Source: Halomicronema sp. CCY15110
Lineage (GTDB): Bacteria; Cyanobacteriota; Cyanobacteriia; Phormidesmidales; Phormidesmidaceae
Assembly: GCF_016888165.1 (NCBI RefSeq)
Contig: NZ_JACSWC010000394.1
Span: forward strand, 1-42,269
Direction of reading: 5' to 3'
Length of the DNA stretch: 42,269 nucleotides
The notes below the pieces were generated by a model that was not told where the DNA came from, did not search any database, and worked only from the letters and a program-made list of their open reading frames with translations. Made by a program: the position numbers and the translations under genes. Below are positions 1 to 42,269 of this stretch, one piece after another. Each line of letters starts with the position of its first letter. Within the stretch, counting starts at the first letter, position 1.

Positions 1-85
1 CTTCGCTCAACTCTCGATACTGGCAGGTTGAGCGAAGTCGAAACCGGATTGAACGGGTACTTTATTTAGTTGCAGTTTCCTTAGC
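1..85 (-). repeat. MITE-like interspersed repeat, copy A (cut by window start)
   Basis: This is the reverse complement of the elements at 12138-12270 and 40978-41110. It holds the hairpin arms at 1-11 and 28-38, the shared AACTAAATAAAGTACCCG stretch (reversed), and the terminal GCTAAGGAAACTGC (reversed) at 72-85. The other terminus lies outside the window. No coding capacity is seen. Confidence 0.75.
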
Positions 86-463
86 AGGGAAAGGCTCCAA
101 CCTCAGAGCTTGTCGGGCGTGATCTCAAAATGGCACCAAGATCTGATGCGTTCGCTGTTGGGGCAACTCACGTTACCAGGACGAGGAAAATAAGGCAGAT
201 TGGCTGGATCAGTGATGTTGCTGGATCAGTAATGTTGCGAAACTGATGCAGCATTATCGACGGCAAGCTGGCTGAAAAATGGTCGGCATCACAAAAACGA
301 CGATTGATGGGGCGCTGCCAGCCATCGCGATCGCCTGCATCAATTCAGTGATGGTTGATAGCTGCACCGCGATCGCCACGCCAACTTTAAATTCAGTCAG
401 CCCAAACGTTCATCTTTTTCATCATTGGTGTGCCGCAGTGCCCAGTTCATTCGGCGAACAGAG
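86..463. other. Non-coding spacer with a 17-base tandem duplication
   Basis: No credible gene is seen. A 17-base unit starting GCTGGATCAGT is repeated back to back at 203-219 and 220-236 with one mismatch. Open frames here lack recognisable protein character and I treat them as chance. Confidence 0.5.
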
Positions 464-913
464 CTAGGCGGCGGTTTTCTCGGCTGCGGGCTGATGCCAG
501 GAAAGCGACAGCATTTCTCGTCCCAAATCGCGATGGTGGGGGGCGCAGCGCCAATCAGGATGGGCGGTCATCAACAGCGACTCTAGCGATTCCTGATCGA
601 ACAAATGCGTTGCCAGATACCCATCAACGTCAAAGTCGATGGCAAAGCAATTTTTCGAAGCACATCGGATAGTTAACACGTCACCTGTAGCGGTAGGCAA
701 CTCTAGCGTGTCGCCGGCTGCGAGCCCCCGGAAGGCCAAGATGGCTTGCCGAAACTGATCAAAATCGTTGATGCTCAGTCCTGGCAAAATAATCGGCTTA
801 GCTTCGTCCCCGTTGACTAACAACCAATATCGGCGAAGGGGGTCAATCCCCACCAGCCAGGTTTGCTCGTCATCCAATCGATATCGGGGAACTAAGGGAA
901 AGCGATCGCTCAT
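464..913 (-). CDS. Conserved hypothetical protein, 149 aa
   Basis: I do not recognise this protein. It is a soluble, acidic 149-residue protein without signal peptide or membrane segment. Residues 1-60 read as a compact beta-rich domain with Arg-Tyr-Arg-Leu-Asp and Trp-Leu-Val-Gly-Ile-Asp. The C-terminal half has the phrase CASKNCFAIDFDVDG, an HLFDQESLESLL helix and a His/Trp-rich tail. Codon use, including a HIP1-type GCGATCGC at the start codon, matches the neighbouring genes, so I take the frame as real. It stands alone: the next gene upstream, at 1470, runs the other way after a 550-base spacer. The start is the only ATG that keeps the N-terminal domain. Confidence 0.7.
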   Translation of the reverse strand: MSDRFPLVPRYRLDDEQTWLVGIDPLRRYWLLVNGDEAKPIILPGLSINDFDQFRQAILAFRGLAAGDTLELPTATGDVLTIRCASKNCFAIDFDVDGYLATHLFDQESLESLLMTAHPDWRCAPHHRDLGREMLSLSWHQPAAEKTAA

Positions 914-1469
914 AGCGGCATCCGAAAAATTATTCTTCTCTAGGATTTCTCAATCAGCGGGTTTTCTCAATCCCGCGAAACAAAAGTTTAATGATGCCGA
1001 TAAATTTTGTAAATGAATGTTAAGCTGGCGGTCTCGGCCAACAACATTTGGGCCGTTATATTGAGGAGAGTGGTTCACGCGCAGCGATCACAGCACGTTC
1101 ACATTTCTACATGAAAGTGCCGTTCTCTAGTTGCACTCCTGAATCAGCGATCGATTACGAGAGGGCACACTTGTGTCTGAGGCCATTTAGGTAATGCCTT
1201 ATGGATTGTTCAAGTATCGGTAGGGCTGAGCCGCTTAAGCTGTTTAACTGGCAAGCAGTGGTGAAGATCGGCAGTGGCTTAGTGGCCAATGACTGGGATT
1301 CCTGGCTCAGTAAGCTGACGCCGGATGTCATCTAATTTGCGACCTGATAGGTTGTTTGCCCGGTTTGAGCATCTTGTGGAGTCCAGTCCCGGTCGATATT
1401 GGCGATCGCCCGACCCGCTACATGCGTTTAATCACTGAACTGTAATCAACGGACCTGTACTTAATTTCT
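914..1469. other. 556-base spacer, mostly non-coding
   Basis: This is the divergent spacer between the hypothetical gene at 464-913 and the CCB1-like gene. It should hold both promoters, but I cannot place them with confidence. It also contains a 44-codon frame at 1201-1335, listed separately. No RNA gene is recognised. Confidence 0.4.
1201..1335 (+). CDS. Possible small ORF or gene remnant, 44 aa
   Basis: An ATG at 1201 opens a 44-codon frame ending in TAA at 1333-1335. The second half has protein-like composition (LFNWQAVVKIGSGLVANDWD, then SWLSKLTPDVI), with three Trp residues and amphipathic spacing. There is no clear Shine-Dalgarno sequence. It could be a real small protein, the tail of a decayed gene, or chance. 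Nothing downstream suggests an operon, because the CCB1-like gene starts 134 bases later with its own spacer. Confidence 0.25.
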   Translation: MDCSSIGRAEPLKLFNWQAVVKIGSGLVANDWDSWLSKLTPDVI

Positions 1470-2033
1470 ATGACTGCTGTCGAACAACTGGTGCCGCCCT
1501 CAATCTTCGGGTTGACCTTTCTCTTATTCATTGGTCTGTTCTTTTTTATTCGTGCCGCGACCAAAGACCGTACGGAGACGGCGCTCTACGTGACGCCCCT
1601 GTCCGATGTCACCCTGCTGGAAAAGTTGCAGGAGTATTTTGCTAATCGGGCTTATCGGGTCAAAGTGGTCGATCCAGAATCAGGTCAAATTGCGTTGGAA
1701 GGAAACGTCGGGGCCAGTGTGTTTCTTGCCGTTTTTTTAGGTGGACTCGCTGCGGTCGGTTTATTGTGCCTGGCGCTGGTAGTGGTGATATCAGCCCCTC
1801 AACTGGGTTATTGGCCTTATGTGCTCTTGGGGTTTTCGCCACTGGCTTCTTGGTTCTATTGGCGCGGGGCTAACCGCTTAGAGCAAGTTTCGTTTTGTGT
1901 ACTGCCATCAGATGAGCCCGCCCAAACAACGGGCCAAACGGTAGCAACGCAGCTGCGAGTGACAGCTCACCGTGATGAACTCGCCACGCTGGCCGCTCAG
2001 CTGCCTTTAAAGCAACAACGAGAGGTAGAGTAA
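1470..2033 (+). CDS. CCB1-like cofactor assembly of complex C subunit B
   Basis: This 187-residue membrane protein has an N-terminal segment at about residues 13-30 followed by RAATKDRTE, a pattern I associate with the CCB1 (formerly DUF3529) family of cyanobacteria and chloroplasts. Two further hydrophobic stretches at about 82-110 and 115-130 form a hairpin, and the C-terminal tail is hydrophilic. In the green lineage, CCB proteins attach the extra haem c(i) covalently to cytochrome b6, a late step in cytochrome b6f maturation in the thylakoid. The gene is monocistronic and converges on the DUF3155 gene. A long hairpin begins inside its last codons. Assignment is from remembered sequence character, and CCB2/CCB4-type proteins are the main alternative. 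Confidence 0.7.
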   Translation: MTAVEQLVPPSIFGLTFLLFIGLFFFIRAATKDRTETALYVTPLSDVTLLEKLQEYFANRAYRVKVVDPESGQIALEGNVGASVFLAVFLGGLAAVGLLCLALVVVISAPQLGYWPYVLLGFSPLASWFYWRGANRLEQVSFCVLPSDEPAQTTGQTVATQLRVTAHRDELATLAAQLPLKQQREVE

Positions 2034-2052
2034 TCGACCTCTACCTCTCGTT
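2017..2052 (+). terminator. 14-bp hairpin overlapping the CCB1-like stop codon
   Basis: Positions 2017-2030 are perfectly complementary to 2039-2052, with an 8-base loop that carries the TAA stop codon. The stem therefore uses the last coding codons. It lies between convergent genes and probably serves as a terminator, although the T-rich tract after it is weak (TTAATTAGGACTTTAATT). Confidence 0.65.
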
Positions 2053-2138
2053 AATTAGGACTTTAATTGTTTCTCCGCGAGCACCTGAAAAGCTGGAAAA
2101 CTTTAATTACTGGGTTCTCCAGCGATCAGATGAAAAGC

Positions 2139-2453
2139 TTACTTCGACAAGCTCACAACCTCATCTTCGTCTTCATTCAACAGGGCTCTCAAGCTGGGAA
2201 ACAAAAAGTGGTTCTCTTCAACATACTGGGCACCAAAAAGGCCTTTTTCTGCCCAAAAATATCGATCAGTTGTATGCTCATTACGCTTTACCAATAACAA
2301 TGCGGGGGGAGCAATGTTTTCACTATGGATAAAGTTACGAGCCGCAGTTACCGGTTTATCGGTACCGCTTTCGATACTATATTGAGGTACACACTCCAGA
2401 ATACGCCTACCTTCTAGACGACGGCGGCTTTTACGTTTACGTCTTCTTGCCAA
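2139..2453 (-). CDS. DUF3155 domain protein
   Basis: This 104-residue protein opens with a strongly basic MARRRKRKSRRRLEGRR segment. A conserved core follows: ILECVPQYSIESG, a PPALLLVKRNEHTTDRYFWA stretch, and EKGLFGAQYVEENHFLFPSL. It ends in an acidic tail (NEDEDE). This is the pattern of DUF3155, a small family found across cyanobacteria with no established function. The basic N-terminus would suit nucleic-acid or ribosome binding, but that is inference. Length and both ends fit a complete protein. It converges with the CCB1-like gene at 1470-2033. Confidence 0.85.
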   Translation of the reverse strand: MARRRKRKSRRRLEGRRILECVPQYSIESGTDKPVTAARNFIHSENIAPPALLLVKRNEHTTDRYFWAEKGLFGAQYVEENHFLFPSLRALLNEDEDEVVSLSK

Positions 2454-2576
2454 CCTGCCTACCTCCTACTCTCTGGTGTACATGTAAGATAGAGGATGTA
2501 GTTTGTGCTACAAAACCCCCAACCTTGCAAAGTATATCCGGTAAAAACTAAAATTTCAACTTATCTGAACGTACTA

Positions 2577-2662
2577 TGGGTAGCTGGCGTGGTTAAATGA
2601 TAGATTTTCAAATCTACAGCCTACCCGTAGGTTTACGCCGTATGTGCCTCCTGGTCAGGGGT
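2577..2662 (+). ncRNA. Structured, tRNA-like segment upstream of the histidine kinase
   Basis: Nested complementarity suggests a folded RNA. An outer stem pairs GGCGT at 2586-2590 with ACGCC at 2635-2639. Inside it, TAGATT at 2601-2606 pairs with AATCTA at 2611-2616, and CCTA at 2620-2623 pairs with TAGG at 2628-2631. The phrases GTGGTTAAATG and, further on, GGGGTTCAA recall class II tRNA D and T loops. However, the anticodon-like loop has the wrong size and no acceptor stem or T stem closes. It may be a decayed tRNA, an RNA leader of the kinase gene, or chance. Confidence 0.25.
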
Positions 2663-2698
2663 TCAATTTTTCTTTCTTGAAAAGGTTTTTCAGCGATT

Positions 2699-4063
2699 TT
2701 GATGATGTTGATGCCTGCCAGCGCCGAATTTGCCGCCCTGTGTCAGTCTCAATTGGCGATGATGACCAAGCTGGTAGGCGCTGATTCGACTGCTGTGTAC
2801 ATGGCGGAGGGGTGGTCAGCTCAACAGGTGCCTAATTTATTGCCGATCGCGGTTTATCCGCCAGAAGGTGCCAGCGCCAATTTGCGGGCGCTGAATAAAT
2901 CGCTCCCGGCGGCACCGGGCAATTTTATGGCGCTACAGGGGCGACCTGAGACGATCACCGCCCGTCAAGAGCCACCGTTATCTAAAGCCTCTTCTCGGGG
3001 GTCGACAGAGGCCGCGGAGCCGCCCGAACAATTGGCCATTCCCATGATGCATGAGGGGGGCGTGTTTGGGGTGCTGGTGAGTTGGCGGGCCGATCGCCCC
3101 TGGCGTGATGGGGAGCGGGAGCGCCTGGAGGAATGTGCGAGATCGCTGACGCTGGCCTGTGTGTTAGACCAGCGCGGCCAATGGCTGAAAACGCAAATGT
3201 CTGCGTTAGACCATGTGCAAGCGCAGCAGTCCGATCGCTTCCATGAACTACTGCACCAGTTGCGGAGTCCGCTGACGGCGCTGAAAACCTTTGGCAAATT
3301 GCTGACCAAGCGCCTGCCAACTGAAGATCCCAATCGGCGACTGGTGACGAACATGCTGCGGGAGGGCGATCGCATGCAGGAACTGCTGGGCTATTTTGAC
3401 GATACGCTACAGGCGGCGGATGATTCGCGTGAGGAGACAGCAACCAGCGTGCCGCTGCTGCTGCCTGCCGATGATACCCGGCAGTCTTCACCAGCCCTGG
3501 CTGCCGCTCCGGAGTCGTTGATTCATTTTGGCGGGGCTTTGACCCTCCGCGCGATCGCGATCGCGGCCATTGCGTTGCCGCTGGTGGAACTCACGCAGCC
3601 CCTCGCCGAAGATGCGGGACTGGGTCTGCAGGCCATTGCTGATGACGCCGATTTGCAGGTGCAGGCCGATCCCAAAGCGCTAACCGAGAGCTTAAGTATT
3701 TTGCTGGACAATGCACTTAAATATGCCACCCCCGGCAGTCAAATCTGGGTGGAGTGGGGCTGGTCATTACCGAACGCCCCCGACTGGGTGGGCATTTTGG
3801 TGGGGGATACTGGTCCGGGCATTCCCCCTGAAGATCAGGGGCGCATTTTTGAGCGACATTATCGAGGGTTGCAGGCGGCTGGCGATTTGGATGGCAGTGG
3901 CTTAGGGTTGGCGATCGCTGCCGACCTCGTACAAGAAATGCACGGTCAGATGCAAGTGTTTAGCCCACTGGCTGCTTGGCCCTATTCGTTGCCAGACATG
4001 ATTGCGCCAGAGACCCACCAGCGCGGCACGATATTTGTGATTTGGCTGCCGCGAGCCGATTGA
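2699..4063 (+). CDS. GAF-type sensor histidine kinase, Hik2/CSK-like
   Basis: This 454-residue cytoplasmic kinase has no membrane segments. Residues 1-160 form a GAF-like sensor region. The dimerisation and phosphoacceptor helix has H186 in HQLRSPLTALKTFGKLL. The catalytic domain shows the N box LDNALKYA (N338), the G1 box DTGPGIP (370-376) and the G2 box GSGLGLAIA (399-407). The H-box wording and the GAF-kinase order resemble cyanobacterial Hik2 and the chloroplast sensor kinase CSK, which respond to plastoquinone redox state and salt. That subfamily call is from memory and less certain than the enzyme class. No response regulator lies beside it. Two to three consecutive Met codons make the exact start uncertain by a few residues. 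Confidence 0.85.
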   Translation: MMMLMPASAEFAALCQSQLAMMTKLVGADSTAVYMAEGWSAQQVPNLLPIAVYPPEGASANLRALNKSLPAAPGNFMALQGRPETITARQEPPLSKASSRGSTEAAEPPEQLAIPMMHEGGVFGVLVSWRADRPWRDGERERLEECARSLTLACVLDQRGQWLKTQMSALDHVQAQQSDRFHELLHQLRSPLTALKTFGKLLTKRLPTEDPNRRLVTNMLREGDRMQELLGYFDDTLQAADDSREETATSVPLLLPADDTRQSSPALAAAPESLIHFGGALTLRAIAIAAIALPLVELTQPLAEDAGLGLQAIADDADLQVQADPKALTESLSILLDNALKYATPGSQIWVEWGWSLPNAPDWVGILVGDTGPGIPPEDQGRIFERHYRGLQAAGDLDGSGLGLAIAADLVQEMHGQMQVFSPLAAWPYSLPDMIAPETHQRGTIFVIWLPRAD

Positions 4064-4093
4064 GTGTCCCCCCAGCGCATCAGCCAACGGTGA

Positions 4094-6859
4094 CTATTGG
4101 CCGGAATCGCGGGTGAGGTCAATCTTGGCATCCATGAAATCGGGGGTTCGTCTCAGCTCAAAGCCAACCTTTTCGCACACGCGTTGCATGGCCCGGTTTT
4201 CGTGCAAGATTTCGGCAGTGATGCAGTCTAACCTTTCGTCGCGGCCGACCTGCACCAACTGTTCTAAAAGCTTGGTGCCAATGCCCTGCTTTTGGTAGGT
4301 ATCGCTGATGAGCATGGCAAACTCTGCCGCATTGGCCCCGTGGGATTTACTTAAGCGACCCACGCCGAGAATTTGGTGGCTGCCGCTGTCGTCTTTCTGA
4401 TCCACCACGAGGGCCATTTCGCGATCGTAGTCCACAAAGCAGATGCGGGTCAGTCGCTCGTGGGCGATGCGATGGTTCAGCGTCATCAGGTGAAAGTAGC
4501 GAAAATAGACGCTCTCTTCGGAGAGGGTGCGATGAAACTGGACGATCAGCGGTTCGTCTTCGGGACGAATGGGTCGCACGGTGACCGCGGTGTCGTCTTT
4601 GAGCTGCCAGGGCGAGACGTATTGGGTGGGGTAGGGACGAATGGCGGGCTTGGGAATCGTGGCGAGATCGGTGTCGGGGGGGTGCAAGGCGATGCGGGCG
4701 TCTAACGCTAGCAGCGGATAGCGATGGTTGGCTTCCGCCACTAAGAGCGGGTTGATGTCAATTTCTTTAATCCAGGGCTGCTCTAGGGTGAGTTGGCTAA
4801 ACCGCACCAATAACATTTCTAACTCGTCCAGATTGGCGGGTTGCCGCCCCCGCACTCCCTGCAAAGCCTGGTGGATTTTGGTTTGCTCCATCAGGCGACG
4901 GGCCAGGGTCGTATTCAGGGGCGGCAGGGCGATCGCCCGATCTTTGAAGACTTCCACTAGTTGCCCCCCGGTGCCAAACAGAATGACCGGGCCAAATTGC
5001 GCATCCAAGCTACTGCCAATGATCACTTCGTAGCCCTGAGTGCGATCGATCATGGGCTGCACCGTGACGCCTTGAAAATACTCGCCCCCAGCCTTCTCGG
5101 TAATCGCCGCTTGAATATCAGCGAAGGCCCGTTTGACCGCTGTCGCATTTTGCAAGTTAAGTTTGACCCCGCCCACATCAGTTTTGTGAACAAAGGTATG
5201 CGACACCAGCTTCAGCACCACGGGATAGCCCAAGGCTTTGGCATGGGCGATCGCCGCTTCGGGGGTGGCAGCAAAGCAGGACTCGACCGTGGGAATGCCA
5301 TAGGCACTGAGCACTTGCTTGGATTCCACCTCGGTAAGCAGGGTGCGACCCGCCGCTCTGGCGGACTCGATAATGGTGTCCACTTGGGAGCGATCGGTGT
5401 GGCCAAATTCTGATTCGGGCAACAGGGCTGGCGTTTCATAAATGCCCCGCAGGTTATAGCTGTACTTCCACATGAAGTTGAACAGCCGCGAGGCCGCGTC
5501 GGGGTAGCGATAGGTGGCAACGCTGGCCTGATTGAGAATGGTTTCGCCATTGGTGACTTCAGCGCCCCCCATCCAAGAGGCCAGAATGGGTTTACGGGAG
5601 GTCTGGGCGTACTTCTTCAAATGTTCTGCAGTTTCTGTCGGATCAGTCATGGCTTGGGGCGTCAGCACCACGAGCAGACCATCGTTGTTGGGGTCTTGGG
5701 CGACCACTTCCAGGGTTTTGGCGTAGCGATCGGGATCGGCATCCCCCAAGATGTCGATGGGATTACCCTGGCTCCAGTGAGGGGGCAGAAATTCGCTGAG
5801 TTTAGCGACGGTTTCATCGGCGATCGCGGCCAGCGATCCCCCGGTATTAATCAGCGCATCCGTTGCCAATACCCCTGGCCCCCCCGCGTTGGTGATGATC
5901 GCAAGACGTGGCCCCTGGGGCCGCTGTTGCTGCTTCGCCAGCACTTCGGCCAGGTCAAACAATTCCGAAACCCGTTCGACTCGCAGCACCCCACATCGCC
6001 GAAAGGCGGCATCTAAAACGGCGTCTTGTCCCGCTAGGGTGCCCGTGTGGGAAGCGGCTGCCTGGGCCGCCGCCGCTGTGCGACCTGATTTGATCACAAT
6101 GATGGGCTTCGTCAACGCCACCTCCCGGGCAGCGGAGAGAAACGATCGCGCATTGCCGATTGATTCCATGTAAATCACGATGCTTTTGGTGCGCGGATCG
6201 TCGCCCAGGTAATAAATCAGGTCGCCCCAATCCACATCCAGCATGGAACCAATGGAGACAAAGGCGCTAAAGCCGACGTTTTCCTGAAAGCTCCAGTCCA
6301 ACACGGCAGTGCATAACGCCCCACTCTGGCTAATGAAGCCGACATTGCCCGGTCGCGCCAGGCTGCTAGCAAAGGTGGCATTTAACCCCGTGAGCGGATT
6401 CATAATGCCTAAACAGTTCGGCCCAATTAGCCGCAGGGGGCTGCGCCGCAACTGCTCGATAATTTGCTGCTCGAGTTCGATCCCGGCGGGTCCAATTTCT
6501 CTGAAACCGGCGGATATAACGATCGCGCCTTTGACCCCAGCCTTTACACAGTCTTGCACCAGTCCCGGCACCGATGCCGCTGGCGTGGCGATGATGGCCA
6601 AATCGACTTGATCCGGCGCTTCGCAAATGCTGGGATACGCCCGAATGCCCAGCACGCTCTGCCGCTTGGGATTGATGGGAAAGACCATGCCCCCAAACGG
6701 GCTACTAATCAAATTCCACAGCACGGTGCGGCCCACGCTGCCAGGGCGATCGGTCGCGCCAATCACCGCCACCGCCTTGGGGTTAAAGATGGCGCTGAGG
6801 GGCTGTTCTTCTGAACGGAGAATGTCGTAAGCCGGATCAAGCGAGGGTTTGAGCGACAT
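4094..6859 (-). CDS. Acyl-CoA synthetase (ADP-forming type) fused to GNAT acetyltransferase, PatZ-like
   Basis: This 921-residue protein has three parts. Residues about 20-480 form the CoA-binding and succinyl-CoA-ligase-like region, starting [18 protein letters not shown] and including [14 protein letters not shown]. Residues about 500-740 are an ATP-grasp domain with [20 protein letters not shown]. Residues about 755-910 are a GNAT domain with the acetyl-CoA loop [11 protein letters not shown] near 855. This is the domain order of bacterial PatZ/Pat protein lysine acetyltransferases, in which the large synthetase-like part is often regulatory. Those enzymes acetylate acetyl-CoA synthetase and other central enzymes. 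Here the SHTG motif of the alpha subunit is kept, so catalysis by the synthetase part is not excluded. It converges with the kinase gene, 30 bases away. Confidence 0.85.
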
Positions 6860-7119
6860 CAGAAAACTTTAAACCTTTGGAAAGTACGGCAATGCGCGAT
6901 CGGCGATGGAAACCCCCAATATCGGCTTCACGTTACTTGATATCCCATAGTGTCACCGACTTATTATTAAAGGAATTGACACTTCACCAGCTGGAGAGTC
7001 CCCCGGTTCTAGGGAGATCAAGGTGCATCGGGAGCCGCTAGACGCTAACTCAACGCTAAACGGATACAACCTTCAACATCGTTCGCCCTGATGGCAAAGT
7101 GACCACACAGGGCACCCAG

Positions 7120-7521
7120 CTAGCTGGGCAGCAGCGTACTGGCAACATAGCCTTTCATGACTAAGTCCGTAACGGACACGATGCCTAGCAACTCGCCTGA
7201 TTGCATGACCGGCGCTCGCTGAATACCCGCATCAGACATGGCTAACGCCGCTTCTCGGAGGCTGATGTGCGGTTCTAAGGCAATACAGGGCTGACGCATA
7301 ATATCTTGTACTCTGACGCGGTCAGGCTCGAGATTGCGGGCAAATACTTTGTATACGATGTCGCGCTCGGTCAGCACGCCAAAGGGCAAATCCGTAGCCG
7401 GTCGGTCAACGATGAGCGATCGCACTCCGTGGGTCTGCATTTGCACAATGGCGTCGGCAACGGTGGCCAGGCGGTCAATGACTTGAACCTCGGCGGTCAT
7501 AATGTCGGCGATCGTCAACAT
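7120..7521 (-). CDS. Two-CBS-domain protein
   Basis: This 133-residue protein is made almost entirely of two CBS motifs. The first, at about 8-60, contains VADAIVQMQTHGVRSLIV and PFGVLTERDIVYKV. The second, at about 75-130, contains SLREAALAMSDAGIQRAPVM and LLGIVSVTDLVMKG. Paired CBS motifs form a Bateman module that usually binds adenine nucleotides and senses energy or redox state. The stand-alone form suggests regulation of a partner in trans, and the partner is not evident here. The ATG start is supported by an AGGAGG about 12 bases upstream. It lies upstream of, and in the same direction as, the PatZ-like gene, with a 260-base gap that makes cotranscription uncertain. Confidence 0.9.
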   Translation of the reverse strand: MLTIADIMTAEVQVIDRLATVADAIVQMQTHGVRSLIVDRPATDLPFGVLTERDIVYKVFARNLEPDRVRVQDIMRQPCIALEPHISLREAALAMSDAGIQRAPVMQSGELLGIVSVTDLVMKGYVASTLLPS

Positions 7522-7743
7522 GCTGGAAATATGCCTCCTAACTCATTAAGCTGTCTAACTATTTTTGGCCTTTATCTGTATTCCGATCCTGTCTACAGAA
7601 CGCCGATCAGCCCAATTTCTGCGGGATATTTTTAGCTTTGGCCCCCGGACTGGTCATCAAAATTATGACGAAAAAAGAAGTTACTTGTCGGTGGCGATCG
7701 CTTGAGCGAGCACCTCAGGCAGTTTTTGCGGCCCGTGCCTTGG

Positions 7744-7764
7744 CCCGGTTGGCCCTCAACCGGG
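7744..7764. repeat. Short hairpin, 8-bp stem
   Basis: CCCGGTTG at 7744-7751 pairs with CAACCGGG at 7757-7764 around the 5-base loop GCCCT. It lies 28 bases before a larger inverted repeat. Confidence 0.6.
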
Positions 7765-7791
7765 GTTGAATTTCTGTGAAGACCATCTCTC

Positions 7792-7857
7792 AGGGGACGG
7801 TTCCCTGGCACTGATCCCGAGTGGATCGGTGGCGGCTCCGACAGGGAACCGTCCCCT
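7792..7857. repeat. Perfect 16-bp inverted repeat with 34-base spacer
   Basis: AGGGGACGGTTCCCTG at 7792-7807 is the exact reverse complement of 7842-7857. The spacer contains a second small dyad (GATCCCGAGTGGATC). The arrangement resembles a mobile palindromic repeat unit rather than a terminator, because no gene ends nearby. Confidence 0.7.
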
Positions 7858-8083
7858 ACGGTCTCCGAGCGGCTGGCGATCGCCGCCCCTGGTGTTCATG
7901 ATTGGGGATGTCGCCGCCGCATTGGGGACAATAGGGATGACTACTCATGGTCAACGCCGCTCGGTTGCCGCATCGGTTGCAGAAAATGGGTGGCGGCGTG
8001 GGGCTTTCTCTCGGCAAGAACTTCTAAAATCAAGAACGGGTCGGTCACTGCCCACTTTATATTTGTGTTGAGTTTGTCACCGC

Positions 8084-9160
8084 ATGACTGCCCCGCCGTC
8101 GCGTCCATCGTTGTCTGACACGCTCATTGAGGCGACCTATCGCCGCACTCGCCGCCATCTGATCGGTGGCGCGATCGCCCTGCTGGGGGTACTCGTCTCC
8201 GGGATCCTCTGGTACAAATGGGTGGAAGGTTGGACCTGGCTGGACGCCGTCTACATGTCAGTGATTACGCTGGCGACGGTGGGGTTTGCCGAGGTGCAGC
8301 CCTTGGGGGCACGGGGGCGGATTTTCACCATTGTGCTGATTTTGATGGGCGTGGTGGTGATTGGCTATATTTTGAACTCGTTTTCTGAAGCGCTGATTCA
8401 AGGCCACTTTCAAGCTGGAATCCGTCTACAGCAGCGCCGGAGGCTCATGGACTCATTAAATCAGCACTATATTATCTGTGGATTTGGCCGCACGGGTCGG
8501 CAAGTGGCGTCAGAGTTTTCGCTGGAGCGGATTCCCTTCATTGTGGTCGATTCCAACGAAACTTCGATCCAAGCGGCGCAGAGCTTGGGGTTCATCACCT
8601 ATCAGGGCGATGCCACCCAAGACCAGGTATTGCAGCGAGTTGGCATTGAGCGATCGATCTGTCTGATTGCGGCGTTGCCCTCCGATGCCGAAAACCTGTA
8701 CACCGTGCTGTCGGCCAAAACCCTCGCGCCGCAGATTCGGACGATCGCCCGCGCCAGTTCGGAGGAAGCGGTGCAAAAAATTCAGCGGGGAGGCGCAGAT
8801 GTGGTGATCTCGCCGTACATTACGGGGGGCAAACGCATGGCGGCTGCGGCGTTGCGACCGCAGGTGGTGGATTTTTTGGAGGGCATTTTATCCGGGGGCG
8901 ATCGCACCGTTTATGTGGAAGAGTTTCTGATTTCGGTGGATGACTGCCCGAAGGTGGGGCAAACCCTGGGGGAAGCCGAGCTGCGGCTCAAGTCTGGGGC
9001 GCTGATCTTGGCGATTCGGCGGGCGGACAATACGCTGATCGTTGGCCCCAACGCGAATACGGTAATTTGTGCGGGAGATATGGTGATCGGGATGGGCACC
9101 TCGGAAGAGTTGCGACGCCTGACCCAAGTTTTGTGTCCCATTAAACGGCGCGATCGCTGA
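8084..9160 (+). CDS. Two-TM potassium channel with RCK (TrkA-N/TrkA-C) domain
   Basis: This 358-residue protein has two transmembrane helices at about 25-45 and 80-105, separated by a pore loop with the filter TVGFAE at 65-70. A cytoplasmic RCK module follows. Its Rossmann nucleotide-binding part begins HYIICGFGRTGRQ (G133, G135, G138) and contains VVDSN and GDATQDQVLQ. A TrkA-C domain lies at about 265-350. The layout matches MthK-type ligand-gated K+ channels of the plasma or thylakoid membrane. The filter is unusual: most K+ channels read TVGYGD or TVGFGD, so the second Gly is replaced by Ala here. The gene ends 39 bases from the convergent DUF362 gene. Confidence 0.88.
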   Translation: MTAPPSRPSLSDTLIEATYRRTRRHLIGGAIALLGVLVSGILWYKWVEGWTWLDAVYMSVITLATVGFAEVQPLGARGRIFTIVLILMGVVVIGYILNSFSEALIQGHFQAGIRLQQRRRLMDSLNQHYIICGFGRTGRQVASEFSLERIPFIVVDSNETSIQAAQSLGFITYQGDATQDQVLQRVGIERSICLIAALPSDAENLYTVLSAKTLAPQIRTIARASSEEAVQKIQRGGADVVISPYITGGKRMAAAALRPQVVDFLEGILSGGDRTVYVEEFLISVDDCPKVGQTLGEAELRLKSGALILAIRRADNTLIVGPNANTVICAGDMVIGMGTSEELRRLTQVLCPIKRRDR

Positions 9161-9199
9161 GCTTTTTTAGAAATGCCCTCTCAGTTGTGGCAGGCGGAC

Positions 9200-9988
9200 T
9201 TAAAGGAAACGCAGCTGTTGGATGAGCTGGAGATAGGAAGCAATCTCCTCTTTCCCAATTTCACACGCTCTCTCATCCACTGCCAGCAAACTATTACCAA
9301 AAATCACTTGCCCGATGGGCACGCTATCCCCCACGTCGGGTCGCCAGTCGCGGCTGATAAATTTCTGGTCGCAGTCCACCACGGCTCCGTCGAATAAATG
9401 TCCGATGGTGCCATAAACATCCTGCAGCACTTCGGGCACCGAGGGCCGATGCAGTTGGCCCCGTGAGTGATTGCTGCGGGCCTTGTATTTGGTGCGGGGA
9501 AAGAGACCGTACAGGTTTTTGAGGGAGGCGGAGATGAGCGATCGCCCCTTTAAATTCGTTTTCTTAAAGGCTCCGACGGAAATGCGGCAGTCCACCGTTT
9601 GCAATAGCTTCGGTGCCCACAAGGTTTTGAAGCGCACTGGGGTCATGGCCCGATTGGGATACTCCATCAGCTCTAGGGTGTCGGCGTCCAGCAGTTGCAT
9701 CCCCTTATCCAGCAAGTCGTATACGCCCAATTTGCCCATAATGTCGGCAAACGAAACCTTAGAGCAGACCCCTTCCACAATCAAGATTTCGGCTTGGGGG
9801 CTGGCCTGCCGTAATCCTGTCAGCACCTGGCCCAGCCCCGCCATGCTGACCGTTACCGGCGGCCCCACCGGGTAGCCCAGATTCGGCTTTACAAGAATGG
9901 TTTGGGCGTTGATGGCCGCTGGAGGCGGAATGTAAACAAAGTCAGCGGTTGGGGTCGCAGTCACAGGGACAATCGCGGGTGCAGGCAT
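9200..9988 (-). CDS. DUF362 domain protein
   Basis: This 262-residue protein has the DUF362 signature ILVKPNLGYPVGPPVT near the N-terminus, followed by a Rossmann-like ILIVEG strand. Later come LLQTVDCRISVGAFKKTNLKG and LFDGAVVDCDQKFISRDWRP. The family is widespread. It often accompanies iron-sulfur proteins, but its reaction is unknown. I see no ferredoxin-type Cys cluster, since only isolated cysteines are present. I chose the ATG at 9988; a TTG eight codons upstream is possible but would add residues with no family character. It converges with the K+ channel gene. Confidence 0.75.
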   Translation of the reverse strand: MPAPAIVPVTATPTADFVYIPPPAAINAQTILVKPNLGYPVGPPVTVSMAGLGQVLTGLRQASPQAEILIVEGVCSKVSFADIMGKLGVYDLLDKGMQLLDADTLELMEYPNRAMTPVRFKTLWAPKLLQTVDCRISVGAFKKTNLKGRSLISASLKNLYGLFPRTKYKARSNHSRGQLHRPSVPEVLQDVYGTIGHLFDGAVVDCDQKFISRDWRPDVGDSVPIGQVIFGNSLLAVDERACEIGKEEIASYLQLIQQLRFL

Positions 9989-10382
9989 GTTGGCGCAAAC
10001 ATCAGGACTCAATCAGCGTAACGAGGTTTCGGACAGTTGGGGGGGGAGAGGCGATCGCCTGGTTAGCAGTAAGACTGTGGGCCGTCGTGATGATTTCCGC
10101 GAGTGACAATTCGGTAGGCTGAACTCGCGTCTCGCTCATACGTACACAGCGGTGAATTTTTATTGGGATAGCGACGTTTACCTCAGGTGGCAGCATGATG
10201 GCAACCAGGAAATTGGTGACCCACCCACACTCTGGTTTGGTGCCGGTTTATTGTGGCTGTGGCCGTGGTGTGGTGATCACCTGAGAGCGATCGCTAAGCG
10301 CCGCGTCATTCTGACAACCTGCTTCAGGCAGCTTGTTAAAATCAGGGCACTGCTGCTGTCTGGCCCTAACTCTGTTGTCATC
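9989..10382. other. About 390-base divergent spacer, nothing identified
   Basis: This separates the DUF362 gene from the Uma2 gene. A reading frame in the Uma2 frame extends upstream to 10152 but lacks family similarity. No repeat or RNA gene is recognised. Confidence 0.4.
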
Positions 10383-10964
10383 ATGACCGCCACCACTCCC
10401 ACCGCCCCAGACTATCTAACCTTCGATGATTATCTCGCCTATGACGATGCCACCGATATCCGCTACGAATTAGAGGATGGAATTTTAGTCGAGATGCCAC
10501 CAGAATCAGAGGAAAATAATGATCTCGCCAGGAAGTTGTTGATTCAGCTCGCGCAGCAGTTGCCAATCGAGTGGATAGCTCACAAAGATACAGAAATAGA
10601 AGTTACAGGACGCCGGGCACGTTGTCGGATTCCTGATTTGCTGGTGCATACTGCCGAGTCAAAGGCGGCGATCGCGAACCAATCCCGAGCCACCATCACT
10701 CGCGATATGCCGCCCCCAGCGCTGGTGGTAGAGATCGTGAGTCCAGGGCCGGTCAATCGCGATCGTGATTATCGTTACAAATATGTGGAGTATGCGGCGC
10801 GGGGCATTGCGGAATACTGGATTGTTGATCCGGAGTTGCGGCAAGTGACCGTTTGCCAGTGGGTGAATGGCTTATATGAAGATCGCGTTTACGCCGCCGC
10901 CGATACACTTCAGTCGGCGTTAGTGCCCGATCTTTTGGTGGCGATCGCTGACCTCTTTGCCTGA
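10383..10964 (+). CDS. Uma2 family protein (PD-(D/E)XK nuclease fold)
   Basis: This 193-residue protein matches the cyanobacterial Uma2 family (formerly DUF820). It has the N-terminal LTFDDYLAYDDATDIRYELEDG, the RIPDLLV strand (D85), the PPALVVEIVSP strand (E117), and the closing YRYKYVEYAARGIAEYWIVD. These carry the Glu/Asp/Glu and Lys pattern of a restriction-endonuclease-like active site. The family is greatly expanded in cyanobacteria and its substrate is unknown; links to mobile DNA have been proposed. I start at the ATG that gives the usual N-terminus. The in-frame extension to 10152 has unrelated composition. It stands alone, 150 bases before the cytochrome c synthase gene. Confidence 0.88.
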   Translation: MTATTPTAPDYLTFDDYLAYDDATDIRYELEDGILVEMPPESEENNDLARKLLIQLAQQLPIEWIAHKDTEIEVTGRRARCRIPDLLVHTAESKAAIANQSRATITRDMPPPALVVEIVSPGPVNRDRDYRYKYVEYAARGIAEYWIVDPELRQVTVCQWVNGLYEDRVYAAADTLQSALVPDLLVAIADLFA

Positions 10965-11117
10965 GGGGTGCGAGCTGATTGAGCCGGCGATCTCCTGGTC
11001 GCTCGCTACTGGGTCAAAAAGTCCTTAACGCTCAATAAGCCTTAAGAATTCTCGTGGGTGAGTCGTTCAAAATCTCGGTACGATGGAGGATGTACGGAAA
11101 GTTTGAGTACCTGCGCA

Positions 11118-12143
11118 ATGGATCTTGTAACGCTGCAAGGATGGCTGGATAACACGGCGTTTACCATTCTGTTTTTCACCATGTTGGCCTACTGGAGCAG
11201 TATTGCCTTCCCCAAGGTTCGTCTGCTGGGTGGACTGGGCACGACGGGGATGGCGCTAGCCAATATGGCGATCGCGGCCTTATTGACGGCCCGCTGGATT
11301 GAAGGAGGGTATTTTCCCCTCAGCAATCTCTACGAGTCCCTATTTTTTGTGATTTGGGGCATTACCGCTGTTCACCTCGTCGCCGAGCGCATGAGTCGGA
11401 GTCAGTTGGTGGGGGCCATCACTGCGCCAATCGCCATGGGCATGACGGCTTTTGGCACCCTGACGCTTCCCGATAATATGCAGGTTTCGGAGCCGCTGGT
11501 GCCCGCACTGAAATCTAACTGGTTGATGATGCATGTCAGCGTGATGCTGTTGAGTTATGCCGCGTTGATGGTGGGCGCACTGATGGCGATCGCCTTTCTG
11601 ATTGTGACTCGGGGGCAAGCGATCGAGCTGCGTGGCAGTTCTGTCGGCACCGGAGCCTTCCGGGAAACCAAGCTGCGCCGTAACCCCAACTTGCAGACGG
11701 TCAGCGCTGCTCCCAACTTGGCCGGCGAGACCGATACCGTCACCCGCGATGGCGGCACCGCTGTTTTAGCAAAGGTGGTCACCGCACCAACAACGGCTCC
11801 TCAAAAGCTGACCCCCCAACGTCTAACCTTGGCAGACACTTTAGATAACATCAGCTACCGTATTATTGGCATTGGGTTTCCGTTACTGACCATTGGCATC
11901 ATTTCTGGTGCCGTATGGGCGAATGAAGCCTGGGGTTCCTACTGGAGCTGGGATCCCAAAGAGACTTGGGCTTTGATCACCTGGCTAGTGTTCGCTGCTT
12001 ACTTGCACGCTCGCATCACCAAGGGCTGGCAGGGGAGGCGTCCGGCAATTTTGGCGGCGTCTGGGTTTCTCGTGGTCTGGGTCTGCTATCTCGGCGTCAA
12101 CATTCTCGGCAAGGGCTTGCACAGCTACGGCTGGTTCTTTTAG
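11118..12143 (+). CDS. ccsB: Cytochrome c biogenesis protein CcsA/CcsB (Ycf5 family), haem handling
   Basis: This 341-residue polytopic membrane protein carries the tryptophan-rich haem-binding motif [18 protein letters not shown] near residues 273-290. The conserved C-terminus reads [18 protein letters not shown]. About eight membrane segments are predictable. An unusual polar loop at about residues 180-230 (GRQ/TATAP-rich) sits between the two halves. In system II maturation this protein works with Ccs1 to carry haem to the lumenal side and attach it to cytochrome f and cytochrome c6. Chloroplast homologues are called CcsA, while bacterial annotation uses CcsB. I start at the ATG at 11118 because the 20 codons before it are not family-like. 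A MITE copy abuts the stop codon. Confidence 0.92.
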
Positions 12144-12270
12144 GGATCGGCAACTAAATAAAGTACCCGTGCAATCCGGTTTCGACTTCGCTCCGCCTAC
12201 CAGTATCGAGAGTTGAGCGGAGTCGAAGGTCGGTTCATGGGGATCTTTTTTGCGCGCAAGTTCCTTAGCG
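12138..12270 (+). repeat. MITE-like interspersed repeat, copy B
   Basis: From 12151 this copy matches copy C (40978-41110) with scattered substitutions: AACTAAATAAAGTACCCG, the central TTCGACTTCGCTC hairpin region, GGTTCATGGGGATCTTTTTT and a closing GCAAGTTCCTTAGC at 12256-12269. The left terminus is degenerate (TTAGGGATCGGC) and begins at the ccsB stop codon. Hairpin arms are less perfect here than in copy C. Confidence 0.8.
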
Positions 12271-12748
12271 CTGCGATCGCGGCTCTAGGCATTCGATGCC
12301 TTCGCTTTACCAATCAGGAGGCTGACGCTCACTTGGATGCGGTGATTGAGCGCATTCAAGTTCCTCGCGTAGGTTGGGCGGAACGCAGTAAAACCCAACA
12401 TCAGAAAGGGTTTCGTTGGGTTACTTTGGCGCTAATACAACCGACGACAGAATAAGGGTTTCGAGAGTTTTGGCAGTCAGCCAGGTTATTTAGAGTCGTT
12501 GCGGCAACTGCTCAACACGCACAATCGAGCAAATCTTGCGCGACAGCCACAATGCCATCTTGCCATTAGAAACCATTGAACCAACTGGAATCTTGGCTTT
12601 GTTTTGCTCAACAAGGCGATCTCGGTGGGCATGAAGAGCCATCGTCGGCGGTGAGGGGCGATCTCAACTTGATAACTGCGGCTGTCCCGTGCCCAGAAAA
12701 TCGTTACGCTAAGTAACGGTAGCTTTTTGCCCGGAATTGAGAGGTTTG
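12271..12748. other. 478-base spacer, possible decayed sequence
   Basis: No intact gene is seen. The GTAGGTTGGGCGGAACGC and AACCCAACAT phrases at about 12370-12405, followed by TTCGTTGGGTT, look like an interspersed palindromic repeat. The stretch before it has open-frame character joined to the MITE end, possibly a relic. The msrB promoter should lie near 12700. Confidence 0.4.
12739..12744 (+). promoter_or_regulatory. Shine-Dalgarno deciding the msrB start
   Basis: GAGAGG ends five bases before the ATG at 12749. This favours that ATG over the in-frame TTG at 12737, which overlaps it. Confidence 0.6.
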
Positions 12749-13363
12749 ATGAAACGACTGTATTGGCTGGTTTTCGCAAGTATGGTGCTCGGAGTCGTCA
12801 CACTGCTTACGCCACTCCCTAATGACACCAGTCCGGCGGCAGCGATCGCTGGCCCCATTGCCACCCTGAATGCTTCCTCGGACTTTCGCAAACCGACTGA
12901 TGCCGATTTGCGATCGCAACTGACCGACTTGCAGTACGCCGTCACCCAAGAAGAGGCGACTGAGCGCCCCTTTCGCAACACCTACTGGAACAACAAAAAG
13001 TCCGGTATTTACGTTGATATTGTTTCTGGGGAACCGCTGTTTTCTTCCCGCGATAAGTTTGAGTCAGGAACGGGCTGGCCTTCTTTTTCGCAACCGCTGG
13101 AGCCCGAAAACGTGGTAGAGCGGAAAGATCGCTCCTTCTTTATGACGCGGACGGAAGTGCGTAGCCGTCAGGCAGATTCTCACCTGGGACACGTCTTCAA
13201 CGATGGGCCTAAGCCTACGGGCTTGCGCTACTGCATGAACTCTGCAGCGTTGCGCTTCATTCCGGTGACGGACCTAGCCGCCAAGGGCTATGACCAGTAC
13301 CTGACGCTGTTTGACACCAATGACCTAGAGGCGACTCAAACTGCGGCAAACGACGACGCCTAG
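12749..13363 (+). CDS. msrB: Exported peptide-methionine (R)-S-oxide reductase MsrB, one-cysteine type
   Basis: This 204-residue protein begins with a signal peptide (residues 1-33, [17 protein letters not shown], then a Pro/Ala-rich stretch). The MsrB domain follows, with [18 protein letters not shown] (106-113), [10 protein letters not shown] (145-154) and the catalytic Cys162 in RYCMNSAAL. It reduces methionine-R-sulfoxide in proteins, and here in the periplasm or thylakoid lumen. Cys162 is the only cysteine. The zinc CxxC pairs are absent, and the residue often used as resolving Cys (SGCGWPSF) is Thr108. Regeneration must therefore use an external thiol. An exported MsrA lies at 17874-18593, so both stereoisomers can be repaired outside the cytoplasm. 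Confidence 0.92.
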
Positions 13364-13498
13364 GGCGATCGCTCCTGGGTTTCCTGGCCTGAATCAACTA
13401 TTTTAGTACCTGAACCACAGCAATGGCTGGGGGGCGATCGCCTTCATTTCCAGCCATATGAGCATTCCAAATTAGCGATTGACTGATGAGGCATTAAA

Positions 13499-14146
13499 TC
13501 ATTTAGCCGCTGGAGACCGCTGCTGCGTAACGTATTCCATCCGCTGAAAATCGCGATTTACTTCTTGCCACAGCACCTTGTTGTGGGGGTCAAGGCGCAA
13601 GGCTTTTTTCAACGCGCGGCGGGCCTTGTCATGATGGCCGTGACGAATTAAGTAGCGCCCCCAGCGCTGATAAGCGATCGCCTGCCACTGGGTTACTTCC
13701 GCATCGTTCGTTAGCCGTTGGGCCAATCCATCCACCAGGGCGATCGCTCTGGGAAACTTTTGCGCTTGAAATAGCAGCTGCAATTGGTCAAAGCCCTTTT
13801 GTTTCAACGCCTGATCTTCGGGGGTGAGATCGGGATTGACCTGCACTGTCACTTTCGAAGCAGCAGATTTGTGAATGGTGACTTTGGGCCGCGACGATGT
13901 CGTTGTTGCCTGGGCGGCCGTGACCGTTGCCGCGACCGTCGTCGTGGTGACGGTGGGCATGGCATCCGCCAACGCCTGATACGCCTTGGTGATGCGGATA
14001 AATTTATCCTCAGCCTCGCGATCGCCCGGATTCATATCCGGGTGATACTGCCGTGCCAGTCGCCGATACGACGCTTTGACCTCGGCAAAACTCGCATCAG
14101 ACCGCAGCCCCAACACTCTGAGTTCATCTACCAGTTGCCTGCGCAC
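13499..14146 (-). CDS. J-domain protein with C-terminal TPR-like helices
   Basis: This 215-residue protein has a J domain at residues 1-62, with the HPD motif at 35-37 (RQYHPDMNP) and the usual FIRITKAYQAL helix. A Thr/Ala/Val-rich linker follows at about 65-110. The C-terminal part resembles tetratricopeptide helices (FPRAIALVDGLAQRL, WQAIAYQRWGRYLIRHG, ARRALKKALRLDPHNKVLW). J domains stimulate DnaK ATPase. Without zinc-finger and CTD domains this is a class III co-chaperone that probably targets DnaK to a specific client. The start codon is GTG, supported by AGGAGG 11 bases upstream. It lies in a run of minus-strand genes but with a 350-base gap upstream. Confidence 0.85.
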   Translation of the reverse strand: MRRQLVDELRVLGLRSDASFAEVKASYRRLARQYHPDMNPGDREAEDKFIRITKAYQALADAMPTVTTTTVAATVTAAQATTTSSRPKVTIHKSAASKVTVQVNPDLTPEDQALKQKGFDQLQLLFQAQKFPRAIALVDGLAQRLTNDAEVTQWQAIAYQRWGRYLIRHGHHDKARRALKKALRLDPHNKVLWQEVNRDFQRMEYVTQQRSPAAK

Positions 14147-14498
14147 CGCTGCCGTTGCCTCCTGTTACTCGCTTGACCAAGATGACGCCAAGATTGGCCT
14201 TAGGTTACCTGATCAATCACAATTGTGTTCAAAAATATCGACAAGTCTACCGATTAATTATCAAAATGGCGCAAATTCATTCATCCGTTATTGCTCGGTG
14301 CATCGCGATGCCGTGACCTAGGAGCTTCGGCCCCTGGACCGTTAGCACCTGCCTGCGGGGCGCTGGGGGCATCTGTTCGCGAGCGAAAATCCCCAGATGC
14401 CAGTGGGCTAAAACTTTACCGATGCTGACAGACCACGCAGCCAAGCCGACAGCACCGTCATCTTGCCAGCCGAACACCAGATGATGAATCGGCCATGA
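14147..14498. other. 352-base spacer, nothing identified
   Basis: It lies between two minus-strand genes. It probably holds the J-domain gene promoter. I see no repeat, RNA gene or credible short gene. Confidence 0.4.
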
Positions 14499-15458
14499 TC
14501 AACGCTTCTTCTTTTTGCCCTTTTTCGACTTTTTGTGGGTGGCAGAGGGGCCGCCAAATCCCTGCTTGGCTTTGGGGGCGGCACTCTTTTTACCCGCTAG
14601 CAGGGCATCAAAGTCGGGTGGTCGGCTGTCAGGAAAGGCACTCGGATCGACCGGCAGGCCGGTCTCAAAGGCATTCGGTTTATCCCTCCGCTGGAAGGCG
14701 TCAATCATTTCCCGCATCCTTTGAATGTCTGGAGGAACTGCGGGCGTGAGTTCTTCTGCCGTGAAGTCAGACTCTGACTTGAGGCCGAGTTCGATCTGGG
14801 CCGCAGGCCAAGTGGCCGCGATAAACTCATCGATCTGGCCTGCCTCATACGCTTGCTCTAGCAAGTCAGCCGATTCCGTGGCTTTAAGTTCCAGCAAGCC
14901 GATCGCGAGAAAGGAGTTGTTGTCAATCTCGTTAGTGGCATAGGTTTCCAGCAGCCGCAGCAGCACGGCGACGATGCGATCGCGGGCCTCGGGAAACTGT
15001 TGGGGCAACTCATATAGACCTTCAATCAGCGGCAGAATGCGATTTTCAGTCGCCAGATTAGCTTCAATGAGTTGGGTGACAGGCTCAATGACTGGAGGCC
15101 CCCAGTGCTTAATCATGTCGATAAAGTCTTCCCCAGCCCATTCATCTAACTCAGATTGCAATAGGTCAAGGGCATGATCTTCAAAAATGGCGAGCGATCG
15201 CAGTTGATAGAGCGATCGCCAAGCATGAATGGGCGCACACCAGGCGGTTTCTGGGTCAACGTAGTCTGGCAATGCTGGGGGATGGTCGGGATCAAACTCG
15301 GCCAGGGCCGTATCTTTCATCAACTCAAGCAAAGCGGGCACATGCTCAGCCGTCAGCCCAAACTCGCTCACATAGTCAGGCCAGTCGGGCAGCCTCACGG
15401 GTTTGACAGCGTCGTAACTCAGCAGGTGCGCAACCGGGGGCGAATAGTCGTGAACCAT
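14499..15458 (-). CDS. DUF1186-like helical-repeat protein with lysine-rich tail
   Basis: This 319-residue soluble protein is rich in short helices. The phrases AWCAPIHAWRSLYQLRS, LIEANLATENRILPLIEGLYELP and FLAIGLLELKATESADLLEQAYEAGQ are like those in DUF1186/HEAT-like proteins. A proline-rich linker follows after residue 230. The last 20 residues are extremely basic (HKKSKKGKKKKR), which may bind nucleic acid or ribosomes. In several DUF1186 proteins this position carries a SEC-C zinc motif, which is absent here. The ATG start has GAGGTGG about 6 bases upstream. Function is unknown and the family call is moderate. Confidence 0.7.
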   Translation of the reverse strand: MVHDYSPPVAHLLSYDAVKPVRLPDWPDYVSEFGLTAEHVPALLELMKDTALAEFDPDHPPALPDYVDPETAWCAPIHAWRSLYQLRSLAIFEDHALDLLQSELDEWAGEDFIDMIKHWGPPVIEPVTQLIEANLATENRILPLIEGLYELPQQFPEARDRIVAVLLRLLETYATNEIDNNSFLAIGLLELKATESADLLEQAYEAGQIDEFIAATWPAAQIELGLKSESDFTAEELTPAVPPDIQRMREMIDAFQRRDKPNAFETGLPVDPSAFPDSRPPDFDALLAGKKSAAPKAKQGFGGPSATHKKSKKGKKKKR

Positions 15459-15585
15459 GGGGCCACCTCAGGAAATTAGCTTTGGGCGTTAGTCGAATTA
15501 GTCACACCATTCTAGAATGCGATTTCTAACGTGCAAAGGCTGGGGGGTATGGACAATCGCGGCGACTTTGTCCGCCACCAAATAA

Positions 15586-16443
15586 CTAATGTCGCCTGAC
15601 CTGGTGGTGAATCAGTTGGGCAATTTCTGCGCCGTGGGTGTGGATCAGATCGTGATCAGCCTCAGCAATAACTTTTAGGTTTGCCAGCGGAATTTTCTCC
15701 GCATAGGTTTGGCTGTGCCAAAGCGGGATGGTGGTGTCTTGCTGCCCAGCGACAACCTGGGTGGGGGACTTGATCCGCTGTAGATACGGATCGACCGTAT
15801 CGATCGCATCTTCGGGGCGCAACCGATCCATCAAAAATGACTTGGCGACTGGCTGATTCAGCAGTTCTCGACGGGTCTGATGAATTTGCTGAAAGGCTGA
15901 TTGCTGGTTGAAAATCCTGGCTACCGGGGCGATCGCGTTAAGCCCCCAATCAACCCATGGGGTTTCCCATAGCAGCGGTCTTAGATGGTTGTAGCGCCCC
16001 ACAAAGCTATCGTCACGAATGCCCGCTGCCGCAATTAAGGTCAGGGTCGCAGGGGATGGCAGGGCGATCGCCCTTGATGCGACAGAAGACCACCCTTGAT
16101 CAGTCCACCCCAGTCCCGTCGCCGCTAGGGCATAGGCCGCTGCCGTCCAGCCGCCATAGGAGTGACCTACCAAATGAAAGTGTTGCAGGTCTAAGGCTTG
16201 AATAAACTGCCGCAAAAAATCGACCTGATGCCAAATGGTATAGCGCAGTCGGGGTTTAGAGGAGTTGCCGAAACCTAGCAAATCAATCGCGACACAGCGA
16301 TAATCCGACTGGAGTTCAGGAATAATAAATTGCCAGTTACTGCCGTTGCCGAGGAAACCGTGTAAGAAGATTAGGGGTGTCCCTTGCCCTTGTTCCGAGT
16401 AGGCCACTGTGTAGTCTTGCAGTGATAAGGTCTGCCGATGCAT
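15586..16443 (-). CDS. Alpha/beta-fold hydrolase
   Basis: This 285-residue protein has the classical fold features. The oxyanion stretch is HGFLGNGSNW (28-37), the nucleophile elbow GHSYGGW with Ser95, an acid candidate Asp236 in GQQDTTIP, and His264 in EADHDLIH. A cap region lies between about 140 and 215. The substrate cannot be told from sequence. The gene starts four bases after the end of the CruG-like glycosyltransferase gene, so the two are almost certainly cotranscribed. A role in the same carotenoid or lipid pathway is possible but is inference from position only. Confidence 0.9.
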   Translation of the reverse strand: MHRQTLSLQDYTVAYSEQGQGTPLIFLHGFLGNGSNWQFIIPELQSDYRCVAIDLLGFGNSSKPRLRYTIWHQVDFLRQFIQALDLQHFHLVGHSYGGWTAAAYALAATGLGWTDQGWSSVASRAIALPSPATLTLIAAAGIRDDSFVGRYNHLRPLLWETPWVDWGLNAIAPVARIFNQQSAFQQIHQTRRELLNQPVAKSFLMDRLRPEDAIDTVDPYLQRIKSPTQVVAGQQDTTIPLWHSQTYAEKIPLANLKVIAEADHDLIHTHGAEIAQLIHHQVRRH

Positions 16444-16447
16444 ATGG

Positions 16448-17671
16448 TTATCTCTGAGCCTGAACTTTTAAGGGACGACCACGCCAAGTCCAGCCCCAGC
16501 CCGTTTCGGTTTTAATGATGGAGCCAATGGCGATCGCGGCTACCAGTAAGCCACTCAACCAACTCAGCCAGAAATATCGCAACGGTTGCCGAAACCGCTG
16601 CGCAGTCTCCCGGCGATAGACGTATTGCCGCACAATTGCCCCCATCCCCAGTAGCACTGTCGCGATACCAATTAACGACCCGCCATTGCTGATCAGCACC
16701 AGCGCTAATCCCAACCCCAGCCAGGGAGCCGTAAAAACGACCAACATCGACAAAGCCGAATAGAGCGTCGAGTAAATATTGCGTCCGGCTCCCAGATAGT
16801 AGTTCTTCGTCCAGCCTTCCCAGAGGCCAGCCCAGTTTTGATACATGCGCACCTGAAACAAGTCCAGTCCTAACGCGTAGTAAAGCCGATGGCCCCGCTG
16901 CTTAATCAACCGGGCCAGAGCCACGTCTTCCACCAAGTTGTCTGCTACCGCTTGATGCCCGCCAATTGCGTCGTAGGCGGCGCGGCGAAACAACATAAAA
17001 GGGCCAGCGGCAAACGCTTGTTCCGACTGGGTGGGGTCGTTGACGGCGGCAAAGTTAAACCCAACCGCTAGAATGCTCGCCATCACGGGCTGCACCAGCC
17101 ACTCTGCTAAACAACCGCACAGAATATTGGGAACCAGACTGAGCAAGTCGATGTCGTCTTGCTCGGCTTGAGTGACAGCCGTCGCGATCGCCTTCGGGGC
17201 TAAGCGTACATCTGCATCGATAAACAGCAGATAATTGCCCGTTGCCTGGGATACTGCCTGAGTACAGGCCCAATTCTTACCCAGCCATACAGCATCCTGG
17301 GGACGGGGCGGGACGGCGATGACTTGTACCCGGTCATCTTGGTCAGCTAATGCTTGAGCCAGGGTTTTCGTGGCATCGGTGGAGTCATCATCAGCAACCA
17401 GTATCTGTAGGTCACCGGGGTTAGGCAATTCGCTATTTAAAACCGCTTTGATGCAGTCCTGAATATTAACGGCCTCGTTATAGGCAGGGATAATGACGCT
17501 CACCAGCGGCAAAGCAGTCGGCTGATCTGTCAAGGGAGCTATCCTGGGTGCCTCGTCCAGGGACTGGCGCTGGAGGCCAAAGAAGACCACCATGCCGTAT
17601 ATACTCAGCAGCGATAAGCCAGCCGATAGATATAAAGCCAGCACCATCTCCATCGACACAGTTTCTATCAT
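16448..17671 (-). CDS. Membrane glycosyltransferase family 2, CruG-like
   Basis: This 407-residue protein has an N-terminal membrane helix (10-32) and a GT-A domain with LVSVIIPAYNEA (56-67), DDDSTD (94-99), the metal-binding DAD at 152-154, and the acceptor-side WEGWTKNYYLGAGR. Three to four membrane helices follow after residue 310. The NWACTQAV phrase and this layout resemble CruG, which adds the sugar to the 2'-hydroxyl of myxol to make myxoxanthophyll-type carotenoids in cyanobacteria. HpnB-type and other GT2 enzymes share the layout, so the substrate is inferred. It forms a two-gene unit with the downstream hydrolase. Confidence 0.8.
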   Translation of the reverse strand: MIETVSMEMVLALYLSAGLSLLSIYGMVVFFGLQRQSLDEAPRIAPLTDQPTALPLVSVIIPAYNEAVNIQDCIKAVLNSELPNPGDLQILVADDDSTDATKTLAQALADQDDRVQVIAVPPRPQDAVWLGKNWACTQAVSQATGNYLLFIDADVRLAPKAIATAVTQAEQDDIDLLSLVPNILCGCLAEWLVQPVMASILAVGFNFAAVNDPTQSEQAFAAGPFMLFRRAAYDAIGGHQAVADNLVEDVALARLIKQRGHRLYYALGLDLFQVRMYQNWAGLWEGWTKNYYLGAGRNIYSTLYSALSMLVVFTAPWLGLGLALVLISNGGSLIGIATVLLGMGAIVRQYVYRRETAQRFRQPLRYFWLSWLSGLLVAAIAIGSIIKTETGWGWTWRGRPLKVQAQR

Positions 17672-17873
17672 GATGAAGTGCTCACCCTCTTCGTCAGCTG
17701 TGCTAAGGAATTTTTATTGCGCATATACTTCATGATCGTTGCTTAGCGGCCTATTCGGTTTTCTCAGTGTCCTCTCAACTCAAGAAACGTCTGGTTCTTC
17801 ACACATTTGGAGAACGCTTTGGCTCGGGGAACGCTTGGTTAAAGCTCTGAACTCTGAACTGGATGACCTGATA

Positions 17874-18593
17874 TTATCCGGCGGTTGGAGCGGCAGACTC
17901 ATGACCCGCTGCTTCGCCCCAGATCGCCTCTAAGCGTTGGTCGCGCCCGCAGGCATAGCGGTAGACCTTGTAGCGCACTGAATGGGTTTGATAATAGTTC
18001 TGGTGGTAGTCTTCGGCTGGGTAAAAAGCCGAAGTGGCCAAGATTTCGGTGGCGATCGCCTGGTTGAATTTTGTTGCTGCTAATGCTTGCTTGGAGGATT
18101 CAGCCGCTGCTGCTTGTTGTTCGTCTTGATAAAAGATGGCTGAGCGATACTGGCTGCCTTTGTCACAAAACTGGCCGCGATCATCCACCGGATCGACGTT
18201 ATGCCAGAAGACCTCTAGCAATTGGTCGTAGCTGACCTGAGCGGGATTGTACGTGACTTTCACCGCTTCGACGTGCCCCGTGCCTCCCCCAGAAACCTGC
18301 ATGTAACTGGGGTTAGCCACGGTGCCGCCGGTATATCCCGAAGTTGTGCTGATGACGCCGGGCAATTCGTCAAAGGGCTTTTCCATACACCAAAAGCAGC
18401 CACCCGCAAAAATCGCGGTACTCGTGTTGTCAGTGCTGGCTGGGCGATCGACATCCGGCGGCGCGATCGCTGCATTGGCGGCCCAAACGGGAGACGCAAA
18501 CGTCAGCGTCAAACTTAAAATGCCGAGAATCAGACGGAGCCATGGACGGGTCATTGAGCGTACGGTGAAATCAACTTCCTTAAACCATGACAT
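17874..18593 (-). CDS. msrA: Exported peptide-methionine (S)-S-oxide reductase MsrA
   Basis: This 239-residue protein has a signal peptide that begins either at Met1 or, more typically, at Met14 (MTRPWLRLILGILSLTLTF, cleavage near PVWAANA). The MsrA domain starts at about 58 with the GCFWC motif (Cys66 catalytic). Conserved features follow: GYTGG, GHVEAVKVTYNP, FWHNVDPVDDRGQFCDKGSQYRSAI (in two parts) and the C-terminal YACGR. The later cysteines can act as resolving residues. It reduces methionine-S-sulfoxide in exported proteins and complements MsrB at 12749-13363. It lies between the recombinase and the glycosyltransferase genes without tight coupling to either. Confidence 0.93.
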   Translation of the reverse strand: MSWFKEVDFTVRSMTRPWLRLILGILSLTLTFASPVWAANAAIAPPDVDRPASTDNTSTAIFAGGCFWCMEKPFDELPGVISTTSGYTGGTVANPSYMQVSGGGTGHVEAVKVTYNPAQVSYDQLLEVFWHNVDPVDDRGQFCDKGSQYRSAIFYQDEQQAAAAESSKQALAATKFNQAIATEILATSAFYPAEDYHQNYYQTHSVRYKVYRYACGRDQRLEAIWGEAAGHESAAPTAG

Positions 18594-18632
18594 ATTTCTT
18601 CACAAGCGATCGCTCCAATCGACTTGAGAAAC

Positions 18633-18669
18633 CCGGTTGAGTGACTCGCTTCACCAGTTACTCAACTGG
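18633..18669. terminator. Imperfect 13-bp hairpin downstream of the recombinase gene
   Basis: Positions 18633-18645 pair with 18657-18669. Two positions pair as G-U wobbles in the plus-strand RNA and mismatch in the minus-strand RNA. It lies 22 bases past the recombinase stop codon and upstream of msrA. No strong T tract follows on the minus strand, so the terminator role is tentative. Confidence 0.45.
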
Positions 18670-18690
18670 CGGCCAATTCTGAGCAAGAGA

Positions 18691-19839
18691 TTATCCCTTG
18701 AGGGCGGCCCGCACCGCCTGCTGCTGATCGCGGCGCGTAATCCACCGATGGTACGTACGGTTATGAATCGCCACGGAGTGCCCCATCATGCGCGCCGCCA
18801 CTGTATCGGGCACCCCCAGCAAAATAGTGCGTACCGCCCAGGCGTGGCGCAAATCATAAGGAGAAAACGGCATCTTGTAACGCTGGAACTGGAGCGTCAC
18901 CTGCTGGCCGATACGCTGCAAGGTGGTGCGCTGCAAATTGGTCTCAATGTCCGGCAAGCAGACCGTCCTCAAGTCAAATTCGGCAATCCACTCGGGGGGA
19001 AAAGGCCAGACGTCATGGGCTCCGGTTTTGGTGGTGTCGAGCACTTCGATCGCCGCTTCGGTATCCCCCGACTGCAATGCCTGATAATCGCTGAAAAACA
19101 CCTCATGATTGCGCAGGCCGTACACCGCCATCGCGCCGTAGACAAACTGCCAAGCCGGATTGGGAATGCGGTGGAAGCATTCGACAATTTGCTCATCGGT
19201 GGGCAAATCTCGCCGTTGGGTACGGCTGCTGCCATATTTGCCCCACAGCGTTTTCAAATCAACGGGCAACTCTAGCGAGAGAAACTGCGCCAACGCTTCC
19301 ATCGCGGTGCAGCAGACCTGCCGACTGCGAGAATTTGCCTGCGTCTCTTTCACCGTCGCCACGATCGCCTCGGGCACACTCAAGCTGGGGCGGCGATCGC
19401 TGAGCGACTGCAACTTTCTCAAATAGGGTGCGTAGGCTTTGCTCCATGTCGCTTGCACCGAGGCGGGATGCTTATCGGGGTCGGCTTGGGCTTCCGCCAG
19501 GTAATGTTGCTCAAAGGCTGCAATTTTGTCCGCCAGGGCATCTGACCCCAGCACGAGGCCAGACTGCACGAGATAGTTGCGCCAGTCAAAGGTGCCCTCA
19601 ATCAGCTTGGCGGCAATGACCTTAGCCTCCTGCTCCGCCTGTTTCAAAGCTGCTTTATTCGCCGGTAGTTTTAGGGGAATGCGCTGCTGATAGGGGCGGG
19701 TGCGATCGCTGCCAGGGCGCGGCGGCAACGTGCCACGTAGCGCCAACATATCGCCCCGCCGCTCGACTTTGAGCCCGAGCCGGGCCGCTTTGAACCGAAC
19801 ATTCACCTGATCGAGATGGGCATCTAAGGGATGAGGCAT
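18691..19839 (-). CDS. Tyrosine-family site-specific recombinase
   Basis: This 382-residue protein (counted from the ATG at 19839) has an N-terminal DNA-binding part with a SAM-like core domain (about 90-200) and a C-terminal catalytic domain. The catalytic set is Arg243 (GLRNHE), Lys271 (TTKTGAHDV), Arg331 (YDLRHAWAVR), His354 (MMGHS) and the nucleophile Tyr363 (RTYHRW). The first His of the usual HxxR is Tyr328 here. An upstream ATG at 19938 would add 33 residues and bring the gene to within 24 bases of petM. A candidate promoter at 19897-19925 favours the shorter form. No attachment-site duplication or cargo genes accompany it, so it may be a resident recombinase rather than part of an active element. 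Confidence 0.88.
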   Translation of the reverse strand: MPHPLDAHLDQVNVRFKAARLGLKVERRGDMLALRGTLPPRPGSDRTRPYQQRIPLKLPANKAALKQAEQEAKVIAAKLIEGTFDWRNYLVQSGLVLGSDALADKIAAFEQHYLAEAQADPDKHPASVQATWSKAYAPYLRKLQSLSDRRPSLSVPEAIVATVKETQANSRSRQVCCTAMEALAQFLSLELPVDLKTLWGKYGSSRTQRRDLPTDEQIVECFHRIPNPAWQFVYGAMAVYGLRNHEVFFSDYQALQSGDTEAAIEVLDTTKTGAHDVWPFPPEWIAEFDLRTVCLPDIETNLQRTTLQRIGQQVTLQFQRYKMPFSPYDLRHAWAVRTILLGVPDTVAARMMGHSVAIHNRTYHRWITRRDQQQAVRAALKG

Positions 19840-19896
19840 TTTCCAGCGGTCGGCATCAGCGACACAAAGACTAAACGTGAGACCTTGAAACTGTAA

Positions 19897-19925
19897 AATA
19901 AACGGTGCGAACACAGCGTTTTCAA
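19897..19925 (-). promoter_or_regulatory. Candidate recombinase promoter
   Basis: Read on the minus strand, TTGAAA (19925-19920), a 17-base spacer and TTTATT (19902-19897) give a plausible -35/-10 pair. Transcription would start upstream of the ATG at 19839. It lies within the potential longer reading frame and close to petM. Not tested. Confidence 0.35.
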
Positions 19926-19962
19926 CGATTAAACGCAATTAAGCATAGGAGCTAAATTCATC

Positions 19963-20067
19963 ATGGGCGGCGAAATTACTAGTACAGCTATTCTATTGTT
20001 TGTTCTGACCTTAGTGGGTCTGGGCTTAGGCTTTGTCATGCTGAAACTTCAGGGCGGCGAAGAATAG
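19963..20067 (+). CDS. petM: Cytochrome b6-f complex subunit PetM
   Basis: This is a 34-codon gene, easily missed. The product starts MGGEITSTAILLFVL and ends GFVMLKLQGGEE. It is one transmembrane helix with a short acidic N-terminus and the PetM hallmark LK(L/I)QGGE at the C-terminus. PetM (subunit VII) is one of the four small single-helix subunits at the periphery of the cytochrome b6f complex in thylakoids. An AGGAG lies about 10 bases before the ATG. It is divergent from the recombinase gene and 90 bases upstream of ycf39, from which it is separated by a hairpin. The length matches family members of 32-38 residues. Confidence 0.9.
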   Translation: MGGEITSTAILLFVLTLVGLGLGFVMLKLQGGEE

Positions 20068-20077
20068 GTTTGCTAAA

Positions 20078-20111
20078 AACCCCAGGGATAATCCGTCAGA
20101 CACCTGGGGTT
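20078..20111. terminator. 9-bp hairpin between petM and ycf39
   Basis: AACCCCAGG at 20078-20086 pairs with CCTGGGGTT at 20103-20111. It lies 10 bases after the petM stop. On the plus strand no U tract follows. On the minus strand a run of five T follows. It may attenuate petM transcripts or stabilise their 3' end. Confidence 0.6.
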
Positions 20112-20157
20112 CATCTGCTATGGTTAGAAGAACGTAAACTTTTGTTTCTAAATTCTC

Positions 20158-21114
20158 ATGAAACTTTTGGTCGTCGGTGCCACTGGCACGCTGGGCAGAC
20201 AGATTGTTCGCCGAGCGCTGGATGAAGGGCATGAGGTGCAGTGCTTAGTTCGCAGCTTTCAGCGCGGTGCTTTCTTGCGAGAGTGGGGTGCTCAGTTGCT
20301 GCGCGGCAATCTTTGTGCGCCTCAGACGCTGCCCCCTATTTTAGAAGGGGTGGATGCCGTCATTGATGCGGCCACGGCGCGACCCACGGACGCGATCGAC
20401 CGGGTTGATTGGAATGGCAAGGTCAATCTCATCAAGGCTGCTAAGGCCGCAGGCGTTAACCGCTACATCTTCATTTCTATCCTGGGAGCCGAAAAGTATC
20501 CCGACGTGCCCTTGATGAATATCAAGCATTGCACTGAGAAGTTTTTGGCAGAATCGGGGCTCGATTACACGATTCTCAAACCCTGTGGCTTTTTGCAGGG
20601 CTTGATTGGTCAATACGCGATTCCCATCCTTGAGAAGCAGGGAATCTGGGTGATGAATGGGGCGGCACCCATTGCTTACATGAACACCCAGGATATCGCC
20701 CGATTTGCGATCGCGGCGCTCGGCAACCCTGACACGGTCAAACGGAGTTTTCCCCTGGCGGGCAGTCGGGCCTGGGACTCGAACGAAATCATTCGTCTGT
20801 GCGAACGCCTCACTGGACAAGATTCGCGGGTGTCTCGCATGCCACTTGGGCTATTGCGTGCTGTCAAAAAGATGCTGTCCTACTTCGAATGGGGCTGGAA
20901 TGTGGCCGATCGCCTCGCCTTTACCGAAGTGGTCGTGGGGTCTGACGCGCTCATTGCGCCGATGGACGAAGTTTACGAAACCTTTCACATCGATTCTGGC
21001 GAGATTACCACCGTTGAAGAGTATCTGGGCGAATACTTTGGCCGCATTATGAAAAAGCTCCGCGAACTCGACTACGATCGCGAAAAAGCCAGCAAGAAAA
21101 AGCTACCTTTTTAA
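20158..21114 (+). CDS. ycf39: Ycf39/HCF244-type atypical short-chain dehydrogenase, PSII assembly
   Basis: This 318-residue protein starts with the NAD(P)-binding motif VVGATGTLGR (Gly7, Gly10, Gly13). It continues with the conserved NLIKAAKAAGVNRYIFISILGA, CTEKFLAESGLDYTILKPCGF and the C-terminal EYLGEYFGRIMKKLRELDYDRE block (in sequence order). Ycf39 and plant HCF244 associate with High-light-inducible proteins and assist chlorophyll delivery to newly made D1 during photosystem II assembly, on the stromal (cytoplasmic) thylakoid face. Length and both termini are complete. It lies directly downstream of petM, giving a small photosynthesis-related pair, although the intervening hairpin leaves cotranscription open. 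Confidence 0.93.
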   Translation: MKLLVVGATGTLGRQIVRRALDEGHEVQCLVRSFQRGAFLREWGAQLLRGNLCAPQTLPPILEGVDAVIDAATARPTDAIDRVDWNGKVNLIKAAKAAGVNRYIFISILGAEKYPDVPLMNIKHCTEKFLAESGLDYTILKPCGFLQGLIGQYAIPILEKQGIWVMNGAAPIAYMNTQDIARFAIAALGNPDTVKRSFPLAGSRAWDSNEIIRLCERLTGQDSRVSRMPLGLLRAVKKMLSYFEWGWNVADRLAFTEVVVGSDALIAPMDEVYETFHIDSGEITTVEEYLGEYFGRIMKKLRELDYDREKASKKKLPF

Positions 21115-21132
21115 GCACGTTAGGGCGTCCTG

Positions 21133-21159
21133 AAGCGGGCGATCGAGGGCCGCCCGTTT
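21133..21159 (+). terminator. ycf39 terminator hairpin
   Basis: AAGCGGGCG at 21133-21141 pairs with CGCCCGTTT at 21151-21159, with one G-U pair. It begins 18 bases after the ycf39 stop codon and ends in TTTG. It is the best terminator candidate in this region. Confidence 0.7.
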
Positions 21160-21271
21160 GTACATTGTGCGTTGGGACAGACCTTTTCCCCAGGGCACGA
21201 TGGCAATTAGACCAGCGGTTCTGACGTATGCGATTAGGAATCAGGATTGTATAAAATCCAAGTCTTGTCAG

Positions 21272-21316
21272 GCAGGCATCTTGCCTGCATGTGGACAGCC
21301 GTCTCGGCTGTCCACA
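21272..21316. repeat. Pair of adjacent palindromic repeats
   Basis: GCAGGCA (21272-21278) and TGCCTGC (21282-21288) form one perfect dyad with a 3-base loop. TGTGGACAGCC (21290-21300) and GGCTGTCCACA (21306-21316) form a second with a 5-base loop. Short dyads with these core words are frequent in cyanobacterial spacers. Confidence 0.7.
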
Positions 21317-21428
21317 CATAATTAAATTCCCATTCCTTAGGGTTTGCTCGTCGTGAAAATACTCAGGCTCAGCTACCCAGCGCCCTATCCACTGACCTCA
21401 GCCGAGAAGTTAGTTTCTCACTGATCTT

Positions 21429-22499
21429 TTACTGCAGCTTGAGCGCGTTTCCGTGGTTGATGTATTCGCTCACGACCCCCTGGCGGAACGTTATCGTGCT
21501 GTTGCCAAAACTAAATACTTCTTTACAGCTACTGTCCAATCGGCTCACGGCTGTCGGCGTTTGCTGCTCGGCCTGCAAGACATCAACCCGATCAGCGCCA
21601 ATCGTCCAAAAAGTGGCGGTCGCTTGACCCTTTGCCATCGTTGGCATCATCGCCACGCTCAGATTGCCATTGGTGTTGGTGTAGCCAATGACGCGATCGT
21701 CGGCCAACTGGACAATGCTGCTGCCATAGTGCAAGGTCACGGCATTCTGAAACGTGCTCGTACGGGTTGGCGTTCCTTGAATTTGGAAAACCTCTTCTTG
21801 GGAAGACCCAATCGCCCAATTTTCCGGCGAAGCCTGGAATGACAAGGCTACTTGCCCATCCCCCAACACTTTGAGATTGCCATCCGAATCACTGAAATCA
21901 ACGACATAGCCATTCTTTAGCTCAACAATACTGTCGCCGTAGTACATCACCTCTTTACAAGAATTGCCGTACTGCGTCATCCGCGCCGGCATGCCCTGCA
22001 AGGCGACCACCAGTTCGCGATCGGAACCAATTGTCCAATAGGACTGCGCCTCCGGATTGATGGGAGCGCGGGAATCAATGTTGCTCTGGGCGTACTGGAG
22101 GTTGCGCGCATATTCAACCTGCTTTTGCTGCGCCATCTCATAGCTGGAATGTGACGCTGGTACCGATTCCATCTTGGTCAGCGCCTGCTGCCACAAAATC
22201 GCGACTTGACTCCACTCTTCGCGGTATTCAGCACTTTGAGTCAACTCAGCTGCACTCATCGCTTGGCGCGATCCCTGAGCAAAGGGGTCTTCGAGCGACG
22301 TGGTGGCGTTATCCGGCTGGGGTCTTAATAAGGAAAAGTTTGCTGCCAGCCCTAACCACATGCCGCCAATGCCAATGCTGACGCCTACTAGAGTCCACAG
22401 CAATTTGGTGCGAAAGGCTTTGCGATGGTTAGTAAGTTCAAAGGTATATAAGGGCTCAGATTGATGGCCTTCAAGCTCTGGATGGCGATTTTCTGACAT
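21429..22499 (-). CDS. Membrane-anchored protein with three internal repeats, function unknown
   Basis: I do not recognise this 356-residue protein. It has a short polar N-terminus, one membrane helix at about 33-57, a helical stretch at about 85-140, and then three copies of a roughly 57-residue beta-rich unit at 155-211, 228-282 and 298-355. Each unit begins W-T/A-I-G, continues with a Q-x-x-(T)P segment and a YG/FG-x-S-x-(I/V) segment, and ends near G-N-(L/A). Units 1 and 3 share an S-C-K-E-V segment, which reads N-A-V in unit 2. The topology puts the repeats outside the cytoplasm if the helix is a signal anchor. The ATG at 22499 is preferred; the frame stays open 33 codons further upstream. 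No operon partner is seen. Confidence 0.75.
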   Translation of the reverse strand: MSENRHPELEGHQSEPLYTFELTNHRKAFRTKLLWTLVGVSIGIGGMWLGLAANFSLLRPQPDNATTSLEDPFAQGSRQAMSAAELTQSAEYREEWSQVAILWQQALTKMESVPASHSSYEMAQQKQVEYARNLQYAQSNIDSRAPINPEAQSYWTIGSDRELVVALQGMPARMTQYGNSCKEVMYYGDSIVELKNGYVVDFSDSDGNLKVLGDGQVALSFQASPENWAIGSSQEEVFQIQGTPTRTSTFQNAVTLHYGSSIVQLADDRVIGYTNTNGNLSVAMMPTMAKGQATATFWTIGADRVDVLQAEQQTPTAVSRLDSSCKEVFSFGNSTITFRQGVVSEYINHGNALKLQ

Positions 22500-22971
22500 A
22501 CACAGTGATGGTAGGAGGGCGCTCAGTACAGAGCGTGAGTCAACAACTCTGATGGCAAGAGAATGCAGACTGGGAGAAATACGTAAATGCTCAGTCAATT
22601 TTAACGACCCTGGTTCCTGCGAACCAATATTGAACGGTTTGTATGGTTTCTTGACTGTTTCTTGATGATGGGAGCAGTGAGCTTCACAGACTCTTGATAT
22701 TTCTCCAGGGGCGATGATGTGCTGCGTGGAGAAACACGGAGGCTTGGTGAGTGGGCTGCTGTGAAAGCGGGGATCTGATACACAGTGCAGTAAGTGCCAT
22801 CACTTACAGGTGATAGGGGGAGCACTGGGCTGGGGGCCGCATCGCAGGCATATCGCTCTCTCCAAATGCCGCCAAACGCGAGCAAGGCTGGCAACCACGG
22901 GTGTTGGCGAAAGCCATGATTCGCAACTCGCACTGAAATCCTAGTCTGATGCTGTTTGGCGAACTCGGGGT
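22500..22971. other. 472-base spacer with a small dyad
   Basis: It lies between two minus-strand genes. GTAAGTG (22790-22796) and CACTTAC (22801-22807) form a 7-bp dyad with a 4-base loop, possibly an operator. An open frame at 22601-23005 overlaps the end of the next gene and has no protein-like character. Confidence 0.4.
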
Positions 22972-23310
22972 TTAGAAATTTGGCGCGTCTGCGGCCTCCG
23001 AACAATCATGGGCATCCGATGCCCAAGTGCTCATGGCACGTAATTCATCCGGAATTTGGGCATCGGGTGGAAATTCGAGCAGGGTCTCGCGATCGCCTAA
23101 ATATCCCGACATGGCAAACGAGGTCAACAGACGACACAGAGCAATCCACACCGACTGCTCAAATTCCCACGGTTGATCAAAGCGGGCCGTGTCAGCGATC
23201 GATTTCAGGGCCCAAAAGTAACTGTTGCGGACCACTGACCCCTGCTTTTTGTAGGGGGGCACGTCATCTTGGTGGATGAGCAAAACGGACGAGTCAACGT
23301 AACAGCGCAT
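22972..23310 (-). CDS. Small hypothetical protein, 112 aa
   Basis: Starting at the ATG at 23310, the product reads MRCYVDSSVLLIHQDDVPPY, then an aromatic-rich helix region (RNSYFWALKSIADTARF, WEFEQSVWIALCRLLTSF) and an acidic tail. There is no membrane segment or signal peptide. I do not recognise the family. Composition is protein-like and the frame includes a HIP1 GCGATCGC, as in neighbouring genes. It is divergent from the ABC transporter gene, with about 140 bases between them. An upstream start at 23361 would add 17 residues. Confidence 0.55.
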   Translation of the reverse strand: MRCYVDSSVLLIHQDDVPPYKKQGSVVRNSYFWALKSIADTARFDQPWEFEQSVWIALCRLLTSFAMSGYLGDRETLLEFPPDAQIPDELRAMSTWASDAHDCSEAADAPNF

Positions 23311-23447
23311 ATTTCCCAATTCCTTTATCCCAACGCAGATTTGCCTCCAGCAGGGCACCATTATCAGCTAGACCTGCCAAGGTTTTGATACTTTTAAGCA
23401 ATGGGCTATGCATCATCCCAAACCATTACTCGCTGATTGCCTAATCT

Positions 23448-24299
23448 ATGACAGCTGCCGTTTGCGTTCAAAATTTGCACAAGGTTTACAACCGCCTCCA
23501 CGTTGTGAACGATTTATCTCTTGTCATTCAACCCGGTGAGAGCTTTGGCCTGCTGGGGCCAAATGGGGCGGGGAAGTCCACCACCATTCGCATGCTAACG
23601 ACCCTGACCCAGCCCTCGGATGGCAATTTGATCGTGGCGGGATATGACGTGCAGCGTGACCCGATGGATGTGCGGCGACAGATTGGCGTGGTGCTGCAAC
23701 AAACGAGTGTGGATGGCGACCTCACCGTTTGGGAAAATATGGAATTGCATGGGCGGATGCACCACATTTCCCAGCCGCAACGGCAAAAGCGCATTGATGA
23801 ATGGCTCGGGTTTGTCGAACTGGGCGATCGCCGCGACAGCAAAGTTAAAACGCTGTCTGGCGGCATGAAGCGACGACTGCAAATCGCCCGGGCACTGTTG
23901 CACAATCCCAAAATTTTGTTTTTGGATGAGCCCACCGTCGGTCTTGATCCGCAGACCCGCCGTCGCCTTTGGGAAATTATCCGCTCTTTGAACCAGCAAG
24001 GCATGACGATGCTGCTGACCACCCACTACATGGAAGAAGTGGAGTTTCTGTGCAATCGTATCGGGATTTTGGACCAGGGGCAGCTCATTGCCCTGGGCAC
24101 GCTGGCAGAACTGCGGCAGCGGCATGGTGAGGGCATTCTCATGCGGCAAACGGGCGATCGCTGGGATTATCAGTTTTTTGCTACCCTAGCCGAAGCCAAC
24201 GCTTATTTTGAACAACAGCCAGATAAAACCGGCATGATGACGCGCCCATCGAACTTAGAGGATATCTTTGTAGAACTCACTGGTCGCAATCTGGATTAA
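23448..24299 (+). CDS. ABC transporter ATP-binding protein (ABC-2/DrrA type)
   Basis: This 283-residue ATPase shows Walker A GPNGAGKST (37-45), the Q-loop region VVLQQTS, the signature LSGGM (136-140), Walker B ILFLDEP (156-162) and the H-loop His193 (TTHYMEE). The C-terminal extension ends PSNLEDIFVELTGRNLD, typical of ABC-2 type exporters such as drug, polysaccharide or sodium export systems. Its membrane partner is not next to it. The gene that follows after 8 bases is scpB, which is unrelated. The permease is therefore either elsewhere or shared. The substrate cannot be inferred. Confidence 0.92.
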   Translation: MTAAVCVQNLHKVYNRLHVVNDLSLVIQPGESFGLLGPNGAGKSTTIRMLTTLTQPSDGNLIVAGYDVQRDPMDVRRQIGVVLQQTSVDGDLTVWENMELHGRMHHISQPQRQKRIDEWLGFVELGDRRDSKVKTLSGGMKRRLQIARALLHNPKILFLDEPTVGLDPQTRRRLWEIIRSLNQQGMTMLLTTHYMEEVEFLCNRIGILDQGQLIALGTLAELRQRHGEGILMRQTGDRWDYQFFATLAEANAYFEQQPDKTGMMTRPSNLEDIFVELTGRNLD

Positions 24300-24307
24300 A
24301 CGCCGCT

Positions 24308-24916
24308 ATGCCTAAACTGGCCAGCGTCATCGAAGCAATTTTGTATCTCAAGGGGCGTCCACTCAATATCGCGAACCTGGCGGAATATGCTGGGTGCGAT
24401 CGCGAGATGGCCGAGGAAGGCCTCATGGATCTGATGAATGAGTACGCCCACCGCGAGAGTGCGCTGGAGATCATTGAGACCAAAGACGGTTATTGCCTGC
24501 AATTGAAATCAGGCTTTCGCCATCTGGTGGATACGCTCATTCCGTTAGATCTGGGCGTGGGGGCACTGCGAACGTTAGCCGCGATCGCCCTGCGAGGCCC
24601 CATTGCCCAGACTGACCTGATCGATATTCGGGGCTCTGGCGCATATCAACACGTCAACGAACTCGTCAACCTCGGGTTTGTGCGCAAGCGCCGCCAGGCC
24701 GATGGCCGCTCTTTTTGGCTTCAGGTGACTAATAAATTTCACCAACACTTCGAAATTGACGATTTACCCGCCTTTACTAAACAAGCTGCCCAGTCTCCAA
24801 AGGCCGCCGCCGCTGATACTGGTGACAGCTCCCATGAAGAGGCCACCGTCCTCCCCTCATCGGCCTCTGAAACCGCCGTCGAGTCGCTTTCCTCTGTCAC
24901 CGGGCCAGATGCGTAA
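24308..24916 (+). CDS. scpB: SMC-Scp complex subunit ScpB
   Basis: This 202-residue protein has the tandem winged-helix layout of ScpB. The N-terminal part opens LASVIEAILYLKGRPL and is followed by DGYCLQLKSGFRHLVDTL. The middle contains LRTLAAIALRGPIAQTDLIDIRG and HVNELVNLGFVRKRRQADGR. A Ser/Ala/Pro-rich disordered tail of about 45 residues closes the protein. ScpB pairs with ScpA on SMC to organise and segregate chromosomes. ScpA and SMC are not in the window. It starts 8 bases after the ABC ATPase gene, so the two are probably cotranscribed. Confidence 0.93.
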   Translation: MPKLASVIEAILYLKGRPLNIANLAEYAGCDREMAEEGLMDLMNEYAHRESALEIIETKDGYCLQLKSGFRHLVDTLIPLDLGVGALRTLAAIALRGPIAQTDLIDIRGSGAYQHVNELVNLGFVRKRRQADGRSFWLQVTNKFHQHFEIDDLPAFTKQAAQSPKAAAADTGDSSHEEATVLPSSASETAVESLSSVTGPDA

Positions 24917-25129
24917 CCCTCCATCGGCAGAGACCGCGTTTGGAGTCATAGCGAACCGCTAATCATTTGTTAAGGTAAAACCACACAAAACCAGGCAGGT
25001 GTTGTAAATTGACTTTCAAGCCGATAATCCCTTGATTTTCGACACTTTTACGGCATTTGCGTAGATTACCGACTGGAATAATTTAGTCAGGCGGTCTAAG
25101 GTTTAAGAGATAGGAATAGCAGGATTTCC
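24917..25129. promoter_or_regulatory. Upstream region of the DUF760 gene
   Basis: This AT-richer 213-base spacer between scpB and the DUF760 gene contains several short T- and A-rich stretches. It probably holds a promoter, but I cannot place one reliably. AGGA precedes the DUF760 ATG by about 8 bases. Confidence 0.3.
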
Positions 25130-25492
25130 ATGACATTTAACCCTGAGCGTGTTGATTTTGTAGGCCTGCATGTAGATGATGAGGCCAGTAATCAGCTGCT
25201 GAAATACCTTAAGCATCAGTCGCCGGAGGTACTGAGTCGGGTGGCACAGGCGGTCACTCCAGAGATTAAGCAGATTATTTCGCAAAATGTTCAAGGTCTC
25301 ATTGGGGTACTGCCTGGTGATGGCTTTAATGTCCAAGTTTCGACTGACCGAGAAAACTTGGCGGGACTACTGGCTTCAGCCATGATGACCGGATATTTTC
25401 TGCGGCAAATGGAACAACGGATGGAGATGGATGCGTCTCTGATGGGAGCCCTCTTTGACAGTGACGAAGAGGCTGACGATTGGGCTGAGTAA
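25130..25492 (+). CDS. DUF760 domain protein
   Basis: This 120-residue protein carries the conserved DUF760 core: SPEVLSRVAQAVTPEIKQII, SQNVQGLIGVLPGDGF, then DRENLAGLLASAMMTGYFLRQMEQRMEM (in two consecutive parts), and an acidic C-terminus. The family is restricted to cyanobacteria and plastid-bearing organisms. Plant members include proteins linked to chloroplast protein turnover, but the bacterial role is not established. No membrane segment is seen. It is monocistronic, with spacers of over 200 bases on both sides. Confidence 0.88.
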   Translation: MTFNPERVDFVGLHVDDEASNQLLKYLKHQSPEVLSRVAQAVTPEIKQIISQNVQGLIGVLPGDGFNVQVSTDRENLAGLLASAMMTGYFLRQMEQRMEMDASLMGALFDSDEEADDWAE

Positions 25493-25967
25493 GCTTTAGG
25501 GTCAGGCCACACCTGGTGGTTAGCTACATTTCAGTGACAAGTCGCCGTCGTAAATTGCTGATTGGCCAGCAGTTCAAATTTTTATCTTCACTTTTTAGGC
25601 AGCTAAGTCCACGAGACGAGATCTAGGTAGGGCGTCCATAGCTCACTCGCTGCTGTTGGTTTTTGCGCTAAGGCTGTTATGCCGTTCGTTCAGCCACCGC
25701 GATTTGATTGTGGGATGCTCGCTCCGTAAGCGGATCATTCAGCAGTGCGGTCATCGATTTTTCACCGCCATCAAGTCTCAATTGGTTGGATGACCGCTAG
25801 CAGCGGTTAGGCCGCTGGTGAAAGTGGGCAAGGTATGGAAACTGCCCAATAATTTTGCATCATATGCAGGGAATCTAAGGGCAGTCTTGCTGTCTTTAGA
25901 TTCCGCCGCCACTTTTTTCTATTCACCGCTCCTTGGCCGCCCCTGGCAAACGCGGCAAAGCGTGGGC
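25493..25967. other. 475-base convergent spacer with hairpins
   Basis: It lies between the DUF760 gene and the convergent HTH gene. It contains the 14-bp hairpin at 25871-25903 (listed separately) and a small dyad ACCGCT-AGC-AGCGGT at about 25792-25806. No gene is recognised. Confidence 0.45.
25871..25903. terminator. 14-bp hairpin in a convergent spacer
   Basis: GAATCTAAGGGCAG at 25871-25884 pairs with CTGTCTTTAGATTC at 25890-25903, including two G-U pairs in the plus-strand RNA, around the 5-base loop TCTTG. It lies 65-97 bases past the minus-strand HTH gene and almost 400 bases past the DUF760 gene. A T6 run follows 11 bases later on the plus strand. It could be a terminator or the 3' hairpin of a small RNA. 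Confidence 0.55.
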
Positions 25968-27014
25968 TTAGTTGGCGCTCAAGGCATACACTTCGCCTTC
26001 GAACAGAATTCGGGTAATGCCCTTCGCTTCTAGATACCCTTGAGTTTTGTTCAGCATGAGTGCATCGGGCACTTTGATAATGCGTTGATTGCGGCGGGCA
26101 AAGCGGCGGGCCACGCGATGATTGTCAAAAACTGGCAGCGTCCGAGCTTGCTCTTCATCAGGGGGAATCACTCCGAGTTCCGAGAAGTCTTTGAGCGGGC
26201 AGGTGATCAGTTCTGCCATGCGATCGACCACTAGGTAACAAGGCTTAGTGAGTGAGAAGCTATCAAAGGAATGAATCGTCAACTCCGATTCGCGTGGAGC
26301 GCTGTAGGGCTCGGCTTCGTCGGTGTCGTCATCCTCCTCCCAAGTTTCGTCATCCCAGTCCTCATCAGACTCTTCGTCATAATCTTCAGAGTCGGCCAAT
26401 CCTTCGGAGACCCAGGCGGCGACTTCTTGATCTTCGTTTTCGCCAACGTCGGTGGGGGGGGAGGTTAACCGGCGGGGGGCAGGAATCGTTTTTGGCTTGG
26501 TTGTTTCTGAGTCATCATCAGCCGCTTCAGCGTCGGTGGCGGCGGCTTCTGGCTGTACCGCGTCGCTGTCGCCACTCGCCGACGTTGACTGTCGCTGCCG
26601 AGATCGCCGGGTGGGACGTTCTTTGGTGGGTGTGGCAGAGGCGATCGGCTCAGGAGTGGCGTCGGGTTCTGCCGCCGTCTCGACATCCTCAGCGGGGGCG
26701 TCAGGGGCCGACGGTGTCGCCTGGTCAGCGGCATCTGCTTGATGATCGTCAGCGGCGTCCGAGGTGTAGGTTTCGGCTTCCAACTGTTCAACCACGGGAC
26801 TACTCGCCAGCGGAAAGCGGCCCCGTTCACCGCTTCGCTTCCATTTCATGAGTTTGGCATACTCCTCATCGGGGAGAACTTGCTTCAACACCCGGCTGAC
26901 GGTGCTGCTGCTGATGCCAAACTTGCTTGCTAAGGTCGAGGTCGTTTCTCCCGGTTGGCAATAGATGCTTGTGATTTGTCGTTTATCAGCGTCAGAAAGT
27001 TTGCGTGGTGCCAT
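25968..27014 (-). CDS. Helix-turn-helix protein with long acidic linker
   Basis: This 348-residue protein has an N-terminal helix-turn-helix of the transposase/Tc1-like kind (about 1-50): MAPRKLSDADKRQITSIY, then TTSTLASKFGISSSTVSRVL. A disordered segment rich in Ala, Asp, Glu, Pro and Thr spans about 75-245, including a run of Asp/Glu with Trp. A conserved C-terminal domain covers about 255-348, with SLTKPCYLVVDRMAELITCPL and LPVFDNHRVARRFARRNQRI. No catalytic DDE residues are seen, so it is not a working transposase. I would call it a DNA-binding regulator or nucleoid-type protein. The targets are unknown. Confidence 0.8.
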   Translation of the reverse strand: MAPRKLSDADKRQITSIYCQPGETTSTLASKFGISSSTVSRVLKQVLPDEEYAKLMKWKRSGERGRFPLASSPVVEQLEAETYTSDAADDHQADAADQATPSAPDAPAEDVETAAEPDATPEPIASATPTKERPTRRSRQRQSTSASGDSDAVQPEAAATDAEAADDDSETTKPKTIPAPRRLTSPPTDVGENEDQEVAAWVSEGLADSEDYDEESDEDWDDETWEEDDDTDEAEPYSAPRESELTIHSFDSFSLTKPCYLVVDRMAELITCPLKDFSELGVIPPDEEQARTLPVFDNHRVARRFARRNQRIIKVPDALMLNKTQGYLEAKGITRILFEGEVYALSAN

Positions 27015-27395
27015 TCGGGGATGCGGGTTGCTATCAGATTGACTTTAATCTTACTGCGATGCCGGGGGCTACCGATGCAATTTGCCAAAGTCGATAACGC
27101 AGTGTCAGATTTTATCAACTTTATCTCGCAATCGTTGAATTTCGATGACTGATCAGCGCGCTGGCTTCATCTGTCTTAACAACGGCAAAGGTGTGGGAAT
27201 GATCTGTGTACGGGGGCTGGGGCGCTGCGAGGGGCTGGATTCGCATCAACAAGATGGGGGCGCGATCGCGCCCATCAGCAAGTTTTTGGGCGGGGCAAAG
27301 AAATGCGAGAGGGGGGCAGCACCCAGCCAAAATTCGAGTTACGCTTAAGAGCTAATTGTCATTTTTGAGCACCGAGCCGAATAACGGATTCAGAC
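27015..27395. other. 381-base divergent spacer with a 16-bp palindrome
   Basis: It lies between the HTH gene and the aminotransferase gene. GGGCGCGATCGCGCCC at 27258-27273 is a perfect palindrome centred on HIP1. No gene or RNA is recognised. Confidence 0.5.
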
Positions 27396-28562
27396 ATGGA
27401 ATTGGCCAACAGAATTCAGCAAGTCACCCCGTCAATGACCCTGGCAATTTCCGCCAAGGCCAAGGCCATGAAAAGTGAGGGCATCGATGTTTGCAGCTTT
27501 AGCGCGGGGGAGCCGGATTTTGACACTCCGGCCCATATTAAGGAAGCGGCTAAGCGCGCTCTGGATGAAGGTAAGACTCGCTACGGCCCCGCCGCCGGAG
27601 AACCCGCCCTGCGCGAGGCGATCGCGCAAAAACTGAGAACTGATAACCATCTCGACTACCAGGCCGATAACGTCATCGTCACCAACGGTGGCAAACATTC
27701 GCTCTATGGCCTCATGATGGTGGCGATCGAGCCGGGGGATGAAGTGATCATTCCGGCCCCTTATTGGGTGAGCTATCCGGAGATGGTCAAGCTGGCGGGG
27801 GGGACGCCGATCATTGTGCAGACCACCCCTGAAAGTGACTATAAGATTACGCCGGCGCAGTTGCGGGCGGCCATCACGGACAAAACCAAGTTATTTGTCT
27901 TAAATTCACCGTCCAATCCAACGGGCACGGTCTACACTCCGGCAGAGATTCGGGCGTTGGCGGCAGTCGTGTTGGAAACTGACATTTATGTCGTTTCTGA
28001 TGAAATCTACGAAAAGATTTTATATGACGACGCCCAACATCTGAGCATTGGAGCGGTGAGTCCAGCAGTGTTTGAGCGGACGATTATCAGCAACGGCTTT
28101 GCCAAGGCTTATTCCATGACGGGGTGGCGTGTCGGTTATCTGGCAGGGCCGCAGCCCTTGATCAAAGCCATGAGCATTTTGCAGGGCCAAAGCACCTCCA
28201 ACGTCTGCACCTTTGCGCAATATGGCGCGATCACAGCCCTCACGTCCCCCCAAGACTGTGTCGAAAACATGCGCCGGGCATTTGCCGAGCGACGCGCTTT
28301 TATCTTTGACCGGGTAAACCGCATTGCGGGCCTCAAGGCGACTAAACCCAATGGGGCGTTTTATCTGTATGTCGATATCGAGAGCTTGCACCTGCCGTCG
28401 ATCGAGTTTTGTGAAACTTTGCTGCAAGAGCAACAGGTGGCCATGATTCCAGGCAAGGCATTTGGCAAAGACGGTACGGTGCGCATCTCTTATGCCAGCG
28501 ACATGGCCACCCTGGAAGAAGGAATGAATCGCCTCGAAACGTTTGTGAAAGCGCGGCTGTGA
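27396..28562 (+). CDS. Class I pyridoxal-phosphate aminotransferase, aspartate type
   Basis: This 388-residue enzyme has the fold-type I features. The substrate-side [10 protein letters not shown] is at 36-45, NSPSNPTG (Asn174) and SDEIYEKI (Asp202, Tyr205) follow, and the PLP-binding Lys237 lies in [17 protein letters not shown]. The C-terminal Arg region is GTVRISYA. The sequence belongs with the bacterial aspartate/prephenate aminotransferase subgroup (I-gamma), which makes aspartate from oxaloacetate and in some species transaminates prephenate to arogenate. Substrate choice cannot be fixed from sequence alone. The gene is monocistronic, with a 330-base gap before the RND operon. Confidence 0.92.
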
Positions 28563-28893
28563 CGAAGCGACCTCGCATGGGGCCACAGATATTTGCCAAG
28601 TGAGGGAGCAAACCGAGTGAAGGGTGGGCGATCGCTGACCGTCCTGTCTCTGTTGGGCAGGATGTGACTACCGCCCCTGCTCCCTTGTCTTGAATGAATG
28701 GTCCAGAAATCTGCCTTTCGATAGTTACCGATCGCCTTGGTGATCGCCCACTTTTGTAAGGGATTTAATCGCCCTCGGTTATGCGTTCGGAGAGTACCGA
28801 TGTATGCGTTCGGAGAGTACCGACAAAATTATTAAGTTGCATTATGATAATCGAATTGCCTAAACGGTTCAGTTCAATTTTGGGGTCTCGGCG
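28563..28893 (+). promoter_or_regulatory. Upstream region of the RND efflux operon
   Basis: This 331-base spacer holds a duplicated 21-base unit (listed separately) and a candidate sigma-70-type promoter. CCGACA at 28820-28825, a 17-base gap and TATGAT at 28843-28848 give the -35 and -10. The first half of the spacer shows nothing further. Confidence 0.4.
28780..28823 (+). promoter_or_regulatory. Two direct repeats, likely operator of the RND operon
   Basis: A 21-base unit (TATGCGTTCGG followed by AGAGTACCGA) occurs at 28780-28800 and 28803-28823, identical and 23 bases apart, so the two lie roughly two helical turns from one another. The second copy runs into the -35 candidate. Direct repeats placed this way are typical of a regulator binding site. 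Confidence 0.55.
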
Positions 28894-30282
28894 ATGACTG
28901 CGCCCAATCTACCTTCTTCTGAAAAGCCCATGCTGACGAGTGCGGCCAGCGATCGCCGTCTTGGCGTGGGGCGTTGGCTCATCGCTGGGGGCATCGGAAT
29001 TTTGCTGTTGGCTGGCGGCTTCTTGGTCTGGCGATTTATGGGGGCTCGTGGCCAGGGCGGCATGGGCATGCCCCCCGGCGTCACCGTGCAGCTGGAGCCC
29101 GTGCAGACCGGAAATGTGCAAGATGCTTCGGAGTTTTTGGGCAGCTTAGAGGCCCAAACTGGGGTGGTGCTGCAGCCAGAGGTCTCTGGTCGGGTGACCC
29201 AGGTGTATGTGAGCGCGGGCGATCGCGTCAATCCTGGTCAGCCCATCGTCCTCATTAGTCCCGATCGCACCCAGGCCGAGGCCAACGCGGCCACAGCAAA
29301 CGCAGCGGCAGCAGAGTCGGCGCGGCAGGCAGCGGCGGCTTCATTGCAAGCCCTCTTAGCGCGCCGCGCCGAATTGGAAGCGGAACTCGCCCTCCAAGAA
29401 GCCGAATTTAATCGAACAGAGCAGTTGGTCTCCCAAGGCGCGCAGTCTCAGCAAGCGTTAGATTTGGCCCGCCGAGATTTAGAGGTGGCGCAGGCGACCC
29501 TAGCCTCGGCCCGAGACGAAATCGCCGCTGCCCAAGCCAATTTGAATCAAGCGGAAGCCAGTCTGGCCCAGGCTCAGGCCAATCAGGCGGCGGCGCAGCA
29601 GAGCTTGCAAGATCGTACTGTGACCGCTCCGATCGCTGGCACCGTCGGTAATTTGAACATCAAACTCGGCGACTTTGTCAGCACCAATACCGTCATTACC
29701 AACATTACTGAAAACGCGGCCCTAGAGCTTGATTTGCAGATCCCAATTGAGCAGCGCAATCGCTTAGAACTAGGGCTGCCGGTGGAACTGTTGTCGGTGG
29801 AGGGGGAAAACAAACTCGCCACCGGCGGCATCAGTTTTATTTCCCCGAGCACGGATCCGGATACGCAAACGGTGCTCGTCAAAGCTCGCTTTGAGAATCC
29901 GCAGGGACGACTGCAAGATGCGCAAAAAGTCGAAGCTCGCATCGTTTGGTCTGAGACCACTGGGGTGTTAGTGCCGACTGCCGCCATTACCCGCCTGGGC
30001 GGACAAACCTTTGTTTATGTCGCTGACGCCGGTACCGAAGAAGAACTGCCGCCGCCCAACGCCATGCCACCGGGCATGCCCGCGCCGGAGCAAGTTGCAC
30101 GTCTTCGCCCCGTACAGCTAGGCGAACTGCAGGGCAACAATTACGAAGTTTTGAGCGGTTTAGAGGCCGGGCAGACCATTGTGGTTTCCGGTATTTTGAA
30201 TCTGCAAGACGGCACTCCCATCTTGCCCCAGTCAGAGACTGAAGGGCCGCCCGCTGATGAGTCATCTGGCCCGGCGTCCTAG
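28894..30282 (+). CDS. RND efflux periplasmic adaptor (HlyD/AcrA family)
   Basis: This 462-residue protein has an N-terminal membrane anchor at about 30-50, then a Met/Gly-rich stretch. The first half-lipoyl follows (GVVLQPEVSGRVTQVYVSAG). A long alanine/glutamine-rich coiled coil lies at about 130-235, and the second half-lipoyl (TVTAPIAGTVGNLNIKLGD) and beta-barrel/membrane-proximal domains complete the protein. It bridges the inner-membrane pump to a TolC-type outer-membrane channel. It lies 53 bases upstream of the RND pump gene and in the same direction, so they form one operon. The outer-membrane component is not in the window, which is usual in cyanobacteria. Confidence 0.93.
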   Translation: MTAPNLPSSEKPMLTSAASDRRLGVGRWLIAGGIGILLLAGGFLVWRFMGARGQGGMGMPPGVTVQLEPVQTGNVQDASEFLGSLEAQTGVVLQPEVSGRVTQVYVSAGDRVNPGQPIVLISPDRTQAEANAATANAAAAESARQAAAASLQALLARRAELEAELALQEAEFNRTEQLVSQGAQSQQALDLARRDLEVAQATLASARDEIAAAQANLNQAEASLAQAQANQAAAQQSLQDRTVTAPIAGTVGNLNIKLGDFVSTNTVITNITENAALELDLQIPIEQRNRLELGLPVELLSVEGENKLATGGISFISPSTDPDTQTVLVKARFENPQGRLQDAQKVEARIVWSETTGVLVPTAAITRLGGQTFVYVADAGTEEELPPPNAMPPGMPAPEQVARLRPVQLGELQGNNYEVLSGLEAGQTIVVSGILNLQDGTPILPQSETEGPPADESSGPAS

Positions 30283-30335
30283 TCAGTTAATTATTTGGTT
30301 TTGCGCGATCGCATCCCGTCGTTAAGGAACACTCC

Positions 30336-33300
30336 ATGTTCGTCAACTTCTTCATCAAGCGTCCGGTTTTTGCCGCGGTGTGCGCGATCATTTTGCTGCT
30401 GGTGGGGGCAATCAGTATTCCCACCCTGCCCATCGCCCAGTTCCCGGATATCGCCCCCACCCAAATCAGCGTGCAGGCCAATTACATCGGGGCCGACGCC
30501 GAAACAGTGGAGAAGACCGTCACGAACATCCTCGAGCGCGAAATCAACGGGGTCGAAGGGCTGCGCTACATGACTTCGAGCAGCAGCAACAGCGGCACTA
30601 GTTCCATTACAGCGACTTTTGAGTCCGGTCGAGATAAAGATATTGCGGCGGTCGATGTGCAAAATCGGGTGTCACTGGCGGAACCGCAACTGCCCGAAAC
30701 TGTGCTGCAAACTGGCGTCACCGTCAGCAAAGAGAGTAGCAATATTCTGCTGGCGATGAGTGTGTACACGCCGGACGACACCTACGACGACATTTTCCTC
30801 AGCAACTACGCTGACTTGTACATCACTGATGCGCTGCGTCGGATTAAAGGCGTCGGCAACGTGGTGATCTTTGGCGAACGGACTTACGCTGTGCGACTGT
30901 GGCTCAACCCGCAACAGCTGGCGAGTCGCAACCTGACCGCTCAGGATGTGATCGATGCCTTGCGTGAGCAAAATGTGCAGGTCGGTGCCGGACAGCTGGG
31001 CCAACCGCCCGCAGATGAAGCCCAGCAATATCAGATCGACCTGCGGGCCATTGGTCGCTTTCAAGACATTGGTGAATTTGAAAATCTCATTATCAAAACG
31101 GGCGACAACGGCGAACTGGTGAAGTTTAGCGATGTGGGGCGGGTCGAACTCGGGGCCGAAAACTACAGCACGTTCCTGCGATTTCGGGGGCAAGAGGCGA
31201 TCGGTCTAGGGATTTATCAGCTGCCGGGCAGTAATGCCTTGGAAGTGGCGCAAGGAGTCAAGGCGGAGATGGCGCGGTTGGCGGAGCAGTTTCCGCCGGG
31301 GATGGAATACGGTATCGGCTTCGATACCACTGACTATGTAGAACAGTCCATGACCGAGGTGGTGTGGACGTTGGTGCAGGCCGTGGCGCTGGTCGTGCTG
31401 GTAATTTTCGTCTTTTTACAAGACTGGCGCACCACGATCATTCCGGCGGTGACCATTCCCGTAGCGCTGATCGGCACCTTCGCCATTGTCAAAATCTTTG
31501 GCTTTTCCATCAACAGTCTGACGCTGTTTGGCCTGACCCTGGCGACGGGCATGGTGGTGGATGACGCGATCGTCGTCGTTGAGGATATCGCCCGCAAAAT
31601 TCAAGACCAGGGCATGCCGCCCACTAGAGCGGCGATCGCCGCCATGCAGGAACTCACCGGCGCGGTGATTGCCACCTCGCTGGTGCTGATGGCGGTGTTT
31701 ATTCCCGTGGCCTTTTTTCCGGGCACGACGGGGGCGCTGTATCGGCAGTTTGCGCTGACGATCGCCTTTGCGATCGCCCTGTCTACTTTTAACGCCCTGA
31801 CCCTGACTCCGACCCTGGCGGGACTGCTGCTGCGGCAAAAACCGCCGATGGGGGGCTGGCTCGGTGCCTTCTTCCGACGGTTCAACCACTTTTTAGACGG
31901 ACTGCGACGGAGCTATCGCGGCACGCTGGAATTGTTGAATGCCGTGAAACCTTTAGTGTTGGCTGGGTTTGTTGCTCTGCTGGTGATTACCGGGTGGCTC
32001 TATCAGTCCGTACCTTCGGCCTTTTTGCCAGAGGAAGACCAGGGTTACTTCATTACCATCGTGCAGGGGCCAGAGGGCGTCTCCCTCAGCTACACTAGCG
32101 ACGTGATGAGCCAGGTCGAAGAAGACATTCTGGCTCTGCCCGGCGTACGGGCCACCTTTGCCGTCGGCGGTTTCAGCTTTTCTGGCAGCACGTCCAACAC
32201 CGGGGTCGTATTCACCACATTGGAACCCTGGTCGGAACGGGGACCGGGGGAATCGGTACAGGCGTTGATTGGCCAACTATTTGGCAAGTTTTCCCAAATT
32301 ACGGAGGCGCGGGTGTTTCCGGTGAATCCTCCAGCTATTCAGGGCTTGGGGCAGTTTGGGGGATTTCAATACCAACTGCAAGACCGCCAGGGCAATCTGA
32401 CCCTGAATGAACTGGTGGAAAATATGGGGGCGATGCTCGGGGCCGCGAACCAGGATCCCAATCTGCAAAATGTTTTCAGTACCTACTCTGCCGCGACGCC
32501 GCAGTTATTGATTGATGTGAATCGCGATCGCGCTAAAGCCCTGGATGTGGATATTGACGATATATTCAGCACGCTGCAAACCTATATTGGCTCCCGCTAT
32601 GTGAGCGATTTCACACTGGGGCAGCGCACCTATCGGGTCTACGTGCAGGCCGACCAGCAGTTCCGGGCTGCACCCGATGATATTGCCAAGCTGTATGTGC
32701 GTTCTGGCCGTGATGAAATGATTTCCCTGGGTAATCTGATCACCCTCACCCCCAACACGGGTGCGCAAACGATCAACCACTACAACCTCTATCGGGCGAT
32801 CGAAATCACGGGCAGTCCCGCACCGGGGGTTAGTTCTGGCGTTGCCCTCGGCACGATGGAGGAATTATCAGCCCAGGTTTTACCGCCCAGCATGGGCTAC
32901 GAATGGTCGGGCACGTCGCTAGAAGAAATCGAGTCGGGCAACCAAGCGCCGATCATCTTTGGCCTGGGTTTGGTGTTTGTCTTCCTGGTGCTCGCGGCTC
33001 AGTATGAGAGCTTTATCGACCCGGTGGTGATTCTGTTTGCGGTGCCGTTGGCGGTGCTCGGGGCGCTGTTGGCGCAAACCCTGCGGGGCTTGCCCAACGA
33101 CGTGTACTGCCAGATCGGGTTGGTGATGCTGATTGGCCTCGCCAGCAAAAACTCCATCCTGATTGTGGAATTTGCCAACCAACTGCGCGATCAGGGGCTA
33201 CCGATTGTGAAATCGGCCTTTGAAGCCGCCGAACAACGGATGCGCCCCATTCTGATGACAGCGATTTCGACCCTGAGCAGCATCTTTCCCCTGGTGATTG

Positions 33301-33515
33301 CCACGGGGGCGGGGGCCGGGAGCCGTCAATCCTTGGGCACCGCCGTCTTTGGCGGCATGTTTGTGGCCACTTTTCTGAGCTTGTTTGTGGTGCCCATTTT
33401 GTACATTGTGGTGAAGCAACTCAGCGATCGCTTCTTCGGTGGCCCGCCCCAGTCCGGTTATTTGCCAAAGCATGAGGATGAGCAACAGCTGGTTTTACCC
33501 ACCCAGCCCCGATAG
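30336..33515 (+). CDS. RND-family efflux pump, AcrB-like (HAE1)
   Basis: This 1059-residue inner-membrane transporter starts MFVNFFIKRPVFAAV, the usual HAE1 opening. It shows duplicated halves, each with one helix, a large periplasmic loop and five more helices. The proton-relay pair is Asp409-Asp410 in GMVVDDAIVVVEDIA, equivalent to Asp407/Asp408 of E. coli AcrB. The corresponding second-half helix carries GLASKNSILIVEFA with the conserved Lys. Together with the adaptor it exports hydrophobic compounds, dyes or fatty acids; the actual substrate is unknown. An AAGGA lies 11 bases before the ATG. Length and both ends are complete. Confidence 0.95.
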   Translation: MFVNFFIKRPVFAAVCAIILLLVGAISIPTLPIAQFPDIAPTQISVQANYIGADAETVEKTVTNILEREINGVEGLRYMTSSSSNSGTSSITATFESGRDKDIAAVDVQNRVSLAEPQLPETVLQTGVTVSKESSNILLAMSVYTPDDTYDDIFLSNYADLYITDALRRIKGVGNVVIFGERTYAVRLWLNPQQLASRNLTAQDVIDALREQNVQVGAGQLGQPPADEAQQYQIDLRAIGRFQDIGEFENLIIKTGDNGELVKFSDVGRVELGAENYSTFLRFRGQEAIGLGIYQLPGSNALEVAQGVKAEMARLAEQFPPGMEYGIGFDTTDYVEQSMTEVVWTLVQAVALVVLVIFVFLQDWRTTIIPAVTIPVALIGTFAIVKIFGFSINSLTLFGLTLATGMVVDDAIVVVEDIARKIQDQGMPPTRAAIAAMQELTGAVIATSLVLMAVFIPVAFFPGTTGALYRQFALTIAFAIALSTFNALTLTPTLAGLLLRQKPPMGGWLGAFFRRFNHFLDGLRRSYRGTLELLNAVKPLVLAGFVALLVITGWLYQSVPSAFLPEEDQGYFITIVQGPEGVSLSYTSDVMSQVEEDILALPGVRATFAVGGFSFSGSTSNTGVVFTTLEPWSERGPGESVQALIGQLFGKFSQITEARVFPVNPPAIQGLGQFGGFQYQLQDRQGNLTLNELVENMGAMLGAANQDPNLQNVFSTYSAATPQLLIDVNRDRAKALDVDIDDIFSTLQTYIGSRYVSDFTLGQRTYRVYVQADQQFRAAPDDIAKLYVRSGRDEMISLGNLITLTPNTGAQTINHYNLYRAIEITGSPAPGVSSGVALGTMEELSAQVLPPSMGYEWSGTSLEEIESGNQAPIIFGLGLVFVFLVLAAQYESFIDPVVILFAVPLAVLGALLAQTLRGLPNDVYCQIGLVMLIGLASKNSILIVEFANQLRDQGLPIVKSAFEAAEQRMRPILMTAISTLSSIFPLVIATGAGAGSRQSLGTAVFGGMFVATFLSLFVVPILYIVVKQLSDRFFGGPPQSGYLPKHEDEQQLVLPTQPR

Positions 33516-33655
33516 CCTTGAATCACGTTTAGGAGCCCGTTCCCCAAGCACGGCCCCTACGCGGCAAAACCGTGACCGGTATTTGATTCAAGCCACCTTT
33601 TCCGAGTACGATGCAGTGATGCGAAACACTGTAAAGAACGTGAGTTGGACGACCT

Positions 33656-34381
33656 GTGCGTAAGATTGTCATAGCCGGAAACTGGAAAATGCATAAAACT
33701 CAAGGAGACGCGCTGACGTTTCTCCAAGAGTTTTTGAACTACTTGACAGAGACCCCTGACGATCACGAAACGGTACTCTGTGTGCCTTTTACTACCCTGA
33801 GCACCCTCTCCAAAAATTTACATGGGGGTCGGGTTAAGCTGGGCGCTCAGAATATTCACTGGGCAGACGAAGGCGCTTTCACCGGGGAAATTTCCGGCGA
33901 CATGCTGAGCGAAGTCAGCGTGCGTTACGTCATCGTCGGCCACAGCGAACGGCGGCAATATTTTGGCGAAACGGACGAAACCGTTAATCAGCGCCTACTG
34001 GCGGCCCAACGTCATGGCTTGACCCCCATTTTGTGTGTGGGCGAGACCAAACAGCAGCGCGACGCAGGTGAAACTGACAGCGTGATTGCGGCCCAAATCA
34101 GCAAAGATTTGGTCGATGTTGATCAGAGCAATTTAGTCATTGCCTACGAGCCGATTTGGGCGATCGGCACGGGCGACACTTGCGAAGCTGCTGACGCGAA
34201 CAAAGTGATCGGTGCCATTCGCGCCCAGCTCACCAACCAGGATGTGCCGATTCAATACGGCGGGTCGGTGAAACCGGGCAATATCGACGAAATCATGGCG
34301 CAGTCTGAAATCGACGGCGTGTTGGTGGGCGGCGCGAGCTTGCAGGCTGAAGGCTTTGCGCGCATCGTCAACTTCCAGTAA
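33656..34381 (+). CDS. tpiA: Triosephosphate isomerase
   Basis: This 241-residue enzyme has all catalytic residues: Asn9 and Lys11 (AGNWKMHK), His96 (VIVGHSERR), Glu165 ([11 protein letters not shown]), and the phosphate-binding YGGSVKPGN and VGGASL near the end. It interconverts dihydroxyacetone phosphate and glyceraldehyde 3-phosphate in glycolysis and the Calvin cycle. The start codon is GTG at 33656, because the family N-terminus [11 protein letters not shown] begins there. Upstream ATGs are out of frame or separated by stops. A terminator-like hairpin follows. It is probably transcribed separately from the RND operon 140 bases upstream. Confidence 0.97.
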
Positions 34382-34422
34382 AACGAATCACTCCTACCAA
34401 GCGATCAGCGCCAGCAACAACC

Positions 34423-34454
34423 ACGCCCTCCTGGGATGTCACCAGAGAGGGCGT
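34423..34454. terminator. Hairpin between tpiA and the convergent hypothetical gene
   Basis: ACGCCCTC at 34423-34430 pairs with GAGGGCGT at 34447-34454. CTGG at 34431-34434 extends the stem with CCAG at 34442-34445 after a one-base bulge. Its position between convergent genes supports a bidirectional terminator, although no long T tract follows. Confidence 0.65.
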
Positions 34455-34484
34455 TAGTGATGGGAGGGATAGACTGCGGTCTCC

Positions 34485-35369
34485 CTAAAGTTCCGCCACG
34501 GCGCGTTCAATTAAGCGCCGAGCCAGCGTCTGCACCCCGGTGTGTTCGTAATAGTGAACTGACACATCGAGAAAGGCCCCCAAGTAGTCGAGCTTGGTTT
34601 TAGAACCTTCCATAAAGCCCGCCAGCTTGTCTACCAAACCGCTCTGGGTAATGTTCTGGTCGCTGACAAAGTTATCCATCCAGCCCTGAGTCGATTCAAA
34701 ACTCTCGGTAATGAAGGAGAGCTTGCCCTTGGCATCTTTGCCCGGAATTTCCTTTTTCACGCCTTTGAAGGTGTTATTTTTCTCCAGCTCATCCGGCCCG
34801 AGATTTTTAATCGCGTTGAGGGCTTTGACGCTGAAATCTGCCCCGAGGGGAATCACGCCGTCAAAGGACACCAGGGCCGCCATGCGCATCAGCGATTCGC
34901 TGCTGTAGTCGCCGAGGGCGGAAAGAAAGTCGCCCAGGCTGTCGCCGGGAATGCCGTTGATGTGGCAAAAGGCGACGACTTCCGTGACCAGCTTCACGGA
35001 GAGGTCAATGGTTTGCGCCTTTTCGGGTTTGGGGGTGATGTTCTTCAAAAAGCCCAGAAACGTATCTTGACCGATGCGGTTGGCCAGGGCGGCCGCGCCC
35101 AACATGCCAGAAGCGGAATCGACGGATTCATACAGCCATAGCGCTCGCTGGTAGCCCTGGGATTTGTCGTTAAAGAGGGCGATCGCGCGTTCCCCAATGG
35201 CCTGCACCATCGCCTCGTCCGTTTCCCTCGTGATGGTTTTGATGCTGTGGTCAAAGCCTACCAGGTTGTCCCACTGGCCAGGCACAAACGTATCCAAAGT
35301 CTTCAACGCCCGCACGGTCAGCCCGCCGGTCGGTAACTTATCCACTTTTTCGTAAATTTTGACGCTCAT
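34485..35369 (-). CDS. Hypothetical helical protein, 294 aa
   Basis: I do not recognise this protein. It has 294 residues with no signal peptide or membrane segment, beginning MSVKIYEKVDKLPTGGLTVR. It looks mostly alpha-helical, with regularly spaced Ala/Leu-rich helices (ASGMLGAAALANRIGQDTF, LSVKLVTEVVAFCHINGIP, LGAFLDVSVHYYEHTGV) and a lysine-rich loop at about 205-222. Helical-repeat packing similar to annexin or HEAT proteins is conceivable but unproven. It starts upstream of, and in the same direction as, the lipoprotein gene's tail: the lipoprotein gene ends 64 bases before its start, so cotranscription is plausible. Codon use matches the neighbours. Confidence 0.65.
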   Translation of the reverse strand: MSVKIYEKVDKLPTGGLTVRALKTLDTFVPGQWDNLVGFDHSIKTITRETDEAMVQAIGERAIALFNDKSQGYQRALWLYESVDSASGMLGAAALANRIGQDTFLGFLKNITPKPEKAQTIDLSVKLVTEVVAFCHINGIPGDSLGDFLSALGDYSSESLMRMAALVSFDGVIPLGADFSVKALNAIKNLGPDELEKNNTFKGVKKEIPGKDAKGKLSFITESFESTQGWMDNFVSDQNITQSGLVDKLAGFMEGSKTKLDYLGAFLDVSVHYYEHTGVQTLARRLIERAVAEL

Positions 35370-35433
35370 GGGACGCTCCTAAAAATCAGGGTTCAATGTG
35401 GCTAGAACGGGTAGAACTCGCTTGAGTCGCAAC

Positions 35434-36372
35434 TTAGCTCGCGGGCGTCGGCACTAAAAACGGTGAGGTTTCAAGGGTTGAGTTTGACCCCGTTGTTGGT
35501 GCAGCCGTCTCTGGAGTCGATGAATTGGCCGACTCCGTTTCTGCCGTTGCGTCGGGAGCCGATGACTCCGGCGTGGCGGTGGCGGCTTCTTCCGGTATGG
35601 GGGTAGGCTTGACGGCGGGAGATGCGGGCACGGGCTCCACCGGAGCAGGGGCCGATCGCGGTGAGGGCGCGGTGACAGGCTTGGTGATTGGGGTCTTGGG
35701 GCTGGCGGCGGTGGGGGCTGTCGGGTCTGTCGTCGCTTTGGGGATATCTGTGGCTGCCGAGTTGGTTACCCCAGCTGACTGCTGAGCAGGCGCTGACGGG
35801 GTCGCGGCTTTCTCGGCGGCGGTTGCCCGCTTTTTCTGCACGCGACGAAAGGCTTTCGTATTTGCTTCGAGCTCTGCCAGACCGTCGAGGTCAAACTTTT
35901 CGAGCCAGGTAGCGCGATCGCTGGCGGTAAAGCCGTCACTGCGGGAGAGCACCTTGACCTGATAGCGACCATTCACCAAGAGTCCCGTGGCGGTAGTGCC
36001 CTGTTCCACCAAGGGAAAACCCGCCAAAGACTCGGTGGCATCTTCATACTTTTTAGCGGCAGCGGGCAGGCTGATAGTGTCGTTAATCGTCAGCATCGCC
36101 AGGGTCGCCCCATCGCGCTTGAGCTTATATTCAGCAAACCCTTTCTTTTCCTGGGAGGGAACGACTTTGAAATCACCCTCGGAGGTGGGAAAAAATTGAT
36201 TGAACTGGCTGCCCTGCTCAGCGCCCTTTTCGACGGCGGCGGGTGCATTAAACCCCGTCGTGTCATCTTGCACCTGGTCATATTTTGAGGGGGCGGAGCT
36301 ACAGCCGGTGACCACTAGCATGGTCACTAACATTAGCGGCAAAAAGGGTTTAAACCAACGGGAAACAGTCAT
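35434..36372 (-). CDS. Lipoprotein with PT/AP-rich C-terminus, function unknown
   Basis: The ATG at 36372 gives a 312-residue lipoprotein. Its signal peptide has a lipobox VTGC with Cys24 (MTVSRWFKPFLPLMLVTMLV before it). Residues about 50-170 form one folded domain (FFPTSEGDFKVVP, EYKLKRDGATLAMLTINDT, NGRYQVKVLSRSDGFTASDR), somewhat like the fold region of PsbP-type proteins. The last 130 residues are a low-complexity Ala, Pro, Thr and Ser linker, probably reaching across the periplasm or cell wall. A possible AAAGGA lies about 8-10 bases upstream. The 29-codon upstream extension lacks a signal peptide and is rejected. Confidence 0.75.
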   Translation of the reverse strand: MTVSRWFKPFLPLMLVTMLVVTGCSSAPSKYDQVQDDTTGFNAPAAVEKGAEQGSQFNQFFPTSEGDFKVVPSQEKKGFAEYKLKRDGATLAMLTINDTISLPAAAKKYEDATESLAGFPLVEQGTTATGLLVNGRYQVKVLSRSDGFTASDRATWLEKFDLDGLAELEANTKAFRRVQKKRATAAEKAATPSAPAQQSAGVTNSAATDIPKATTDPTAPTAASPKTPITKPVTAPSPRSAPAPVEPVPASPAVKPTPIPEEAATATPESSAPDATAETESANSSTPETAAPTTGSNSTLETSPFLVPTPAS

Positions 36373-36643
36373 AAGGCATCCTTTTTTGACAGGGGGCAGG
36401 CGCAGATATGCACGGCATTCAGCGCTCGGCTTGATTGCATTGTCGGGGATGAAGGGCAAGGCATGAAGCGTCCTGCGATAGAAATTTGCAGTTTAGTTGG
36501 TCCGCGCTCGGGGTTGGCAGCGATCAGGGGCATAGAGCGGCGGCGCTGGGCTAGGACGGTCAGGCCATCGCCGCCGTAATGGTTAGGGGTCACGCTCCAG
36601 CAGTACGCGAGGACATCACGCCTGCTTTTATGGTCTACAGTTT
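36373..36643. other. Spacer between ligase and lipoprotein genes
   Basis: This 271-base spacer lies between minus-strand genes. It probably carries the lipoprotein promoter near 36400-36480. No repeat or gene is recognised. Confidence 0.35.
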
Positions 36644-38254
36644 TTAGGATTGATACTGCTGGAGCAGGGCTTTGGCGTTGTCGAGGGTGTCGGCTTCGGC
36701 GACGGGTTTGTCGTCGCGCCAGCGCAGAATGCGGGGAAAGCGCACGGAAATGCCAGATTTGTGGCGTTTTGATTCGGCGATGCCCTCAAAGCCAATTTCA
36801 AACACGTGGGTGGGTTCCACCGATCGCACCGGGCCAAAGCGCTCGACCGTATGACGGCGAATCCACTTGTCGAGCTGTTCGATTTCGGCGTTGTCCAAGC
36901 CGGAGTAGGCTTTGGTAAAGGGCACCAGTTCTTCGCCTTGCCATAGCGCAAAGGTGTAGTCGGTAAAGAGGTTGGCGCGTTTGCCACTCCCGGCTTGGGC
37001 ATAGATCAACACTGCATCCAGGGTCATCGGGTCAACTTTGTACTTCCACCAGTAGCCCCGTTTGCGACCCACCAAATAGGGACTCTCCCAGGCTTTGATG
37101 ACCAGCCCTTCCGCGCCTTGATCCCGCGATCGCGATCGCATGGCCTCCAGATCAGCAAACGATTGAAATTCTACCGGCACTGACCGACCCACCCGCTCGT
37201 CAGGATGAGCTTGGAGCAGCTCGAACAGCAGCGTTTTGCGATCGCGCAGCGCCTTTTCGCGAATGTCGTTGCCCGCATGTTCCAGCAGGTCGTAGGCGAT
37301 GAAGCGGACGGGACTGTCGGCCATCACCTTTTTGGTGACGCGCTTGCGGCCCAGGCGCTTTTGCAAATGATTGAAGGTGAGGGGGCGATCGCCCTCCCAG
37401 CAGAGAATTTCGCCATCCAGCACATGGCCGTTGGGAAAGGCTTGCAACGCCTCGACCATTTCCGGGAACTGCTCGGTGATCAAATCTTCCCCCCGCGACC
37501 AGATGAATACCTCATCTGCCCGTTTGATTACTTGCGCCCGAATGCCGTCCCACTTCCACTCTGCCAGCCACTGCGCCATGTCCTCGTCACGAAATTTGGC
37601 CTCATCGATTTGAGACGCGAGGAAAAAGGGATAGGGCTGGCTGGGAGCCGTTTCAATCGCCTCTGCGCTGAGCAGATTTTCGTAAAATGCCACCGTCGGC
37701 TCAAAGTCACCCATCAGGCGATGGGCCAGCACCGCTTCGGGAATGTCCGACGCCTTCGACAATCCCTTGATCACCAACTTGCTCGATGCGCCAACCCGAA
37801 AGGCCCCGGTCAGCACTTTGTTCAGCACAAAAATTTCAAAATCGTCGAGCGATCGCCACCACGACACAATCAGCTCGTGTCGTTCCTCATCCGTCGCTGC
37901 CGCCTTCACCCGGGGAATAACTTGCTCCATCCACTGATGCAGGGGAATATCTGCCGCCGATTTGCCCTGGAGCGGGGTGTCGCGCAGCAGCAAGGCAATC
38001 ACCTCTGCCGAGTCGCCGACATGAGAGTAGCAATCTTTAAACAGCCACTCGGGAATGTGCGAAACACTAAGGTACACATCGCGCAGCACGCGGGAGGTGA
38101 CCAGTCGGCGGCGCGTTTTGCTCAGCAACAGATATAGCGCCCACACTGCATTGGCGGGTTCTTCGTCAACAAAATATTGGCGCAGCGCCTCGACTTTGGC
38201 GTTGGTCGAAGTGGTGGCATCGATCGCCTGAAAAAGTTCGGTAAACCGCTTCAT
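36644..38254 (-). CDS. ATP-dependent DNA ligase
   Basis: This 536-residue protein has an N-terminal DNA-binding domain (1-200) of the archaeal/bacterial LigB type. The adenylation domain has the nucleophile Lys234 in EWKWDGIR, motif III-like FIAYDLLEHAG, motif IV EGLVIK and motif V YWWKYK. An OB domain completes it, with GVxxRFPRILRWRDDK-like wording (SVRFPRILRWRDDKP). It seals nicks using ATP. Bacteria use an NAD-dependent ligase for replication, so this is an accessory repair ligase. The family often sits next to a Lhr-type helicase and a beta-CASP exonuclease; neither is here. I start at MKRFTELFQA, the usual beginning, four codons after the first ATG. Confidence 0.93.
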   Translation of the reverse strand: MKRFTELFQAIDATTSTNAKVEALRQYFVDEEPANAVWALYLLLSKTRRRLVTSRVLRDVYLSVSHIPEWLFKDCYSHVGDSAEVIALLLRDTPLQGKSAADIPLHQWMEQVIPRVKAAATDEERHELIVSWWRSLDDFEIFVLNKVLTGAFRVGASSKLVIKGLSKASDIPEAVLAHRLMGDFEPTVAFYENLLSAEAIETAPSQPYPFFLASQIDEAKFRDEDMAQWLAEWKWDGIRAQVIKRADEVFIWSRGEDLITEQFPEMVEALQAFPNGHVLDGEILCWEGDRPLTFNHLQKRLGRKRVTKKVMADSPVRFIAYDLLEHAGNDIREKALRDRKTLLFELLQAHPDERVGRSVPVEFQSFADLEAMRSRSRDQGAEGLVIKAWESPYLVGRKRGYWWKYKVDPMTLDAVLIYAQAGSGKRANLFTDYTFALWQGEELVPFTKAYSGLDNAEIEQLDKWIRRHTVERFGPVRSVEPTHVFEIGFEGIAESKRHKSGISVRFPRILRWRDDKPVAEADTLDNAKALLQQYQS

Positions 38255-38424
38255 GCTGCTCAGCAAAGACGACAGGGGCGCGATCGCTGCTTCATTATGA
38301 CGCCACCCATACGTTCCTTGCAGGGCGTCGATGACCGCTCCCGCTGCGATGCGGACTGCCCTCAGACACCCCGGTCAATTTCTTGCACAATAAAGGAATT
38401 CCAAATCATTTCCAGACAGAATCT

Positions 38425-39864
38425 ATGACGACTGCGGCTCCGTCTCTCCCGACACAGCAAAAAGCCTGGGCAAAAGCGATCGCCCAACCGGCCCAAGAAT
38501 TTCCCCTCACCCCCCTGACGGTGCTCTCTGGCGACATTCCTACCGACTTGCGCGGCAGTCTCTATCGCAACGGGCCGGGGCGACTTGAACGGCAGGGCCA
38601 GCGGGTGAGTCACTGGTTTGATGGCGATGGCGCAGTGCTGGCGGTGCATTTTGCTGAGGGACAGGCCCAGGCGACCTACCGCTACGTCCGCTCCGCCGGA
38701 TTTACCGAAGAAGAACAGGCCGAGCAGTTTCTTTACAGCGGCTACGGCAGCCTGGCACCGGGGCCGCTGTGGCAGCGGTGGAATGCCCAGCTCAAAAATG
38801 CGGGCAACACTTCAGTCCTTGCCCTGCCCGATAAGCTACTGGCCCTGTGGGAAGGGGGCTGGCCCCATCACCTCGACCTGCACACCTTAGAAACGAAGGG
38901 CGTGCATCCCCTGGGGCAACTGAGGGATAATGACCCTTATTCGGCTCATCCCAAGCGTCATCCCCAAACGGGGCAGATTTTTAACTTTGGCATCGTTCCG
39001 GGAGCCAATGCGACGCTGAATCTTTACCGCAGCGATGCCCAGGGCCACATTGAGAAAAAAGAATCGGTGCCCTTGAACGGGATTCCCCTGGTCCACGATT
39101 TTGTACTGGCCGATCGCTACCTGGTTTTTTGTGTGCCGCCCGTGCGCCTCAATCCCTTGCCAGCGGTGTTAGGCTTCCAAAGCTTTAGCGATGCGCTGAT
39201 GTGGCAGCCCAAGCACGGCACCCAGCTCGTGGTGGTGGATGCCGAGACGTTGGAAGTGATTAGTTCTGAAGCGGTGGATCCCTGGTATCAGTGGCACTTT
39301 GGCAAAGGGTTTGTGAATAAGGACGGCGACATTGTGCTGGAGGTGGTGCGCTACCCCGACTTTGCTACCAACCAGCAGTTGAAAGAAATTGCGACAGGAC
39401 AGATCAAAACGGTCGCGGACGGTGAATTTTGGCGGATTTGTGTGGAGCCGCAAACGGCCCGGGTGCGATCGCAAACCTGTCTGATTGCCGATCACTGCGA
39501 ATTTCCCCATCTTGCAGAGGATCAGCCCACGGCCATGGCCCCCACTTATCTCTCCATTCAGCCTTCGGCACAAGACAATACCGGCGAACTGTTTCGCGCG
39601 ATCGCACGATTTGACCCCGATACTGAAAAATTGACCGTCACTGAAGCAGATCCCGATCGCTATCCTTCGGAGCCGATTTATGTGCCGAAACAGGGCGGCG
39701 ATGCGCCCGCTGGTTGGGTATTGTCGGTGGTATATGACGGCGCGGCCCACCAAAGCGAACTCTGGATTTATGACAGCGATCGTCTGACCGAAGCGCCGAT
39801 CTGCCGTCTACACTTACCGCACGTTGTGCCCCATAGCTTTCATGGCACCTGGCGTCCGGGATAG
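38425..39864 (+). CDS. Carotenoid cleavage oxygenase
   Basis: This 479-residue enzyme begins with the family phrase GDIPTDLRGSLYRNGPGRLE. It carries the four iron-ligand histidine regions in order: HPKRHPQTGQIFNFG, PLVHDFVLADRYLVF, WHFGKGF and the C-terminal PHSFHGTWRPG. It is a seven-bladed propeller related to RPE65 and to apocarotenoid-15,15'-oxygenases. In cyanobacteria these cleave apocarotenals to retinal or other apocarotenoids. Exact substrate and cleavage site are unknown. I chose the ATG at 38425 because the 14 codons upstream are not family-like. It is divergent from the ligase gene and converges with the roadblock-like gene. Confidence 0.92.
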   Translation: MTTAAPSLPTQQKAWAKAIAQPAQEFPLTPLTVLSGDIPTDLRGSLYRNGPGRLERQGQRVSHWFDGDGAVLAVHFAEGQAQATYRYVRSAGFTEEEQAEQFLYSGYGSLAPGPLWQRWNAQLKNAGNTSVLALPDKLLALWEGGWPHHLDLHTLETKGVHPLGQLRDNDPYSAHPKRHPQTGQIFNFGIVPGANATLNLYRSDAQGHIEKKESVPLNGIPLVHDFVLADRYLVFCVPPVRLNPLPAVLGFQSFSDALMWQPKHGTQLVVVDAETLEVISSEAVDPWYQWHFGKGFVNKDGDIVLEVVRYPDFATNQQLKEIATGQIKTVADGEFWRICVEPQTARVRSQTCLIADHCEFPHLAEDQPTAMAPTYLSIQPSAQDNTGELFRAIARFDPDTEKLTVTEADPDRYPSEPIYVPKQGGDAPAGWVLSVVYDGAAHQSELWIYDSDRLTEAPICRLHLPHVVPHSFHGTWRPG

Positions 39865-39947
39865 GGATGGGCGGAAAAATTCAGATCCCGGTGGTGATGG
39901 GTAAGTAAGTGGGCGAGGTATCGGGACTGGGATTGTGAGCTTGTCGT

Positions 39948-40361
39948 TTAGTAGACCTTAAAGTGGGGATGCTGTCGCAGCTTATCAGGGTTCAAAGCCG
40001 CAATCAGGGTTAATAATCGTTCTTCATCGGCGGGATTGTGCAGCGCCAACTTGCCCTTAAACTGCAGAGCAATGTAATCCTTTTTACGTCGCACCACCAT
40101 CGCGGTGGTTGCTTCTAAATTAATTGTGATCTGATGAAATCCTTCTAGTTCTAACGATGAAGACAGCAGCGATCGCAGCCCCAAGGCCTGAAAGACAATC
40201 TGCACCCAGCCCGTCGTCGGATTCTCATCGGTGACAAAATACTCTCGGGGCAATCCGCTGAGGTCAAACAGCGCCACCCCCAGAATGTCAGTGATTCTAA
40301 GTGAGGTTTTAACAGGGGAAGTCAAATCAGTTGGAACAGTGGAAGCAGTAGCGTTTGCCAT
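39948..40361 (-). CDS. Roadblock/LC7-like small protein
   Basis: This 137-residue protein has a beta-alpha-beta pattern like the roadblock/LC7 or profilin-type fold: LRITDILGVALFDLSGLPRE, WVQIVFQALGLRSLLSSSL, and AMVVRRKKDYIALQFKGKL. A C-terminal helix and HPHFKVY close it. Proteins of this type often partner with small GTPases or membrane complexes, but the cyanobacterial role is unknown. I start at MANATAST (40361), because the 21 codons before it are Cys/Phe-rich and unlike a family N-terminus. The fold call comes from pattern and is moderate. Confidence 0.65.
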   Translation of the reverse strand: MANATASTVPTDLTSPVKTSLRITDILGVALFDLSGLPREYFVTDENPTTGWVQIVFQALGLRSLLSSSLELEGFHQITINLEATTAMVVRRKKDYIALQFKGKLALHNPADEERLLTLIAALNPDKLRQHPHFKVY

Positions 40362-40911
40362 ACGGCGAAAGAAGACGACAGAACATGAAAGGCAAGATCC
40401 CTGACTCAGTGTGACATCTGCCACACTTGCTGAAGTGCGTCCATCCGGCAGATTGGCTCGGATGGCGGGCTCGGTTAGCAGAGGCTAGGGTCAAAACCAA
40501 CCCAGCGAAGCAACGCTTGTACGTAGACATTATTAGTCTGCCCACTTGCGGCTGTCTCTTGCGATCGCCCGTCACAGGCTTGAAGCAAGGTGGCACAGCT
40601 TTATCCATAGCGAACTTCAACTTTTGATAGCGTAACTTCCCGCGCACCTCATCAAAAGAACATTGCCATTCCAGATTTCTCCGTCGCGTCTTTAATTTCC
40701 TGTTAAATATACTGGTTCTGTTTAGCCATCGCACAGCTTTTTGCTGAAAATTAGCGCTGTCTTGTTTATCTGGGCGGTAACGGTCAGCATTTACGGGCCA
40801 ATTACGTAATAAAACGGACTTTTTCAAGGGAAACGAACTAGCAGATTCAGCGATTTCACTTAATCTTAAGAGACGATCGCGGCTGCTCAATTTCCAAGAT
40901 TTCTTAGCCAT
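40327..40911 (-). CDS. Doubtful ORF, 194 aa
   Basis: An open frame runs from the ATG at 40911 to 40327, overlapping the start of the roadblock-like gene in another frame. The first half is very basic (KSWKLSSRDRLLRLSEIAE, LNRTSIFNRKLKTRRR). The second half has scattered Cys, Arg and Pro without a recognisable domain. It may be a relic, a short real basic protein whose stop has been lost, or chance. I see no Shine-Dalgarno and no partner gene. Low confidence. Confidence 0.2.
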   Translation of the reverse strand: MAKKSWKLSSRDRLLRLSEIAESASSFPLKKSVLLRNWPVNADRYRPDKQDSANFQQKAVRWLNRTSIFNRKLKTRRRNLEWQCSFDEVRGKLRYQKLKFAMDKAVPPCFKPVTGDRKRQPQVGRLIMSTYKRCFAGLVLTLASANRARHPSQSAGWTHFSKCGRCHTESGILPFMFCRLLSPYGKRYCFHCSN

Positions 40912-40977
40912 TAGAGAGCACTGCCGCCACTCTGGGTTGCGGCGGTCATATCTGGGTGGCTGCGGCCATAGACGTTA

Positions 40978-41110
40978 GCTAAGGGAACTGCAACTAAATA
41001 AAGTACCCGTTCAATCCGGTTTCGACTTCGCTCAACCTGCCAGCATCGAGAGTTGAGCGAAGTCGAAACTCGGTTCATGGGGATCTTTTTTTCGCGCAAG
41101 TCCCTAAGGG
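40978..41110 (+). repeat. MITE-like interspersed repeat, copy C
   Basis: This is the best-preserved copy. It starts with GCTAAGGGAACTGC (40978-40991) and ends with GCAAGTCCCTAAG (41096-41108), an imperfect terminal inverted repeat. Its centre is a perfect 17-bp hairpin (41020-41036 with 41052-41068, 15-base loop). The remainder matches copy B. It carries no gene. A different repeat begins at its right end. Confidence 0.8.
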
Positions 41111-41171
41111 ATGCGCGGGTAATTAAAGTACCGACTCCAGACCCGCAACTGACCCAGCCACCCAGCCACCC
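41110..41171 (+). repeat. 62-base leader plus short octamer run, left copy
   Basis: It is identical to 42164-42225 except for one base at 41120. It ends in two CCACCCAG-type units and then diverges. With the right copy it flanks the GIDE-domain gene as a direct repeat about 1054 bases apart. Confidence 0.85.
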
Positions 41172-41223
41172 GAGCACTGCCGTTACCGGGATGTTATTTT
41201 CCCGTCGATCCCTAAACGCGCCC

Positions 41224-41931
41224 CTAAGACACCAGACCCCAGATGAGTAAAACTATCCCCAAGCCCAGCATGACAAACATCGCGATGCCCATATTTTTAG
41301 CATTGCGGGAAGTCGCGATCGCCAACTGCTCCTCATCTTTGAGCGAGATCACATATTGATGATCGGCTTGGCTGGGTTGACCAATCACCACGTTGCCGGT
41401 GGCGTCACTCACCGCCCCCAAAACCAAGACATCCTGCCCTACTGGCAGCACGGCCTCTTTGTAGCGATAGCCCAGGGTCGCCTCCGATCGCTCCTCCCGA
41501 AACTCATCCATGATTTCAACGGTTTCAATGGCAGCGCCGTCAGGATTGACCAAAATGCTGCCGGTGTCATCCTTCAGCCAAAATTTGGTGAATTGGCGAT
41601 TACGCGCCACCTGTTCAGTTTTACGTTGGAGCTTGCCCTCTTCCGTTTTCTCCTCATATTCGCGAGTCACGGTGGAAATGTAGTACACGCAGGATGCTTG
41701 CTTGTGCTCCGACTGTAGAGGCGCTTCTGTCGTCACTTGGCCCCACAGCTTCACATAGTCGCGCCAGTTGCCGCCGCCGATTTCGTCCGCGATCGCCCCC
41801 GCCATCTCGGTCAACTCTGCCGCCGTCACCGCTCTTGCCCGCTTGATACTGAACAGCTTTTGCTGTTGGTTGCGCCGGGTGAAAAACATGATGGCGCAGA
41901 TAACCAACAAAATAATGCCGATGATTTCCAT
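41224..41931 (-). CDS. GIDE-domain membrane protein (MULAN-like, no RING)
   Basis: This 235-residue protein has an N-terminal helix (about 2-18) followed by RRNQQQKL, and a C-terminal helix (about 213-233). Between them is the GIDE-type domain: YVKLWGQVTTEAPLQSEHKQ, CVYYISTVTREYEEKT, FWLKDDTGSILVNPDGA, YRYKEAVLPVGQDVLVLG, and VIGQPSQADHQYVISLKDEEQL. In eukaryotic MULAN/GIDE this part faces the intermembrane space and is joined to a RING finger; no RING is present here. The bacterial function is unknown. The gene lies between two copies of the 62-base repeat. Confidence 0.8.
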   Translation of the reverse strand: MEIIGIILLVICAIMFFTRRNQQQKLFSIKRARAVTAAELTEMAGAIADEIGGGNWRDYVKLWGQVTTEAPLQSEHKQASCVYYISTVTREYEEKTEEGKLQRKTEQVARNRQFTKFWLKDDTGSILVNPDGAAIETVEIMDEFREERSEATLGYRYKEAVLPVGQDVLVLGAVSDATGNVVIGQPSQADHQYVISLKDEEQLAIATSRNAKNMGIAMFVMLGLGIVLLIWGLVS

Positions 41932-42163
41932 CGCGACCTCGTCAACAATTAATCCAACCGTCTACCAGATTTTACTCTGGGCCTTCGATAGCTCAGACCA
42001 GGTCTGCGATCGCCACACAAAACCTCACAGAAGCCCAGGTAGCCACTTCCCAGCGCCTTGTGTCAACGTCAGTCCGACAGGTATAGAAGATCGTCAGAGG
42101 CAGGGCTGCCAGTCCTTTGACCTCCAAATCTAAGGCCAGTTTCTTCTCTTGGTAGGGGTAAGC

Positions 42164-42269: not shown

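Follow-up and report, generated by a model that had tools for sequence, protein, structure and literature searches.

A cyanobacterial membrane protein with three tandem units of predicted BamE/BLIP-like fold and a conserved pair of cysteines

The window analysed here, a stretch of 42,269 nucleotides from Halomicronema sp. CCY15110, encodes on its reverse strand a 356-aa protein (Table 1), the neighbours of which are NmrA-like, ABC ATPase, ScpB and DUF760 genes. This neighbourhood is shared among close relatives only and is not conserved across families. In one further cyanobacterial family, nine genomes (L082-L088, L091 and L093) carry a gene with the appearance of an alpha/beta hydrolase (GFSAGA motif), which lies on the same strand and upstream of the homologue, at a distance of about 60-600 bases. 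The window also contains, at 18694-19938, between the genes for a peptide methionine sulfoxide reductase and the NmrA-like protein, an open reading frame of 415 aa that had no Pfam match at E 0.001. For the 356-aa protein, an upstream TTG start at position 22598 was rejected, because the closest full-length homologues (e.g. L011, L012 and L017) align from residue 1 of the ATG start. Behind a short N-terminal tail (residues 1-30), hydropathy reveals one hydrophobic stretch, which fits the original prediction of a membrane protein, and since this single stretch is preceded by the positive residues HRKAFRTK, an N-in, C-out topology is suggested. Residues 1-180 are devoid of cysteine, and the protein therefore lacks the lipobox of a BamE-type outer-membrane lipoprotein.

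Table 1. Observed and predicted features of the 356-aa protein and its gene (window coordinates)
Feature	Coordinates	Strand	Remarks
Whole gene, 356 aa	21429..22499	-	ATG at 22499, stop ends at 21429; homologues begin at the same place
Predicted single transmembrane segment, about residues 33-55	22335..22403	-	Hydropathy; follows positive HRKAFRTK (N-in)
Three-helix module, residues 71-146	22062..22289	-	MIT-like overall fold; recurs in many other cyanobacterial envelope proteins
Predicted BamE/BLIP-like unit 1, residues 155-211	21867..22037	-	Cys181
Predicted BamE/BLIP-like unit 2, residues 228-282	21654..21818	-	No Cys; best Pfam BamE match (E 0.0085)
Predicted BamE/BLIP-like unit 3, residues 298-355	21435..21608	-	Cys325

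Approximately the last 202 residues of the protein are taken up by three units, which begin at W155, W228 and W298, end in GNLKV, GNLSV and GNALKL, and measure 57, 55 and 58 aa, respectively. The BLOSUM62 local alignment scores are 113 for units 1 and 2, 99 for units 1 and 3, and 54 for units 2 and 3, as against means of 20-22 (SD about 4) and maxima of 40, 35 and 46, in the same order, in 2000 shuffles, which corresponds to z values of 24, 21 and 7. The triplication is confirmed, and the repeat, its borders and its coordinates are as originally described.

The three-unit architecture proved to be strictly maintained. A single-unit profile search and survey of architectures, as advised with the original prediction, detected the units in 52 of the 388 genomes of Cyanobacteriia, with exactly three unit matches in 51 of the 52; the sole exception has four matches, its gene being split between two contigs. 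At E 0.001, these 388 genomes yielded no protein in which the number of such units was other than three. The homologues, which are 35-87% identical, come from the same genus, the same family and other families. The survey covered Cyanobacteria plus plasmid, phage and viral records; viral contigs and phages yielded no relative, the one viral match falling outside the units. A tree built from 81 units groups them by position, with best-split supports of 0.82, 0.88 and 0.90 for units 1, 2 and 3, respectively; one unit 2 falls in the unit 1 group, and the units of a Paenibacillus relative (see below) fall with unit 2. Given this grouping by position across species, the unit sequences indicate that the triplication is old and predates the split of these cyanobacterial families.

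The original prediction had left the unit as a domain of unknown type, a view that does not hold at the level of the fold. A single-unit AlphaFold2 model, built from ten unit sequences taken from the window protein and from three relatives, is of high confidence (pLDDT 91.5, pTM 0.78) and consists of one short helix (positions 12-19) packed on a four-stranded antiparallel sheet (strands at 24-28, 33-38, 41-46 and 49-54). When this model was compared with 969 chains using VIA-align, the first 21 rows comprised SAV1118, BamE, OsmE, BLIP-like, BLIP, CAP-associated/SCP and DUF4309 proteins, together with one T6SS immunity protein (9uu1). The Z-scores were 7.0 for SAV1118 (4h0a), 6.6 for Bartonella BamE (7txx; 27% identity), 6.5 for OsmE (4dm5), 6.4 for a B. 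anthracis SCP-domain protein (4ifa), up to 6.0 for E. coli and Neisseria BamE, 6.0 for an S. mutans BLIP-like protein (3d4e), 5.3 for BLIP (rmsd 2.1 over 56 residues) and 5.0 for DUF4309; values below 8 can reflect a common arrangement, and the weight of the comparison comes from one superfamily filling the top rows. The top five Foldseek matches belong to the same families, with E-values that are not significant (best 0.17).

Sequence comparisons provided weak, independent links in the same direction. Pfam BamE (PF04355) matched the 356-aa protein at 14 to 16.3 bits, below the cut-off of 23.2, and the best match of the unit profile in the PDB was Bartonella BamE 7txx (E 0.0067), followed by OsmE (E 0.74); influenza haemagglutinin matches of the same profile (E 0.4-1) were dismissed as chance. 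Comparison of the unit profile by hhalign with a single-unit protein of another class gave E 0.0004, at a probability of only 36%, and the same comparison with two cyanobacterial Pfam-BamE matches was empty. No single sequence match of the units passed a curated cut-off. BLIP (PF07467) was absent from the Pfam matches of the protein up to E 10 and of 19 units up to E 1, PepSY models had no match in Pfam searches of the protein, its units or the Paenibacillus homologue, and a direct search of the whole protein against the PDB found nothing; NCBIfam gave no match to the protein and PHROGs only chance-level ones. Because one superfamily dominates the top 21 VIA rows and independent sequence links, albeit weak, agree with it, we predict with confidence that the unit has a BamE/BLIP-like fold, the fold of the BLIP-like superfamily. 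The units were thus matched to a characterised domain, an outcome that the original prediction had named as evidence against itself, by structure and only weakly by sequence. At the sequence level, the three-unit protein passes no Pfam or NCBIfam model and bears no family annotation in the sources searched; the novelty lies in its copy number and architecture, the superfamily itself being known. The module is probably extracytoplasmic, as first proposed, but the model is alpha/beta rather than purely beta. As to whether three equal domains form, the prediction is confident for one unit, whereas the whole-protein AlphaFold model (four sequences; pLDDT 54, pTM 0.31) is too poor for the packing of the units to be read.

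Relatives were also identified outside Cyanobacteriia. A protein encoded on the Paenibacillus peoriae plasmid NZ_CP011513.1 (WP_060628934.1; P0005, L094:2191-3588) contains a membrane segment and exactly three such units, and aligns with the 356-aa protein at 29% identity over 214 columns (BLASTP, 3e-13). It falls 0.6 bit under the Pfam BamE cut-off (E 9e-5, 22.6 bits versus 23.2) and weakly matches the CAP-associated model PF14504 (E 0.017). It differs from the cyanobacterial protein in having another N-terminal region and no cysteine in the units. Its units resemble one another (54-62% identity) more than they do those of the cyanobacteria, so this triplication probably occurred independently. 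In the same phylum, outside Cyanobacteriia, single-unit proteins provide a further sequence link, at E 7.6e-4. Single-unit BamE-like exported proteins are encoded in 1.9 Mb genomes of such phylum members (L096:1276-1764 and L097:1288-1815), where their genes adjoin two other exported proteins that resemble paralogues of each other.

Both the unit fold and the weak sequence link to BamE would agree with a part in outer-membrane protein assembly, whereby the three domains would stand in for BamE at the cyanobacterial BamA (Omp85) and replace the missing Bam lipoproteins. Most cyanobacteria are without canonical BamE (PMC6604945), and of 59 cyanobacterial genomes, we found just 2 with a match over the cut-off, that of the window not being one of them; tempting as this scarcity is, it is no evidence for an assembly role. 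Such a role appears highly improbable, given that the N-terminal membrane helix, in a protein that is no lipoprotein, would probably place the units at the wrong membrane, that presence in 52 of 388 genomes is too patchy for a core function, and that a three-unit relative exists in Paenibacillus, a genus not known to have an outer membrane.

The most unusual feature of the family is its cysteine pattern, which is stronger than the original prediction could see. As first reported for the window protein, the segment CKEV occurs in units 1 (residues 181-184) and 3 (residues 325-328) and is missing from unit 2; here, unit 2 has a two-residue deletion. All 22 complete homologues share the cysteine pattern: units 1 and 3 each carry one cysteine at an equivalent site, and unit 2 carries none, also in homologues in which the deletion is absent. 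The Lys-Glu-Val that follows is not invariant, leaving the cysteine alone as truly conserved, and the remaining cysteines of these homologues all lie within or ahead of the membrane region. In the unit model, this cysteine site immediately precedes the second strand and follows the turn of the first hairpin. The two cysteines proposed to form a disulfide or bind a metal are thus conserved throughout, but one cysteine per unit is by itself no pointer to a metal site. The most economical reading is a disulfide, which would either tie the end units together within one molecule or join two molecules. Were the bond intermolecular, or a redox switch, the protein would be a dimer or a redox sensor and not a static adaptor; exactly one cysteine in each of units 1 and 3 of all 22 homologues, with no other outside the membrane region, would suit this alternative, but the same data fit an intramolecular disulfide equally well and the Paenibacillus relative has no cysteine in its units at all, and we regard it as unlikely. 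Bolder, and likewise unlikely, is the idea that a first-third disulfide closes the three BLIP-like domains of this unnamed cyanobacterial family into a ring or clamp, acting as a redox-controlled envelope inhibitor or chaperone specific to these bacteria.

The three-helix module ahead of the units is well predicted to about residue 140 in the whole-protein model (pLDDT 71-92 by blocks of ten). The same genome contains it at nine further positions, and of 59 cyanobacterial genomes sampled, 34 have it, in as many as 10 copies each; a lipoprotein signal or membrane helix often lies alongside. The sequences that accompany the module (e.g. in L108, L131, L142 and L145) read as aspartyl-protease-like or ankyrin-like, or form a single BamE-like domain (Pfam match, E 0.009). 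The module passes no Pfam model; its shape resembles that of MIT domains (VIA Z up to 10.9, with Pfam MIT at E 0.017 only), a match that, at this size and for a helical bundle, may be one of mere arrangement.

The BLIP-like superfamily unites BLIP, PepSY, SmpA_OmlA (BamE), DUF2874 and DUF3192, and its members are periplasmic or secreted and thought mostly to work by binding partner proteins; tandem copies of the fold form a concave sheet, with which BLIP grips a convex partner protein (PMC2954215). Tandem domains of the superfamily also occur in Gram-positive membrane proteins, namely, two PepSY domains in TseB and CopD and three in YpeB, where SleB depends on the triple PepSY to be stable, correctly located and active (PMC10653890). 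By analogy with BLIP and YpeB/TseB/CopD, the protein described here is best explained as an extracytoplasmic adaptor or inhibitor, anchored in the membrane, which would grip a partner protein via three BLIP-like sheets, with the end domains possibly tied by a disulfide, an interpretation in which we place slightly better than even confidence. A single-pass anchor in the inner (or thylakoid) membrane would carry the three tandem BamE/BLIP-like domains and hold them in the periplasm or lumen on the short three-helix spacer. The domains would most likely form a protein-binding surface, as in BLIP, that captures an envelope partner and regulates or stabilises it, while Cys181 and Cys325, the only cysteines outside the membrane region, would be bonded within one molecule or between two. 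Counting against the adaptor interpretation, the extracellular domains of CopD and YpeB seemingly do not make the known partner contact (PMC10653890).

Binding of peptidoglycan or a ligand, as the original prediction had it, or of another glycan, by the three units would likewise suit the likely extracytoplasmic location. Wall-binding proteins commonly contain small domains in repeat. Furthermore, BamE has itself been suggested to bind lipid and to play a part in the cell wall (PMC4890855). However, neither the protein nor its units matched any wall-binding family in Pfam or NCBIfam, and most members of the superfamily are thought to bind proteins, as does BLIP, the best characterised structural neighbour (PMC2954215); wall or ligand binding is thus unsupported and, in our estimate, very unlikely.

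Under the predicted fold, a protein that had no family annotation joins a known superfamily of protein binders of the envelope, and it does so in an old three-domain form that is fixed and carries two invariant cysteines, within a phylum mostly without canonical BamE. Should the disulfide and the partner prove true, the family would represent a new cyanobacterial envelope regulator and offer a handle on how BLIP-like domains combine; otherwise, it is still a clean family definition missing from Pfam.

The protein parallels several known systems without coinciding with any of them. BamE/SmpA_OmlA (PF04355) and OsmE share with the unit the predicted fold, the motif G-x-S-x-x-x-V-x-x-x-x-G-x-P and weak HMM matches, but BamE is a single-domain outer-membrane lipoprotein, whereas the window protein has three domains after an N-terminal membrane helix, and its units score under the Pfam cut-off and have a shorter helical part. 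BLIP (PF07467) and BLIP-like proteins similarly combine tandem copies of one fold in a single exported protein; BLIP, however, has two larger domains, is secreted, lacks a transmembrane anchor and a helical spacer, and has no sequence match to the window protein. The CAP-associated N-terminal domain (PF14504; SAV1118 and 4ifa) includes the best structural match to the unit (Z 7.0), but stands ahead of a CAP/SCP domain, which the window protein does not have. Finally, YpeB, TseB and CopD resemble the window protein, as predicted here, in crossing the membrane once and carrying domains of the BLIP superfamily in tandem, two or three of them, outside it (PMC10653890), but these domains belong to the PepSY sequence family, unmatched by the window protein, and to a different lineage.
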